Origin: an uncultured Pelagibacteraceae bacterium
GTDB lineage: Bacteria; Pseudomonadota; Alphaproteobacteria; Pelagibacterales; Pelagibacteraceae
Direction: 5' to 3'
NCBI GenBank assembly: GCA_902571015.1
Contig: CACGAC010000005.1
Coordinates: 1-64,000, forward strand
Length of the DNA stretch: 64,000 nucleotides
Shown: in pieces, positions 1 through 64,000 of the stretch
How the letters are laid out: every line of letters begins with the position of its first letter
How positions within the stretch are numbered: position 1 is the stretch's first letter
Notes under the pieces: model-generated
The model's database searches: none
Told to the model about the DNA's origin: nothing
Seen by the model: only the letters and a program-made list of their open reading frames with translations
Made by a program: the position numbers and the translations under genes

Positions 1-776
1 CTTAGTCTTAAGTCAATTCGAGCAATCCTATAAAGATCAACACTACTAATATTATCTGGACGAGGATATGTTCCCGTTTCAGTATTGAAAAGATGCTTGC
101 CATTTTCATCAAATAACAGAAATTCCATATCAACTAAATGTGATCTGACTAATTGATCTTTGTAACACTCTGCGCAAGTACTGATCCATGCGCCTCTCTC
201 ATATTCATCATTTTTTACCCAACTTTCTTTTGCTTTATATATTCCGTAATATTTATCATTTTCATTTTTTGACATTGCCAATGCATAATATGTTAATCTG
301 TATTTTTTATATTTCTGATCATCTGCTTTAACAAAATCTCCATATACAATTCGGATTTGGTCACAACACTGATCAGGATGATTTTGGTGTCTTGTGGGGG
401 GTTCAGATGTGTTGTCAGTGTTATCTGCTGTAGAATAACCTAATGTATCTTTAAAAACTATTATGGGATCATGACTATCATTGACTGTTCTGTCACTTTC
501 AGAACCTGATATATGTTCTAGATCATGAAACTGCTCTATACCTTCATCATTTGCACCGTAATAATATTTAAAACCTGCTAATCTAATGTCTTTAATAATC
601 ATACCAACTATATCTCTAGATGATCTACTTACTTTAGCTTTATCAGTTACCTGATTGTAACTATTGTTTACAACTGAGTAACTTGCAAACATAGCACCCA
701 TCATCAATGCTGTTATTGCTACACCGATTAAAATTTCTATTAATGTTAAACCTTTTATATTTTTTTTATTCATCAT
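1..776 (-). CDS. Type IV prepilin-like protein, PilW-like (partial, cut by window start)
   Basis: The reading frame begins at an ATG at 776 and stays open to base 1, so the C-terminus is missing. The N-terminus has a short basic leader ending in KG, then LTLIEILIGVAITALMM, which is a class III prepilin cleavage site (cut after G, conserved E at +5) followed by the hydrophobic assembly helix. The phrase DIRLAGF about 60 residues in is typical of PilW-type minor pilins. Four cysteines are visible downstream (CC and CAEC), suggesting disulfides in the globular head. The start overlaps the stop of the preceding pilV-like gene (ATGA), so the two are probably co-translated. Role inferred: minor pilin that primes type IV pilus assembly in the inner membrane. 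A pseudopilin of a related secretion system cannot be excluded. Confidence 0.75.
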   Translation of the reverse strand, partial: MMNKKNIKGLTLIEILIGVAITALMMGAMFASYSVVNNSYNQVTDKAKVSRSSRDIVGMIIKDIRLAGFKYYYGANDEGIEQFHDLEHISGSESDRTVNDSHDPIIVFKDTLGYSTADNTDNTSEPPTRHQNHPDQCCDQIRIVYGDFVKADDQKYKKYRLTYYALAMSKNENDKYYGIYKAKESWVKNDEYERGAWISTCAECYKDQLVRSHLVDMEFLLFDENGKHLFNTETGTYPRPDNISSVDLYRIARIDLRL

Positions 777-1471
777 CTTTTAAAGATATAATCTGCTTGA
801 AAATATAAAAATTTCCTCTTTTTTCCTCCACTAGTATTTATTTGAACTCTACCAATGTATAATTCATCATTAACTGTAGCATTCGGAGGCGCCAAACAAC
901 CTCTGCCGGAATCACATATTTTATATACTTTGACAGATTTAATATCTTTATTATTTTGGCATTTTAAATATCTATCTTCTCCGATGATTTGATTCCATCG
1001 TGATACTTTATTCTCTGGTGAACCTAAATTCTCATTTGAATTTAAATAAACACTTTCAATATCAGCTTTTTTTAAAAACTTGCCTTTGTTTGCACTACAA
1101 ACTGCATTTGCTTGTCCTGCAGTCCATCCTGTGCTCTCTAACCACTCAGGAAATTTTACTTTACTTGATCTTGAGCCATCAGGGTTCACTGGCTCACCAT
1201 ATTCATTTATTGCAATTGTATTTCTATCTGGATTTGTATTCATCAGTGAGTCTCTAGAACCTAAAATATCTTCAGCAATCATAGTTGTGATATAATTAAT
1301 TTTGGTTCTTTCAGCCGAAACATTAATAGAATTAACAGAAAAATTAACCAATTGAAAAACAGCTATAAATCCTATGCCAACGATTGCAGTAGAAATTAAT
1401 GCCTCTAATAAAGTAAGGCCTTTTTCTTTGTAGTTTTTAATTACTCTATTTGTTTTATTTATATTTTTCAC
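773..1471 (-). CDS. Type IV prepilin-like protein, PilV-like minor pilin
   Basis: This 232-residue protein starts at a GTG codon; no other Met or Val start precedes the leader. A basic leader of 18 residues ends in KEKG, then comes LTLLEALISTAIVGIGF, giving a prepilin peptidase site with Glu at +5 and a hydrophobic helix. The phrase LLEALISTAIVGIG is close to PilV proteins (family knowledge). The head domain contains several Cys residues (for example CDSGRGC near residue 190), likely disulfide-bonded. It lies 20 bases after the fimT-like gene and overlaps the next prepilin gene by four bases. Together with pilT it forms one minus-strand pilus operon. Exact subfamily is uncertain because heads of minor pilins diverge fast. 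Confidence 0.75.
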   Translation of the reverse strand: MKNINKTNRVIKNYKEKGLTLLEALISTAIVGIGFIAVFQLVNFSVNSINVSAERTKINYITTMIAEDILGSRDSLMNTNPDRNTIAINEYGEPVNPDGSRSSKVKFPEWLESTGWTAGQANAVCSANKGKFLKKADIESVYLNSNENLGSPENKVSRWNQIIGEDRYLKCQNNKDIKSVKVYKICDSGRGCLAPPNATVNDELYIGRVQINTSGGKKRKFLYFQADYIFKR

Positions 1472-1491
1472 CTTATATCCTAATTATAAAA

Positions 1492-2277
1492 TTAATTTAA
1501 TTTCTGCATTTCAACATTACCAAATCTACCCCATTTAACTGAATAAAAATTTTTCTGACCTGCCTCAACACTACATGGTGTATCAGTACCATCATTTTGG
1601 CACACAAATAATTCTTCAACAATTGTTACATCATCATTTGATGGGCAAGGACTGCCACTTTCAGCCTCACACCCCATAAGTTCGCTTTCCTCATCTTTTG
1701 ATGGATTTAAAAACATCCCACCAACAGCATAGTATGACCCATCGTTTGAGAAACAGACTGTGCCCTCTGACAAAGTAGTAACACCTGGAACTCCTAATGA
1801 AATTTTATCGTCAATTTCAATACTAGTTACTGTTAATTTCTTACTTTCTTCATCTGAAGAATTAATTGGATATCCCTGATCATTCCACATTAATTGTCCA
1901 TCGAATGTTAAGTTGGATTGACACCTTGTTTCAAAAACATGAAATGGTCTTTTTACATCACCTGTATATTTATTTCTTAAAAGTGTTGTAAAATTTTCAG
2001 TTTCCATGCCATATGAAGATAAAAACCATTTTTGTGAATCTTCCCCTATACCTTTATGAACTCTAAAAAGCACAAAAGAGTAATGCCCTCTTTGAACTTG
2101 CGAAAAAATACTTTGGATCACTGATCCTGATTCTACAGCTACAGCTTTTACCATTCTATCACTTCTCCATTTTTGAAAAGGTAAAAATGCTAATGAACTC
2201 ACTAATCCTATTATCATTACAACAACAAGTAATTCTAATAATGAAAAGCCTTTAATTTTCTTTTGCTGAATTTGCAT
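1492..2277 (-). CDS. Type IV prepilin-like protein, FimT/GspH-like
   Basis: This 261-residue protein has the shortest leader of the three (MQIQQKKIKG) followed by FSLLELLVVVMIIGLVSSLA, a canonical N-methyl-Phe prepilin signature with Phe at +1 and Glu at +5. The segment after the helix (PFQKWRSDRMVKAVAVESGSV) resembles FimT/GspH family minor pseudopilins. Two C-terminal cysteine pairs are present (around residues 200-235). Its start lies inside the pilT gene; the 26-base overlap implies translational coupling. Role inferred: minor pilin in the type IV pilus tip or priming complex. Whether these minor pilins serve DNA uptake, adhesion or motility cannot be told from the sequence, and no major pilin gene is inside the window. 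Confidence 0.7.
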   Translation of the reverse strand: MQIQQKKIKGFSLLELLVVVMIIGLVSSLAFLPFQKWRSDRMVKAVAVESGSVIQSIFSQVQRGHYSFVLFRVHKGIGEDSQKWFLSSYGMETENFTTLLRNKYTGDVKRPFHVFETRCQSNLTFDGQLMWNDQGYPINSSDEESKKLTVTSIEIDDKISLGVPGVTTLSEGTVCFSNDGSYYAVGGMFLNPSKDEESELMGCEAESGSPCPSNDDVTIVEELFVCQNDGTDTPCSVEAGQKNFYSVKWGRFGNVEMQKLN

Positions 2278-3265
2278 CTATTTTTCCTGCTTGTGCTAGA
2301 TTTTCTAATGACTTAGACATCGTTATCATTCCATCTTTGACTGCAGTCTGCATGATGCTTGGTATTTGGTGTATCTTTGCCTCTCGAATTAAGTTTTGAA
2401 TTGGAGCATTACATTTCATGACTTCAAAAGCACCTACTCGACCTAGTCCGTCCTTTGTTTTAAGTAATCTTTGGGTCACTACCATTTTAAGTGATGTTGA
2501 TAATTGTGCACGTATCTGAGCTTGTTGCTCTGGAGGAAATACGTCAATAATTCTGTTAATTGTATTGGGTGCTCCACTAGTATGAAGTGTTCCAAATACT
2601 AAATGTCCTGTTTCTGCTGCAGTTAAAGCTAAGCTTACGGTTTCTAAATCTCTCATCTCACCTACTAATATAACATCAGGGTCTTCTCTAAGAGCAGCTT
2701 TTAATGCACTTGCAAATGTTTGTGTTTGTTTTCCAACTTCTCTATGCGAGACTATACTTTTTTGGTCAGTATGAATAAATTCTACTGGATCTTCTACAGT
2801 TATAATATTGGCAGTTCTTGTTTTATTGATTTCATTTACAATTGCAGCCAGTGTAGTTGATTTTCCCGATCCAGTTGGTCCAGTAACTAATACTAATCCT
2901 TTATGCATATCAATTATATCATAAAGAACATCCGGCAAATCGAATTGGCCCATCTCTGGTATTTTACTTTCTACACGTCTTAATACCGCTGCTGGACCAT
3001 TTAAAGTTTTATAAAAATTAGCCCTAAATCTTAATCCACTTATAGTTACAGCAGAGTCTAATTCATGAGTGTCTTGAAATTTTTTGGTTTCATGCTCATT
3101 GCAATTCGTAGTCATCATATCGATGAGATCCTGTGGTTTAACCACAACATCCTTTACCATTACGATTTCTCCAGTTTGTCTATATGCTAATGGTGATCCT
3201 GATCTGATATGAAAATCTGAAATTTTTTTATTATTTTTTGCTAATTCTTCTAATTTATCAAACAT
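2252..3265 (-). CDS. pilT: Type IV pilus retraction ATPase PilT
   Basis: PilT is a hexameric secretion-ATPase that powers pilus retraction at the cytoplasmic face. Visible motifs, numbered from an upstream TTG at 3301, are Walker A GPTGSGKST (141-149), Walker B EDPDVILVGEMRD (206-218), a His box TGHLVFGTLHT (231-241) and PIQNLIRE near the C-terminus, close to the AIRNLIRE motif needed for retraction. I chose the ATG at 3265 (MFDKLEEL) because it matches the usual N-terminus of the family, and because a TATAAT at 3303-3308 would place the transcript start very close to or downstream of the TTG. The gene heads the pilus operon and overlaps the following fimT-like gene by 26 bases. It could be PilU, but the retraction motif favours PilT. 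Confidence 0.92.
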   Translation of the reverse strand: MFDKLEELAKNNKKISDFHIRSGSPLAYRQTGEIVMVKDVVVKPQDLIDMMTTNCNEHETKKFQDTHELDSAVTISGLRFRANFYKTLNGPAAVLRRVESKIPEMGQFDLPDVLYDIIDMHKGLVLVTGPTGSGKSTTLAAIVNEINKTRTANIITVEDPVEFIHTDQKSIVSHREVGKQTQTFASALKAALREDPDVILVGEMRDLETVSLALTAAETGHLVFGTLHTSGAPNTINRIIDVFPPEQQAQIRAQLSTSLKMVVTQRLLKTKDGLGRVGAFEVMKCNAPIQNLIREAKIHQIPSIMQTAVKDGMITMSKSLENLAQAGKIDANSAKEN

Positions 3266-3302
3266 ATTAATATTTTTATCTAGAAATTTATTTAAAGACA
3301 AG

Positions 3303-3308
3303 ATTATA
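3303..3308 (-). promoter_or_regulatory. -10 element (TATAAT) for the pilus operon
   Basis: The minus strand reads TATAAT here, a perfect -10 hexamer, 38 bases upstream of the preferred pilT ATG at 3265. At the expected -35 distance the sequence is TTCTTT, which is weak. The element lies in the 164-base gap between pilT and the divergent surface-protein gene at 3430. Confidence 0.4.
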
Positions 3309-3345
3309 CTTTTTTATGGTTTACCAAAGAACTTAATTGCTCAAT

Positions 3346-3420
3346 ATGGTTAAAAAAACTGAGAATTTTCAACAAATTTTAGGTGATAAGCATGATGAAA
3401 ATTTAGAAAAATTTATGTAA
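3346..3420 (+). other. Possible 24-codon small ORF upstream of the surface protein gene
   Basis: An ATG-to-TAA frame of 24 codons (MVKKTENFQQILGD and on) ends ten bases before the ATG at 3430. Its composition is ordinary for a coding stretch (charged, no long homopolymers), but no Shine-Dalgarno is visible and the length is within chance. It could be a leader peptide, the remnant of a lost gene, or nothing. Confidence 0.2.
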
Positions 3421-3429
3421 AAAACTCGG

Positions 3430-5754
3430 ATGGCTTATTTAAAAAAAATACTCATTATTTTTTTTCTGTTGTTTTACGCTTCTAGTACATTTGCAGCAAT
3501 GGTAACTTTTAATCAAAGAACAACTGTCAACACTAAAGGCACTGGTGGTTCGGGAACTGGTTCAGATGATGATGACTATGGACTAGCTGCGGGTATAGAG
3601 TTTAATAAAGATGGAACAAAAATGTTTGTAAGTTATGCTCAGGTAGATGCTATGGAAACAGTTCCAAGACATATAGTTACATTTAATTTATCCACACCAT
3701 ACGACATATCCACAAAAACTTTTGCAGGTGACAGTGAGAGATGTGTATTTAACTTAGATACAGGAGATCAAGGCCAACAATTATATGACTTAGAAATAAC
3801 TAGCGATGGAATGAAAATTTTAGTAGTTTCTAGACGTAATGTTGCAAATAGAGATTTCGACAAAGCGTATGTGCTGAATTTAACTTCACCTTACGATATA
3901 TCTTCTTGTACTCGTGCATCAGCAACTAATGATCTTGATCATAATGATTTTCAAAACGGTAGTTTAGCTGGAAATAGAACTGATAATAACACCGGTAGAT
4001 CAAATAATTTGGTTGAAGGTATCGAAATAAATAATGATGGTACTAAATTATTTTTAATGTATAGAGATAATAATGGATCTGATGGTGTTGGGGGTAGATT
4101 ATTAGAATATAATCTCTCAACTCCATATGATTTATCAGAGTCGTCTTTATCTCTTGTTACTACAGCTGGAATTCAATTAAGTGAAAATGTCTCAACTGGT
4201 GCACATGGACCAACTTCTTTAAGATTTAGACCTGATGGAAAAAGATTATTTATTGTTAATCATGCTCATGGTGGAACTTCAAGAGTACTCCAAATTTCTT
4301 TGACAAATGCCTTTGATACATCATCATTTGTAATAGATGGTAGTTTCGATATTGATAATTTATCAGCCTATGGAAACTCACAACCAAGAGGGATTGCATT
4401 TAGCTCAAATGGATTAAAAATGTATGTAACTAAGGATAGAAGCACAAATCCTGATGCTGGTCTTGATCAAGTTATTGAATATGATTTAGTTTGTCCTTTT
4501 AATATTATAGCTGGTAAATGTCCTTCAATTACTGAGAATAATGACAGACATAGTATTGCATTAGCTCAAATAGAAATTGCTAAAAGAACTATCGATCATT
4601 CAACTGATACTGCATTGAACCGATTAAAGTGGATTAGAAGAAATAAAGATAAACAAAATTTAACTAATTTAAATATTAATTTTAAATTTACTGATCAAAG
4701 ATTAGCCTCTTTAACCGAAGCTGTTAAAACTTCTGCAGCAAAAAAGAAAAAGAAAGATAAAAAAGAAGATGTATTTTATTGGAGCGAGGGCAGTGTAGCA
4801 ATTGGCAGAATTGGTGATACCAGTACTTCTTCTACCAAAAAAATTGATACGGACGCGATTACAATTGGAGCAGATAAATTTACTGATGGAAATGGAATTA
4901 AAGGATGGGCATTTAGAATTGGTAGAAATAATGTTGATGTTGGAACTGCTGGAAGTAATTTAGATACCGATACTTATAACATTACCTTTTATTCAACTTC
5001 ACCAATTGAAAATGATACTAAGTTCTTAGATAGTGTAATTGGTCTTGGTAAATTAAATTTTGATTTATTAACTGTGCTTGATGGAAAAAAATTAACAGCT
5101 GAAAGAGATGGTCGTCAGATATATGGAACGATTAGAATAAAGGATGAGATTAAAAAAGATAAACTTACTTTAATCCCTTCAGGTAGATTTGATATCGGTC
5201 ATACTTACTTAAAGTTTTACAAAGAAAGTGGATTAGGTGGTATTGATGTTGAAGGACAAAATATTACTTCTAAAAAAATTCGAGCTAGTCTTGCAGCTGT
5301 TGAGGATCTATCCAATGATAAATACGATATAAAAAGACATGGTAAAATCGAATACATTGCAGATATCGATCGGTCTTCTGATTTTAAATATACCTACGTC
5401 GGTGATAACAGTGTAAATTTTAATGACACTTTGCACTCAGGAGCTTTACATAACATTAGTGGTGAAATTGGTATTGATATTGTTTTACCTGATAGATTTA
5501 GTATTTTTTTAATCTATGAGCGTAATCAAGCATTAGGCTCAGGACATACAGATAAATTACATATTGCATTGGGTTATTTGCCTAATAAAGAAACAAATTT
5601 TGCATTTTCAATAGATGGAACTGATAATTTAAAATCAAACTACGTGCTAAGTAAAAATATTAATGATTATAATATTGATTTAAAATTGACAAATGATTTA
5701 TGGCGTCCAAAACAATACGACAAAATATCCTTTAATTTAAAGCGTAAATTTTGA
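3430..5754 (+). CDS. Secreted beta-propeller protein with C-terminal outer-membrane barrel
   Basis: This 774-residue protein has a signal peptide (residues 1-22, ending in STFAA). Residues about 30-355 contain five degenerate propeller-like blades, each with a phrase such as GIEFNKDGTKMFVSY or GIAFSSNGLKMYVTK followed by a YDLS/YDIS strand. A linker with a CPFN...GKCPS cysteine pair (about 357-368) and a Lys-rich stretch leads to a C-terminal region (about 450-774) of alternating strands that ends in Phe (LKRKF), the outer-membrane barrel insertion signature. The C-terminal half, starting at WSEGSVAIGRIGDTSTSS, is clearly homologous to the protein encoded at 7750-9915 (WTEGSISFGKIGETSLSS). 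Inferred: an autotransporter-like surface protein displaying a propeller. Substrate or binding partner unknown. It is transcribed away from the pilus operon, convergent with the next gene. Confidence 0.7.
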   Translation: MAYLKKILIIFFLLFYASSTFAAMVTFNQRTTVNTKGTGGSGTGSDDDDYGLAAGIEFNKDGTKMFVSYAQVDAMETVPRHIVTFNLSTPYDISTKTFAGDSERCVFNLDTGDQGQQLYDLEITSDGMKILVVSRRNVANRDFDKAYVLNLTSPYDISSCTRASATNDLDHNDFQNGSLAGNRTDNNTGRSNNLVEGIEINNDGTKLFLMYRDNNGSDGVGGRLLEYNLSTPYDLSESSLSLVTTAGIQLSENVSTGAHGPTSLRFRPDGKRLFIVNHAHGGTSRVLQISLTNAFDTSSFVIDGSFDIDNLSAYGNSQPRGIAFSSNGLKMYVTKDRSTNPDAGLDQVIEYDLVCPFNIIAGKCPSITENNDRHSIALAQIEIAKRTIDHSTDTALNRLKWIRRNKDKQNLTNLNINFKFTDQRLASLTEAVKTSAAKKKKKDKKEDVFYWSEGSVAIGRIGDTSTSSTKKIDTDAITIGADKFTDGNGIKGWAFRIGRNNVDVGTAGSNLDTDTYNITFYSTSPIENDTKFLDSVIGLGKLNFDLLTVLDGKKLTAERDGRQIYGTIRIKDEIKKDKLTLIPSGRFDIGHTYLKFYKESGLGGIDVEGQNITSKKIRASLAAVEDLSNDKYDIKRHGKIEYIADIDRSSDFKYTYVGDNSVNFNDTLHSGALHNISGEIGIDIVLPDRFSIFLIYERNQALGSGHTDKLHIALGYLPNKETNFAFSIDGTDNLKSNYVLSKNINDYNIDLKLTNDLWRPKQYDKISFNLKRKF

Positions 5755-5790
5755 TTTATAAAAAAATAATTTATTGCCTTAACAACTCAA

Positions 5791-7569
5791 TTAAAATATT
5801 GACTTGTAATATAATTTAGCTTGAGCACCATAGGTTTCTTGACTTGAGTAAAGACCATCTAAATTAATAGAAAATAAACTATTTTCTAGAGGTTGAAATT
5901 CATAATCAATACCTGCAGTAAGAGTAATTTCTCTTGATAAATCTTCATCAGGATTATATTCAGCTAATACATTATTAACTTGAAACTCTTGAACATTTTC
6001 TGCAACTACTTGTCTACAATCAGCAAGCCAACTGAAATATAATTTCGATTTATCACCGCTTAAAAACAAATATTCATCACTTAATGCCACTGATGCGTTT
6101 AAAAGATCTTTTTTTTCCCATTTGTAATATTTGCTCTCTTCATGATTAGGAGTAAGGCTATAACCGAAAGAATAGCTAAAGTCAGGTATCATATCATTTA
6201 AAACCTTTGCTCCTAAAAGAGCATCGTAATTAAAATACTCATCCTCTATATCTAAAAATCCACTAGTTGTTGTGTTTGTAAGAATTCTTCTTGTACTTTT
6301 ATTTAATGTTACGCCCAATAGAAAGAAGGTTTCAACATTAGAATTAAATTTAGTTTGTTTTTCATCTGAAAGAAAACCACCTGAGAAACTTATACGATCA
6401 ATGTTATGATCTTTAGAAAATTCTTGTCTTCCTGTTTCAATTGAAAATATCTGATTTGAGTTTTCCCCAGGCTGAATTATGTTTGCTCCAGCTCTCAAAT
6501 TAGTATGTTCCAACCTTAAAGACTCTTTTTCTCCTTGTCTTTTTTCAAAAGATGTAAACATCTCTGTCCATGCATCTTCTTGATTTAAATATTGTTCACT
6601 TCTTTTAAATTTGGTAATTGAATTTCTTAGCTTAATTGATTTATGTCCAAGTTGCTCATCTAAAATTTCATTTCCTCCTTGTCCCACTGAACCAGCAGAA
6701 CCTTTAACTATAATATTCCCATCAAGATCTTCTAAATCAAATGTACCCTGAGTTTCGTATAAATAAGATTGTCCAGCACCATGTTGAATTCTTAATTTAT
6801 TTCCTGTTCCATCAGAGTCGATTAAACCGATTACTTTACCACCATCTTTTAAAGTAACAGTATTATTATTACCAATAACATGAATAGATCTAGATGATGG
6901 GCTAAATCTATTTTCGATTGTCCCTGAGTTGGTTAATGTAGAGCTAGTATCGATTGCTATAGTTGGAGCATTTTGAGTATTATAAATATTTCCTGTGCTA
7001 GAGTTTGTGATAGTTGCATCTTCTGCAAGTTCACCACCAGACTGATAGATATAAATTGCTCTTTCAGAAGTACTTCCCACTGCTTTAATTGTTCCATTAT
7101 TTGTAATTGTTAGTCCTGTTGCATCCTCTGTGGCTGTAGATTGTTGAACAATTACATTATATGTACCACTTATTGTAGCTCCTTCATTATTTGTAATCGT
7201 TGGATTTTGCGTATCTCTTAAATTAATAGCTTTTGAACCATTTCCTATAACAGATCCAGAATTCGTAAGAGTAAAGCCTGATGTCTCTCTGACAAATATT
7301 GTATTACCTTTACCTTCAATGGTTGCATTTTCTTCAATAACAACTGTAGCATTATCAATTTCAGGATTATAACCTTTTACAATTCTATCTAGTGCAGCGT
7401 TTTGGAGAGCAAATCCAGATTTGATAGTTAAAGTTGAGCTAGCTTGTAAGGTTTGTTGTGTATTAGTATCCTCTGCTATATTTACATCAGCACTATTTGC
7501 ATTTTTTATTAAAAAAACAAAAATTAATAAAATAAAAATATTTGATAAATGCTTTAAATTTTTACACAT
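5791..7569 (-). CDS. Autotransporter-like outer-membrane protein with beta-helix passenger
   Basis: This 592-residue protein has a signal peptide (hydrophobic core ILLIFVFLI, ending in NANSA near residue 27). Residues about 40-290 are made of short repeats rich in Asn, Gly and Thr (ITNNGTI, LTNSGSVIG, LTNSGTIENR), a pattern typical of right-handed beta-helix passengers. From about residue 330 to the end the sequence alternates as in an autotransporter barrel and finishes in YYKSIF with a terminal Phe. A TonB-type or enzymatic motif is not visible. It lies downstream of a decayed copy of the small gene found at 9928-10272, suggesting that it once followed a full copy. It is convergent with the gene at 3430-5754, with only 36 bases between the stops. 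Function inferred only as surface display or adhesion. Confidence 0.7.
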   Translation of the reverse strand: MCKNLKHLSNIFILLIFVFLIKNANSADVNIAEDTNTQQTLQASSTLTIKSGFALQNAALDRIVKGYNPEIDNATVVIEENATIEGKGNTIFVRETSGFTLTNSGSVIGNGSKAINLRDTQNPTITNNEGATISGTYNVIVQQSTATEDATGLTITNNGTIKAVGSTSERAIYIYQSGGELAEDATITNSSTGNIYNTQNAPTIAIDTSSTLTNSGTIENRFSPSSRSIHVIGNNNTVTLKDGGKVIGLIDSDGTGNKLRIQHGAGQSYLYETQGTFDLEDLDGNIIVKGSAGSVGQGGNEILDEQLGHKSIKLRNSITKFKRSEQYLNQEDAWTEMFTSFEKRQGEKESLRLEHTNLRAGANIIQPGENSNQIFSIETGRQEFSKDHNIDRISFSGGFLSDEKQTKFNSNVETFFLLGVTLNKSTRRILTNTTTSGFLDIEDEYFNYDALLGAKVLNDMIPDFSYSFGYSLTPNHEESKYYKWEKKDLLNASVALSDEYLFLSGDKSKLYFSWLADCRQVVAENVQEFQVNNVLAEYNPDEDLSREITLTAGIDYEFQPLENSLFSINLDGLYSSQETYGAQAKLYYKSIF

Positions 7570-7663
7570 AATAGCGATTTATAGTAAATTTAGCTTTGAT
7601 TTTCATCTCTTAAGTTTAATTGAATGCATTCAACTTTGTAGGTTTTATCTGTTAAATTCTTAA

Positions 7664-7723
7664 TTATTCAATTATCTCAAGCTCCTCAATTATACTCACA
7701 ATCTTTTTACCACTTCTTATCCG
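7664..7723 (-). pseudogene. Remnant of the 3' end of a copy of the small gene at 9928-10272
   Basis: Read on the minus strand this stretch encodes SGKKIVSIIEELEIIE followed by TAA, nearly identical to the C-terminus SGKKIVSIIEELEVIQ of the intact protein at 9928-10272. The similarity continues past the stop: both copies follow the TAA with TTA, two or three differing bases, and AATTTAA, up to the place where the intact copy has the ATG of the next gene. Upstream of the fragment the frame is closed by a TAA after only three more codons. It is therefore a broken duplicate, left between two surface-protein genes. Confidence 0.75.
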
Positions 7724-7731
7724 TTATTATT

Positions 7732-7761
7732 AGTAAGTTTAGTTTTATGTTAAAACTTACT
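7732..7761. repeat. Inverted repeat (stem-loop) at the 3' end of a surface-protein gene
   Basis: AGTAAGTTT at 7732-7740 is matched by AAACTTACT at 7753-7761, and an inner alternative stem AGTTTTA/TAAAACT with a three-base loop lies between. The right arm overlaps the last codons and stop of the gene at 7750-9915. It could be a weak terminator or an RNA 3' stabiliser; there is no T-tract after it on the minus strand. Confidence 0.45.
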
Positions 7762-9915
7762 GAATAGAAATAAATTGGCATTATGATTTTCTTGATTAGA
7801 AAAATCATTTTCTAAATTTAATCCCATGTCAAAACCATCTAACTTTTTAGAAATTTTAAAATTTGAAGTCATATCTTCACTAAGATTAAGTGCTAACTCT
7901 GTTTCTTTTCTATATAAAAAGCCAGTTGATAATGTAAATTTATTAATATAGCCGTGTCCTTTGATTTGCTGTCTCTCGTAATCTGCACTAATTGTTAACC
8001 CTTGGTCATGCTTAAAATCAAAACCGAGTCCTGCTGTGTATATATCTCTATTTTCGTTATCAGCTTGATATTCAAAACTTTCGCCATCTGATACATAACT
8101 TGTTACCACGTTAGAGTTAGAGGTAAACTCTTTACCATATTCAAGATTAACTCTAGATTTTACATTTGAGTTTTCTAATTTAATATCTCTATCAATTAGT
8201 ACACCTAAAGAAGCCATTAAAGATTTAATAGCTTGATCATTATAGCTAATAGGATTAGTGCCACTTTCGGTATAGCTATGAAGCGCTGTATAACTTCCAT
8301 CAATACTACCTATTGAACTAATAGTTAAGTCACCGTCTTCATATTCTCTACCAATATCAAGTGAACCAAAAACTTGCTTACCTTGGCGGTCACCAGTATG
8401 AGTGTTAGTGTTTCCTTCGTCTTTCCTTACGATATCACTATCTAAATAACTAACTCCAAAAACATGTTTTAAAAAATTCTTGTCTTCGTAACTATTAATC
8501 CCATAAACAGATAAACTTAAAGCATTAGTGTCAACTGCAGAACCAAAGGTTCCAACATCAACATCAGTGTTACCCACTCTTACAGCTACTCCTGATATTT
8601 GGTCTTCATCCATTTTTTTATCGGCACCTACAGTTATACCAAATCCATCTATATCTTGTGCAGAGCTTAAGGAAGTCTCACCAATTTTTCCAAAACTAAT
8701 ACTACCTTCAGTCCATGCTTCCCAGTCATTAGGTAAAATTTGATCTAACTTTTGAATTGGATTGAATTTAGCTTGAGCAGAACTTGCAACATTATTCGAT
8801 ACTTTTTTAAATAATTCATTTTGAAAGAGCAGCTCTATTCTTTGAGCGCTCGTTTGGTATTTATTTGCTCTTAATATATCTAGTCTTTTAAAAGTAGCCA
8901 CTCTTGTATCTTCAGCAAACTTTTTAGCAGTATTAATTTGTGAATCATTTATACCTCTTACATCTTTAATTTTTGGTGGGTCTTCACATTTTCCTGAGCT
9001 AGTAACTTTAAAAGCACAGCTTAAAGTATATTCATTTATATCATCACCATCATTACTTACCACAAACATTTTGGTACCAGTAATATTAAAAGCTATACCT
9101 TGAGGATTGGTAGCTTGACTACTAATATCAAAACTACCTACATGAGTTACAGTTGATGTTAAATCAAAGCCTACTGATAATGTATATGAATTTATCTCAT
9201 TACCATTATCACCTACCACAAACATCTTTGTTCCATCATTATTAAAAGTAAGACCCCTAGGAACACCATCTTCAGCGGTAATATCAAAACCTGTTCCATC
9301 TCCATTTATGTCATTGAAAGTTGCAGTTGATAAATCAAAACCTGTAGATAGTGTATATACATTTATATCATCATCAGTATTACCTATGTAAAACATTATC
9401 GTTCCGTCATTGTTGAAAGCAATACCTCTAGTTTGCACATCTTGATCACTAATATCAAAACCTGTTCCATTTCCATTTATGTCATCAAAAGTTGCTGTTG
9501 ATAAATCAAAACCTGTAGATAAGGTATATGAATTTATATCTTTACCAGTATTACCTGATACAAACATCTTGGTTCCATCATTATTAAATTTAATATATTG
9601 AGGAGTAAGATCTTGACCACTAACGTCAAAACCTGATCCATATCCATTTATGTCATAAAAAGTTCGTGTTGATAAATCAAAACCTGTAGATAAGGTATAT
9701 GAATTTATATCATTTCCTGCATCACCTACTATAAACATCTTGGTTCCATCATTATTAAAAGCAATACCTCTAGGTTGAGTATCTTGAGCACTAACGTCAA
9801 AACCTGTTCCATTCCCATTTATGTCATTGAAAGTTGCCTCTGCTTGAGCTTTACTAACAAAAGTTAGATTAAAGATTAAAAATAATACAAATATTTTCTT
9901 TAAATAATTGAACAT
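7750..9915 (-). CDS. Secreted repeat beta-propeller protein with C-terminal outer-membrane barrel
   Basis: This 721-residue protein has a signal peptide (1 to about 25, ending in SKAQA). Residues 29-256 are four near-identical 57-residue repeats, each with FNDINGNGTGFDVS, GIAFNNDGTKMF and YTLSTGFDLST phrases, and a fifth shorter copy follows to about 305. Each is likely one blade of a propeller. A linker with a Cys pair (CAFKVTSSGKC) and the C-terminal barrel (about 390-721, ending FLFSKF) align with the protein at 3430-5754, so the two are paralogs. It starts 12 bases after the small gene at 9928-10272, so the pair is probably one transcript. The repeats are so alike at DNA level that copy number may vary by recombination. 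Family function unknown to me; a surface-exposed binding role is inferred. Confidence 0.7.
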   Translation of the reverse strand: MFNYLKKIFVLFLIFNLTFVSKAQAEATFNDINGNGTGFDVSAQDTQPRGIAFNNDGTKMFIVGDAGNDINSYTLSTGFDLSTRTFYDINGYGSGFDVSGQDLTPQYIKFNNDGTKMFVSGNTGKDINSYTLSTGFDLSTATFDDINGNGTGFDISDQDVQTRGIAFNNDGTIMFYIGNTDDDINVYTLSTGFDLSTATFNDINGDGTGFDITAEDGVPRGLTFNNDGTKMFVVGDNGNEINSYTLSVGFDLTSTVTHVGSFDISSQATNPQGIAFNITGTKMFVVSNDGDDINEYTLSCAFKVTSSGKCEDPPKIKDVRGINDSQINTAKKFAEDTRVATFKRLDILRANKYQTSAQRIELLFQNELFKKVSNNVASSAQAKFNPIQKLDQILPNDWEAWTEGSISFGKIGETSLSSAQDIDGFGITVGADKKMDEDQISGVAVRVGNTDVDVGTFGSAVDTNALSLSVYGINSYEDKNFLKHVFGVSYLDSDIVRKDEGNTNTHTGDRQGKQVFGSLDIGREYEDGDLTISSIGSIDGSYTALHSYTESGTNPISYNDQAIKSLMASLGVLIDRDIKLENSNVKSRVNLEYGKEFTSNSNVVTSYVSDGESFEYQADNENRDIYTAGLGFDFKHDQGLTISADYERQQIKGHGYINKFTLSTGFLYRKETELALNLSEDMTSNFKISKKLDGFDMGLNLENDFSNQENHNANLFLFSKF
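9001..9831 (-). repeat. Tandem in-frame DNA repeat array, 171-bp unit
   Basis: The same landmark (minus-strand complement of TAATATCAAA or TAACGTCAAA) occurs at 9792, 9621, 9450 and 9279, exactly 171 bases apart, and again at 9123 after a shorter 156-base step. Units are highly similar at nucleotide level, including silent positions. The 171-base unit equals 57 codons, so gain or loss of a unit keeps the frame. Confidence 0.9.
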
Positions 9916-9927
9916 TTAAATTACTAA

Positions 9928-10272
9928 TTATTGGATTACTTCAAGCTCCTCAATTATACTTACAATCTTTTTGCCACTAATTACTGCATTAACTCTTGCA
10001 CACTCATAATAAGCAAACGAACTTTCTTCTGCTATTTGTTTCATCTCCAAACATTTTGATCTGTTCTCTGTAAATAAATGTTCTGTTAATTCTGGAGGAT
10101 TACCCAAATACATCATAAGGCCGATTACCTCATCTTCTCTTTCTAAACCTGCTTTCTCCTCTATTTCTACTACTCGATTTTCAACACCGATTTCAAAATT
10201 TTTAAAAGCAACAAAACCTTTGTATGCAATAAAAGCTAAAATTAAATAAAAGATAAACTTTATTTTACTCAT
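9928..10272 (-). CDS. Small membrane-anchored protein of unknown function
   Basis: I do not recognise this 114-residue protein. It has one N-terminal hydrophobic segment (about residues 5-20, FIFYLILAFIAYKGFVAF), then a charged region with a likely helical stretch (VVEIEEKAGLEREDE), and two Cys residues (about 74 and 89) that could form a disulfide if the domain is periplasmic. It precedes the repeat propeller gene by 12 bases and probably shares its transcript. A decayed copy of its last 16 codons lies at 7664-7723, just upstream of another outer-membrane gene, so the small gene and an outer-membrane gene seem to travel as a pair. An accessory role in export or folding of the barrel protein is possible but only inferred from that pairing. 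Confidence 0.6.
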   Translation of the reverse strand: MSKIKFIFYLILAFIAYKGFVAFKNFEIGVENRVVEIEEKAGLEREDEVIGLMMYLGNPPELTEHLFTENRSKCLEMKQIAEESSFAYYECARVNAVISGKKIVSIIEELEVIQ

Positions 10273-10284
10273 CTTAATTTAAAA

Positions 10285-10656
10285 TCATTTGGTTTCTTTA
10301 AAAACTAAACATATACCATTATTACAATATCTTTTTCCTGTAGGTTGCGGTCCATCATCAAAAATGTGTCCGTGATGGGCATTACAATTTTTACAATGAT
10401 ACTCTGTTCTTGCATAACCTATTAAATGGTCAGTTTTAGTTTCAAATACATCTGGCAGTGATTGGAAAAATGATGGCCAACCTGATCCACTTTCGTACTT
10501 AGTTTTTGAATCAAATAATTTTACATCACAATTAGCACAATGATAACTTCCTTCTCGTTTTTCATTATTTAATTCGCTTGAACCTGGTCGCTCAGTGCCA
10601 TCTTCAAACATAACTAATTTTTGTTCTGCAGTTAAATTTGAGTTTTTTTTGCTCAT
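10285..10656 (-). CDS. msrB: Peptide-methionine (R)-S-oxide reductase MsrB
   Basis: MsrB repairs the R epimer of methionine sulfoxide in proteins. The 123-residue sequence is full length for the single-domain family. Zinc-binding pairs are visible at Cys40/Cys43 and Cys88/Cys91, the substrate loop HHGHIFDDGPQPTGKRYC at about 94-111, and Cys111 is the expected catalytic cysteine. The usual resolving cysteine in SGCGWPSF is Ser58 here (SGSGWPSF), so recycling may use another thiol, perhaps Cys116 in NNGIC, or thioredoxin directly. No signal peptide is seen, so it is cytoplasmic. It is 12 bases upstream of the small anchored protein and 4 bases downstream of the deacetylase-like gene, in a run of minus-strand genes. 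Confidence 0.93.
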   Translation of the reverse strand: MSKKNSNLTAEQKLVMFEDGTERPGSSELNNEKREGSYHCANCDVKLFDSKTKYESGSGWPSFFQSLPDVFETKTDHLIGYARTEYHCKNCNAHHGHIFDDGPQPTGKRYCNNGICLVFKETK

Positions 10657-10660
10657 ACTA

Positions 10661-11554
10661 TTAAACTAATTTAGCACATGATTGGTGTAAATAAGAATGC
10701 AATTCAACAAGCTTTTTTGCATCTTTATTATACCCACCACCTAAAACACCACAAAGAGGTATTCCTTTAGAAAAAAAGTTTTCGGTAACAATTTCATCTC
10801 TGTTTTTAACCCCCTCATCAGAAATTTTTAGTTTTCCAAGTCTATCGTTAAAATGAATATCGACACCTGCGATATAAAAAACAAAATCAAAATTTTCCTC
10901 ATTTAATTGATTTAAATAAAATTTTAGTATCTTTAAATATTCTTTATCCTCTAAATCGTTTTCAAGCTCCACATCACAATCACTAATAGATTTTTTTGCA
11001 GGATAATTTGATTTAGAATGCATACTAAAAGTAAAAACATTTCTATTATCTTTAAATATATCTGAATTACCATTGCCTTGATGAACATCTAAATCTACAA
11101 TCAAGATTTTCCCAGCTAACCCTCTATCTAACAAATATTGTGATGCCACCGCCACATCATTAAAAACACAGTAACCAGCACCGCCTTGGTAATTTGCATG
11201 GTGACTGCCGCCTGCAGTATTGCAAGCTACACCATAATTTATTGCTAACTTAGAGGCCAATACTGTGCCACCAGTTGCTATAAAAGACCTTTGAACTACA
11301 CTATCCACTAATGGAAATCCTATTTTTTTTACACCAATTTCATCCAAAGTTTTGTTTTTAATATGATTAATATATTCCTCCGAATGTGCTCTCTTTAAAG
11401 TTTCTAATGAACAGGGGTAGGGTTCATGAAATTTTTTTACAATTTTATTGCTTATTAAATAATCTGCAAGATCACCAAATTTGTTTATTGGAAATTTATG
11501 ATCATCTCCAATTTTTGCAAAATAATCTTTATGATTAACGACTGGTAATTCCAT
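10661..11554 (-). CDS. Histone deacetylase-like amidohydrolase
   Basis: The 297-residue protein belongs to the arginase/deacetylase fold. Diagnostic motifs are GGSHHA (115-120, the tandem active-site His pair), VDLDVHQGNG (153-162, with Asp156 and His158 as zinc ligands), AGVDIHFNDRLG (about 239-250, third zinc Asp) and GGGYN near the C-terminus. Bacterial members act on acetylated amines such as acetylpolyamines or acetoin-related substrates; the sequence alone does not say which. The protein is slightly shorter than the usual 300-340 residues but no catalytic motif is missing. It sits between msrB and the FkbM-type methyltransferase with 3- to 4-base gaps, so it is co-transcribed with them. 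Confidence 0.88.
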   Translation of the reverse strand: MELPVVNHKDYFAKIGDDHKFPINKFGDLADYLISNKIVKKFHEPYPCSLETLKRAHSEEYINHIKNKTLDEIGVKKIGFPLVDSVVQRSFIATGGTVLASKLAINYGVACNTAGGSHHANYQGGAGYCVFNDVAVASQYLLDRGLAGKILIVDLDVHQGNGNSDIFKDNRNVFTFSMHSKSNYPAKKSISDCDVELENDLEDKEYLKILKFYLNQLNEENFDFVFYIAGVDIHFNDRLGKLKISDEGVKNRDEIVTENFFSKGIPLCGVLGGGYNKDAKKLVELHSYLHQSCAKLV

Positions 11555-11557
11555 AGT

Positions 11558-12292
11558 TTATTGATTTTCTTTTTTGTAAATGTAATTAAAATCAAAATTT
11601 TTTATTAATTTAAAATTATTTTGAGAGAGTAAATCTTTTATCTTTTCATTATTCAAAACTGACACTTCATTATGCTCAATCATTTCTATACATAAATATT
11701 TTATATTGATTTTATTAAAATCAAGTGTCTCCAAAACCTTTAATTCATGACCTTCAATATCTAAGTTCATAAAATCAATATTATAAAATTTATGATCATC
11801 TAAAATATTATTTAAATTTCTTGTTTGTATTTTTTTCTCTAAAATTTCACTCTCTTTAATGTTATGATGATTTTTAAGAAAATTTAATTGGTTATGATCG
11901 AGAGTATTTTGAGTATTTAATTCATCAATGAAATATAATTTTTTTTCTATTTCTGTGTCTGAAACACCAGAATTAATATTGATATCTCTAGGCCTCATAA
12001 AATCAAATAATTCAATTGTTAAAGGATTTAAGTCTATATTCATACCGGACCAGCCGCTTTTGTACATCAAATAAGTATTATTATGTCTTGTTGGATGGTA
12101 GCATCCAACGTCAAGAAATTTACCTACAAAATTTTTATCAAACAGTTCTATGATATATTTATCCTCACCAAATTGTGTCCCATTTTTTAGAAATTTAAAA
12201 TTTCGAATATAAATATTGTAAAAAAAATATAATCTTTTTAAAATTTTAAATTTTTTTGATAATTCTAAAAATTTTGACTTAGAATTGACCAT
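11558..12292 (-). CDS. FkbM family S-adenosylmethionine methyltransferase
   Basis: In this 244-residue protein, FLDVGCYHPTRHNNTYLMY (about residues 57-75) forms the SAM-binding loop, followed by GMNIDLNP for the acidic ribose-binding strand. LNLDIEGHELKVLETL-like sequence (DFMNLDIEGHELKVLETLD, about 173-191) is the hallmark of the FkbM/Methyltransf_21 family. Members O-methylate sugars or glycolipids, so a role in surface polysaccharide modification is plausible, but the acceptor is unknown. No signal or membrane segment is apparent. The base composition is especially A-rich, like its neighbours. It lies two bases after the dehydrogenase gene and three before the deacetylase-like gene. Confidence 0.85.
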   Translation of the reverse strand: MVNSKSKFLELSKKFKILKRLYFFYNIYIRNFKFLKNGTQFGEDKYIIELFDKNFVGKFLDVGCYHPTRHNNTYLMYKSGWSGMNIDLNPLTIELFDFMRPRDININSGVSDTEIEKKLYFIDELNTQNTLDHNQLNFLKNHHNIKESEILEKKIQTRNLNNILDDHKFYNIDFMNLDIEGHELKVLETLDFNKINIKYLCIEMIEHNEVSVLNNEKIKDLLSQNNFKLIKNFDFNYIYKKENQ

Positions 12293-12294
12293 GA

Positions 12295-13248
12295 TTATTC
12301 ATCGATTCTTCTAACAGGTTTTCCATTTACACAAGCTTCAAGAGACTCAATCATTTGACTATAATAAATTTGATAATTTTCAGCGGTCACATATCCGATA
12401 TGAGGAGTTAATAATACATTTGGCAAAAATCTAAGTTTATTATTTTCGGCTAAAGGTTCTTTTTCATAAACATCTAAACCAGCTCCAGCTATTTCATTTG
12501 TGGATAATGCAATTATTAAATCGTCCTCGCTTACTATTGGTCCCCTTGAAGTATTAATTAAAAAAGCAGTTTTTTTCATTTTATCCATTTCTTTAATTGT
12601 AATACAGTCTTTGTATCTATCACCACCTTGGACATGTATAGATAAAAAATCTGAGTTCTTAATTAAATCCTCTTTGCTACAAGGTAAAACATCTAATTCT
12701 TTACAGTTATCTAAATTGAGATTTTCGCTCCATGCCATCACTTGCATACCAAATGCTTTTCCAATTTTAGCAACTTGAGATCCAACCTTTCCTAGACCAA
12801 TTAAACCAAGTATTTTTCCTTTTAATTCAACTCCAATAGTAGTCTGCCAGTAACCTTGATACATATTATCAATTTCTTCTTTTAGATTTCTTGCTAATCC
12901 GAGAATTAATGCCCAAGTTAGCTCAGGAACAGAATTTTGATTACTGTCTGTCCCGCTAACAATTATTTTTCTTTTTTTTGCAGCCTGAAGATCAATAGAC
13001 TTGTTTGTTAATCCGCTTGTAATTATAAATTTTAATTTAGTTAAATTTTCAATTAAATTTTTTGTTATAGGGGTTCTTTCTCTCATAACTAATAAAGCTT
13101 CAAAATCAGCTAATTTATCAAGAGCATCTGCTTCATCTTCAAAAGGCTCACTAAAAATTTTGATTTCATATTTTCCTGCTAATTTTTCAAGGTCAACGAA
13201 TTGTTGAGAGACATTTTGATAGTCATCTAAGATAGCAACTTTAAGCAT
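12295..13248 (-). CDS. NAD-dependent D-2-hydroxyacid dehydrogenase family protein
   Basis: This 317-residue protein has the two-domain layout of the D-isomer 2-hydroxyacid dehydrogenases. The Rossmann motif GLIGLGKVG (about 148-156) binds NAD. The catalytic Arg is in INTSRGPIV (about 232-240), the Glu in LDVYEKEPL (about 259-267), and the His in LTPHIGYVT (about 280-288). Substrate is not clear: it lacks the ACT domain of SerA, and glyoxylate/hydroxypyruvate reductase or a related activity is possible. The start overlaps the stop of the upstream transporter gene by 8 bases, so translation is coupled. Neighbouring EamA transporter and D-amino-acid dehydrogenase suggest a small catabolic unit for imported amino- or hydroxy-acids, an inference from context only. 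Confidence 0.88.
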   Translation of the reverse strand: MLKVAILDDYQNVSQQFVDLEKLAGKYEIKIFSEPFEDEADALDKLADFEALLVMRERTPITKNLIENLTKLKFIITSGLTNKSIDLQAAKKRKIIVSGTDSNQNSVPELTWALILGLARNLKEEIDNMYQGYWQTTIGVELKGKILGLIGLGKVGSQVAKIGKAFGMQVMAWSENLNLDNCKELDVLPCSKEDLIKNSDFLSIHVQGGDRYKDCITIKEMDKMKKTAFLINTSRGPIVSEDDLIIALSTNEIAGAGLDVYEKEPLAENNKLRFLPNVLLTPHIGYVTAENYQIYYSQMIESLEACVNGKPVRRIDE

Positions 13249-14134
13249 TTTTAATTTCTTTATTTGATAAAAATAAACCTAATATAATTAAAATTGCACC
13301 AATCAAGTGAAAAAATTTAAATTGTTCATTATAAAAAAGTATTGCCATTATTGTGCTAAACAATGGAATTAAAGATAAGAAAATCCCTGCCCTATTTGCT
13401 CCAATGATAGAAACAGCACCTGCCCAACAATAGTAAGATCCTATGCTTGGAAAAAGAGCTAAAAATATTAATGTATAGACTAAATTGATATCAAACTTAA
13501 TTAATTCCCCATTTGAGTATTCGTATAAAAACTGTGGCAACACACTTATCAAACCAAATGTGCAAATAACATGAACCAAAGTTAATAAGGGAAGAGTAAA
13601 CTTTTTTTTCTTTAAGAGAGTTGAATAAACACCCCAAGTGATGACACCTCCTATCATTATCAAATCGCCTTTATTGAAATTCAAGGAAAACAAAATATCT
13701 AACTTAAGTCTAGTAATTATCGCTAGAATACCAATCACTGAGATAATAAGGCCTACAATTTGGTACTTATTAGTTTGTTCAACTTTAAATAAAAAACAAA
13801 GTAAAATTATTATAGCTGGAATAGCCGTATTAAAAAGAGATGCGTTAATGACTTGAGTATGAATTAAAGATAAGTAAGTAAATGAATTAAACAATCCTAC
13901 ACTTGTAAAACCCAAAAAGAATAATAAAGGTAAGTTATTTAAAATCGTATCTTTATATTTAATTATTTCTTTAAAAGTAAAAGGCAACAATATAATCCAA
14001 ACAAGTAACCAACGATAAAAAACTAAAGTTAGAGGAGGTATCTCGACCAAGAAAGCGTACTTTCCAACCATAAAATTACCAGCCCAGAATAAAGTAGCAC
14101 ATACCAGCATGATATATGCTTTGGTATTTTGCAT
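13241..14134 (-). CDS. EamA (DMT superfamily) transporter
   Basis: The 297-residue protein is almost entirely hydrophobic and shows about ten membrane helices in two halves, the standard two-EamA layout. The first half begins YIMLVCATLFWAGNFMVGKYA and the second GDLIMIGGVITWGVYSTLLKK, both typical starts of EamA repeats. Family members export or import amino acids, nucleobases or other metabolites; the substrate cannot be predicted. It is located four bases after the D-amino-acid dehydrogenase gene and overlaps the dehydrogenase gene that follows. Confidence 0.9.
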   Translation of the reverse strand: MQNTKAYIMLVCATLFWAGNFMVGKYAFLVEIPPLTLVFYRWLLVWIILLPFTFKEIIKYKDTILNNLPLLFFLGFTSVGLFNSFTYLSLIHTQVINASLFNTAIPAIIILLCFLFKVEQTNKYQIVGLIISVIGILAIITRLKLDILFSLNFNKGDLIMIGGVITWGVYSTLLKKKKFTLPLLTLVHVICTFGLISVLPQFLYEYSNGELIKFDINLVYTLIFLALFPSIGSYYCWAGAVSIIGANRAGIFLSLIPLFSTIMAILFYNEQFKFFHLIGAILIILGLFLSNKEIKNA

Positions 14135-14138
14135 TTTA

Positions 14139-15377
14139 CTAATTGAATCTTGTTGAGCTATAAGGGGCTAAATTTAAATTGGTGTTTTCTTTAGCTATCA
14201 TTCCGGAGACAATCTTTCCAGATATTGGTCCTAATGTCCATCCTAAATGATGATGACCGAAACAATAGAATACATTTTTATAATTTTTTGATGGACCCAT
14301 AACAGGTAAAAAATCAGGTAATGTTGGTCTAAATCCTAACCATTCATCTTCATGATCGGGTAAATCTCCTAACATGTATTTGGCATTATCAATCAAATTT
14401 TTAATACGAGATTTTGATAAAGGATTTTTCAATCCACCAAACTCGACTGTACCAACAACTCTTAATCCTTGTTCCATTGGAGTAATCCCAAATCCTCGAT
14501 TTGAAAAAATAACTGGTCTTTGTAAAAGATGGTCGCAATCTTTAAAGTGAACATGATAACCACGCTCAGTATCTAAAGGTATTTTTTCATTTAAATTATC
14601 AGTTAATTTTTTTGAAAAAGCTCCACAAGCAACCACCACTCTATCAAATAAAAATTTTTCAGTTTCCGTTTTTAATATTGGTTGTTCATCTTGAAAATAT
14701 ATACTTTTAACATCTGTTTTTTTAAATTGCCCACCCTTTTTAAGAAATAAATCAAAAAATTTTAATAGAATTTTTTTTGGGTTCCTTGCATGTCTCGCGT
14801 AAGGATAATAAACACCAGCATGATAAAAAGGTTTTATATTAGGCTCAAGATCGTGAATTTCTTTTTTATTTACAAGTTGTTGCTGAACTCCTAGTTCTTT
14901 CCTAACATTAATCTCCAATTCTCTACTTTTTAAATCTTGATCATTCCAAATATATAAAATACCTTTATTTTCAACTAAACCTTCAATATCGACTTCATCA
15001 AATAATTCATCATAGGCTGGTAAGGCTAAGTCTAAAATTTGGTGCATATTTTTTGCAGTATGCATCATTTTATTTTTTGTGGTGTTCAATATAAATTTCA
15101 TAAACCATGGGATCATTTTTGGAACATAGTTCCATTTAAGAGCAAGAGGTCCTGTTGAGCTCATTAACATTGCGGGAACATCTAGTAAAATATCAGTTCT
15201 ATTTAGAGACAATGAAGCATAGGGAGAAAAATGACCAGCATTTCCGTAAGATGCTACAGGGCTTCCTGGATTTTCTCTATCAAATATCGTTACATCAAAA
15301 CCTTTTTTCTGCAAAAATAAAGCATTAGAGATTCCTTGAATACCAGCTCCAACTATACCTACCTTTAGTTTATTCAT
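14139..15377 (-). CDS. D-amino-acid dehydrogenase-like FAD oxidoreductase (DadA family)
   Basis: In this 412-residue protein the N-terminal dinucleotide-binding motif is GIVGAGIQGISNALFLQKKG (residues 8-27), followed by an acidic strand end FDRENPGSPVASYGNAGHFSP, which closely resembles DadA. The C-terminal FAD motif (FRPTLPDFLPVMGPS...NVFYCFGHHHLGWTLGPISG) is also typical of the family. DadA oxidises D-amino acids to 2-oxo acids at the inner-membrane face and passes electrons to the respiratory chain. Placement next to the rod-shape genes could link it to D-alanine released from peptidoglycan, but this is inference. A related deaminating oxidase of the DAO family is possible. It starts 50 bases downstream of rodA. 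Confidence 0.85.
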   Translation of the reverse strand: MNKLKVGIVGAGIQGISNALFLQKKGFDVTIFDRENPGSPVASYGNAGHFSPYASLSLNRTDILLDVPAMLMSSTGPLALKWNYVPKMIPWFMKFILNTTKNKMMHTAKNMHQILDLALPAYDELFDEVDIEGLVENKGILYIWNDQDLKSRELEINVRKELGVQQQLVNKKEIHDLEPNIKPFYHAGVYYPYARHARNPKKILLKFFDLFLKKGGQFKKTDVKSIYFQDEQPILKTETEKFLFDRVVVACGAFSKKLTDNLNEKIPLDTERGYHVHFKDCDHLLQRPVIFSNRGFGITPMEQGLRVVGTVEFGGLKNPLSKSRIKNLIDNAKYMLGDLPDHEDEWLGFRPTLPDFLPVMGPSKNYKNVFYCFGHHHLGWTLGPISGKIVSGMIAKENTNLNLAPYSSTRFN

Positions 15378-15427
15378 CCAAAGACTATATAATGAAATAT
15401 TAATTAAGATTAAGCGACAAATTATAC

Positions 15428-16552
15428 TTATGCAATGGATTGTTGACTATGAGTTTTGGCACTCATCACAATTCCAAATCCTATCATCGTGGCTAACATT
15501 GATGAACCGCCATATGACATTATTGGTAAAGGTGAACCTACAATAGGAAGTAGACCTAAAACCATGCTCATATTTATTACAACATATATAAAGATTGATG
15601 TTCCAAAGCTGTAACAAAATAATTTTGCAAAATAACTTCTAGAAAGCGCACCTATTCTGATAACTCGATAAATTATGATACTATAAATTAAAAGTAACAA
15701 AACTGACCCTATAAAACCAAATTCTTCCGAAAAAAGGGTAAATATAAAATCTGTATGTTTCTCTGGTAAAAATTCTAGATAACTTTGTGTTCCTTTTAGA
15801 AAACCTTTACCAGTGAAACCTCCTGATCCAACCGCAATTTTAGATTGAATAATTTGATAACCGGCTCCTAAAGGATCTCTATCTGGATTTAGAAAAGTTA
15901 ATACTCTAAGTTTTTGATAAGGTTTTAAAAAAGAAATGATAATTGGCAATGAAATGATTGATAGTAAACAAGAATAAAAAAAATATTTATGATTTAATCC
16001 AGCAAACCACAAGACAACTATTCCACTTATTGCAATAAGTAATGAAGTACCTAAATCTGGTTGTATAATTACTAAACTCATTGGAACAAAAATAATTATT
16101 AAAGAAAAACAAAGACTATAAAAAGAGTTAACATGTTGCGCTTTCATTCGATGAAAATATTTTGCTAGACATAAAATAATAAAAATTTTCATCAATTCAG
16201 ACGGTTGAATATTTAAAAAATATAAATCAATCCATCTTTTAGATCCTGATGCAGTAATACCAAAATTTATAGTCCAAATTAACATTCCTAAAATGACTGC
16301 ATAAGATAAATAACCAAGAGAGAACCAAAATTTTATATTGATAAATGAAATCACGAGCATCATTGAAAAGAAAACAACAAATTTTATGAAGTGACTTCTT
16401 GTATGAAATAAAACTTCACCCCCGTCAGTAGAATACATTGTTGCAAGACTAATAAATCCAAGAATTAAAAGACATGATAAAAGAATATAATCTAAATTTC
16501 CAAATTTTTGGAAAAAACTATTTTTGTTATTAAATCTTCTGTATTGGTACAT
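15428..16552 (-). CDS. rodA: Rod-shape SEDS glycosyltransferase RodA (MrdB)
   Basis: RodA polymerises lipid II into glycan strands during cell elongation, together with PBP2. The 374-residue sequence has about ten membrane helices. SEDS signatures visible are IQPDLGTSLL (about residues 163-172), the GFTGKGFLKGTQSYLEFLPEKHTDFIF stretch with its conserved catalytic loop, and the C-terminal MSYGGSSMLATMIGFGIVMS. A second SEDS gene (ftsW) is at 51173-52300; this one is assigned to elongation because it follows mrdA and mreBCD with a one-base overlap (its ATG starts on the last base of the mrdA stop, 16552). Length is normal for the family. Confidence 0.95.
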   Translation of the reverse strand: MYQYRRFNNKNSFFQKFGNLDYILLSCLLILGFISLATMYSTDGGEVLFHTRSHFIKFVVFFSMMLVISFINIKFWFSLGYLSYAVILGMLIWTINFGITASGSKRWIDLYFLNIQPSELMKIFIILCLAKYFHRMKAQHVNSFYSLCFSLIIIFVPMSLVIIQPDLGTSLLIAISGIVVLWFAGLNHKYFFYSCLLSIISLPIIISFLKPYQKLRVLTFLNPDRDPLGAGYQIIQSKIAVGSGGFTGKGFLKGTQSYLEFLPEKHTDFIFTLFSEEFGFIGSVLLLLIYSIIIYRVIRIGALSRSYFAKLFCYSFGTSIFIYVVINMSMVLGLLPIVGSPLPIMSYGGSSMLATMIGFGIVMSAKTHSQQSIA

Positions 16553-18432
16553 TAGATATCCAAATATTTTTTGTTGTCATAATTTTTTCTTATTTCATGT
16601 CTATCGACAATCATTTTAAATAATTCTTTAGCTAAAGGAGCTGCAACAGTTCCTCCAGAGCCACCATGTTCTATAATTATGCTTAACGCATATCTAGGAC
16701 TTTTATAAGGCCCAAATGCTACATATAAAGCATGATCTCTCTCTTCATAAGGAATTTGAAAAGTTTTAAGATCTAGCTCACGATCTCGTTCAGTTATTTT
16801 CTTAACCTGCGAGGTTCCAGTTTTTCCAGCAAATCGATATTTAGGATCATCCAATCGAGATCTGTAAGAAGTTCCTCTTACTTCATTAGTTGAACTAAAC
16901 ATGGCATCTTGAATAATTTTAATGTTTCGAGAGTTTTTGAATAATGGCGTAAACTTATCTGCATATAGTTTTTTATCATTTGCCACTATCTTAGGATAAA
17001 CTTTGTATCCACCATTAGCTATTTGAGCAGTCATTAAACATAATTGTATTGGAGTTGTTTGAATAAATCCTTGGCCAATACCAGTAATTATTGTTTCACC
17101 AAGTACCCAATTTCTTCCTAATGCATTTTTTTTCCACTCTGTATTAGGAACTAAACCCTTTTTTTCATTATCGAATATATCTTTAAAGACTTTCTGCCCC
17201 AATCCAAATTTCTTTGCAGTAACGCTTAATCGATCTACACCTAATCGCCTTGCGACTTCATAAAAATATGTATCACAAGATTGTTTCATCGCTTCTCTTA
17301 AGTTTACAAATCCGTGTCCTTCTTTCTTCCAACAATGATAAGTTTGGCCGTACAATTCTAAAGGATTTTTATGTCCTTTACATTGAACTGTAAAATCTGG
17401 TCTAATAATTTCATTTTCTAAAGCGGATAAGGCAACTAGAGGTTTTATGGTTGATCCTGGTGAGTAGTTTCCTGATAATGATTTATTTACTAGAGGTTTC
17501 ATTGGATTGTTTCTTATCAGTTGCCATTCATCTTGGCTTATTCCAAAGACAAAAGAGTTGGGATCAAATGACGGAGAAGAATGCATTGCAATAATTGCAC
17601 CTGTATAAATATCCATTACACATATCGATCCAGCTTTTTCTTTAAGTAACTCATTTGTTAACTCTTGAATTTTTGTATCTATTGTAAGTTTGATTGTTTC
17701 TCCCTTATCTCCTTTTTGAAATGCTAATTGACTAATTCTTCTACCATAAGCATTAACCTCATATCGCTCCACAGAATTAGATCCAATTAATTTCTGTTCA
17801 AATGATTTTTCTAAACCTGTTTTTCCAACTTTTAATCCAGGTACAAATTTTTCTTTTATATTTTCATTTGTTAAAAGGTCATTTTCATTAGCCTGGCTAA
17901 CATAACCCAAAACATGAGTGAAATTTTCTTTATACGGGTAATCTCTTGATATTGAAATGACTGGTTTAACACCATTAAGATCATAAAGGTGATTATTTAT
18001 TTTTGAAAATTTTTCCCAACTTAAATTATCTGCTACAATTAATGTTTCCCAGGGTTTTATTTCATTCTTTTTTTTTACAATTTTTTTAAATTGTTTTTCA
18101 CTCAATTCCAATAATTCTTTAACACGATAAATTACATATCTAAAATCCTCCACCTCCTCTGGTATGATATGGAGTTGGTAAGCTTCAAAGTTTCCAGCAA
18201 TCGTGTTTCCAAAATAATCTTGAAATTCTCCTCTAACAGGAGGTAATTTCCATTCTCGAATTCTATTTTTATCAGATAGTGTTAAGTATTTTTTATTTTC
18301 TTTAACTTGTAAAAAAAATAATCTACTTACTATTCCGCCTAGAATGATAATTTTAGCTGTCGCAAGAATAAACATTCTTCGATTTAATGAATTTAACTTA
18401 GTTGCGCTGTCACTTATATTAATATTAATCAT
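16552..18432 (-). CDS. mrdA: Penicillin-binding protein 2, elongation transpeptidase
   Basis: PBP2 cross-links peptidoglycan in the side wall as partner of RodA. The 626-residue protein has one N-terminal membrane helix (about 21-42), a dimerisation/pedestal domain with the PBP2 phrase PPVRGEFQDYFGNTIA, and a transpeptidase domain. Catalytic motifs are STIK (327-330, Ser327 nucleophile), SCD (385-387) and KTG (537-539). The C-terminus is at the usual place for the family. It overlaps mreD by 8 bases and rodA by one, so the shape genes are translated as a coupled unit. Confidence 0.95.
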   Translation of the reverse strand: MININISDSATKLNSLNRRMFILATAKIIILGGIVSRLFFLQVKENKKYLTLSDKNRIREWKLPPVRGEFQDYFGNTIAGNFEAYQLHIIPEEVEDFRYVIYRVKELLELSEKQFKKIVKKKNEIKPWETLIVADNLSWEKFSKINNHLYDLNGVKPVISISRDYPYKENFTHVLGYVSQANENDLLTNENIKEKFVPGLKVGKTGLEKSFEQKLIGSNSVERYEVNAYGRRISQLAFQKGDKGETIKLTIDTKIQELTNELLKEKAGSICVMDIYTGAIIAMHSSPSFDPNSFVFGISQDEWQLIRNNPMKPLVNKSLSGNYSPGSTIKPLVALSALENEIIRPDFTVQCKGHKNPLELYGQTYHCWKKEGHGFVNLREAMKQSCDTYFYEVARRLGVDRLSVTAKKFGLGQKVFKDIFDNEKKGLVPNTEWKKNALGRNWVLGETIITGIGQGFIQTTPIQLCLMTAQIANGGYKVYPKIVANDKKLYADKFTPLFKNSRNIKIIQDAMFSSTNEVRGTSYRSRLDDPKYRFAGKTGTSQVKKITERDRELDLKTFQIPYEERDHALYVAFGPYKSPRYALSIIIEHGGSGGTVAAPLAKELFKMIVDRHEIRKNYDNKKYLDI

Positions 18433-18931
18433 CTAAACTTTTTAAATACCTCTTAAAAAATATTGAAAATATTATGTAAAATAAAAACGTAAAAAAATTG
18501 TTCACAATAAAAAGAGTAATATCCAATTCATAAGAAAAAAATAAAAATAAGACTGAAAAATTAATTGAGTTAATCAAACTAATGATGAATAAAAAATAGA
18601 ACCAATCTTTTATCAAATTTGGACTAATTGTTATATTTCTTAAGTAAGTGGCAAATATACAAATTAAGATATATGACATAGAACTTATACCTAAGGGTAA
18701 ACCAACAACAGTATCATTAAATAAACCTGCTAAAAAAACTAAGAAGTAATCAAATCGCTGATATGCTTTTAAAGCAAAATAAAAAATTAATATAAATGGA
18801 AAATTGAATGAAAAGTAATCAATGTTTAAATAGTTAAAATCAAATTCATTAAATACGGATATAAATAAAGCAAGAATTGGTAACCAAGTGTATACCTTGT
18901 AAAATAAATTTTTCTTTTGAAATCTAATCAC
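18425..18931 (-). CDS. mreD: Rod-shape determining protein MreD
   Basis: The 168-residue, very hydrophobic protein has about five to six membrane helices and the phrase AGLFNDTVVGLPLGISSMSYIL (about 89-110), where the DxxxxxPLG pattern is typical of MreD. It begins with GTG at 18931 and overlaps mreC by 8 bases. MreD is an inner-membrane part of the elongasome that works with MreC and the PBP2-RodA pair. Identification rests on the motif and on the mreC-mreD-mrdA order. Confidence 0.88.
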   Translation of the reverse strand: MIRFQKKNLFYKVYTWLPILALFISVFNEFDFNYLNIDYFSFNFPFILIFYFALKAYQRFDYFLVFLAGLFNDTVVGLPLGISSMSYILICIFATYLRNITISPNLIKDWFYFLFIISLINSINFSVLFLFFSYELDITLFIVNNFFTFLFYIIFSIFFKRYLKSLDD

Positions 18932-20144
18932 TTATCTTTCCTTTTCGCATTATACATTCTTTATATTCTTCGGTACCTACTTTAAAACCAGTGCTAAAGA
19001 GTTTTTTAGATTGGCATCTTGAACTATAGATTAAATTTAATCTTAAAAATTCTAGCTCTTCTTGATCTAAATTATGCTGTTCAATAATACTTTTTTGAAA
19101 CTCATTTTCTGACTTTAATATCTCAATTTGTTTAGTTAAATCGTTAGTTAAAGTATTCAATTCTTTATTTTCCTCTAAAAATTTAGTGTTACTATCCTCT
19201 AAAATTTGTAATTCATCACTTATTAAGTCTAATTTTATTTGCTCAGTATTTGAAGAGACTTGTGTTTGATCATTTTCTTCAGTTTCAACAGGTGTGGGGA
19301 TTAACTCATCAATCTCTGCAAAAACATATTTTAATTGACTAAAATCACTATAAAAATTTATCAATATTTTTTCATTTTCATCTTTTAAATCAATCGTTCC
19401 TACAGGAATTCCACTTTTGAAAATTGAGCCAGTTCCTGAGGTATATGCAATTCCTTGATCATCGATTTTGTTTATAAGATCATTTTTGATATATTTAATT
19501 TCACCTTTTTTATCTCCACTACCAACAACAATTGCTTGAACATTTCCAGGTGTAATAGAAACAGGAATATTTGAATTTAAATCAGTTAATAACAATACTC
19601 TTGAATTTGTGTAATTTACTTCGATAACCCGTCCTACAAGATAGCTTCGATCATAAATATTTGTTCCAATTTTTATTTTTTCCTTACTACCTTTGTTGAT
19701 AATAATTGATCGTAAAAAAGGACTTTCGTGATCAACAATTACCTTTGCTAAAATTTTATTTGAAGTAGTAGTATAACCGTCAATAAGACTTTTAAGTTCT
19801 TCATTTTCACTTTTAATAATTTTCGTTGAAATATTTTCAGATTTTAATTGATCTAATTCATCTTTGGTTTGTTTATATTCTTTATAAAAATTAGTGTATT
19901 CGTTTAAATTTAAATAAGAAGATTTGATTAAATTTTCTGGGATTGAAACTATAAAAGAAGATCGATAGACAATTTCTTTTATAATTGACTTGGTTACAGT
20001 TATCGCCTTAAAATTAAAACTAGATAAAACAATGATAACTACTGAAAAAAAAACTAAAGTTAGTAAAGAAAATTTTTGTTTTGTACTTTTATTTAAAAAA
20101 GCAGATCTAATTGCTATTATAAAATCATCTCTGCTTTCGGCCAT
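18924..20144 (-). CDS. mreC: Rod-shape determining protein MreC
   Basis: MreC is a bitopic periplasmic scaffold that links MreB to PBP2 and RodA. The 406-residue protein has a cytoplasmic N-terminus with basic residues, one membrane helix (about 25-48), a coiled-coil (about 85-125, KEYKQTKDELDQLKSENISTK region), and the two-barrel core (about 130-270) with INKGSKEKIKIGT and GRVIEVN phrases. An additional C-terminal part (about 290-406), containing a second Glu/Lys-rich coiled-coil and two Cys residues, extends beyond the usual approximately 280-residue MreC; its role is unknown. It lies five bases after mreB and overlaps mreD. Confidence 0.92.
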   Translation of the reverse strand: MAESRDDFIIAIRSAFLNKSTKQKFSLLTLVFFSVVIIVLSSFNFKAITVTKSIIKEIVYRSSFIVSIPENLIKSSYLNLNEYTNFYKEYKQTKDELDQLKSENISTKIIKSENEELKSLIDGYTTTSNKILAKVIVDHESPFLRSIIINKGSKEKIKIGTNIYDRSYLVGRVIEVNYTNSRVLLLTDLNSNIPVSITPGNVQAIVVGSGDKKGEIKYIKNDLINKIDDQGIAYTSGTGSIFKSGIPVGTIDLKDENEKILINFYSDFSQLKYVFAEIDELIPTPVETEENDQTQVSSNTEQIKLDLISDELQILEDSNTKFLEENKELNTLTNDLTKQIEILKSENEFQKSIIEQHNLDQEELEFLRLNLIYSSRCQSKKLFSTGFKVGTEEYKECIMRKGKISD

Positions 20145-20149
20145 CTTTC

Positions 20150-22761
<2,612 letters not shown>

Positions 22762-22782
22762 ATAAATATTTTTAGTGCTCGA

Positions 22783-22810
22783 AATATACAACCTATCGTT
22801 TAGATTGCAA
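22783..22810 (-). promoter_or_regulatory. Candidate promoter of leuA-mreB
   Basis: On the minus strand TTGCAA (22805-22810) is followed after 16 bases by TATATT (22783-22788). Transcription would begin near 22776, giving a leader of about 15 bases before the leuA ATG at 22761. It would allow the leuA-mre genes to be transcribed apart from ilvBHC. Prediction from hexamers only. Confidence 0.4.
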
Positions 22811-22847
22811 AATAAAATAATTATTTTAGCCCAATTTAATCAATATT

Positions 22848-24437
<1,590 letters not shown>

Positions 24438-24438
<1 letters not shown>

Positions 24439-26204
24439 TAAACTAATGATTTTCCTTTACCAGTAATCTTATTTTCCTCTTTATCACTTGGACCTAAAAT
24501 CATCTGATTATGTGGCTTTCCAGATGGTATCATTGGAAAACAATTTTCATTAGGATCTACATGGCAATCAAATATTACTGGACCATTATAATCGATCATC
24601 TCTTTAATTTTATCATCTAATTCGTCTGGATTATCTGCCTTTATACCTTTACATCCGTAAGCTTCAGCTAATTTAACAAAATCAGGTAAAGCCTCAGAAT
24701 AACTTTCTGAATAGTTTTTTTCATGCAGGAGTTCTTGCCATTGTCTAACCATGCCCATGTATTGATTATTCAAGATGAATATCTTAATGGGCAAATTGTA
24801 CTGAACTGCTGTAGACATCTCTTGAATTGTCATTAATACAGATGCTTCACCTGCAATATCGATCACCAGTTTATCTGGATGAGCAATTTGAACACCTACT
24901 GCCGCTGGAAGTCCATATCCCATTGTTCCTAGACCGCCTGATGTCATCCATCTATTAGGTTTATTAAATTTATAGTGTTGTGCAGCCCACATTTGATGCT
25001 GACCAACTTCAGTTGTGATAAATGTATCTTGATTTTTTGTTAGTTCATATAATCTTTTTACAGCATGTTGAGGCTTGATCTCTTTATCGCTATTGATAAA
25101 TCCCAAAGAATCTTTCGTTCGCCATTTTTGGATTTGTTCCCACCATTTTGAAATTCTTTGTTTGTTCGAGTCTTTTAATCCATTTTGTTTTTTATTTATT
25201 TTCTTGATAGCTGATTTAATAACTTCATTAACATCTCCAACTATTGCAAGATCTACTTTTATAATTTTATTGATTGATGATGGATCTATATCAATATGAA
25301 CTTTTTTTGATTTTGGAGAAAACTCATCGATCTTACCTGTTATTCTATCATCAAATCTTGCGCCAATGTTAATTAATAAATCACAATCATGCATCGCATT
25401 ATTAGCTTCATAAGTTCCATGCATACCTAGCATTCCGATAAATTGATTGTCATCCCCTGGAAATGCCCCTAACCCTTGTAGAGTTGATGTGATTGGAAAA
25501 CCAATTAATCTTACAAACTCTTTTAAACTTTCACTGGCCTGAGGACCTGAATTTATTACTCCACCCCCAGTATAAACAACTGGTTTTTTTGCTTTTGAAA
25601 TCAAATCAATTAATTGATTAATTTCATCTTCAGAAAATTTATTATGTATTTTTCCATTTAATTTTTTTTCTTTTTTAAATTTTGTATAATTAGTTTTTGC
25701 AAACTGAATATCTTTTGGAATATCAATTAACACAGGTCCAGGTCTTCCGGTTGTTGCTACTTTAAAAGCTTCATGCATTACTTTTGGTAATTCTTTAATA
25801 TCTTTAACTAACCAATTATGTTTGGTGCAAGGTCTAGTGATTCCCGTGGTATCGCACTCTTGAAAAGCATCAGTGCCTATTAAATGAGTGGGTACTTGTC
25901 CAGAAATACAAACTAAAGGTATTGAGTCCATATAAGCATCCGTTAATGCTGTAACAACATTAGTTGCACCAGGTCCAGATGTTACTAAAACTACTCCGGG
26001 CTTACCTGATGATCTTGCATAACCCTCTGCTGCATGGCCCGCTCCTTGCTCATGTCTAACAAGTATATGTTTAATTGATGAATGATTTTTAAGTTCATCA
26101 TAAATTGGTAAAACTGCTCCACCTGGATAACCAAAAATATACTCAACCTCTTGATCCTCAAGGCATTTAAATACAATTTCAGCACCGGTATATAATTTAG
26201 ACAT
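24438..26204 (-). CDS. ilvB: Acetolactate synthase large subunit (thiamine-diphosphate enzyme)
   Basis: The catalytic subunit makes acetolactate from two pyruvates or acetohydroxybutyrate from pyruvate and 2-oxobutyrate. The 588-residue sequence contains the cofactor-activating Glu in VRHEQGAGHAAEGYAR (about residues 49-64), the central FAD domain, and the C-terminal diphosphate site IDIAGEASVLMTIQE...ILNNQYMGMVRQWQ. The gene product could equally be called IlvI or IlvG; the sequence does not separate them. It is the first gene of the ilv block, 53 bases after miaA, and no attenuator or T-box was seen ahead of it. Confidence 0.95.
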
Positions 26205-26257
26205 TCAAGCAATCTAGCTGAAGTTGTGCTAATTGGTCAAGACTAAGTAGAGAATAT

Positions 26258-27166
26258 CTAAATTTTTTTTAAGAGTTTTTCCAAACCAGCTGGGTTAAGT
26301 TTATTCCAATCTTTCATATGCCCTCGGGCCCAGGTGCTCTGTCTTTTGGCATATTGTCTGGTCTTTATTGATATTTTCTCGATTAATTGTTCTGTTTGGA
26401 TTTTTTTTTGAAGATAGAGCTTAATCTCACTTATCCCGATTGCTTTACTAAGGCTTTTATTTTTTGGAACTCTCAATTTGATAAATTTTTTAACTTCTAA
26501 AATTGCACCTAGTTTAATCATATTTTTAGATCTATTATTTATTTTCTCTATTAAATCTTTCCTTGGAAAATCAATACAAATTTTAAAAAAATCATTATGA
26601 TCATAATCTGACTGAGTGTTTTTAAACCAGCTAATCATAGATTTTTTTGTAAAAGATTTAATTTCATATGCTCTCAAGGATCTTTGTACATCTGAAGAAT
26701 TAATTTGATCTTTAATTAAAGGATCTATCTCTAATAACTTTAAAAAAAATTTTTTTTGTCCTATCCTTTTATGTAAATTTCGCACTTTATTTCTATAATT
26801 GATAGGAATTTTTGGAATATTCACTAAACCATCTGTCAAAGCTTTAAAATAGAGACCAGTACCTCCAACCAATATGGGTGTTTTATCTATTTTTCTACAT
26901 TGCAAAATTTTTTCTTTTGCCAGTTTAAGCCAATCTCCTGTTGAGAAATTTTTTTTAGCATTTTGAAATCCGTATAAATGATGTTTGATATTTTGATAAT
27001 CTTTTCTAAAAGGTCTTGCTGTTAAAACCTTTAGTTCTTTATAAACCTGCATGCTATCAGCGTTAATAATCTGACCTGAAATTTTTTTTGCTAGTTTAAT
27101 TGCAAAATTTGATTTTCCAGATGCTGTAGGTCCATAAATTAGAATAATTTTGGATTTTAAATCCAT
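26258..27166 (-). CDS. miaA: tRNA dimethylallyltransferase
   Basis: MiaA adds the dimethylallyl group to A37 of tRNAs reading UNN codons. The 302-residue protein has the P-loop GPTASGKSNFA (about 11-21), the substrate-binding stretch NADSMQVYKELKVLTARP, and the PILVGGTGLYFKAL motif, all diagnostic of the family. The C-terminal part RQYAKRQSTWARG (about 275-287) is the conserved tRNA-contact region. It lies 3 bases after degQ and ahead of ilvB. Cytoplasmic, full length. Confidence 0.96.
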   Translation of the reverse strand: MDLKSKIILIYGPTASGKSNFAIKLAKKISGQIINADSMQVYKELKVLTARPFRKDYQNIKHHLYGFQNAKKNFSTGDWLKLAKEKILQCRKIDKTPILVGGTGLYFKALTDGLVNIPKIPINYRNKVRNLHKRIGQKKFFLKLLEIDPLIKDQINSSDVQRSLRAYEIKSFTKKSMISWFKNTQSDYDHNDFFKICIDFPRKDLIEKINNRSKNMIKLGAILEVKKFIKLRVPKNKSLSKAIGISEIKLYLQKKIQTEQLIEKISIKTRQYAKRQSTWARGHMKDWNKLNPAGLEKLLKKI

Positions 27167-27169
27167 AAA

Positions 27170-28582
27170 CTAATCTAATTTAACACCTATATATCTCTTC
27201 TGATTTTGGCTATTATAGATTACAAGTAAAATAGTCTTCTGGTTACTATTCAAAACTTGTTTTAGTGCTTGATTTAAGTCCACAACATTTCTTATTTTTT
27301 TCTTCTGAGCTTCTAGAATGATGCTATTCACTTCAATCGAGCCAGTTAAAGGACTATTTTTTTCAATACTTGTAATTACTAAACCACTAGTTTGGTTAGG
27401 TAAATTTCTTGTTTTAATATCTTGATCAGAGACTTTTCTTACTTTTATTTTTAGATTCTCAATCAAGGTTTCTTTTGGTAGTTCCTCTTTTTTTTCTGAA
27501 ATTTTAAAATCCTCCGATGTTTCCAGTCTTCCAAGTGTAATTGTTTTGATAATTTCTTTTTTGTTTCTCCAAATTTTTACTTTTACTTTTTTTCCAACTT
27601 CAGTTCTTGCAACAATTATCGGAAGTTCTTTCATTTGATTTATTTTTTCACCATTAAATTCTAAAATAATGTCTCCACTTTTAACTCCAGCTTTTTCTGA
27701 TGGACTATTTGGTGCAACACTTGCTACTAGAGCTCCTCTTGGTTCATCTAATTTTTCAACTTCTGCAATTTCTTTTGTAACATCTTGAATTCTTACTCCA
27801 AGCCATCCTCTTTTAGTTTCCCCGAATTCAATTAGCTGATCAATTACAATCTTTGCACTGTTTGAAGGTATTGAAAAACCTATCCCAACATTTCCACTTC
27901 TACCAAGAATAGCCGTATTAATTCCTATTACATCACCATTCATATCAAACAAAGGACCACCTGAGTTTCCAGAGTTAATAGATGCATCGGTTTGAATATA
28001 ATCTTCATATCTTGATAATCCAATTGATCGATTTCTTGCAGAAATTATTCCTGAGGTAACTGTTCCACCTAATCCAAAAGGATTACCAATAGCTATAACC
28101 CAATCACCTATTCTTGCTTTATCTGAGTCACCAAATCTCACAGGTAAAAACTTTTCTTTTGACTCAATTTTTAGAACTGCAATATCCGAAAGAGGGTCTG
28201 CTCCAATAACTTTTGCTTTAAATTTTTTCTCTCCATTTACCTGAACAACAATATCTTCTGCTCCTTCAATTACATGATTATTTGTAACTAATATTCCTTT
28301 TTCATCAATAATAAATCCTGAACCAAGTGCTGAGGATTGTCTCTCTTGAGGTGTTCCAAACTCTTTAAACATGTCACCGAAGGGTGATCCTGGCGGAAAT
28401 TGAAAATTTGGAAATGGATTACTTCTTGTGACTACTGTTTGAGTTGTTGAAATATTCACTACAGAAGGCATTAATTTTTCAGCTAAATCTGCAAAAGAAT
28501 TAGGAATATTTTGAGAATTAGAAACTGATGAAAAATTTAATACTAATATTAAAGAGAGAAATATTGCTTTTATTTTAATCAT
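27170..28582 (-). CDS. degQ: Do-type periplasmic serine endoprotease (DegQ/DegP family)
   Basis: The 470-residue protein has a signal peptide (1 to about 23). The trypsin-like catalytic triad is visible as His103 in NNHVIEG, Asp133 in DPLSDIAVL and Ser207 in NSGNSGGPLF. Two PDZ domains follow (about 270-360, with the binding loop GWLGVRIQ, and about 375-470). It degrades or refolds damaged envelope proteins in the periplasm. Its position after hflK, hflC and a DUF2065 gene is the usual alphaproteobacterial arrangement, tying it to membrane protein quality control. DegP and DegQ cannot be told apart with certainty. Confidence 0.94.
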   Translation of the reverse strand: MIKIKAIFLSLILVLNFSSVSNSQNIPNSFADLAEKLMPSVVNISTTQTVVTRSNPFPNFQFPPGSPFGDMFKEFGTPQERQSSALGSGFIIDEKGILVTNNHVIEGAEDIVVQVNGEKKFKAKVIGADPLSDIAVLKIESKEKFLPVRFGDSDKARIGDWVIAIGNPFGLGGTVTSGIISARNRSIGLSRYEDYIQTDASINSGNSGGPLFDMNGDVIGINTAILGRSGNVGIGFSIPSNSAKIVIDQLIEFGETKRGWLGVRIQDVTKEIAEVEKLDEPRGALVASVAPNSPSEKAGVKSGDIILEFNGEKINQMKELPIIVARTEVGKKVKVKIWRNKKEIIKTITLGRLETSEDFKISEKKEELPKETLIENLKIKVRKVSDQDIKTRNLPNQTSGLVITSIEKNSPLTGSIEVNSIILEAQKKKIRNVVDLNQALKQVLNSNQKTILLVIYNSQNQKRYIGVKLD

Positions 28583-28583
28583 T

Positions 28584-28769
28584 TTAACTTTTTGCGTAAT
28601 AAATAATTATAAATCCTAACAAAGCAAAAATTAATCCACCAGTACGTAATTGGCTATCTTTGATTAACTCAAGCTTTTTTAACATATTCTTCATTTTTGA
28701 TGGAAATAAGGCATAAATAATTCCCTCAATAAAAAAGAATAGACCAAATGCAATGATCAATTCTTTCAT
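28584..28769 (-). CDS. DUF2065 family small membrane protein
   Basis: The 61-residue protein has two membrane helices (about 4-19 and 42-58) around a basic loop, PSKMKNMLKKLELI. The layout, the phrase EGIIYALFPSKMK and the RTGGLIFALLG second helix match DUF2065 proteins that sit between hflC and the Do protease in many Proteobacteria. I chose the ATG at 28769; the only earlier start is a TTG at 28772. Function unknown. It is two bases or fewer from degQ and seven bases from hflC. Confidence 0.85.
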   Translation of the reverse strand: MKELIIAFGLFFFIEGIIYALFPSKMKNMLKKLELIKDSQLRTGGLIFALLGFIIIYYAKS

Positions 28770-28775
28770 CAAAGT

Positions 28776-29645
28776 TTATTCTGTTTGTGGTTTTATGTTT
28801 CCAAAAAATTTAAAAAACTCACTGTCAGGAGATAAGATTAGGGATGTCTCGCCACCTATTAAAGCTTTCTCATAAGCTTGCATAGCTCTATAAAATGCGA
28901 AGAATTCTGGATCTTGTCCAAAAGCTGCAGCAAATATATTATTTCTCTTACCATCTCCTTCACCTTTCATAATTTCAGATTTTTTTTGAGCCTCAGCTAA
29001 AATTACTGTAACTTCTTTATCTGCAGTAGATGTAATTGTAACTGCCATTTCAGCTCCTCTTGCTCTAAACTCCTTTGCTTCTCTCTCCCTTTCAGTTTGC
29101 ATTCTTCTAAAGATTGCATCACTGTTTGCTTGTGGAAGATCAGCTCTTTTAATTCGTACATCAACTATTTTTATTCCAAAATTTTCTGCTTCATTATTTA
29201 CGCCCTCTTGAATTAAAGCCATTTGTTTTGTTCTATCCTCTGAGAGAAGTGTTTGAAGTTCTTGTTGTCCCAGGACGTTCCTAATTCTTGAATTAATAAT
29301 TGTAGCCAATCTTGATCTTGCAACTCTCTCATTTCCAACTGAAATGTAAAACTTCAATGGATCAACTATTTGAAATCTTGCGAATGCATCAACTATTAAT
29401 CTCTTTTGATCAGACGCGATTACTTCCTCTGGAGGTGTATCTAAATTTAGAATTCTTTTATCTAAAAATACAACGTTTTGAATAAAAGGTATTTTAAAAT
29501 TTAAACCAGGTTTTAAAATTATTCTTTTTGGATCACCAAATTGTAAAACAATAGCTTGGTTAACTTCTTTAACAATAAAAATTGAAAAGAATGCAACAAC
29601 AGCTAAGGCAACAGTAATTCCAGCGATAATTTTTCCAGTTTTCAT
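28776..29645 (-). CDS. hflC: HflC, band-7 subunit of the FtsH-modulating complex
   Basis: The 289-residue protein has one N-terminal membrane helix (about 7-26) and a band-7/SPFH domain starting VNQAIVLQFGDPKR. The helical stretch REREAKEFRARGAE and TADKEVTVILAEAQKKSEIMKGEGDGKRN are typical of HflC. With HflK it forms a large cage around FtsH in the inner membrane, with most of the mass in the periplasm. The gene follows hflK by one base. Length is usual. Confidence 0.95.
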   Translation of the reverse strand: MKTGKIIAGITVALAVVAFFSIFIVKEVNQAIVLQFGDPKRIILKPGLNFKIPFIQNVVFLDKRILNLDTPPEEVIASDQKRLIVDAFARFQIVDPLKFYISVGNERVARSRLATIINSRIRNVLGQQELQTLLSEDRTKQMALIQEGVNNEAENFGIKIVDVRIKRADLPQANSDAIFRRMQTEREREAKEFRARGAEMAVTITSTADKEVTVILAEAQKKSEIMKGEGDGKRNNIFAAAFGQDPEFFAFYRAMQAYEKALIGGETSLILSPDSEFFKFFGNIKPQTE

Positions 29646-29646
29646 A

Positions 29647-30762
29647 TTAATTTGTTACCTTCTTTTTTTGCAACTCAGGTAATGGTAAATAAGGAACTAC
29701 ACCTGAGCCAGCATTTTTTTCAATAATTACTTTATCAATGTCTGCCAAAACTTTTTCCATAGTTTCTAAATACATTCTTTCCTGTGTTACAGATTTAGCA
29801 TTTTTATATTCATTATAGATTGCTAAGAATCTACTTGCTTCACCCTCTGCCTTCGCTACAACCTCTTTCTTGTAAGCTTCAGCAGCTTGTAAAATTTTTT
29901 CTGCTTCCCCACGTGCTCTTGGGATAACATCATTGGCATATGCTTCAGCCTCATTTTTTGATCTTTCCATGTCAGCTCTTGCAGCCTGTACATCTCTAAA
30001 TGCATCAATTACTTGATCAGGTGGATCAGCTTTTTGTGTTTGAACTTGCGTGATCTGAATACCACTAGTGTATTCATCTAAAATTTTTTGAATAATAAGT
30101 TGTGTGTCTGTTTCTATGACTGATCTTCCTTCAGTTAAGATAGGTTGAATATCAGATCTTGCAATAACCTCTCTCATTGCAGTCTCTGCTGCTGCTTTAA
30201 CTGTTCCCTCAGGATCTTGAATTTTAAATAAAAAATTGCCAGCGTCTTTAATAACCCAGAATACTGAGAAATCGATGTTAACAATATTTTCATCCCCAGT
30301 TAACATTAAACTTTCTTGAGGAACATCAGCTACACCACCTTGTGATGTGAACCCACTGTCTCTCTCAGATCTAAAACCAATATCAATTCTGTTAACTTTT
30401 GTAACTTTTGGAGTAAGCACAGATTCCACTGGAAACGGAATATGATAATTCAATCCTGGCTGGGTTGTTTTTACAAATTTTCCAAATCTTAGAACTACTC
30501 CTTGTTCATCTGGTAACACCCTATAAAGTCCACTTGCTAACCAAACAAACCCTAAAATTATTAAAACCAAAATTGCTTGTTTGCCGCCTGAAGAACTTCC
30601 GCCTGGTAAAATCTTCTTAATCTTTTCTTGAAACTCTCTTATAATTTTATCTATATCTGGAGGAGTTGGGCCTCGGCCAGAGCCGTTACCACTTCCACCG
30701 CCGCTACCTCCTGGAGGTGTACCCCAAGGGCTACCACCACTTTGCCTAAAATCATCTGACAT
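29647..30762 (-). CDS. hflK: HflK, band-7 subunit of the FtsH-modulating complex
   Basis: The 371-residue protein starts with a Gly/Ser/Pro-rich cytoplasmic tail (1-33), then one membrane helix (about 64-81), and the SPFH domain from DEQGVVLRFGKFVKTTQPGLNYHIPFP on. The long C-terminal helix with EAYANDVIPRARGEAEKILQAAEAYK is diagnostic for HflK. It pairs with HflC. The gene begins the hflK-hflC-DUF2065-degQ run and is divergent from mrp across a 51-base gap that must hold both promoters. Confidence 0.95.
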   Translation of the reverse strand: MSDDFRQSGGSPWGTPPGGSGGGSGNGSGRGPTPPDIDKIIREFQEKIKKILPGGSSSGGKQAILVLIILGFVWLASGLYRVLPDEQGVVLRFGKFVKTTQPGLNYHIPFPVESVLTPKVTKVNRIDIGFRSERDSGFTSQGGVADVPQESLMLTGDENIVNIDFSVFWVIKDAGNFLFKIQDPEGTVKAAAETAMREVIARSDIQPILTEGRSVIETDTQLIIQKILDEYTSGIQITQVQTQKADPPDQVIDAFRDVQAARADMERSKNEAEAYANDVIPRARGEAEKILQAAEAYKKEVVAKAEGEASRFLAIYNEYKNAKSVTQERMYLETMEKVLADIDKVIIEKNAGSGVVPYLPLPELQKKKVTN

Positions 30763-30813
30763 ATGGCAATCTATATAATGTCTTTATGTGGAAAAACAAG
30801 TTAAGATCTAAAT

Positions 30814-31638
30814 ATGCCAAAGGAAAAACCAGAATTAAGTGACGCAATGAGAGCTAAAATGAGTAGAAAATTGCCTGAGAAAAATCCAATTAAAGGCACT
30901 AAATTTACAATTGCGGTTTCTAGTGCAAAAGGAGGTGTTGGAAAATCCACTTTTGCAACAAACTTAGCTTTAGCTTTAAAAAAAGTTGGATGTAAAGTTG
31001 GCTTACTGGATGCAGACATTTATGGTCCATCAGTCCCAAAAATGTTAGGGATTTCTGAAAAACCAAAAAGTGATGGACAGAAATTAGAACCAATAAAAAA
31101 GTATGATATTCAGTGTATGTCTATTGGTTTCTTAGCTGATCAACAAACGCCTATGATTTGGCGTGGACCGATGGTGACAAGTGCTATTAGAACATTTACA
31201 CAAAAAGTTAACTGGAAGGATTTAGATTTTATAATTGTTGATATGCCTCCAGGAACTGGAGATACCCAACTTACTTTTTCCCAAGAAATTAAGATGGATG
31301 GTGCAATCATAGTATCAACTCCACAAGAGGTTGCTCTATTGGATGTAAAAAGAGGGATAAAAATGTTTGATAAACTTGGTGTAAAAATTTTAGGATTAGT
31401 AGACAATATGAGTTATTTTGTTGGAGATGATAATAAAAAATATAATATTTTTGGAGAAGGTGGAGTTGAAAACACCGCAAAAGAATTTAACAAAGAATTT
31501 TTAGGGGAGATTCCAATTAACAGTGAGGTTGGAAAGTCAGGAGATAAAGGTAAGCCAATTGTTGAGGAAGATCCAAACAATCAAATTTCAAAAATTTATA
31601 TTAATTTTGCAAACAAAATTAAATCAACTTATCTTTAA
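30814..31638 (+). CDS. mrp: Mrp/ApbC-type iron-sulfur cluster carrier ATPase
   Basis: The 274-residue protein is a P-loop ATPase: the deviant Walker A is [20 protein letters not shown] (about 35-54), followed by [16 protein letters not shown] and [13 protein letters not shown]. It carries Fe-S clusters to target proteins. Two things are unlike the classic form: the N-terminal MIP18/DUF59 domain is absent (only about 30 basic residues precede the ATPase), and the CPxC cluster-binding pair normally found after NMSYFV is replaced by [14 protein letters not shown]. Loss of that pair is, to my knowledge, common in alphaproteobacterial Mrp. The gene is divergent from hflK and its last 20 bases overlap the end of thyX on the other strand. 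Confidence 0.92.
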
Positions 31639-32566
31639 GATCAAAAGCCTCCATAAGTTCATTCCATTCTCTCTTAGATAAACCAGAGTCTTCCATAGAA
31701 ATTTTTTCACCTTTGATAAGTTTCTTAATAATAATTTTTCCTTTTGCTGAAACTTCAGTGCCTCCAACCCTATAATCCATAAAGGCCTCGTAAGTTATCG
31801 GAACCCACTTTTTGAGTGTATCCAACATTATATCCGCATAAACTCTAATTTCATATTGTGCGTGATGGTCCGCCCTTAATCTTAAAAAGTTCATTAAGTT
31901 TAATAAATCTGTTTTCCAATACCATTGAGTATAAGTATTTAATGTTAAGTTCATTCTTGCAAGTTCTCTTGCCAAACCTTTTTTATTTTCATCAATTGTA
32001 GATCCATCATATCTTTCATTTAGCATTGTTTCATAATTTGCATATGTTCTCTCAGCATCATTTTTTAAAAGCTCTAAAACTTCTTTTGCTTGATCACCTT
32101 CTAAAACATCTCCTCTACCTTGTCTGTTTGATATTGATTGAGCAGCAAGATTTTCCTGGGTTGGTAAGTAAAATTCTTTATCTAAGATTGAGTATCTAGC
32201 AGAATACTCATTTACATTCGCGGTTCTGTGTCTAATCCATTGGCGGGCAATAAAAATTGGCAGTTTTATATGATATTTGATTTCACACATCTCGAATGGC
32301 GTACTATGCCAATGGCGCATTAAGTATTTAATTAATCCCGCGTCTGTAGAAACTTGTTTTGTGCCTTTGCCATACGAAACTCTAGCCGATTGAACGATTG
32401 AAGTATCATCTCCCATATAATCAACGACTCTCACAAAACCATGATCAAGAGCTGGTAATGCTTCATAAAGAATTTTTTCTAACTCAGGAGAGGTTACTCT
32501 TTTTGTTGAATTGCTTTGTGTTTGTTGGCTTTTTATTTCTGCAATTTGCTCTTTTGTTAATTTCAT
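31619..32566 (-). CDS. thyX: Flavin-dependent thymidylate synthase ThyX
   Basis: ThyX methylates dUMP using methylene-tetrahydrofolate, FAD and NADPH, and leaves tetrahydrofolate. The 315-residue protein contains the signature [15 protein letters not shown], the ThyX motif that binds FAD and dUMP, and [33 protein letters not shown] chose the ATG at 32566. A frame continues upstream to 32689, but that extension lies inside the acceptor part of the tmRNA gene and is not protein coding. No folA or thyA is seen nearby, as expected for ThyX organisms. It is convergent with mrp and divergent from ssrA. Confidence 0.95.
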
Positions 32567-32574
32567 GATTGTTA

Positions 32575-32602
32575 TTGAATCTTTAGCAATTCCTTTTATA
32601 TT
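32575..32602 (+). promoter_or_regulatory. Promoter of the tmRNA gene
   Basis: TTGAAT (32575-32580) and TATATT (32597-32602) are separated by 16 bases. A transcript would begin near 32608-32610, right before a small hairpin (AGTTGG...CCAACT) and upstream of the tmRNA acceptor piece. The promoter lies in the leader of the divergent thyX gene. Confidence 0.5.
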
Positions 32603-32687
32603 AATAAAGTTGGATTTCCAACTATGACGATAAACGAATTTCGTAATAACCATTGCGGACGTGGGGGCAGTACCCACCACCTCCACC

Positions 32688-32699
32688 ATTTACAACTTA
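32688..32699 (+). other. Very short intervening segment between the two tmRNA pieces
   Basis: The twelve bases between the CCA end of the acceptor piece (32687) and the first G of the coding piece (32700) read TTTACAACTTAT. They must be removed so that the mature tmRNA has a free CCA and a mature 5' end, presumably by RNase P at the 5' side. Confidence 0.7.
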
Positions 32700-32782
32700 T
32701 GGGGGTGAACTAGATTCGACGAGTGACTAAAGGCTATTCTTTCGTTCGGAATTGTTCCACCGTGACGGGCTATTTTATAATT

Positions 32783-32812
32783 GCTAACGAAAGTTACGCA
32801 CTTGCTGCTTAA
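32783..32812 (+). other. tmRNA tag reading frame, peptide ANESYALAA
   Basis: Starting at the resume codon GCT the frame encodes A-N-E-S-Y-A-L-A-A then TAA. The ending ALAA is the usual ClpXP/ClpAP degron, and the peptide is one residue shorter than the E. coli tag ANDENYALAA. With the alanine brought by tmRNA the added tag is AANESYALAA. Confidence 0.9.
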
Positions 32813-32901
32813 TTAACTTCGTTAATTATGTAGACGGGGTTTGGGGCACCTGGCAACAGAACGCCCCTAGTATAATTGGATTTATATAAATTATATAAAA
32901 T

Positions 32902-33087
32902 TTACTTTATTAAATCTAAGTCTCCGCATTGTACATTGGTGAATACACATGTGCCATAATGGGTAATGGTCTTTACATCATTTATAACACCTCTGGTAGT
33001 TCCTTCAACAGTTCCTGTCACTGTGTTACAAGCGTTAAGTGTTATTAATGCTAATAATATAGAAACGATTGTATAAATACGAATCAT
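32902..33087 (-). CDS. Small lipoprotein, entericidin-like
   Basis: The 61-residue protein has a signal peptide with a lipobox (LNAC, Cys20), so it should be lipidated. The mature end begins CNTVTGTVEGTTRGVINDVK, which resembles entericidin-type small lipoproteins (CNTxxGxGxD). The C-terminal tail TCVFTNVQCGDLDLIK adds two Cys residues not normally found in entericidins and could form a disulfide. The gene lies convergent to ssrA, 23 bases after its estimated end, with its own promoter region at 33088-33158. Function of the family is unclear (membrane stress or toxin-antidote in enteric bacteria); no toxin partner is next to it. Confidence 0.6.
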   Translation of the reverse strand: MIRIYTIVSILLALITLNACNTVTGTVEGTTRGVINDVKTITHYGTCVFTNVQCGDLDLIK

Positions 33088-33158
33088 TTGATAATTTTAT
33101 CACAAATAATATAATCACACTATATTCAACAACAGATAAGACTTAACTTATTGGAATT

Positions 33159-34526
33159 TTAATCTTTATTTAAATCTATTATTCCAATAGAGGCAGTATT
33201 TTCTAAAAATAGATATAACTTATTATTGTTAAATTTGAGGTCTCTTATCCTCTCAGATATCTCAATTTTTTTTAAATTTATTATTTTTTTTTTGTCATTT
33301 AACTCAAAAAAATAGATAGATTTACCTTTCAATGAGCTTAATGCATATTTGTTATCTGCAATTTTAACTATTTCTGAAATACCTATTGCTGGAACAAATG
33401 ACTTTAATGGTTCAATAAAATTATACTTGCTATGGGACTTATATAAAGGGTATTTAGTATAGATATTTTTAGGACAATCACCTCTTTTTTTGCAGTAATG
33501 TTCTCCGTATGACGCAATTGGCCATCCGTAATTTAACGGTTCATTATTTGAAATATTGTTAACCTCTATTAAATTTATTTCATCACCATCTCTGGGTCCA
33601 TGCTCAGTCTCTAATACAAAATAATTTTTTTTATCAAAATATAAACCTTGTGGATTTCTATGACCCATTGATACTATTTCATATTTACCATCAATAATAT
33701 TTATCTTAATTATTTTTCCATTAACACTTTGTCTATCTTGAGCAAGATGTCTACTTCTATAATCACCAATGGATAATAGAATATTATCTTTATTTAGTTG
33801 AATAATCCTTCCTCCAGATTGAGTAGCATTAAATTCATTATCAATGTTTTTATACGAATGAACACATTTTTTTGGTGAAAACAGTTTTGTAAAATTAATT
33901 TTTTCATAGTTTATATCACCATATATAACACTAGTGTTCCAACAATTCTCTTCTATTTCCTCAGTGTAGGATACAAAAATTTTTTTGTCTGAAACAAATA
34001 TATCTTTAATCGAAAACCATCTATTTTTTATGAATTGTTTTAAATTTATAAATTCATTAATATTATTTTTTATTTGTCTTAAATTATTCTCTTTATCTAT
34101 ATTTTTAGAATAAGCTAAAACTCCGCGAGATGACAAAACAAATAATACATTATCATTAAAATCTAAATAACCAGTTCCAGGTGGCGAAGTTGCTATTCCA
34201 GCATAAAAACCACCGTAAAGTTTCAATCGCTTTAAATAGTAACCATCGGTAAGTGCATTGTCTTTGAGTATCTTAATATCACTAGACTTTCTTTTAAATT
34301 CCAACTCCATATTATAAAGACTCTGATTCATAATTTTTTGATTTTGTTCATCAATGAACTTATAAGGAAAAAAATATTTCTTGATAAATTGCTTTTGTTC
34401 AAAACTTAATAACGATTTTAAGCTATTAAATTTTTTGTCCCCAATGAAAAAGTTTGAAAAAATATAAATAATAAAAAAAAAGATCGGGATAAAAATTAGA
34501 ACTTTAATTTTCTTATTTTTTTTCAT
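33159..34526 (-). CDS. PQQ-type sugar dehydrogenase-like (GSDH-fold) membrane-anchored protein
   Basis: The 455-residue protein has an N-terminal membrane helix (about 8-28), likely an uncleaved anchor. The C-terminal half contains the glucose/sorbosone dehydrogenase signatures NGKIIKIN, GHRNPQGLYF, ETEHGPRDGDEINLIE and NYGWPIASYGEHY, in family order, consistent with a six-bladed propeller. Classic family members oxidise aldoses with PQQ and calcium in the periplasm. Whether this one binds PQQ is unsure; no PQQ synthesis gene is in the window. It lies one base before the MazG-like gene in transcription order, so the two are coupled. Confidence 0.8.
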   Translation of the reverse strand: MKKNKKIKVLIFIPIFFFIIYIFSNFFIGDKKFNSLKSLLSFEQKQFIKKYFFPYKFIDEQNQKIMNQSLYNMELEFKRKSSDIKILKDNALTDGYYLKRLKLYGGFYAGIATSPPGTGYLDFNDNVLFVLSSRGVLAYSKNIDKENNLRQIKNNINEFINLKQFIKNRWFSIKDIFVSDKKIFVSYTEEIEENCWNTSVIYGDINYEKINFTKLFSPKKCVHSYKNIDNEFNATQSGGRIIQLNKDNILLSIGDYRSRHLAQDRQSVNGKIIKINIIDGKYEIVSMGHRNPQGLYFDKKNYFVLETEHGPRDGDEINLIEVNNISNNEPLNYGWPIASYGEHYCKKRGDCPKNIYTKYPLYKSHSKYNFIEPLKSFVPAIGISEIVKIADNKYALSSLKGKSIYFFELNDKKKIINLKKIEISERIRDLKFNNNKLYLFLENTASIGIIDLNKD

Positions 34527-34901
34527 TTATTCTTTAATATATTTACTTAAATCTGGTTTAAAATAATTTGAGCCTTTCATTACTTTTCCATTCTCATTAT
34601 AAATGGGTTTTCCATTTTTATCTAACTTGCTCATATTTGATTTTTGAACTTCTTCGAAACATTTGTCTAAATCTATACCAAACGCATGACCTGCACCATA
34701 AGTAACATAAAGAATATCTGTTAATGCATCTGCAACCTCAATTAAATCTTTCTCTTTAATTGCATTTGTTAATTCAAGTAATTCTTCTTTAATTAAACTT
34801 AATCTCAAATAATTTATCTCATTCGTACTCAATGAAGGTCTCGTTTTTACTTCTTGACCAAAAGTTTTCATAAAAATGCCTACTTTTTCAAAATTTGTCA
34901 T
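34527..34901 (-). CDS. MazG/PRA-PH superfamily nucleotide pyrophosphohydrolase
   Basis: The 124-residue all-helical protein contains RLSLIKEELLELTNAIKEKDLIEVADALTDILYV (about 29-62), where EExxE and ExxD provide the magnesium ligands of the MazG/HisE superfamily. The following SNMSKLDKNGKPIYNENGKVMKG stretch is typical of phage and bacterial PRA-PH-like (phosphoribosyl-ATP pyrophosphohydrolase-like) stand-alone proteins. It probably hydrolyses a non-canonical nucleoside triphosphate. It is not the histidine pathway HisE by context, since no his genes are near. It is divergent from fumC. Confidence 0.85.
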   Translation of the reverse strand: MTNFEKVGIFMKTFGQEVKTRPSLSTNEINYLRLSLIKEELLELTNAIKEKDLIEVADALTDILYVTYGAGHAFGIDLDKCFEEVQKSNMSKLDKNGKPIYNENGKVMKGSNYFKPDLSKYIKE

Positions 34902-34954
34902 TTTGCTCCTGTTAGTTAATGTTTTTTTATTATATAATTAAGTACTTTTTATCA

Positions 34955-36343
34955 ATGAAATTTCGAAAAGAATATGACAGTATTGGATCCATTAATGTTC
35001 CTAATGATAGATACTGGGGAGCTTCAACACAAAGGTCAAAGAAATATTTTGATATTGGTGAATTTTTAGTTAGACCAATTTTAATTAAATCAATCGCGAT
35101 TATAAAAAAGGCTGCAGCAACAGTCCATCAAAAAGAAAAACAAATTCTGCCTAAAATTTCAAAAGCAATTATATCTGCATCTAATGAAATAATTGCTGGA
35201 AAGCTTGATGATCACTTCCCGCTGAAAGTTTGGCAAACAGGATCTGGCACCCAAACTAATATGAATGTTAATGAAGTAATAGCAAATAGAGCAATTGAAA
35301 TCTTAGGAGGAAAAAAAGGTACGAAAAAACCTGTTCATCCAAATGATCATGTCAACAAATCTCAATCCACTAATGATGTTTTTCCTACAGCAATGCATAT
35401 AGCTATTGCTCTTGAAACGAAAAAAAAATTACTGCCATCCGTTGAATTATTGAATAAAGAGCTAAAAAAAAAAGTTACTCAATTTAAAAATATTATAAAA
35501 GTCGGAAGAACTCACTTGCAAGACGCTACACCACTATCTTTGGGACAAGAATTTTCTGGATATCAGTCTCAAATAGAGAATTGTATTTCAAGAATTAATA
35601 ATGCATTAATTGAGATTTATCATTTAGCTCAAGGAGGTACTGCTGTTGGAACTGGAATAAATAGTAAAAAAAATTTCGATAAAAAAATAATTAATGAAAT
35701 TAAAAAAATTACAAAACTTCCATTTAAACCCACAAAGAACAAATTTGCGGCTCTTGCTGCGCATGACGAAATCGTTAATTTCTCAGGTACTTTGAATACT
35801 ACCGCAGTCAGCTTGATGAAAATTGCTAATGATATAAGATTTCTTGGCTCTGGTCCTAGAGCTGGTTATGGAGAATTAATATTACCAGCAAACGAGCCAG
35901 GTTCTTCAATTATGCCAGGAAAAGTTAACCCTACTCAATCAGAAGCTGTCACTATGGTATGCGTAAAAGTAATAGGTAACCATAACGGGATAACAATGGC
36001 AGGATCACATGGACATTTTGAGCTAAATGTATTTAAGCCTTTGATTGCACATAATATATTACAATCAATTGATCTTTTATCTGACAGTATAAAAAATTTT
36101 ACAATTTATTGTATAAAAGGATTAAAAGCCGATAAAACTAAGATCAAAGAATACTTAGACAATTCTTTAATGTTAGTTACAGCGCTGGCACCACATATTG
36201 GTTACGATAACTCGGCTAAAATAGCTAAACTAGCCCTTAAAAATAAAACCACTTTGAAACATGAAGCGCTAAAATCAAAACTTATAAGTGAAAAAGATTA
36301 CAATAAAATTATTGATCCAAAAAAAATGATTTATCCTGCATAA
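34955..36343 (+). CDS. fumC: Fumarate hydratase, class II
   Basis: FumC interconverts fumarate and malate without an Fe-S cluster, in the TCA cycle. From the chosen ATG it has 462 residues, the usual length. The substrate-binding signature [16 protein letters not shown] and the conserved [17 protein letters not shown] and [16 protein letters not shown] segments are present. The start at 34955 ([11 protein letters not shown]) fits the family; an earlier in-frame ATG at 34919 would add a hydrophobic tail unlike any fumarase. A TATAAT at 34933-34938 lies 17 bases before the ATG. The stop overlaps the convergent AsmA-like gene by 13 bases. Confidence 0.96.
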
Positions 36344-37914
36344 ACCTTGAAAAATTCTTTTATAAAATTTCTTATAGTAAATTTATTAAAAGAATTATTT
36401 TCACTTTTATTATATCTATCTAAAAATTTATCTATCTTTTGGAAAGACTTACCATCAATTCTAAAATTATTCATAGTCATTTTGTCAACTGTGAAATCAT
36501 AAACAAAATCTAATTTTATCGTTTCAAAGACATCTCGATAATTTCTTTTTATTTGGAAGTATCTAAAAAATTTTTCTATATCTTCAAAATTGAAAATTAT
36601 TTCACCAACTAATTTTTTGCTATCTACATCATTCAAAAATTCTATTTCGTTAGATTTAATTAACACAGAGTCATTCCAATGAGTATTGAAGTTTTTCATT
36701 AAAATTCTTCCTTCACCTAAGTGAATTTTTGAAAAAAAATCTTTTAAATATTCAAATTTATCAATTTTGTTAATTTTGATATTTACTGATGCATTCAAAT
36801 TTGGATTATTCAGCAATTCTGAATCTAGTAAATCTATTAGTAAAGACTCACTTTGAAATATTTTTTTTTGACTTACGAAATTAAAATTTAGATCTGTTGA
36901 AAAATAAAATGGTTTAAAACTTACCTCACCTTTAAAGTCTTTCTCTGATGATAAAAAATTTAAAGAGTTATTTTTGATTACATAGGTAAATAGATTTCTT
37001 TTATTAATCGAAGCAATATCAAAAAATCCACTTATTTCATTTTCGCTATAATCAACAGATGTTTCAATATCTAATCTAATTTTTTTTGAGGATAATTTGA
37101 TATTTTTATTTTCATTTATGACATTTTTTGAAATATCTAATTTAAATGGAATATTGAATACTTCAAAATTTGTTTTTACTTTTTGAAGAGTATTCAAGTC
37201 ATCATAAAAAAAACTAAAATTATTTATTTTTGACAGAAATAATAAATCATCGTTTAGATCCTTGTAGAAAAATTTAGATTTTTTAAAAGTAAACTGATTT
37301 TCTTTATCAGAACTATTTAGAGCCTTTAAAAAAAAATTAATATTTTTTGAGTTAATATTAAATTCAGTATCATGAAATACCAAATCTTCTGATGATATAT
37401 TTTCTGATAAAAAGAAATTTTTAAAAGAAATGTAAAATTTTGCATAACCTGAATTAGCTATAACTTTTTCATTATATTTAATATCTAAATTTTTTGTGTA
37501 AAAAAATGGTTTAGGAAATATTCCATACTTAATTTTTTCATTGAACTCAATTTTTATGTCGTATCTGTCTAAAATTTGGTTTATTAAGGATGTTTTAATT
37601 TTATCCTCTTTATAAAATGCTGGAATTAAGAAGTAACTAAAAAAAAGTATAACTAAAGAGGCAATTGAAACAGCTATCTTGTTATTTAAATAATAAAATT
37701 TTTTCTTGCTCTGATTGAATTTTCTTAATTTTTTAAATTTATCGAAAAAACTTTCAATTCTACCATCTAACTGAGTTATTTTTTTCTTTATAGGTGTTTG
37801 CCTAAATGATTGAGACTTAGACCTTTCTATTTCAGTAAAAAAACTTCCTATAATTTTATTTATTGGTAATAATATTTTTTTTATCTTTTTTTTATAAAAA
37901 CTTAAATTAAACAT
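36331..37914 (-). CDS. AsmA-like membrane protein
   Basis: The 527-residue protein has a long basic cytoplasmic N-terminus (1-78), one membrane helix (about 79-100) and then a large periplasmic part. Right after the helix, [36 protein letters not shown] follows the AsmA pattern (insertion of a groove-forming domain whose first strand is rich in G/F/P). The remainder is low-complexity in Phe, Asn, Lys and beta-rich, as expected for an elongated lipid-transport groove. AsmA/TamB-type proteins help phospholipid movement to the outer membrane. Identification is by pattern only. It converges with fumC, sharing 13 bases, and is divergent from the helicase gene. Confidence 0.65.
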
Positions 37915-37946
37915 AAATTGTTGAGACTTATAATTAAATTATTCAA

Positions 37947-39983
37947 ATGGTAAACTCTGATTATCTAAAAAATCTTAATGAAGCCCAAAAAAAAGCTGTC
38001 CTGGCCTTGGACGGACCATTATTAATTGTTGCTGGGGCTGGATCTGGGAAAACTAAGGTTTTAACAAGTAGAATTGCACACATAATAAAAAATAAAAAAG
38101 CTTATCCTAATCAAATTCTTGCTGTGACATTCACGAATAAAGCAGCAAAAGAAATGCAAAACAGAGTTAGTAAAATTCTTGGATCTTCTGCTGTTGGATT
38201 GTCTTGGTTAGGAACATTCCACTCGATATGTGCAAAATTACTTAGAAAACATGCGTCAGCAGTAAATTTAAATTCAAATTTTACAATTATTGATACTGAT
38301 GATCAAATCAGATTGATTAAAAATATTTGTAAAGCAGAAAACATTGATGTCAAACAGCTGTCACCAAAATATATAATTGCAATCATAGATAAATGGAAAA
38401 ATAAAGGCTTATATCCAAGTGAGGTAAAAGTTAATTCTAAAGAAATTTATGAAAAAACAATCTTGCCTGTTTATAGAATTTATCAACAAAAACTGATTGA
38501 ATTAAATGCTTGTGATTTTGGGGATCTAATCTTGCACTCAGTTAAAATTTTAGAAAAAAATAAAGATATAAGGAACATTTTTTCAAAAAATTTCAAGTAC
38601 ATTTTAGTCGACGAATATCAGGATACAAATTTTATACAAAGTCGATGGCTTAATTTATTAGCAGAAAAAAATAAAAATATTTGTTGTGTAGGAGATGATG
38701 ATCAATCGATTTATAGCTGGAGAGGAGCAGAAATCAAAAATTTTCTAGAATTTGATAAAATTTATGAAAATACCAAAATAATAAGGCTTGAAGAAAATTA
38801 CAGATCCTCAAAAAACATTTTATCTGTCGCATCATCATTAATTTCTAACAATGAAAATAGAGTTGGTAAAACACTAGTGTCAACAAAGGATGATGGTGAT
38901 CTAATAAAATTAAATTGTTTTAAAAATGGAAAAGATGAAGCAATAGGGATTTCGGATGAAGTAGAGAATATTAAAAAACATTATTCACTTAATAATATTG
39001 CAATTTTGGTAAGAGCTATTTTTCAAACAAGAGAATTTGAGGAAAGATTTTTAAAAATTGGTATGCCTTATAGAATTTTAGGGGGAATTAAATTTTATGA
39101 GAGAGCTGAAATTAAAGATTGTGTAGCCTATTTAAGATTAGTTAACCAAGAAAAAGATGATTTGGCTTTTGAGAGAATAGTTAATAATCCTAAAAGGTCT
39201 ATTGGTGAAAGTACAATTAAAACAATACACGAATACGCAAAAAAAAATAAAATTTGTTTAGAAAGTTCATCAAGAAAAATGATAAGAGAAAACTTAATTA
39301 AACCAAAGGCAAAGATAGGTCTAAATCTATTTTTAGATTTAATTTCTAAATGGAGAAATGATTTAAAAATTAAAAAATTTAATCATGTAAAATTATTACA
39401 AATTCTTTTGGATGAGTCTGGATACTCTGCGATGTTAAAAAATAAAAAAGATCTTGAAAATGAAAATCGTTTAGAAAATATTAAAGAATTACTAAGTGCT
39501 ATGAAAGAATTTGACAACTTGGAGAGTTTTTTAGATCATGTGTCTCTTGCAACATCTATTGATCAAGACTGGGAAGGTGAAAAAATTAATATGATGACAA
39601 TGCATGCCGCAAAGGGTTTAGAATTTGACGTAGTTTTTTTGCCTGGTTGGGAGGAAGGACTATTTCCACACCAAAAATCAATAGAAGAAAAAGGACACAA
39701 TGGTTTGGAGGAAGAAAGAAGATTAGCATACGTAGGAATCACTAGAGCTAAAAGAAATGCGATTATTTCATTTTCAATGAATAGATTTTATCAGGGCGAT
39801 TGGATAGATAGCATGGCTTCAAGATTTATTGATGAGCTTCCAGAAAACAATTTAGAAAAAAATTCATATTTCGATGAAAGTAAAGATACATTTGACGAAT
39901 TTGAATTTAACCAAGATTTTGAATTAGATGATGACGTCAAGAGAAGTCCAGGTTGGCTTCGATATCAGAAAAGAATTAAATGA
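37947..39983 (+). CDS. uvrD: UvrD/PcrA-type superfamily 1A DNA helicase
   Basis: The 678-residue protein begins with the Q-motif LNEAQKKAVLALDGPLLIVAGAGSGKTKVLTSRI (about 8-41), containing Walker A. Motif II LVDEYQDTN, motif III GDDDQSIYSWRGAE, motif IV LEENYRSS, motif V TMHAAKGLEFDVVFLPGWEEGLFPH and motif VI EERRLAYVGITRAK are all in order. It translocates 3' to 5' in nucleotide-excision and mismatch repair. PcrA would be an equally good name. The usual C-terminal tail (about 50 residues) is short and acidic here. The stop overlaps the pepP start (ATGA). Confidence 0.95.
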   Translation: MVNSDYLKNLNEAQKKAVLALDGPLLIVAGAGSGKTKVLTSRIAHIIKNKKAYPNQILAVTFTNKAAKEMQNRVSKILGSSAVGLSWLGTFHSICAKLLRKHASAVNLNSNFTIIDTDDQIRLIKNICKAENIDVKQLSPKYIIAIIDKWKNKGLYPSEVKVNSKEIYEKTILPVYRIYQQKLIELNACDFGDLILHSVKILEKNKDIRNIFSKNFKYILVDEYQDTNFIQSRWLNLLAEKNKNICCVGDDDQSIYSWRGAEIKNFLEFDKIYENTKIIRLEENYRSSKNILSVASSLISNNENRVGKTLVSTKDDGDLIKLNCFKNGKDEAIGISDEVENIKKHYSLNNIAILVRAIFQTREFEERFLKIGMPYRILGGIKFYERAEIKDCVAYLRLVNQEKDDLAFERIVNNPKRSIGESTIKTIHEYAKKNKICLESSSRKMIRENLIKPKAKIGLNLFLDLISKWRNDLKIKKFNHVKLLQILLDESGYSAMLKNKKDLENENRLENIKELLSAMKEFDNLESFLDHVSLATSIDQDWEGEKINMMTMHAAKGLEFDVVFLPGWEEGLFPHQKSIEEKGHNGLEEERRLAYVGITRAKRNAIISFSMNRFYQGDWIDSMASRFIDELPENNLEKNSYFDESKDTFDEFEFNQDFELDDDVKRSPGWLRYQKRIK

Positions 39984-41677
39984 TTAAAAAAAAAATAGAT
40001 AAACTTCGAAGTCAATTTATAAAATATGGAATTGATGGATATATTGTACCAAAAAATGATGAATTTTTTTCTGAATATTCTAATAAAGATAGACTTAAAT
40101 TTATTTCAAATTTTTCAGGATCTGCAGGTTATGCGGTAATTTTAAAAGATAGAAATTATCTATTTGTTGATGGGAGATACACAATTCAAGGAAAAATTGA
40201 GAGTGGTAAGGACTACAAAATTTTAGATTATTTAAAAATTATCAACACAAATGTTTTTAAAAATTTAAATTTGGGGATTGATCCTTCATTATTTACCTCA
40301 AACCAAATAAAAAAATTTTTCTTAAAATATAATAAAATTACTATTATTGAGGAAAATCTTATTGATAAAATTTCCAAAATACAAAGTAAAAAAGGGTCTT
40401 CTTTTTATTCTCTAGACAAAAAAATAACTGGTGAGAGCCATGTTAAAAAAATTTCTAGAGTTTCGTCTTACTTAAAAAAAAATAAATATGATTATTTATT
40501 TGTAACAGCGCCGGAAAATATTGCTTGGTTATTAAATATTAGAGGACACGATAATCCTACCAGTCCAGTACCAAATAGCAATCTTTTGCTTACTAAAGAA
40601 AAACATATTTTTTTATTTGTTAACAAAGATAAGACAAATAAAATAGTAAAAGAAAAAAAACTTAGACAAAACCAGATAATTGATCCAAGTCATATTTCAA
40701 ATTTTTTTGATAAGTTAAAAAAGGGATCTATTTTATTAGATGAAAAAACATGTTCTTTTTATTTAGAAAAAATAATAGAAAAAAAATTTGAAATAACAAA
40801 AAAAGAAGATCCCATTTATATTTTAAAATCTATCAAAAATAATATTGAAATTAAAAATATGATTAACGCACACATTATAGATGGAGTTGCATTAACAAAA
40901 TTTATTTATTGGATTAAAAATTTAAAAAAATTGAATATAACCGAAGTCGATGCTCAGAATAAATTAGAAAAAATTAGAAGAATGAGTTCAAAATATTTAT
41001 TTCCAAGTTTTAACACTATTGCAGGTAGTGGAAAAAATGGAGCAATAGTTCATTATAGAGCTACAAAAAATAATACAAAGCTCTTAAAAAAAAATGAAAT
41101 ATTCCTATGTGACTCTGGTGGTCAATATAAATTTGGTACAACAGATGTAACAAGAACTATCTGTTTTGAAAATCAAAATAAGAATATAAAGAATATTTTT
41201 ACAAATGTTTTAAAAGGACATATTGCTGTTGCTCAAACTGACCTTAATAAAAAAAAAACTGGAAAACTCATTGACAAAGATGCAAGAAAATTTCTTAAAA
41301 AGGACCATCTAGATTATAGCCATGGCACAGGACATGGAGTTGGTTTTTTTCTTAATGTTCATGAGGGACCTCAAGCTATCTCAAAATCTAATTCAGTAAA
41401 AATTCAAAAAGGTATGATACTTAGTAATGAACCAGGTTATTATAAAAAAGATAAATTTGGAATTCGTATTGAAAACTTAGTTTATGTAAAAAAAATTGGT
41501 AGAAAATTAGGTTTTGAAAATTTAACTTTAGCTCCAATAGAAAAAGAGTTAATCAATTTTAATCTCCTAACCAATCAAGAAAAAAACTATCTTTTTAATT
41601 ATCATTTAAAAGTTTACTCAAAAATATCTCCATTTTTAAATAGAAATGAAAAAAAATGGTTAGCAAGTTTTATTTAA
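39980..41677 (+). CDS. pepP: Xaa-Pro aminopeptidase (aminopeptidase P family)
   Basis: This M24B metallopeptidase removes N-terminal residues before proline. The 565-residue length and three-domain plan (two creatinase-like N-terminal domains, about 1-300, and a pita-bread catalytic domain) match the long, cytosolic aminopeptidase P form. Metal ligands can be placed in FLCDSGGQYKFGTTDVTRTI (two Asp), YSHGTGHGVGFFLNVHEGP (His), SNEPGYYKKDKFGIRIEN (two Glu). It is translationally coupled to uvrD through an ATGA overlap and converges with ligA over 8 bases. Confidence 0.92.
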   Translation: MIKKKIDKLRSQFIKYGIDGYIVPKNDEFFSEYSNKDRLKFISNFSGSAGYAVILKDRNYLFVDGRYTIQGKIESGKDYKILDYLKIINTNVFKNLNLGIDPSLFTSNQIKKFFLKYNKITIIEENLIDKISKIQSKKGSSFYSLDKKITGESHVKKISRVSSYLKKNKYDYLFVTAPENIAWLLNIRGHDNPTSPVPNSNLLLTKEKHIFLFVNKDKTNKIVKEKKLRQNQIIDPSHISNFFDKLKKGSILLDEKTCSFYLEKIIEKKFEITKKEDPIYILKSIKNNIEIKNMINAHIIDGVALTKFIYWIKNLKKLNITEVDAQNKLEKIRRMSSKYLFPSFNTIAGSGKNGAIVHYRATKNNTKLLKKNEIFLCDSGGQYKFGTTDVTRTICFENQNKNIKNIFTNVLKGHIAVAQTDLNKKKTGKLIDKDARKFLKKDHLDYSHGTGHGVGFFLNVHEGPQAISKSNSVKIQKGMILSNEPGYYKKDKFGIRIENLVYVKKIGRKLGFENLTLAPIEKELINFNLLTNQEKNYLFNYHLKVYSKISPFLNRNEKKWLASFI

Positions 41678-43691
41678 GCATCCTTAGCCAAGAAGACTGG
41701 TCTAAAATTTTTACACCCAAATTTTTTGCTTCATCGACTTTCCTATTGGTTGGTTTTTCACCAATGATAAGATAATCAAGTTTTTTTGTAACATTGCTAA
41801 CTATTGATCCTGAATTTTGCTCTATTAAAGATTTTGCTTCAGAACGGCTCATGTTTAATAGTTTACCTGTAAACATAAATGTTTTGTTTTTAAGTAGACC
41901 ACCAACTTTGGGTGTTTCTGCGTCTTTTACTTCAAGTATTTCATCCAAATTTTTCAACACCTTTAAATTTGTATCGTTGTTAAAAAAATTTTTAATTGAA
42001 TTAATCTGAGTTTCACCTATTCCATCAATATTTATTAGATCATCAAAATTATTTTTTTTTGATAGTGCTAAAAAATTTTTAAATGATTTTAAGTTCTTAG
42101 ATATGATTTTAGCATTTTCTAAACCAATGTGCCTAATACCTAGAGAATAGACAAATTTTTCAAAAGAAATTTTTTTTCTTAAATTTATCGAATATTTTAA
42201 ATTAGCAACTGATTGTTTACCCCACCCATCCAAACTTTCAATTTTTTTAAAATCAAGTTTGAATATGTCTGGTGGGAGTTTGATTAAATTCAAGTTCCAA
42301 AAATTTTCAACTATCTTTTTACCAAAACCTTCAATGTTAAAAGCTTCTTTTGAAACAAAATGTTTAATTTTTTCTATAGACATTTTTTCACACTCATATC
42401 CCTCACTAGAGCATCTTCTTACTGCATCCTCCTTTTTAGTTGTAAAGTTAAAATCTTTTATAGTTTTTGATCCGCAAGATGGACATTTAAGAGGAAAATT
42501 AAATTTTTTTGAATCCTTATTCCTCTTTTTTAGATCTACAGAAATTACATGTGGTATTACATCGCCAGCTCTTTCAATTAAAACTGTATCATTCACTCTT
42601 ATGTCTTTTCTATTTATTTCTTCTTCATTATGTAAAGTTGCATTAGAGACAACTACTCCTCCAATATTTACAGGATTGATTTTTGCTACAGGTGTTAATG
42701 CACCAGTTCTACCAATTTGAATCTCTATATCTTTTATTTTTGAAATTCCGCTATTGGCTGAAAATTTGTGAGCGATAGCCCATCTAGGAGCGTTAGCAAC
42801 ATTCCCTAATCTTTTTTGTAATTGAAGATTGTTAACTTTATAGACGATCCCATCAATATCGAAATCAATATCACCTCTTTTTTTTTCGATTTCGTAATAA
42901 TTGGTCATTAAATTCTCTATTTTTTCAAGAGTTTTATTTAGAGGATTAGTTTTGAAACCCCATTCCTTTAAATTTTCTAAATATTCATCTTGTGATGTAA
43001 CTTTCAAACCTTTTTCATAACCAAACGTATAAGCAATAAATTTTAAAGGAATTTTATTTGTTTCTTTGGGATCTTTTTGTCTTAAAGATCCAGAGGCCGC
43101 ATTTCTTGGATTTGCAAACTTATTTTTTAATTTCTCAAAATCACTATTTTGGATAAATACTTCACCTCTTATATCAATTTCTTTTGGAAAATTTTTTGAC
43201 TTTATATGATATGGAATATCTTTAATGGTTTTTAAATTTTCTGTAATATCTTCTCCCTCTTTTCCATCACCTCTGGACAGACCAGTAATAAATTTCCCAT
43301 CTTTGTATATTAAGGATGCTGATATACCATCAATTTTAGGTTCAGCGCTGTATTTTATATTAAAATTTCTGTCTTCATTCAAAAAATTCAAAATTTTTTT
43401 TTCAAAATTTATTAGGTCATTTTCATCAAAAGCATTACTCAAGGAAAGCATTGGAACTTTATGTTTTACTTTTTTGAAAATTTTAGATGGTTTAAAACCC
43501 ACCGAATTTGATGGAGAATTCGCACTATTTAGATATTTATATTTTTTCTCTAATTCAATTATTTCTAACTTTAATAAATCAAAATCATTATCTGAAATTA
43601 TTGGTTCATTTAAATTATAGTAATATTCATTATATTTCTTAAATAATTTTATTTTTTTTTGATATTTTTGGTTAATTTTTTCATCAGTCAT
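41670..43691 (-). CDS. ligA: NAD-dependent DNA ligase
   Basis: LigA seals nicks in replication and repair. The 673-residue length is standard. The adenylation motif EPKIDGIS (Lys nucleophile, about residue 118) is clear; the NAD-binding Ia domain begins the protein. A zinc finger shows two Cys pairs (CPSCGSK and CSSEGYEC, about 404-426), then helix-hairpin-helix repeats, and a C-terminal BRCT domain (about 590-673). It follows bamD with a two-base gap. In many alphaproteobacteria recN lies between these two; it is missing here. Confidence 0.97.
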   Translation of the reverse strand: MTDEKINQKYQKKIKLFKKYNEYYYNLNEPIISDNDFDLLKLEIIELEKKYKYLNSANSPSNSVGFKPSKIFKKVKHKVPMLSLSNAFDENDLINFEKKILNFLNEDRNFNIKYSAEPKIDGISASLIYKDGKFITGLSRGDGKEGEDITENLKTIKDIPYHIKSKNFPKEIDIRGEVFIQNSDFEKLKNKFANPRNAASGSLRQKDPKETNKIPLKFIAYTFGYEKGLKVTSQDEYLENLKEWGFKTNPLNKTLEKIENLMTNYYEIEKKRGDIDFDIDGIVYKVNNLQLQKRLGNVANAPRWAIAHKFSANSGISKIKDIEIQIGRTGALTPVAKINPVNIGGVVVSNATLHNEEEINRKDIRVNDTVLIERAGDVIPHVISVDLKKRNKDSKKFNFPLKCPSCGSKTIKDFNFTTKKEDAVRRCSSEGYECEKMSIEKIKHFVSKEAFNIEGFGKKIVENFWNLNLIKLPPDIFKLDFKKIESLDGWGKQSVANLKYSINLRKKISFEKFVYSLGIRHIGLENAKIISKNLKSFKNFLALSKKNNFDDLINIDGIGETQINSIKNFFNNDTNLKVLKNLDEILEVKDAETPKVGGLLKNKTFMFTGKLLNMSRSEAKSLIEQNSGSIVSNVTKKLDYLIIGEKPTNRKVDEAKNLGVKILDQSSWLRMLK

Positions 43692-43693
43692 TT

Positions 43694-44539
43694 TTAAAAT
43701 AAACTTTTTATTTTACCCAAAATTTTACTACTTTCTTTTTTATTCTTTGGAATGAGTTTTTCATATTTTTTATTAAAAATTTTGTATGTCTCCTCGTACC
43801 ATTCACTAGAGTTATAATTATACCCTAACAAAGATGCATATTTTAAAGACTCATCTTCCATTCCCAAAAAATGATATATTTCGACTAACCGATGTAATGC
43901 TTCCTCTACATGAATTGTGGTCTCATACTGCTCTAAAACATTTTTGAATCTATTGAGAGCAGGTATCCATTTTTTCTTTTTAATATAGTGTCTTCCGAGA
44001 TAAACTTCTTTTGCAGCTAAAATATCATTTATTAAATCGATTTTAAACCTAGCATCGTAAGCGTAATCACTTTTGGGATAATTTTCTATAATGAAATTAA
44101 GTTCATTTTTGGATAATATTAATGGTGCTAAATCTCTTTTTTCACCCTCAATTGTTTCATAGTAACACATGGCCAAAAGATAATGAGCATAAGCCTTATT
44201 TTTATCATTTGGATAAGTTTTAAAATATCTTTTGAGATTTTCTATTGCTAGAGAATAATAATCTTGCATATAATATGAATAAGATGCCATCAAGACAGAT
44301 TTAGGAGCCCATTGCGATTGGGGAAACAAAATCTCTGCCTCTAGAAATTTTTTACTTGCTAGAAAGTAATCACCAATTTCAATTGAGTTCATGCCTTCCT
44401 CATAATTAGAAATCATTTCTTGTTTTTGATTTTTTTCTTTTACTAAAACAGTTTTTTCTTGATCTTTGCTACATGAATATAAAAATATAAAAAAAATAAA
44501 AAATATCGTAATTTTATATTTTAGTATTTTTACTGTCAT
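43694..44539 (-). CDS. bamD: Outer-membrane assembly lipoprotein BamD
   Basis: BamD is an outer-membrane lipoprotein of the BAM complex that inserts beta-barrel proteins. The 281-residue protein has a signal peptide with a lipobox (LYSCSKD, Cys23) and a TPR solenoid: GMNSIEIGDYFLASKKFLEAE (repeat one) and later repeats, with YPKSDYAYDARFKIDLIND, typical of BamD. The window encodes at least three barrel proteins that would need it. It is 34 bases downstream of lpxC and two bases before ligA. Confidence 0.92.
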   Translation of the reverse strand: MTVKILKYKITIFFIFFIFLYSCSKDQEKTVLVKEKNQKQEMISNYEEGMNSIEIGDYFLASKKFLEAEILFPQSQWAPKSVLMASYSYYMQDYYSLAIENLKRYFKTYPNDKNKAYAHYLLAMCYYETIEGEKRDLAPLILSKNELNFIIENYPKSDYAYDARFKIDLINDILAAKEVYLGRHYIKKKKWIPALNRFKNVLEQYETTIHVEEALHRLVEIYHFLGMEDESLKYASLLGYNYNSSEWYEETYKIFNKKYEKLIPKNKKESSKILGKIKSLF

Positions 44540-44573
44540 ATATTTTAAAAAAAATTATTAAGATAAATATAAG

Positions 44574-45494
44574 TTATGCTATTGATCTAAGCAAACTTCT
44601 ATTTATTAATGTATGTGGAAGTGTTCTTTCTTGAATTTCGATAATTGAAAAATTTTCGTTATTTTCAAATACTTTTCTTAACAAACTATTTGTAAGATAA
44701 TGACCGCCCTGTGAACAATTAACACTGGCTAACATTCTGTAGCCAGTTGTATATAGGTCTCCAATACAATCTAGTATTTTGTGATTTACAAATTCTTTTG
44801 AATTTCTTAAACCCTCTGAATTTAACACTTCCCCACCTTTAACAACTACCGCATTTTCTAAACTTCCACCTTTGGCAAGACCATTTTTTTTGATTTTTTC
44901 TATGTCTTCGTAAAGACAGAAAGTTCTTGATTCAAAAATTTCTGTTAGATCATCCTCATAAACATTTTTTTTGTTTCTTTGATTTCCAATAATTTGATTT
45001 TGATATTTTAATTCAAAATCGATGTCCAAACTTAATTTTGAAGGTTCAATTGAAATAAATTTATCACCATTTTTGAATTCAATTTTTTTGTGAATCTTAA
45101 TTATTTTGATAGGTTTATTACTTAGCTCTAAACCTGTGGTTAATATTTCTTCTATAAAAACTTTCGCTGAACCATCTAAAATTGGTACTTCCTCATTATC
45201 AATTTCAATCAATGCATTATCAATTCCAATTCCAAATAAAGCCCCCATTAAATGCTCAATAGTAGAAACTTTCACTCCATTACTATTACTGATAGTGGTG
45301 TTCAAAGCTGTATTACTCACATTCATAAAATTTGGGTAAATTAGATTGTTGTTTTTTAGATCTATTCTTTTGAATACAATGCCAGTGTCTGGACTTGATG
45401 GTTTGACACAAATCTTAGCTGGTTTTCCTGAATGAAGACCTATACCACTGAAGGATACAGGATTTTTAATAGTTTTTTGGTTTAATAAAGACAC
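44574..45494 (-). CDS. lpxC: UDP-3-O-acyl-N-acetylglucosamine deacetylase
   Basis: LpxC is the committed step of lipid A synthesis. The 306-residue protein contains IEHLMGALFGIGIDNALIEI (zinc-binding His and following strand, about 79-98), SRTFCLYEDI and the C-terminal NHKILDCIGDLYTTGYRM, which holds the second His and Asp zinc ligands. The start is a GTG at 45494; an ATG two bases upstream is out of frame. It follows the ftsA-like gene by 63 bases that include an AT palindrome (45516-45531). In other alphaproteobacteria ftsZ stands between ftsA and lpxC; here it does not. Confidence 0.96.
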   Translation of the reverse strand: MSLLNQKTIKNPVSFSGIGLHSGKPAKICVKPSSPDTGIVFKRIDLKNNNLIYPNFMNVSNTALNTTISNSNGVKVSTIEHLMGALFGIGIDNALIEIDNEEVPILDGSAKVFIEEILTTGLELSNKPIKIIKIHKKIEFKNGDKFISIEPSKLSLDIDFELKYQNQIIGNQRNKKNVYEDDLTEIFESRTFCLYEDIEKIKKNGLAKGGSLENAVVVKGGEVLNSEGLRNSKEFVNHKILDCIGDLYTTGYRMLASVNCSQGGHYLTNSLLRKVFENNENFSIIEIQERTLPHTLINRSLLRSIA

Positions 45495-45557
45495 ATAGAA
45501 CTTTTAGTCTGGTAATTTTTAAATTTAAAAACAACAAATATTACAAGAAAATACGAG

Positions 45558-46259
45558 TTAGTTAAAAAAATTAAAGAATCTCTCAAAAAATCCTAATTTT
45601 TTTGAGTATTTATTTGTGATATATACCTCATTTTGATTAAAACCATCTAAGATTTTTTGCGCCATCACATACAAATTATCATTTTCATTATCTAAAAAAC
45701 TATTTAAGTAATCTAGGCTCAATATTTTATCCAAAGATATTTGGTATTTTCTAAGAACATCTTCAATAGTTTTTGAGATCCGTTTAGGTATACATATATA
45801 ACTAACTTCAATAGAAAGACTATTACAATTTTTTTTTTCTGGTAAAGTTTCAAAGTAAGTTCCATCAATATAAAACTTATCAATCTTCATATGAAGAATA
45901 TCAAGATCTTCTAGAGTTTTGTTACAGCAACTTTTTGCCTCTAATATTAATTTATGTATAGAATTAGAATCTATAATAATATTATCAAATTTATTTTTAA
46001 TAGATAAACAAATTGGAAAAATATTCTGATGATCAATAATCAAAAAAATATTTTTGACAAATTCATTAAGTTTTTTTTCTATCTTAAAAATATTTTCATT
46101 AAGGAAATTATCTAAAAACTCCAACTCGATTTGATTGTTCTGATTATTTCTTAATTTTTCTTCTTTATAAACAAACTCATTAGTAGAATTTATTGCAACA
46201 ATCGTAAATTTATTAATTCCTAAAAAAAGAAAAATCTTATTTTCTAAATTATTTACCAT
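45558..46259 (-). CDS. Reduced FtsA-like division protein (1C-type domain plus amphipathic helix)
   Basis: At the ftsA locus (after ftsQ, 11-base overlap) is a 233-residue protein, far shorter than FtsA (about 420). Residues 9-25 mimic the first FtsA strands but lack the phosphate-binding DIGTT. The middle resembles FtsA domain 1C: DSNSIHKLILEAK, then DILHMKIDKFYIDG (120-133), comparable to RVLHVIPQEYAID in E. coli FtsA, SLSIEVSYICIPKRISKTIEDVLRKYQISLDKIL for the following strand-helix pair. After residue about 195 the ATPase subdomains 2A/2B are missing. It ends KKLGFFERFFNFFN, an amphipathic helix like the FtsA membrane anchor. The assignment is by position and remote pattern. If right it cannot bind ATP in the normal way and lacks the FtsZ-binding 2B part. 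Confidence 0.55.
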   Translation of the reverse strand: MVNNLENKIFLFLGINKFTIVAINSTNEFVYKEEKLRNNQNNQIELEFLDNFLNENIFKIEKKLNEFVKNIFLIIDHQNIFPICLSIKNKFDNIIIDSNSIHKLILEAKSCCNKTLEDLDILHMKIDKFYIDGTYFETLPEKKNCNSLSIEVSYICIPKRISKTIEDVLRKYQISLDKILSLDYLNSFLDNENDNLYVMAQKILDGFNQNEVYITNKYSKKLGFFERFFNFFN

Positions 46260-46923
46260 TTAATATTATTTGATCTTTTTGACGGAAATCAATTACTAAT
46301 TTATTCTTAAACTCATCTTCATTAGATAAACGAACAAACAAGTTTAGATCTTCTTTAACATCATTTCTCGATAATTTTATCAAATATCCCTCTGATGTTT
46401 CAATATCCCATCTTTTTGATTTGAAATAATATAGATTTATTATTTTTTTAAAATCAAGGTTTGATTTATCAACTTCATTCTTAAATTTTAGAAATTCTTT
46501 AACATTTAAATCACCAAACACAAATGGTAGATCAGAAATTGAATAATCATTCAGAATTAATTTTCCATTTGATCCTATAAAATAATTGAAACCATTTTTT
46601 TTTGTTTGTGCAAGTATTTTTGTTTCCTTTATAAATATTTTTAAAGTTGAGGGATAATTTTTAAATATTTCAAAATGCTCAATAATATTAATCGAATTGA
46701 TCTTTTTTTTTAAATATTGTTTATCTAGATAAAAAATATTTTTAAAATTTGCATCATTAATAATACTTTCAATTTTTTTTCTCTCATTTAGATTTATACC
46801 AATAATCTCTATTTTATTTATTTTTGGAAAATTGAAATTCATCAATGAAATATTGTTTATTGATACAAGAAAACAAAATAGTAATAAGTAAATTATAATT
46901 TTTTTACTTATTAATAGATGCAT
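46249..46923 (-). CDS. ftsQ: Cell division protein FtsQ
   Basis: The 224-residue protein has one membrane helix (about 8-28) and a periplasmic POTRA domain, beginning FPKINKIEIIGINLNERKKIESII (about 33-56), followed by the INIIEHFEIFKNYPSTLKIFIKE phrase typical of FtsQ/DivIB. FtsQ bridges cytoplasmic and periplasmic division proteins and recruits FtsB-FtsL and FtsW-FtsI. It overlaps ddl by 20 bases and the ftsA-like gene by 11. It is a little shorter than usual, mainly in the cytoplasmic tail. Confidence 0.88.
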   Translation of the reverse strand: MHLLISKKIIIYLLLFCFLVSINNISLMNFNFPKINKIEIIGINLNERKKIESIINDANFKNIFYLDKQYLKKKINSINIIEHFEIFKNYPSTLKIFIKETKILAQTKKNGFNYFIGSNGKLILNDYSISDLPFVFGDLNVKEFLKFKNEVDKSNLDFKKIINLYYFKSKRWDIETSEGYLIKLSRNDVKEDLNLFVRLSNEDEFKNKLVIDFRQKDQIILNGK

Positions 46924-47818
46924 CTTTTAAAATTAATTTAATTAAATCTATGAAATTAATTCCAATATACGCTGATATCTCTGGAACTAAAGATAGTTTT
47001 GTCATTCCGGGCTGTGTATTTATTTCTAAAAGATAAAATTTACCCTTGAAATATTTAAAATCTGATCTTGTAACTCCTCTACATCCCATTAAGTTATGTG
47101 CTTTTAAAGTTATGTTCATAAGATCTTTGTATTTTCTTTTTGGTAAATCTACTGGAATAATATGTTCTGTCTTAGCATTAGAATTATACTTTGCTTGATA
47201 ATCATAAAATTTTCTCTTAGGTTTTAGCTCGATTGCTCCAAGTTTCTTCTTGCCAATTATAGCTGATTGAATTTCTCTTCCAGGAATAAACTGTTCAATC
47301 ATTATTTTTTTGTAATCTTTTAAAAATTTTAATTTTTTTGATAAATCATTTTTATTACAGATATACACATTCACACTTGAGCCTTCATTAGTTGGTTTAA
47401 TTACAACCGGAAAATTGAATTTTTTTTTAACAAAACTTATAAGCTCCTTATTAGTTTTATCAAAATTATAAATAAAATATTTGGGTGTCAAAATTTTATT
47501 TTTTAAAAATATTTTTTTCGAAATTTCTTTATCCATTGCCTTAGCAGAGGCAATAACACCCGAATGAGTGTAAGGTATTCCTATTGTTTCTAATATTGTT
47601 TGTATGTATCCGTCTTCACCAAACTGACCATGTAGAGCATTAAAAATGCAATTAGGTTTAAAGTTTTTAATTCTTGATAATAAATAATTATCTGGTTCGC
47701 ATGTTCTTACCAGATAATTATTTTTTTTTAATTCTTTAGCAACCTGTTTTCCTGTCTCTAAGCTGATAATTCTCTCTTTAGAAATACCACCTGAGATTAT
47801 CAAAATTTTTTTTTTCAA
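46904..47818 (-). CDS. ddl: D-alanine-D-alanine ligase
   Basis: Ddl joins two D-alanines with ATP for the peptidoglycan pentapeptide. The 304-residue protein contains the first ligase signature FNALHGQFGEDGYIQTILE (about 59-77), the ATP-grasp segment FPVVIKPTNEGSSVNV and the C-terminal signature LLEINTQPGMTKLS. It starts at a TTG codon (47818), one base after the murB stop; no ATG is available before the family N-terminus (KKKILIISGGIS). It overlaps ftsQ by 20 bases. Confidence 0.94.
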   Translation of the reverse strand: MKKKILIISGGISKERIISLETGKQVAKELKKNNYLVRTCEPDNYLLSRIKNFKPNCIFNALHGQFGEDGYIQTILETIGIPYTHSGVIASAKAMDKEISKKIFLKNKILTPKYFIYNFDKTNKELISFVKKKFNFPVVIKPTNEGSSVNVYICNKNDLSKKLKFLKDYKKIMIEQFIPGREIQSAIIGKKKLGAIELKPKRKFYDYQAKYNSNAKTEHIIPVDLPKRKYKDLMNITLKAHNLMGCRGVTRSDFKYFKGKFYLLEINTQPGMTKLSLVPEISAYIGINFIDLIKLILKDASINK

Positions 47819-47819
47819 T

Positions 47820-48728
47820 TTATTCTAATATTTTAATTTCTTTATCTAATTTTATACCAGTTTTTTCTAGAACTTTTTTAGAAACAAAATCAATTAATTT
47901 TTTCATATCATTGAAAGTTGCATTACCCTTATTTACAAAAAAGTTTGAATGTTTTTCTGAGATATGTGCATCACCAAACTTAGTATCAATAGAAACTGAT
48001 TCTCTTATCAACTCCCAAACTTTTTTATTCGTTTGATTTATTGGATTTTTAAAAGTGCTTCCACCAGTTTTAATTCTCATTGGTTGATTTTTTTCTTTTA
48101 AAGATTTCATTTTTATCACTTCACTATTTACTTTGTTGAAAGTGCTTTTAACTCCTTTGAAAGAAGCACTTAAAAAAATCAGATCATCAGATAAATCATT
48201 TTTTCTATAATCAAAATTTATTTCTTTTGATGGAATTGTTATTAAATTCCCTTTTTGATCTATAGCTTGAATTGAAAGAAGAATATCTTTAAATTCCTTT
48301 CCAAAACATCCGGCGTTCATCTTAATTCCCCCACCAATAGATCCTGGAATACATGATAAAAACTCAAATCCACTCAAATTATTTTCAGCAGCAAAACTAG
48401 ATAGACTATTATCTAAAACGCCACTTCCAGAAATTATTACGTCCTCTCTTAATAAAGATATTCTATTAAAATTTTTACTAAGCTTTATTACTACTCCATC
48501 AAAAATATTATCTGAGATTAAGGTGTTTGATCCTGCGCCAATGATAAAAATTTTTTCCTTATTATCGAGTAATTTGAGAAATTTAACTAAATCTTTTAAA
48601 TTTTCCGCCTTATAAAAAACTTTGGACTTTCCTCCAATATTAAACCAACTTTTTTTTTTTAAATCTTGATCATAAATTACATTTTTATCAAAGTCTTTTA
48701 ACAAATCTTTAAGTTGATGTATCTGCAT
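47820..48728 (-). CDS. murB: UDP-N-acetylmuramate dehydrogenase
   Basis: MurB reduces the enolpyruvyl group of UDP-GlcNAc-enolpyruvate with NADPH and FAD. The 302-residue protein shows KSWFNIGGKSKVF (FAD-binding entry), IIGAGSNTLISD, GIPGSIGGGIKMNAGCFG-like sequence (SCIPGSIGGGIKMNAGCFG, about 116-134) and FKNP (SGG-type loop TGGSTFKNP). These match a type I MurB. The ATG overlaps the murC stop by one base (TAATG). Confidence 0.96.
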   Translation of the reverse strand: MQIHQLKDLLKDFDKNVIYDQDLKKKSWFNIGGKSKVFYKAENLKDLVKFLKLLDNKEKIFIIGAGSNTLISDNIFDGVVIKLSKNFNRISLLREDVIISGSGVLDNSLSSFAAENNLSGFEFLSCIPGSIGGGIKMNAGCFGKEFKDILLSIQAIDQKGNLITIPSKEINFDYRKNDLSDDLIFLSASFKGVKSTFNKVNSEVIKMKSLKEKNQPMRIKTGGSTFKNPINQTNKKVWELIRESVSIDTKFGDAHISEKHSNFFVNKGNATFNDMKKLIDFVSKKVLEKTGIKLDKEIKILE

Positions 48729-50122
48729 TACATTAATTCAGGTAATTTTTTCATCCAATTTGAGATTGTACCAGCGCCCATTCCTATGACGATTTTATTT
48801 CCATAAATATTTTGTTTGAGAAATTTTGCTAATTCAATATTATTTTTAATCATAAATAGTTTTACTTTTGAATTTTTAATTATTTCTTTTGCAAAATCAT
48901 TATAATGAAAACCTAATTTAATTTTTTCTCCCGCTGTAAAAATAGGACATAATATAATCGTGTCTGCATCTCTGAAACAGTGAGTAAATTCATTTCTTAA
49001 ATCTTTTAATCTTGATATTCTATGTGGTTGAAAAACACAGACTTTTTCACACTTATCAAAAACTTTTTTTACTCCCTCTAAAACAGATTTTATCTCAGTA
49101 GGATGATGTGCATAATCATCATAAAAATCAACTCCGTTAAATGTAAATATCTTATTAAATCTACGCTGGACACCTTTAAAGTTTTTCAGACCTTTTTTAA
49201 TATTAGAAACTGGAATTCCTACAGTAAGAGCAACTGCAATTGCTGCTGTAGAGTTTCTTATATTATGAACACCTAATAATGGGATCTGAAAGTTTTTTAA
49301 GATTGTTCTTTTTTTATTTGGTAAATTTATAGATAAGTCAAATTTTGAGAAAAGTTTGTTTTGAACTATATTTTTGATAAGAAAATTAGCATTAGACTTA
49401 ATTCCATATGTAAAAAAATTTTTATTTTTAATATCTTTACTTAATTTATTGTTAATTTTATCATCAATACAAATAAAAGTTTTTCCAAATGATGGAACTT
49501 TTTTTATAAAGTGTAGAAAATGATTTTTTAAATCCTTCATTGATTTATAAAAATCCATGTGTTCTCTATCTATGTTTGTAATAATTGAGTATGTTGGAGA
49601 AATATGAATAAAACTTCCATCTGACTCGTCTGCCTCTAATATAGACCAGTCACTCTTACCTAATTTTGCAGTGCTCTTTATGGAATTTATTATGCCTCCG
49701 TTGATTATTGTAGGATCTAACTTTGTATTTTCAAAAATAGAACTTACTAAAGATGTCGTTGTCGTTTTGCCGTGAGATCCAACTACGACAATATTTTTCA
49801 TTAAAGAAACAAGATTTGCTAACATCTTCCCTCTTTTAATTACTGGTAATTTTTTTCTTTTAGCTTCTAGTAATTCTGGATTATTTTTTTTTATCGCAGA
49901 GGAAGTCACTACAATTGTAACATCTTTTATATTTTGTTTTTTTTGACCAATAAAAATTCTAACACCCTGTTTTTTTAATTTTTCGATATTTTTGTTCTTA
50001 TTAATATCGCTACCTTGAATTTGAAAACCTTTTGCCTTCATAATCAATGCAAGACCACTCATACCTATTCCACCAATGCCTATAAAATGGATAATCTCTT
50101 TTTTAGCTAATTCAATTTTCAT
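48728..50122 (-). CDS. murC: UDP-N-acetylmuramate-L-alanine ligase
   Basis: MurC attaches L-alanine to UDP-MurNAc. The 464-residue protein opens with the Rossmann segment IHFIGIGGIGMSGLALIM, followed by the P-loop VVVGSHGKTTTTSLVSSIF (about 112-130), the central EADESDGSF and TNIDREHMDFY motifs and the C-terminal DDYAHHPTEI. All are family hallmarks. Its start lies 11 bases inside murG and its stop overlaps the murB start. Confidence 0.96.
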   Translation of the reverse strand: MKIELAKKEIIHFIGIGGIGMSGLALIMKAKGFQIQGSDINKNKNIEKLKKQGVRIFIGQKKQNIKDVTIVVTSSAIKKNNPELLEAKRKKLPVIKRGKMLANLVSLMKNIVVVGSHGKTTTTSLVSSIFENTKLDPTIINGGIINSIKSTAKLGKSDWSILEADESDGSFIHISPTYSIITNIDREHMDFYKSMKDLKNHFLHFIKKVPSFGKTFICIDDKINNKLSKDIKNKNFFTYGIKSNANFLIKNIVQNKLFSKFDLSINLPNKKRTILKNFQIPLLGVHNIRNSTAAIAVALTVGIPVSNIKKGLKNFKGVQRRFNKIFTFNGVDFYDDYAHHPTEIKSVLEGVKKVFDKCEKVCVFQPHRISRLKDLRNEFTHCFRDADTIILCPIFTAGEKIKLGFHYNDFAKEIIKNSKVKLFMIKNNIELAKFLKQNIYGNKIVIGMGAGTISNWMKKLPELM

Positions 50123-51176
50123 TTATAATTTCCAATATTTTTTGATTTATATTATTCCACGAGTTTTGGGAATTATGTTTTTCTAAGTTATTTTTTTTTA
50201 TATTATATTCGGACTTATTCATAATTATATGATTTAAAAATTTTTCTAAATTAACGTCATTAAAGTCTTTTTGATTCATAATCCAGCAGCAACCTAAATT
50301 TTGATAAAAATTTGCGTTTTCAAATTGATGATTATCTTTTGCTGAAACTAAAGGGATTGTTAGGAACGGTTTATTCATGATTGATAATTCTGCTAAGGTA
50401 GATGCACCAGCACGCGTAATACATAGGTCTGATTGATTTATCAAATCTGACAAATTTTCCTCAAAATCAAAAATGGTATTTTCTATTTTAGCCTCATCAT
50501 AAATACTTCTTAATTGATCAGTATTACTTTTATGAGTTTGTTGAATGATTTTAATTTTATTTTTTTTCGACAAATTTACGATTACATTTTTTACCACATT
50601 GTCAAAAATCTTTGCTCCTTGACTGCCACCAACAACCAAAAGACAGAATGCTTTATTTTCTGTTTTAATTTCTTTTTTCTCATAAAAATTTTTTTTAACT
50701 AGTGGAGTTATTATTTGAATTTTATGTTTAAGTTTTTCAGGAAAGTTTTTTAAACTTTCCGTATAAGTAAAAATTTTTTTACAAAAACCTAAAAAGAGTC
50801 TGTTTGCTCTACCTAAAACAATATTGGGTTCAAGTAGGTATATCTTTATTCCTAATAATTTTGCACCAAAACAAACAGGTAATGACATATATCCTCCTGT
50901 TGAAAAAACGATATTAATCTTATTTTTTTTCAATAATAAAACTGTTTTAATCACCAAATAAATTACTTGGAATATTTTAAATATAAAAAATATATTAAGA
51001 TTTAATTTAGGAGTATTTATCAAAATAATATCATTTTTTTCATCATCTAGATATTTCAGCCCTCTTGTGTCAGTAGAAATAAAAACATTAAAATTTGAAT
51101 GCAAATGTTCACTTAGAATTTTTGCTGGCACTACATGTCCCCCTGATCCTCCTGTTGAAATCAATATATTTTTCAT
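50112..51176 (-). CDS. murG: Lipid II synthase, UDP-GlcNAc transferase MurG
   Basis: MurG adds GlcNAc to lipid I at the inner face of the membrane. The 354-residue protein has the N-terminal GGSGGHVVPAKILSEHL loop (about 9-25), the second glycine-rich loop VVGGSQGAKIFDNVV (about 187-201), and the UDP-GlcNAc-binding CITRAGASTLAELSIMNKPFLTIPL near residue 253. These are canonical. It overlaps ftsW by four bases (ATGA) and murC by 11. Confidence 0.96.
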   Translation of the reverse strand: MKNILISTGGSGGHVVPAKILSEHLHSNFNVFISTDTRGLKYLDDEKNDIILINTPKLNLNIFFIFKIFQVIYLVIKTVLLLKKNKINIVFSTGGYMSLPVCFGAKLLGIKIYLLEPNIVLGRANRLFLGFCKKIFTYTESLKNFPEKLKHKIQIITPLVKKNFYEKKEIKTENKAFCLLVVGGSQGAKIFDNVVKNVIVNLSKKNKIKIIQQTHKSNTDQLRSIYDEAKIENTIFDFEENLSDLINQSDLCITRAGASTLAELSIMNKPFLTIPLVSAKDNHQFENANFYQNLGCCWIMNQKDFNDVNLEKFLNHIIMNKSEYNIKKNNLEKHNSQNSWNNINQKILEIINEN

Positions 51177-52300
51177 TCAGTTACTTTTCTTTTTGTTAGA
51201 TTCAAAATTATACCAGACATTATAGAAATACTTATAATCGATGAACCCCCATAACTTAAAAATGGTAAAGTCATTCCTGTAGTTGGGAATAATCTAATAT
51301 TTACTCCTATGTGAATCATTGCTTGCATGAGTATTAAGCTAATAGATCCAGTTAAGATTAGTTTGATCTTTTTGTCATTTTCTTTGTAAACTTTTTTCAG
51401 AACTGAAAATATTAATACTAGGTAGGTTAATAAAATTAACATTATGAAGATTACTCCAAACTCTTCCGAAATTACTGAAATAATGTAATCTGTATGAGCT
51501 TCAGGGACTCTGTTTTTTAATGTTCCCTCTCCAATGCCTTTTCCAAAAAAACCTCCACTTATTATAGCTTCTAATGCTTTATCTGATTGAAAATTATGAG
51601 TACCCATTTCAGGATTAAAAAAAGAAAATAATCTATCTTTTATGTATTTAAATTGTGGAAAGAAACTAATGATAGATGCTATCGTGGCTAGAGAGATAAA
51701 AAAAACTAAGCTCAAAAAAAATATACTAATACCAGAAATAAAAATCAAAACTAACCAACTAAAACCGATTAAAAGAGTTTGACCAATATCTGGTTGAAGT
51801 ATTAAAAGAGTTGATATCATTATAGTTAACAAAAAAGATAAAAAGTATTTCAAATTAAAATTAGTATATTTTTGAGAGCAAATTATCATACTCATTACCA
51901 CTATTAAAAAAGGCTTTACAAACTCAATAGGTTGTATTCTTGGCAATACCAACAAATCAATCCATCTCTTGGAACCCTTAATCTCTACTCCAATTATAGG
52001 AACCAGGAACAACAAAACTAATGATAAACAGAAAAATATTAGTGAAATTCTATAAATTTCTTTTTCAGGTATAAAAGATAAAATTAAAATTAAAAAAAAG
52101 CCAAAAAAAACAAAAACTGTATGTTTAAAAAAAAAGAAATAAGTATTCGTATCTAATTTATCTGATGCAATTAGGGAAGTTGATACTAGTGAGAAGAATA
52201 AACCCACCAAAAATAAAATTAAGATCAATGATAGAATAGGTTTATCAATACTTTTCCACCATTGATAAAAAGAAATATAACTAAATAATTTTTCTTTCAT
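51173..52300 (-). CDS. ftsW: Division SEDS glycosyltransferase FtsW
   Basis: FtsW polymerises septal glycan with FtsI. The 375-residue membrane protein has about ten helices, the IQPDIGQTLLIG (about 182-193) and GKGIGEGTLKNRVPEAHTDYIISV segments and the C-terminal PFLSYGGSSIISISIMSGI typical of SEDS. Its place inside the mur cluster, between murD and murG, assigns it to division, as opposed to rodA at 15428-16552. It overlaps murD by 20 bases. Confidence 0.95.
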   Translation of the reverse strand: MKEKLFSYISFYQWWKSIDKPILSLILILFLVGLFFSLVSTSLIASDKLDTNTYFFFFKHTVFVFFGFFLILILSFIPEKEIYRISLIFFCLSLVLLFLVPIIGVEIKGSKRWIDLLVLPRIQPIEFVKPFLIVVMSMIICSQKYTNFNLKYFLSFLLTIMISTLLILQPDIGQTLLIGFSWLVLIFISGISIFFLSLVFFISLATIASIISFFPQFKYIKDRLFSFFNPEMGTHNFQSDKALEAIISGGFFGKGIGEGTLKNRVPEAHTDYIISVISEEFGVIFIMLILLTYLVLIFSVLKKVYKENDKKIKLILTGSISLILMQAMIHIGVNIRLFPTTGMTLPFLSYGGSSIISISIMSGIILNLTKRKVTE

Positions 52301-53591
52301 TAATATATCTTTTTATCAACTTATTAAAATATGATCCTCTTTCCTCAAAATTTTTAAAACTATCAAATGATGCAGAGGCTGGACTAAATAAGATTGTATT
52401 ATTTGAGTGTTTCTTTTTATGAATATTCTTAAAAATTGCTGATACTGCAAGATTTAAATTTTTAAAAGTTTTAAGTTCCGCATTTTTCTTTAAATCTTTT
52501 GAAAATTTTTTAAGGTTTTTACCAAAGACATAAATCTTAATATTTCTAAAATATTTTTTTGATAACGATATTTTGTCATCTTTTTTTGGAATACCACCAA
52601 TTAACCAATGAATATTTTTGTACATTTCTAGTAATTCTTTTGAAGAAGAATAACTTGTTGATTTAGAATCATTAATGATGATTAATTTATTTTTGTTATA
52701 AATAATTTTCTGCCTATAATTCAATCCTTTGAATTTATTTATGCTTTTTAATAATTTATTTGGTTTTACATTAAATTTTTTTATCATTTCTAAAACAAAT
52801 GAGAGATTTGCTTGATTTGATCTTGATAAAAAATATTTGTTTCTAATTTTTTTTAAAATTAGATTGTTCAATTTTGTATCTACATTTACCAATTTTAATT
52901 TAGGCTTTATTGTTTTTATTCTTTTTTGAATTAAACGATCATTTTTATTTACAAATCCAATTGCTCCTCTTTTTCGATTATTAAAAATTTTAAATTTTGC
53001 CTCTATATAATTTTTTAAATTACCATGTCTCTCCAAATGATCTGGCTCAATATTAAGGATAGCGGCAAATTTTGATGAAAAAATTTTACTATACTCTAAT
53101 TGGTAGGATGAAGCCTCAATAACGAAAATTGTTTTTTTTGAGATCTTATTTATAGATAGTATTGGTGTACCAATATTCCCTGCTAATCTTACGTCTTTTT
53201 TTTGATCTTTTAAGATATCATATAGAAGTTTGCATGTGGTGGACTTTCCGTTTGTGCCAGTTATTGTTAATGAGACATTTTTATAAAATGAGTAAAAAAC
53301 ATCTAGATCTGTATAGATATTCTTATTTTTTTTTCTAAGTAAATTTTTTAACTTACATTTTTTTATATCAATTCCTGGGCTTAATATAATTATATCAAAT
53401 TTGGTTTTTAATAATTTTTTAAAATTGAGAGTTTTTTTTTTAATCGACTTATTTATTTTAAGATTTGGGTTATCATCAAATAAATAAACATCATTTTTAT
53501 TTCTTAAAAAATTGAATGACGAAAGTCCACTTTTTCCTAATCCATAAATTAAAATTTTTTTATTAAAGAAAATTTGTGAATTATCACTCAT
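52281..53591 (-). CDS. murD: UDP-N-acetylmuramoyl-L-alanine-D-glutamate ligase
   Basis: MurD adds D-glutamate. From the chosen start the protein has 436 residues. The N-terminal domain shows KILIYGLGKSGLSSFNFL, the P-loop is LTITGTNGKSTTCKLLYD, and the central motifs EASSYQLEY and NIEPDHLERHG are family-typical; the C-terminal INDSKSTSY motif is also present. I chose the ATG at 53591 (MSDNSQIFF), which overlaps the mraY stop by one base (TAATG); the longer frame from 53648 would reach into mraY and adds no homologous residues. Confidence 0.95.
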   Translation of the reverse strand: MSDNSQIFFNKKILIYGLGKSGLSSFNFLRNKNDVYLFDDNPNLKINKSIKKKTLNFKKLLKTKFDIIILSPGIDIKKCKLKNLLRKKNKNIYTDLDVFYSFYKNVSLTITGTNGKSTTCKLLYDILKDQKKDVRLAGNIGTPILSINKISKKTIFVIEASSYQLEYSKIFSSKFAAILNIEPDHLERHGNLKNYIEAKFKIFNNRKRGAIGFVNKNDRLIQKRIKTIKPKLKLVNVDTKLNNLILKKIRNKYFLSRSNQANLSFVLEMIKKFNVKPNKLLKSINKFKGLNYRQKIIYNKNKLIIINDSKSTSYSSSKELLEMYKNIHWLIGGIPKKDDKISLSKKYFRNIKIYVFGKNLKKFSKDLKKNAELKTFKNLNLAVSAIFKNIHKKKHSNNTILFSPASASFDSFKNFEERGSYFNKLIKRYINERKII

Positions 53592-54676
53592 TATCTTAGT
53601 TTTAATGTAGCAAGTCCTATCATTGCTAAAATAATAGAAATTATCCAAAATCTAATTACAACTGTTGATTCAGGCCAACCTTTCTTCTCAAAATGATGGT
53701 GGATTGGTGCCATTTTAAAAACTCTTTTACCAGTAAGTTTAAATGATATTACTTGCACAATCACTGAAACTGCTTCAAGAACAAATAAACCTCCAGTAAT
53801 TGCTAAAACTATTTCATGTTTTGTTATTATACCAACTGCTCCTAGAGAGCCACCCAAAGACAAAGATCCAGTATCTCCCATAAAAATTTTTGCTGGAGGT
53901 GCGTTGAACCATAAAAAGCCTAAGCAAGAGCCAATGATAGCTCCACAAAAAATTGAAACTTCCCCAGTTCCCTCTATGTAAGGAATTTGTAAATAAGTTG
54001 AGAATAAAATGTTTCCTGTAACATAACTTATAAATGCAAAACAAGCTGCAACAAGTATAACAGGCACTGTTGCTAACCCATCTAATCCATCAGTGAGATT
54101 TACAGCATTCGATGAACCAATAATTACAAATATTGAAAAAGGTATAAAAAACCATCCGAGATTAATGATGAGGTTTTTAAAAAAAGGAAAGTATAGATTA
54201 GTTAAATCTTGATAGTCATTAAAGTAAACATAAAAACTAACACCAATTATTGCTAGTATTATTTGAAAGGTTAATTTTAACTTTGATGAGATACCTGAAG
54301 AGTTACTGTACTTTATTTTTTTATAATCATCGAATGCCCCAAGCAAACCAAAAGAAATTGCGATATATAAACAAAATAAAACATTTAAATTTGATAAATC
54401 AGCCCAGAATAGTACTGATATTAACAAACCAATCAAAATAATTACTCCACCCATAGTCGGAGTTCCTATTTTCTTAACTATATGATTTTCTGGACCATCA
54501 TTACGGATAGGATTTAAAATTTTTTGTTTTGAAAAAAATTTTATAAAAGTTCCTCCAATAATTAAAACTATAATTAATGAAGTAAAAAAAGACAAACCAG
54601 TCCTAAATGTTAGATATTTAAATACATTTAAAAAACTGAAACTATCAACAAAATTTAGTAAAAATTGATAAAGCAT
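53591..54676 (-). CDS. mraY: Phospho-N-acetylmuramoyl-pentapeptide transferase MraY
   Basis: MraY makes lipid I by transferring phospho-MurNAc-pentapeptide to undecaprenyl phosphate. The 361-residue membrane protein carries the acidic active-site motifs GAFDDYKK, NAVNLTDGLDGLA, IFMGDTGSLSLGG and the loop MAPIHHHFEKKGWPES. About ten helices are expected. It starts directly after the murE-murF stop (no gap) and shares one base with murD. Full length. Confidence 0.97.
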   Translation of the reverse strand: MLYQFLLNFVDSFSFLNVFKYLTFRTGLSFFTSLIIVLIIGGTFIKFFSKQKILNPIRNDGPENHIVKKIGTPTMGGVIILIGLLISVLFWADLSNLNVLFCLYIAISFGLLGAFDDYKKIKYSNSSGISSKLKLTFQIILAIIGVSFYVYFNDYQDLTNLYFPFFKNLIINLGWFFIPFSIFVIIGSSNAVNLTDGLDGLATVPVILVAACFAFISYVTGNILFSTYLQIPYIEGTGEVSIFCGAIIGSCLGFLWFNAPPAKIFMGDTGSLSLGGSLGAVGIITKHEIVLAITGGLFVLEAVSVIVQVISFKLTGKRVFKMAPIHHHFEKKGWPESTVVIRFWIISIILAMIGLATLKLR

Positions 54677-57520
54677 TTAATTTAAACCCTTCAAGTTTTT
54701 TACTATACTGTTGAAACCTGTCGCATTTGAGGCTTTTATCATTAAATAATCATTATTATTGAAATCTTTCTTAATTAATTCAAAAATTCCTGATTTATTT
54801 TCTAAAATTCTTCCTCTTTTTACTTTCACAATATTATAGAATATTTCTCTTACCATTTTTCCCATAACAAATACTTTATCAATATTTGTCTCGTTTATTA
54901 AAGGAACTATTGATTGGTGAAGTTTTTTTGAATGTGAACCAAGTTCCATCATATCTCCAAGCAAAAGATATTTACGATATTTTTTTGTATCTATATTGTC
55001 ATAATTTTTTAAGGCTGATTTTAAAGATAGAGGATTAGAATTATAACTTTCATCAATTAAGTTTATTTTTTTTTTACCTATCTTTATTGTAAAATGATCT
55101 CCTCTTCCTGCTGGACTTCTAAAATCTAAGAAAATTTTTTCATTAAGTTTAAGCACATCTTTGTAAATACTTATTACACTTAAAGCGCTTAAAATATTAT
55201 AAATATTACTTTGAAAATTATTAGAAATTATAAAATATTTAAACTTATCATTAAGTTTAACTTTAATTTTAAATGCCTTTTTAACTTTTTTAATATTAAA
55301 CAACTTAACATTTGCTTTTTTAGTTTTAATCCCAAAAGAAATCACATTAATATTATTATTTTCAGCAATTTTTTTATGTAATTTGAAAAAACTATCATCA
55401 GCATTCAAGACAACAAAACCATTGGGTAATATATTTTTAATTATCTCTGCTTTAGCTAAAGCAATTTGTTTGATATTTTTGAAATTTTTTGCATGTGCAT
55501 AATTTACGTTAGTTATTAAGCCAACATTCGGTTTTATAATATTTGTTAAATTATCTATTTCCCCTTTTTTATCCATACCAACCTCTAAAACTCCAAATTC
55601 ATCACTATGTTTTAAATTAAGTAAACTTAATGGAACTCCAAATTTATTGTTATATGATTTTGGAGAAATACTAACACTAGAAATCTTTCCTAACACATTG
55701 CCCAATAATTCTTTGACAGTTGTTTTTCCACAACTTCCTGTAATAGCTATAATATTTGTATCGATATTTTGTCTAAATATTTTTGAAATTTCAGTCATAA
55801 ATTTTAATGTATTTCTTACTTTTATCTGACGTTTGCTATTAAATTTATTTTGAACTTTATTTACTACAACTAATGATGCTTTATTTTTAAATGCCTCTCC
55901 AATATATTTATTTCCATCATTTTTTTTTCCTTTAATAGCAAAAAAGATATCATTCTTATTTACCTCTTTAGAGTTAATTCTTGCTTTATCTGCTTTTACT
56001 AAAGGGATTTTACTTTTGATTTTCGATAATTCTTTAATAATGTTAATTTTAAAGTTTTTTGATAAGTTTGTATTCTTAAGTTTAATACAATCTAAAATAA
56101 TTTTTTTATCTGAAAAATAAATTTTCTTTTTACCAAAATCTTGAGTTTTCTCATGACCTTTTCCAGCAACCAACAAAATATCACCTGTATTTAAATTTTT
56201 TATGGCCTCAGAAATAGCTTTTTTTCTATCAGGAATTTCTTTTATCGAAGTGTCTTGAATACCCTTTTTAATATCATCTCTTATTTTTCTTGGATTTTCA
56301 AATCTAGGATTATCATCTGTTAAATAAATTTCGTTAGAATAATCACATGCAATCTTTCCCATTTTAAATCTTTTATTTTGATCTCTATTTCCACCACAAC
56401 CAAAGAGTAAAATTATTTTTTTATTTGGAAATTGCTCTTTAAGGTTTGAAAGACATATTCTAAGTGCATCTGGTGTGTGTGCATAATCAAGTATTACTTT
56501 AGACCTATTTTTGATTTTACCTATTTTTTCAAGTCTTCCATCTATTGGCTTAAGTTGTGATAAAACATTTAGAATCTTGATTAAACTTATATTGCTATTT
56601 TTTGCTCCAATAATCGCCATTAAAATATTTTTTAATTGTATTTTTCCAATAAGATTTAAATTTATTTCTCTTGTAAGATTATAGTATCTAATTTTTAATA
56701 TTTGTTTCTCACCTCTATAACTATGAGATAAAATTTGAAATTGATTTTTGCTATTATTTAAAACCTGCAATTTCAATTTTCTAGAAATTGCGATTTTTTT
56801 TATTCTTTTAAATTCTGGTAATGTTTCATCTGTTATTACACTTCCTTTCTTTTCTATCAAATTTTCAAAGAGGTACAGTTTGGCTTTAAAATATTCTTTA
56901 AAGTTTTTATGATAATCTAGGTGATCTTGAGATAAATTTGTGAAAATACCAGATGAAAACTTTAGACCATCCAACCTATGTTGAATTAGACCATGGCTGG
57001 ATGCCTCCATAATTACGTTATTAATTTTTTGAGATTTTAATTTAGATAATATTTGTCCCATTCGAATTGGGTCTATCGTAGTATTTTGTAAATTTCGTCT
57101 TATATTTTTCGATTTTACACCTAATGTTCCGATTGAGGCGACTTTTATTTTATTAAGTTTTAACAATTGAAAATAAAAATCTGAAACAGATGATTTTCCA
57201 TTTGTTCCAGTTACAGCAATTAAATTATTTGGTTTATTCTTATAAATTTTAAAAGCGATTTCTGCTAAAAGTTTTCTTATATTTTTAGTATGAATGAATA
57301 AAATATCCTTTTGAGGATTTGTAATTCTTTTCTCGCTTATAATAATTTTAGAGCCTTTTTTTATTGCAATAGAAATGAATTTATTTCCATCAAAATTATT
57401 CCCTTTTATAGCAAAAAAAATATTATCTTTTTTAATATCTTTTGAATTGAATGAAATCCCTGAGAAAAAAATTTTTTTTTTACTATTATCTATATTGGTA
57501 AAATAATTGCCTAATAACAT
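54677..57520 (-). CDS. murE-murF: Fused MurE-MurF peptidoglycan ligase
   Basis: One uninterrupted 947-residue frame carries two complete Mur ligases. Residues about 1-480 are MurE: P-loop TGTNGKS (104-110), EASSHGL, and DNPR (403-406), the motif that marks meso-diaminopimelate as substrate. Residues about 490-947 are MurF: substrate domain RINSKEVNKNDIFFAIKG, P-loop ITGSCGKTT (593-601), LEVGMDKKGEID and LIDESYNSNPLSLKSAL. No stop, start-site or frameshift lies between, and the junction (about 480-500) is only some 20 polar residues. The fused enzyme would add DAP and then D-Ala-D-Ala in succession. Such fusions are known in some bacteria. It lies 2 bases after ftsI. Confidence 0.95.
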   Translation of the reverse strand: MLLGNYFTNIDNSKKKIFFSGISFNSKDIKKDNIFFAIKGNNFDGNKFISIAIKKGSKIIISEKRITNPQKDILFIHTKNIRKLLAEIAFKIYKNKPNNLIAVTGTNGKSSVSDFYFQLLKLNKIKVASIGTLGVKSKNIRRNLQNTTIDPIRMGQILSKLKSQKINNVIMEASSHGLIQHRLDGLKFSSGIFTNLSQDHLDYHKNFKEYFKAKLYLFENLIEKKGSVITDETLPEFKRIKKIAISRKLKLQVLNNSKNQFQILSHSYRGEKQILKIRYYNLTREINLNLIGKIQLKNILMAIIGAKNSNISLIKILNVLSQLKPIDGRLEKIGKIKNRSKVILDYAHTPDALRICLSNLKEQFPNKKIILLFGCGGNRDQNKRFKMGKIACDYSNEIYLTDDNPRFENPRKIRDDIKKGIQDTSIKEIPDRKKAISEAIKNLNTGDILLVAGKGHEKTQDFGKKKIYFSDKKIILDCIKLKNTNLSKNFKINIIKELSKIKSKIPLVKADKARINSKEVNKNDIFFAIKGKKNDGNKYIGEAFKNKASLVVVNKVQNKFNSKRQIKVRNTLKFMTEISKIFRQNIDTNIIAITGSCGKTTVKELLGNVLGKISSVSISPKSYNNKFGVPLSLLNLKHSDEFGVLEVGMDKKGEIDNLTNIIKPNVGLITNVNYAHAKNFKNIKQIALAKAEIIKNILPNGFVVLNADDSFFKLHKKIAENNNINVISFGIKTKKANVKLFNIKKVKKAFKIKVKLNDKFKYFIISNNFQSNIYNILSALSVISIYKDVLKLNEKIFLDFRSPAGRGDHFTIKIGKKKINLIDESYNSNPLSLKSALKNYDNIDTKKYRKYLLLGDMMELGSHSKKLHQSIVPLINETNIDKVFVMGKMVREIFYNIVKVKRGRILENKSGIFELIKKDFNNNDYLMIKASNATGFNSIVKNLKGLN

Positions 57521-57522
57521 TG

Positions 57523-59193
57523 TTAATTAATTTGCGCGTATTTTGTGGCTAAAATAGGCCCAATCTTTTCTATAATTTGACCAACAACTTCAACTGAAGT
57601 CCAACCCGCAGTATTAAAAGGAGTTCCTTTGTATTTTATTCCTGATCCATCTCTATAATTATAAACGTACTCACTATTTGTTTTAGGCTCATCCAACATC
57701 ACAACTAAGCTAAACTTAGGATTTGAGGCTGGAAATACTGAAGCAAAAGTATTAATTTTTTTTCGGGAATATCCACCCTCTAAAATTTTTTCTGCGGTAC
57801 CAGTTTTCCCTGCAACCTCATAACCTTCTACATTAGCTAGAGTTGCTGTACCTTCTTTTGTAGTTACAATTTTTCTTAATATTGAAACAAGATTTGATGA
57901 AACATTTTCCTCTAAAATTCTTTCTCCTTTAACATATTTTTCTTTTTTTATAAGAGTTGGATTGATCCTAAAACCACCGTTAGCAATAGTAGAGTAAGCG
58001 CTAGTTAATTGCAAAATTGTAGTAGTTATTCCATGTCCATATGAGGTAGTTGCAAGTTTACATTTTCCCCAATTAAAGGATATTGGTTTACCCATTTCTT
58101 CTATGTCAAATTGTATTGAGTCAATTAAGTCGAGATCATTTAAAAATTTTTTATATTTTTCAATCCCAATTGCCTGGCCAATTCTTACTGAACCTATGTT
58201 TCCTGAGCGGATTAATATCTCTTCAGCAGTTAAGTTGGGAGGAATTTTTTTGTCGTATTCACTTATTGTATTTTTTCCACAGGTAATACTTTTTTCTAAA
58301 TTTTTAAATTTAGTATTATTTTCTATTATTTTTTCATTTAGGGCGGCTGCTAAGGTAAAAGTTTTAAAAACAGAGCCCAATTCATAAACACCTTTAGTTG
58401 CTCTATTGATATAATTCACATCTGTAATATTTTGTCTTTGATTTGGGTCAAAATCAGGCAGTGAAATTATTGATAATACCTCACCATTATTAATATTCAT
58501 TAAAATTGAGGCACTACCCTTAGTTTTGAATATTTTATTAAATCTTAATAACTCTTCTCTTATTAGAAACTGAATATCTTTATCGACAGTGAGTTGAATA
58601 GATTTATCATCTTTTTTTAAATCAAAATCTAGCGATTTCTCTAACCCAGAAATTCCCAAGTTATCATCATTAATTTGTCCAATTATATGACTAAATAAAT
58701 TTTTTTGAGGATAAACTCTTGTAAGATTTTCATGTGGTTTGATTGATTTATCACCTAACATCATAATTTTTTCATAATTCTCCTCTGAAATTTTTTTTTC
58801 AAACCAAAAAAATTTATTTTTTGAAAGTTTAGAATTAATTAAATCATAATCTTTATCAGGAAAAATATATTTTAGGTTAAGTAATAATTTTTTTTTATCT
58901 ATCGCTTCAATTGGATTAATTCCAATATCAATAGAATTAACAGTTTTTGCTAAAAAATGATTATTTCGATCTAAAATATTTGCTCTCTGAATTTTTTTAA
59001 AAGAGCCATAATTTTTTAAAATATTGGAATTTAAATCTCTTGATCCCAGATGAGTAAGATGAATACAATAAATTAAAGAAATTAAGAAAAAAATAAAAAA
59101 AATAAATGCAACTCTATTAAACTTAATATCAAAGTTTTTTTTGTCATTTTTAAATACAGATTCTTCTTTGTTTTCTTGGAGAATAAACTTCAT
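57523..59193 (-). CDS. ftsI: Septal penicillin-binding protein 3
   Basis: FtsI is the septal transpeptidase that works with FtsW. The 556-residue protein has a cytoplasmic basic tail, one membrane helix (about 27-44), an N-terminal pedestal domain with ANILDRNNHFLAKTV, and the transpeptidase motifs SVFK (274-277, Ser274 nucleophile), SGN (330-332) and KTG (463-465). The position between ftsL and the murE part of the cluster separates it from mrdA. It starts four bases after ftsL. Confidence 0.95.
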   Translation of the reverse strand: MKFILQENKEESVFKNDKKNFDIKFNRVAFIFFIFFLISLIYCIHLTHLGSRDLNSNILKNYGSFKKIQRANILDRNNHFLAKTVNSIDIGINPIEAIDKKKLLLNLKYIFPDKDYDLINSKLSKNKFFWFEKKISEENYEKIMMLGDKSIKPHENLTRVYPQKNLFSHIIGQINDDNLGISGLEKSLDFDLKKDDKSIQLTVDKDIQFLIREELLRFNKIFKTKGSASILMNINNGEVLSIISLPDFDPNQRQNITDVNYINRATKGVYELGSVFKTFTLAAALNEKIIENNTKFKNLEKSITCGKNTISEYDKKIPPNLTAEEILIRSGNIGSVRIGQAIGIEKYKKFLNDLDLIDSIQFDIEEMGKPISFNWGKCKLATTSYGHGITTTILQLTSAYSTIANGGFRINPTLIKKEKYVKGERILEENVSSNLVSILRKIVTTKEGTATLANVEGYEVAGKTGTAEKILEGGYSRKKINTFASVFPASNPKFSLVVMLDEPKTNSEYVYNYRDGSGIKYKGTPFNTAGWTSVEVVGQIIEKIGPILATKYAQIN

Positions 59194-59197
59194 AATA

Positions 59198-59509
59198 TTA
59201 TTTTTCGCTATCTATAATTTTGACATCGTTTGTAAGAATTTTTTCTCTTGTGAAGTCAATAATTTGAATTTGATTTATACTCTTTTGGGTTAATTTGCTT
59301 TCAAAATAAAGATTTTGATAATTAATCAGTTTTTCTGGAGAGCTTAAATAATCAAATTCAAGTTTTACATTATCTAATTCTAAATTTAAATCTGATATAT
59401 TCTCTCTTAAACTAAACAATTCTTCATCAATTTTCTTTGTAGAATTTTTTATAAAAGAGGTAATTACAATAAGTGAAAAAATTAAACCAATAGTTAGAAT
59501 TTTTTTCAT
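59198..59509 (-). CDS. ftsL: Cell division protein FtsL
   Basis: The 103-residue protein has one N-terminal membrane helix (about 4-20) followed by a leucine-zipper coiled-coil (about 28-62: [25 protein letters not shown]) and [16 protein letters not shown], which resembles the alphaproteobacterial FtsL pattern YLxxPERL. FtsL joins FtsB and FtsQ. Identification relies on topology and location between rsmH (four-base overlap) and ftsI. Confidence 0.8.
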
Positions 59510-60516
59510 AAGTTATGTCCAAGATTTTCAATTTCAATTAAATCTTTAAATTTGTCTAAAATATCAGTTTTAAAATCATAAAAATTTTCCTTTTTTATTA
59601 AGCATCTTAATTTTGCAGACCTAGAGGGATAATTTTCTTTCAGTTCTCGATTTGATGGTACTATCGGTTTTTTTTGATGCAGTTTAAATAAAATTTCTTC
59701 CTGTATATCTTTAGGTTGGTACCTAGATACACTTTTATGTTCTGAGAGACTTCTAAAAAAATATTTTACAATTTTATCTTCTAAAGAATGAAAAGTTACA
59801 ACAACCAAAAGACCATCTTTTTTTAAAACTTTAGCTGCGTGTATCATTCCAAAAATTAACTCACTTATTTCTTTGTTAACAAAAATTCTTAATGCCTGAA
59901 AAACTTTGGTTGCAGAATGAGTTTTTTTATTATTTCCTTTTTTTGATTTTTCAATAATTCTTACTAACTGAGGAGTGTCTATTTCTTTTATTAATCTTTC
60001 TTTAAGAATATTTTTAACAATTAATTTTGCGTCTCTTTCATCACCAAAAGATTTGAAAATTTTTGTTAAGCTTTTTCCGTCTAATTTATTTACTGTTTCT
60101 TTAGCCGAGAATTCATTTAAACCCATCCTCATATCTAATGATCCACTAGAATTAAATGATAATCCTTTTTTTTGATCTTTGATTTGTGTAAATGAATAAC
60201 CTAAATCAAATAATACACCTCTGATATTTTCATTTTTAAGTTTTAAATTTCCTAATTTACTAAAATTTGAATTCTTAAAGATAAATCGGTCTGGAAATTC
60301 TTTTTCAATTTCTTTTGCAATTTTAAAACTTTCAGAATCTCTATCGATACCAATTACTTTGTTGTCTTTATTTTTTAGAATTTCTCTAGTGTATCCACCT
60401 TGACCAAAAGTGCAGTCAATAAATGTGCCACCATATTGAGGGGAAATAATGCTAATAATTTCTTTTAGCAGTACTGGATAATGTTTTGTTTTATCCTGTA
60501 CTATGGTGGCTTCCAT
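59506..60516 (-). CDS. rsmH: 16S rRNA m4C1402 methyltransferase RsmH (MraW)
   Basis: RsmH N4-methylates C1402 of 16S rRNA in the decoding centre. The 336-residue protein contains the SAM-binding [16 protein letters not shown] (about 32-47), [23 protein letters not shown] and the [18 protein letters not shown] motif, with C-terminal [12 protein letters not shown]. All are diagnostic. It lies 18 bases downstream of ftsZ rather than right after mraZ as in most bacteria, and overlaps ftsL by 4 bases. Confidence 0.96.
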
Positions 60517-60534
60517 TTATTTTTACGAAGACCA

Positions 60535-62001
60535 TTAATTTTTTTGTCTTCTTAAAAATGCTGGTATCTCTAAATCATCCTCCTGATCATCATTATCCTG
60601 CGATAAAAAATTTTCTGGGGAAGATGTTTCGTTTTGAGAACTAAATAAATCTGGTGCATCCCTATCTACCCCAAACTCTTTTAAATCATCTTTTATCTCA
60701 TCTTCTTGAGTTGATTCTCCAACAGCTTCTTGTGTGAAAGAACTTTCCTCATCTTTTTCAGTGTTTTCAACTAAGCTTTCAACTTGTTGGTTCTTTAATA
60801 GTTCCTCATGATATTGATCATTGATTTGATTAATATTTTGATTTGCAACAGTCTCACCTAGATCTTCAGTCGTAATTTCATTCTCTAATTTTAAAGCATT
60901 TGCTCCACTCGAAATAGGAGCGCTAGTTGAAAAATTAAAAGAAGTATTAGATCCTAAATTGGAAAAATCAGAATATCCAGGGTTTCTATTTTGAATCCTG
61001 TGTACCATATTAATCACTGATTTTGTCTCAGGCTGTTGTCCGTCTAAAGCAGTTGCAACAATTGATACTCTTATTTTACCTTCAAGAGATGGGTCAGTTA
61101 TTGCACCTATAATTACCTCAGCATCAGCCTCAACTTCAGACCTTATTTTGTTAACTACTTCGTCGACTTCAAACAACTTAAGATCTTTGCCACCTGTGAT
61201 ATTGACAAGTAATCCCTTCGCACCTTTTAAAGTATAGTCATCAATTAAAGGATTGCTGATTGCCATTTCTGTAGCTTTCATAGATCGACCCTCACCTTCA
61301 GCTTCTCCTGTGCCCATCATAGCTTTACCCATAGATGCCATAACTGTTTCAACATCAGCAAAATCTAGATTAATTATTCCGGGTCTTACCATTAAATCAG
61401 TAACGCTTTGAACACCATGCATTAAAACATTATTTGATAAGTTAAACGACTCTTCGAATGTAGTTTGTTCATTTGCTATTTTAAACAAATTTTGATTTGG
61501 AATTACAATAATAGTATCTACATGTTTTCTTAATTCCTCAAGACCAATTTGAGCTCTTCTCATTCTTGATGGACCCTCATATAAAAATGGAAGTGTTACT
61601 ACGCCAACAGTTAAAATGTTTAATTCTTTAGCGGCTCTTGCTATTACATGTGCAGCACCAGTTCCTGTTCCACCACCCATTCCAGCGGCTATAAAAACCA
61701 TATTTGCGCCTTGTAAAACATTAACGATATCATTTAAAGACTCATCGGCTGCAGCTTGACCTATGTCAATTTTAGCACCTGCACCTAGGCCTTTAGTTAA
61801 ATTTAAACCAATTTGAATTTTTGATTTTGCTTTGCTATGTTTAAGATCTTGTGCATCAGTGTTAACAGCAATGAATTCAACCCCTTGCATTCCATTTTCA
61901 ATCATTTCGTTTATTGCATTTCCACCTGCACCACCGACTCCCATTACTAAAAGTCTTGGTTGTAACTCTCTGATCTCTGGAGTTTTAAAGTTAATTGTCA
62001 T
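60535..62001 (-). CDS. ftsZ: Tubulin-like division protein FtsZ
   Basis: FtsZ polymerises with GTP into the division ring. The 488-residue protein has the nucleotide-binding [10 protein letters not shown] (21-30), the tubulin signature GGGTGTG (109-115), and the T7 catalytic loop [12 protein letters not shown] long acidic, low-complexity linker (about 330-470) precedes the C-terminal peptide [12 protein letters not shown], the docking site for FtsA, ZipA and other partners. The start has a strong ribosome binding site. The gene is second in the cluster, directly after mraZ, not after ftsA, which is unusual. Confidence 0.98.
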
Positions 62002-62009
62002 TATGTTAT

Positions 62010-62016
62010 CCCCCTC
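62010..62016 (-). promoter_or_regulatory. Strong ribosome binding site of ftsZ
   Basis: GAGGGGG on the minus strand lies eight bases before the ftsZ ATG, in the short mraZ-ftsZ gap. Most genes in the window lack such a site, so ftsZ translation is likely high. Confidence 0.65.
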
Positions 62017-62020
62017 TTTT

Positions 62021-62476
62021 TTATTTATTTAATTGATACTCCCATTTAAGACTTGCACGATTTAAATTCGCTTTTTTCCTTGCAGTGACCTTAAATTTTT
62101 CAAAAATTGTTGGTTCCCATATCTGAAAAGTCTTGCCTTGACCAACAAACACCATACTATTTTTAATTTTTGCATGTTTTAATAATTTTGGTGTAAGTGA
62201 AATTCTTCCTTCGCTGTCAAACTGTAAATTTATACTTTCTGATAATATTGATGTTGCAAAAAAGTCTCTTTTTTCTTCAAATGGATTTAAGGCGTCTATT
62301 GAATTTGAAATTTTTTCGACTCTATCTTGGGGCCATGCCTCTATTGATTGATTGTTAAATGATGGATAACAAACAAACCCATTGTATCCTAAATTAGATA
62401 AATAAGATCTAAAGCTTGCTGGCACCGACACCCTTCCTTTTTTGTCTAATTTGTTTTCGTAGGTTGATAAAAACAT
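62021..62476 (-). CDS. mraZ: MraZ, regulator of the division and cell-wall cluster
   Basis: The 151-residue protein has two SpoVT/AbrB-like repeats: [25 protein letters not shown] (about 2-26) and [24 protein letters not shown] (about 81-104), with the DxxGR motif in each. MraZ binds direct repeats before its own gene and represses the cluster in E. coli. It is the first gene of the minus-strand cluster, 19 bases ahead of ftsZ; a consensus promoter with a matching repeat array lies just upstream. Confidence 0.95.
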
Positions 62477-62505
62477 AAACCATAAATTCCTTTATTCCCT
62501 TTATA

Positions 62506-62530
62506 TGGGAATATATGGGATATTATGGGT
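62506..62530. promoter_or_regulatory. MraZ-box-like array: three TGGG repeats, 10-bp spacing
   Basis: On the plus strand TGGGA, TGGGA and TGGGT occur at 62506, 62516 and 62526, separated by 5 bases each. Spacing and sequence match MraZ operators (TGGGN with 5-base spacers). They overlap the -10 box and the likely transcript start of mraZ, where binding would block polymerase. The repeats face opposite to the mraZ gene. Confidence 0.7.
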
Positions 62531-62548
62531 TTTTAGGCTAGGTGTCAA
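62520..62548 (-). promoter_or_regulatory. Near-consensus sigma-70 promoter of mraZ-ftsZ
   Basis: On the minus strand TTGACA (62543-62548) is followed by a 17-base spacer and TAATAT (62520-62525). This is the best promoter seen in the window. The transcript would start near 62513, giving a leader of about 37 bases before the mraZ ATG. Confidence 0.8.
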
Positions 62549-62627
62549 TACATACAATTCATGGTTTAAATTAGCAAATTTGAATAATTTATTTCATAGA
62601 CACTTGATGGTTAAAATTTAGAAAAGT

Positions 62628-62985
62628 TTGCCAGATAAACTATAAGCCGGGTTCTGTCATTTAAACCTATCATTTCTCTAGGTCTGAAATCACTTCCAAA
62701 CTCAAGCGACTAACCCAGGTGACTAGCCAAGGATGGCTTTTAGTTTTTCAACATTGTCACCTCTACTTAGTCTTGCTCCCAGTGGGGTTTTCCAGCGTTC
62801 ATTGTTACCAATAGAACCGGTGTGCTCTTACCACACCTTTTCACCCTTGCCATGTTATGGCGGTTTATTTTCTGTGGCACTATCCCTAGGGTTACCCCCG
62901 CCAGGTATTACCTGGCACTGTATCCTTGCGGAGCCCGGACTTTCCTCTTTAATTTTTTAAAGCGATAAGTCATTTATCTGGCAAA
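62628..62985 (-). ncRNA. rnpB: RNase P RNA
   Basis: RNase P RNA is the catalytic subunit that matures tRNA 5' ends. The minus strand carries the universal 5' segment GAGGAAAGTCCGGGCTCC (about 62932-62949) and the 3' segment ACAGAACCCGGCTTA, which together form the P4 core. The ends pair perfectly: GCCAGATAAA at the 5' end with TTTATCTGGC at the 3' end (helix P1). The approximately 358-base length fits a bacterial type A RNA. Ends are placed from P1 and may be off by a few bases. A plus-strand frame at 62733-62960 is a chance ORF. Confidence 0.96.
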
Positions 62986-62988
62986 TAT

Positions 62989-63017
62989 AATCTATAATTA
63001 AATTATTTTTTTTCAAC
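62989..63017 (-). promoter_or_regulatory. Candidate promoter of rnpB
   Basis: TTGAAA (63012-63017) and TAGATT (62989-62994) on the minus strand are 17 bases apart. The transcript would start near 62983, at the predicted 5' end of RNase P RNA. The region between ampD and rnpB is only 40 bases. Confidence 0.5.
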
Positions 63018-63025
63018 AATAATTA

Positions 63026-63757
63026 TTAAATTTTTGATAGACTCTTGCTTATTATTAAGCATTCTTGATCAGAAATTCCATTAATCAACTCCTGTCTAAA
63101 ATGTCTTTGAAAAGCTCTGATTATAATCTTTTTTTTTAAATTTGAGTATTCATTAGATATTTTAAGATATCCAATTTTTTTCAAATTTTTCAAAAATTTA
63201 CTTTCCTCATCAAAGTTTAATTTAATCAATCTTTTTTCTATTAGTTTTTTTTCATTTAGATTGTGCCATTGAGATAATCTAGATTTAGCTAACTCTTTCC
63301 AAGGAAACTTTTCTCCAGGATCCTTTTTACGATCTGGAGAAATATCAGAATGACCCAAAACATTTTTTGGACTTACATTGTATTTTCTTAGCAAATACTT
63401 CAGTAATTTTTTAATTGAAATTATTTGTTTTTGAGGAAAATTTTCATATCTATTATCATGACCAGAATTTTGTATTTCAATACCTATAGAATACCCATTT
63501 AAAAACTCAAAATTTTTCCAACTAGACTTTCCTGCATGCCAAGCCTCGTAAAGTGGAGGAACAAGATTTAACACAGAGCCATTTTTTTTTATAAAGAAGT
63601 GTGCGCTTACTTTTGATTTAAAGTTACAAAGTCTGTTAATAGCTGATAATTCTTTTTTCATGCCAGTGTAATGAATGATTATAAATTTAATATCTTTTTT
63701 AGATCTTTTAATTAAATTAAAGTTTGGAGAATAATTTAGCGATATTTTAGGCCACAT
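63026..63757 (-). CDS. ampD: N-acetyl-anhydromuramyl-L-alanine amidase, AmpD-like
   Basis: The 243-residue protein is an Amidase_2 zinc enzyme. Zinc ligands can be placed at His29 (IIHYT), His136 (GHSDISPDRKKDPG) and Asp146. The phrases EAWHAGKSSW and SIGIEIQNSG are typical. It has no signal peptide, so it should act in the cytoplasm on anhydro-muropeptides during wall recycling. The C-terminal part (about 165-243) is a helical extension that looks like a peptidoglycan-binding domain, found in AmiD-type relatives. It lies beside rnpB and is divergent from the mlaA-like gene. Confidence 0.88.
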   Translation of the reverse strand: MWPKISLNYSPNFNLIKRSKKDIKFIIIHYTGMKKELSAINRLCNFKSKVSAHFFIKKNGSVLNLVPPLYEAWHAGKSSWKNFEFLNGYSIGIEIQNSGHDNRYENFPQKQIISIKKLLKYLLRKYNVSPKNVLGHSDISPDRKKDPGEKFPWKELAKSRLSQWHNLNEKKLIEKRLIKLNFDEESKFLKNLKKIGYLKISNEYSNLKKKIIIRAFQRHFRQELINGISDQECLIISKSLSKI

Positions 63758-63825
63758 TTAAGCTATAATAATGATTTATTCTTATTTTATTTTGTTAGAC
63801 ATTGTATTATACACATTAATAAATA

Positions 63826-64000
63826 ATGAAGAAAATTTTAGTAATTATAATTACAACTTTTACGTTAATCGTAAATGTTCATGCAGGTTCAGACGGTGAG
63901 CTTGTTTTAAAAAAAAATGAACCATCAGAAATCAAAGATTGCTCTGAAACTTTCAACAAGGCATCTTTTGCTCTAAATCAAGGTTTAGATAGGATTATTT
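63826..64000 (+). CDS. MlaA/VacJ-like phospholipid transport protein (partial, cut by window end)
   Basis: A frame from the ATG at 63826 runs off the window. It has a signal peptide (hydrophobic core ILVIIITTFTLIV, ending in VHA, about residue 20), without a lipobox at that site. Residues about 40-58 read CSETFNKASFALNQGLDRII, which resembles the MlaA start (FNRxxFxFNxxLDRxxLKP). MlaA pulls misplaced phospholipid from the outer leaflet of the outer membrane. Only 58 codons are visible, so the call is tentative. The gene is divergent from ampD across a 68-base gap. Confidence 0.6.
   Translation, partial: MKKILVIIITTFTLIVNVHAGSDGELVLKKNEPSEIKDCSETFNKASFALNQGLDRII

Follow-up and report, generated by a model that had tools for sequence, protein, structure and literature searches.

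In cell division FtsA is taken to work in two ways, polymerising with ATP and tethering FtsZ via subdomain 2B, and it is disputed which of its roles is essential. In E. coli, Z-ring assembly is reported to fail once FtsA has lost its nucleotide-dependent activities (PMC10213515), which makes a natural loss of these activities surprising. The region that binds FtsZ is contained in 2B, as stated in a figure legend of PMC8998562. The window, i.e. the whole stretch of 64,000 nucleotides analysed here, carries a frame of only 233 residues at the place of ftsA. This locus raises the questions of whether such a short protein is an FtsA, whether it is maintained, and what then holds FtsZ. The features of the locus are listed below.

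44574..45494, minus strand: lpxC, the downstream neighbour of the reduced ftsA (TIGR00325 over its cut-off)
45558..46259, minus strand: reduced ftsA, 233 residues, ATG start, comprising domain 1A and 1C and a C-terminal helix, with 2A/2B excised
46249..46923, minus strand: ftsQ (POTRA_1 and FtsQ_DivIB_C over their cut-offs)
60535..62001, minus strand: ftsZ, with its C-terminal peptide

The original prediction had placed a genuine frame at the ftsA locus after ftsQ, and this proved correct: the frame is intact and its start shares 11 bases (46249–46259) with ftsQ. The strand (minus) had not been given. The reduced ftsA is one of the last genes of a cell-wall and division cluster with the order mraZ, ftsZ, rsmH, ftsL, ftsI, murE-murF, mraY, murD, ftsW, murG, murC, murB, ddl, ftsQ, reduced ftsA, lpxC and bamD, in which the names rsmH, mraY, murD, ftsW, murG, murC and ftsI represent our own reading of the sequences. 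The ftsZ gene of the window has mraZ and rsmH as its neighbours and is some 14 kb away from ftsA, and the distance is about 15 kb in the relatives inspected that have both genes on one contig (e.g. G045, G043, G060, and G033). Within the same cluster, murE and murF are fused (54677–57520, 947 residues); the bifunctional model NF008896 gave 914 bits and its cut-off of 1023 was not reached. The genome of the window (G000) has 1,120,457 bases on 22 contigs and is 92.75% complete. It belongs to SAR11: the nearest named relatives of the 233-residue protein are from Pelagibacteraceae single-cell genomes, such as AG-447-F10 with 92% identity. Among 106 loci with both neighbours, the spacing between ftsQ and lpxC is bimodal, being either 694–904 bases (70 loci; both extremes stem from the choice of the lpxC start codon) or 1133–1255 bases (36 loci), and no other gene is located in between. 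Full-length FtsA of the same genus (368–399 residues) occupies the same position between ftsQ and lpxC as the short form.

No Pfam family matched the 233-residue protein at E ≤ 10. A search of 61 genomes of the genus gave relatives in 41; leaving aside copies truncated at contig ends and the broken one of G012, their frames measure either 231–237 or 377–398 residues. The long relatives are FtsA, as all 37 match PF14450 and TIGR01174 at E ≤ 0.1 and their profile retrieves solved FtsA structures with a best E value of 2.7e-17. The HMM-HMM comparison proposed with the original prediction gave a clear result: the profile of the short forms (A3, 68 rows) matched that of the long relatives (A4, 37 rows) with a probability of 100 and an E value of 2.8e-39 over long positions 1–185. 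Many short ORFs (231–246 residues) match a full-length FtsA profile (A1, 13 rows) in two stretches within one frame, the first up to about 180–205 and the second from about 341–350 to about 388–391. In the 233-residue protein the second stretch covers positions 346–391 of the full-length profile (E = 5.5e-4). With TIGR01174 (ftsA), 55 of the 68 short forms reach E ≤ 1, the best value being 1.9e-13 and that of the 233-residue protein 0.0012 (18 bits). The NCBIfam matches of the short forms are mainly FtsA. The curated cut-offs (175.85 bits for TIGR01174 and 31.8 bits for PF14450) are not reached by the 233-residue protein; a full-length FtsA of the genus (L028) is also below the former (99.6 bits) but above the latter (53.7 bits). 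With the Pfam model of 1C (SHS2_FTSA), 16 of the 68 short forms reach E ≤ 0.01, and the protein of the window is not among these.

The structure of the 233-residue protein was predicted with AlphaFold2 from A3, giving a mean pLDDT of 84.5 and a pTM of 0.79 with low values only at both ends. The top 19 matches of this model in a Foldseek search against solved structures in the PDB were all FtsA; a search with a full-length FtsA model served as the control. Residues 5–207 superpose on residues 7–389 of Vibrio FtsA (7q6i_B) with 201 aligned residues at 2.9 Å and Z = 12.7, which indicates that the model covers domain 1 at both ends of the FtsA chain. The expected structural match to 1A and 1C was thus obtained. 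The 233-residue protein is homologous to FtsA over 1A and 1C and its gene directly follows ftsQ, two properties that mark FtsA. The gene of the window is the ftsA orthologue of a SAR11 (Pelagibacteraceae) species, cut down to domain 1 (1A and 1C) and a C-terminal helix. Its parts map onto the window as follows.

46032..46247, minus strand: N-terminal 1A part, residues about 5–76 (alignment and secondary structure; borders approximate)
45786..46022, minus strand: subdomain 1C, residues about 80–158 (profile alignment and model; borders approximate)
45690..45785, minus strand: 1A segment after 1C, residues about 159–190, with Y184 present in 68/68 short forms
45681..45698, minus strand: junction left by the loss of about 150 residues of 2A/2B (profile gap)
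45624..45680, minus strand: final 1A helix with the GFNQNEV segment, residues about 194–212 (alignment and full-length profile)
45561..45599, minus strand: C-terminal F-rich helix GFFERFFNFFN, a presumed membrane anchor (pLDDT low there, about 46–52)

The 1C segment DILHMKIDKFYIDG named in the original prediction is present in the frame. The view that only 1C and an anchor were left has to be revised, since domain 1 survives whole: besides 1C, the N-terminal sheet and helix of 1A and its last helix are retained. The GFNQNEV segment is homologous by alignment to ICESAxKLxxGxNKQEV of the nearest full-length FtsA. The predicted absence of 2A/2B appears as a gap of about 150 residues in the alignment to the full-length profile inside one frame, and the missing residues hold the phosphate-2 and GxGS motifs and correspond to 2A and 2B. 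The phosphate-2-like and GxGS motifs are each present in 36 of 37 full-length proteins and in none of the 68 short forms. The distance from Y184 to G206 is 21–23 residues in all 68. The loss of the phosphate-1 motif was confirmed as well: D11, G13, and R18 occur in 34, 37, and 35 of the 37 full-length relatives and in 1, 6, and 0 of the 68 short forms. The 233-residue protein has FLGINK where the full-length L028 has DFGSSK, and one locus (L073) retains DLSS at this position. Residues kept in the short forms are (in full-length numbering) E56 (67/68), H118 (66/68), Y179 (68/68), F363 (68/68), F367 (68/68), and F370 (65/68). In the C-terminal helix, F225 and F229 are present in all 68 short forms and F232 in 65, and over the last 16 residues the hydrophobic moment does not exceed that of shuffled sequences (p = 0.15 for the window; p ≤ 0.05 in 4/68 short forms). 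Lacking the ATP site and 2A/2B, the reduced FtsA should neither bind ATP, nor form the known actin-like filament, nor hold FtsZ via the known 2B site.

The distribution of the two forms was examined in the genus and across the order. In the genus, the A1 profile found a match in 136 of the 201 genomes. Among the matches listed, a hand count gave full-length FtsA in 46 genomes and domain-2 pieces in three more (G126, G143, and G185); the remaining 87 have either domain-1 or C-terminal matches only, some of them cut by contig ends, or just weak matches. Across the order, 170 of 198 genomes of at least 80% completeness match the FtsA profile. Among the matches listed order-wide, short forms occur in the genus of the window only, and frames in the other genera are 396–420 residues long except for one of 320 residues at a contig end. 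Two further readings were considered. Complete loss of FtsA in the genus was not supported: of 11 genomes without a match that were examined for it, ten also lack lpxC, which probably reflects an assembly gap, and in the other lpxC lies at the beginning of a contig. Regarding further shrinkage of FtsA, several frames of 44–170 residues are cut by contig ends. In the sister genus g5, a protein of 376–399 residues is encoded upstream of lpxC in nine genomes (L239–L241 and L243–L248). It is an FtsA, being matched by TIGR01174 in 9/9 cases and aligning along its length with full-length FtsA (E = 6.8e-19). The ATP-motif patterns used for the other FtsA proteins were found in 0/9. It represents another, distinct kind of FtsA degeneration within the order, in which full length is kept and 2A/2B-like sequence therefore remains. 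As neither the short forms nor the g5 proteins have ATP motifs, two SAR11 lineages gave up the ATP site, and one of them domain 2 also.

The g5 proteins fit the view that SAR11 is slowly losing FtsA, domain 2 first, and that the remainder has at most a minor role. The rapid divergence of the short forms agrees with this view (just 26–54% identity to the protein of the window in 63 of 67), as does the disruption of two of the 70 short loci flanked by both neighbours, namely those of G012 (frameshift at a T/A run) and G140 (stops). However, the other 68 have an intact frame of 220–244 residues (L143, whose lpxC start was misread in the spacing count, is included), and several parts of the protein contain residues constant in 65–68 of the 68. 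Using a Nei–Gojobori script on pairs that we picked by hand for closeness, dN/dS was 0.13–0.32 in short pairs (n = 18) versus 0.13–0.31 in full-length FtsA pairs (n = 10). The flanking genes in the short pairs gave 0.03–0.09 (lpxC) and 0.10–0.72 (ftsQ), so the values of the short forms are within the full-length FtsA range and mostly within the ftsQ range. The reduced ftsA is maintained under purifying selection, as the original prediction had supposed in preferring a maintained form over a pseudogene, and we consider a mere relic improbable. In the single-contig genome G012, a T7A8 run breaks the reduced ftsA (L032:3763–4462) into two frames of 75 and 174 residues, which may be due to decay, slippage or an error of sequencing. 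G010 has a full-length ftsA (L109) that is interrupted by an internal stop, its frames being 183 and 89 residues long.

Another reading is a protein divided in two, with 2A/2B encoded elsewhere and joining in trans; no finding speaks for it. The full-length profile finds one locus only, with neither a second FtsA copy nor a separate 2A/2B at E ≤ 1, in five single-contig short-form genomes (G203, G205, G213, G012, and G082). This reading is largely refuted, and we give it hardly any credence. One FtsA locus was likewise found with this profile in the window's own genome at its 92.75% completeness, in line with the expectation that full-length ftsA would be missing elsewhere. A candidate second FtsA, a PF14450 match at 20231–20704, falls in mreB and was discarded.

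Trees were used to estimate how often the short form arose, with the short and full labels assigned by hand, as were the FtsA classes for the FtsZ-peptide count described below. In a FastTree tree of five neighbour proteins (106 loci), the form must have switched between long and short at least three times, and a single short-form clade was rejected (p-AU = 0.023) in a subset of 34 loci that we chose; L030, which matters there, is filled in just 48% of the columns. For FtsA domain 1 (105 proteins) the tree requires two changes, and a single short-form clade was not rejected for the same protein region in the 34 loci (p-AU = 0.304). The nearly equal junction length in the 68 short forms favours a single origin and subsequent exchange. 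The data fit either several deletions or one that was followed by allele exchange.

The original prediction had concluded that this cell must anchor FtsZ in another way. In structure 4a2a, according to its title, Thermotoga FtsA is bound to FtsZ(336–351), and the C-terminal peptide of FtsZ is the FtsA-binding part. FtsZ was found in 49 of the 61 genomes and in 18 of 18 chosen genomes. The C-terminal peptide EIPAFLRRQ is present in all 22 short-form genomes examined, where 12 codon versions occur, and is thus held by selection on the protein. It is also present in 14 of 14 genomes with full-length FtsA (12 of the genus and two of sister genera), in G012 (frameshifted short form), in G010 (disrupted full-length form), and in eight genomes of unsettled FtsA class. 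A longer, 12-letter C-terminal form of FtsZ is one and the same in 12 of the 14 genomes with full-length FtsA and is listed separately for the two of sister genera. In two g5 genomes the C-terminal peptide is FEIPAFLRKQKF. Searches with Pfam models for the tethers proposed for checking, SepF and ZipA, gave a match in 0/61 genomes each, while the models detected 7 and 1 of 14 named control genomes, respectively.

These observations might be explained by a rewired tether, in which the reduced FtsA anchors FtsZ via a new 1A/1C site for the peptide or another part of FtsZ, without ATP control. In favour of it, every short-form genome examined keeps the peptide even though FtsA has lost its known site for it, and the presumed membrane helix is retained as well; neither ZipA nor SepF was detected in the 61 genomes, and the genomes examined have a single FtsA locus each. 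Nevertheless, the peptide is identical in genomes with full-length FtsA, and a new site that needs an identical peptide is a less simple assumption than an older second ligand. In addition, the GxNxNEV segment of the short forms is present as GxNKQEV in the nearest full-length FtsA and is consequently not new to the short form. We regard such rewiring as rather unlikely.

The simplest reading is that the reduced FtsA is an adaptor and that FtsZ has another tether. FtsN binds Vibrio FtsA in the IA–IC cleft by its cytoplasmic tail (PMC7613929). The reduced FtsA keeps both walls of the 1A–1C cleft in addition to the presumed membrane helix. It would sit on the membrane by the C-terminal helix, and the retained 1A–1C surface may serve as the adaptor to a membrane protein of the divisome. 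FtsZ would be held by another tether that reads the same unchanged C-terminal peptide; this tether would already have been present in the genus and would have made 2B dispensable. On balance we lean towards an adaptor between membrane and divisome acting via 1A–1C, with an older, different tether holding FtsZ. Several results count against this explanation. The hydrophobic moment at the C-terminal end does not stand out from shuffles, as described above, and the search for ZipA and SepF revealed no other tether. Several domain-1 columns that are conserved in full-length proteins are relaxed in the short forms, namely D71 (28/68), S81 (51/68), K84 (43/68), F164 (17/68), S178 (9/68), and K181 (24/68). 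FtsN itself was not recognised in the 61 genomes, where FtsN as the cleft partner was rejected: all 11 SPOR matches are lipoprotein-like, and the one examined, from the window's own genome, matches the RlpA model below its cut-off. In the search for FtsE, ABC-ATPase matches were found in 61/61 genomes and none was over the cut-off, which 7 of 14 controls pass. SAR11 may be without both FtsN and FtsE.

In effect, nature has deleted a domain of FtsA in many species, and the genus itself supplies full-length relatives that can serve as controls. Whether signalling can be separated from tethering thereby becomes open to test, and the locus hints at a possible new FtsZ tether in SAR11, which is among the most abundant bacterial groups of the ocean. 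Tentatively, and with nearly as much reason for as against, SAR11 FtsA could be described as a protein without ATPase cycle, filament, and tethering domain, whose divisome-facing half has been split off while an undiscovered tether holds the FtsZ peptide. G211 (full-length), G213 (short), and G012 (frameshifted short) are presumably strains HTCC1062, HTCC7211, and HIMB5, respectively; if the first two identities are true, both forms are available in culture. The open-licence literature searched contained no account of a reduced FtsA in SAR11, and the available parts of PMC2877005 and PMC7203096 contain nothing on it.

The reduced FtsA was compared with known FtsA (TIGR01174, PF14450, and PF02491; structures from E. 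coli, Vibrio maritimus, Thermotoga, and Staphylococcus). Both share the place after ftsQ, the fold of domain 1A and 1C, the C-terminal F-rich helix, and descent. Unlike known FtsA, the reduced form has no phosphate-1, phosphate-2 or GxGS motif and no 2A or 2B, and it is below the curated cut-offs. The full-length FtsA of the same genus (e.g. G211 with 369 and L028 with 371 residues) is encoded at the same locus but keeps 2A/2B and, in most of the 37 proteins, the ATP motifs; the nearest of them share the GxNKQEV-type segment and a GFFEK helix with the reduced form. The g5 FtsA has lost the ATP motifs as the reduced form has, whereas it keeps full length (376–399 residues). The next actin-like relatives after FtsA in fold searches are the cytoplasmic domain of GspL/EpsL from type II secretion and PilM, which belong to another system and another gene context and match more weakly (Z = 9.1–11.1 versus 12.2–14.9 for FtsA); 145–155 residues of GspL/EpsL align with the model at 3.6–3.8 Å. 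EpsL/GspL is a membrane adaptor that does not bind ATP.
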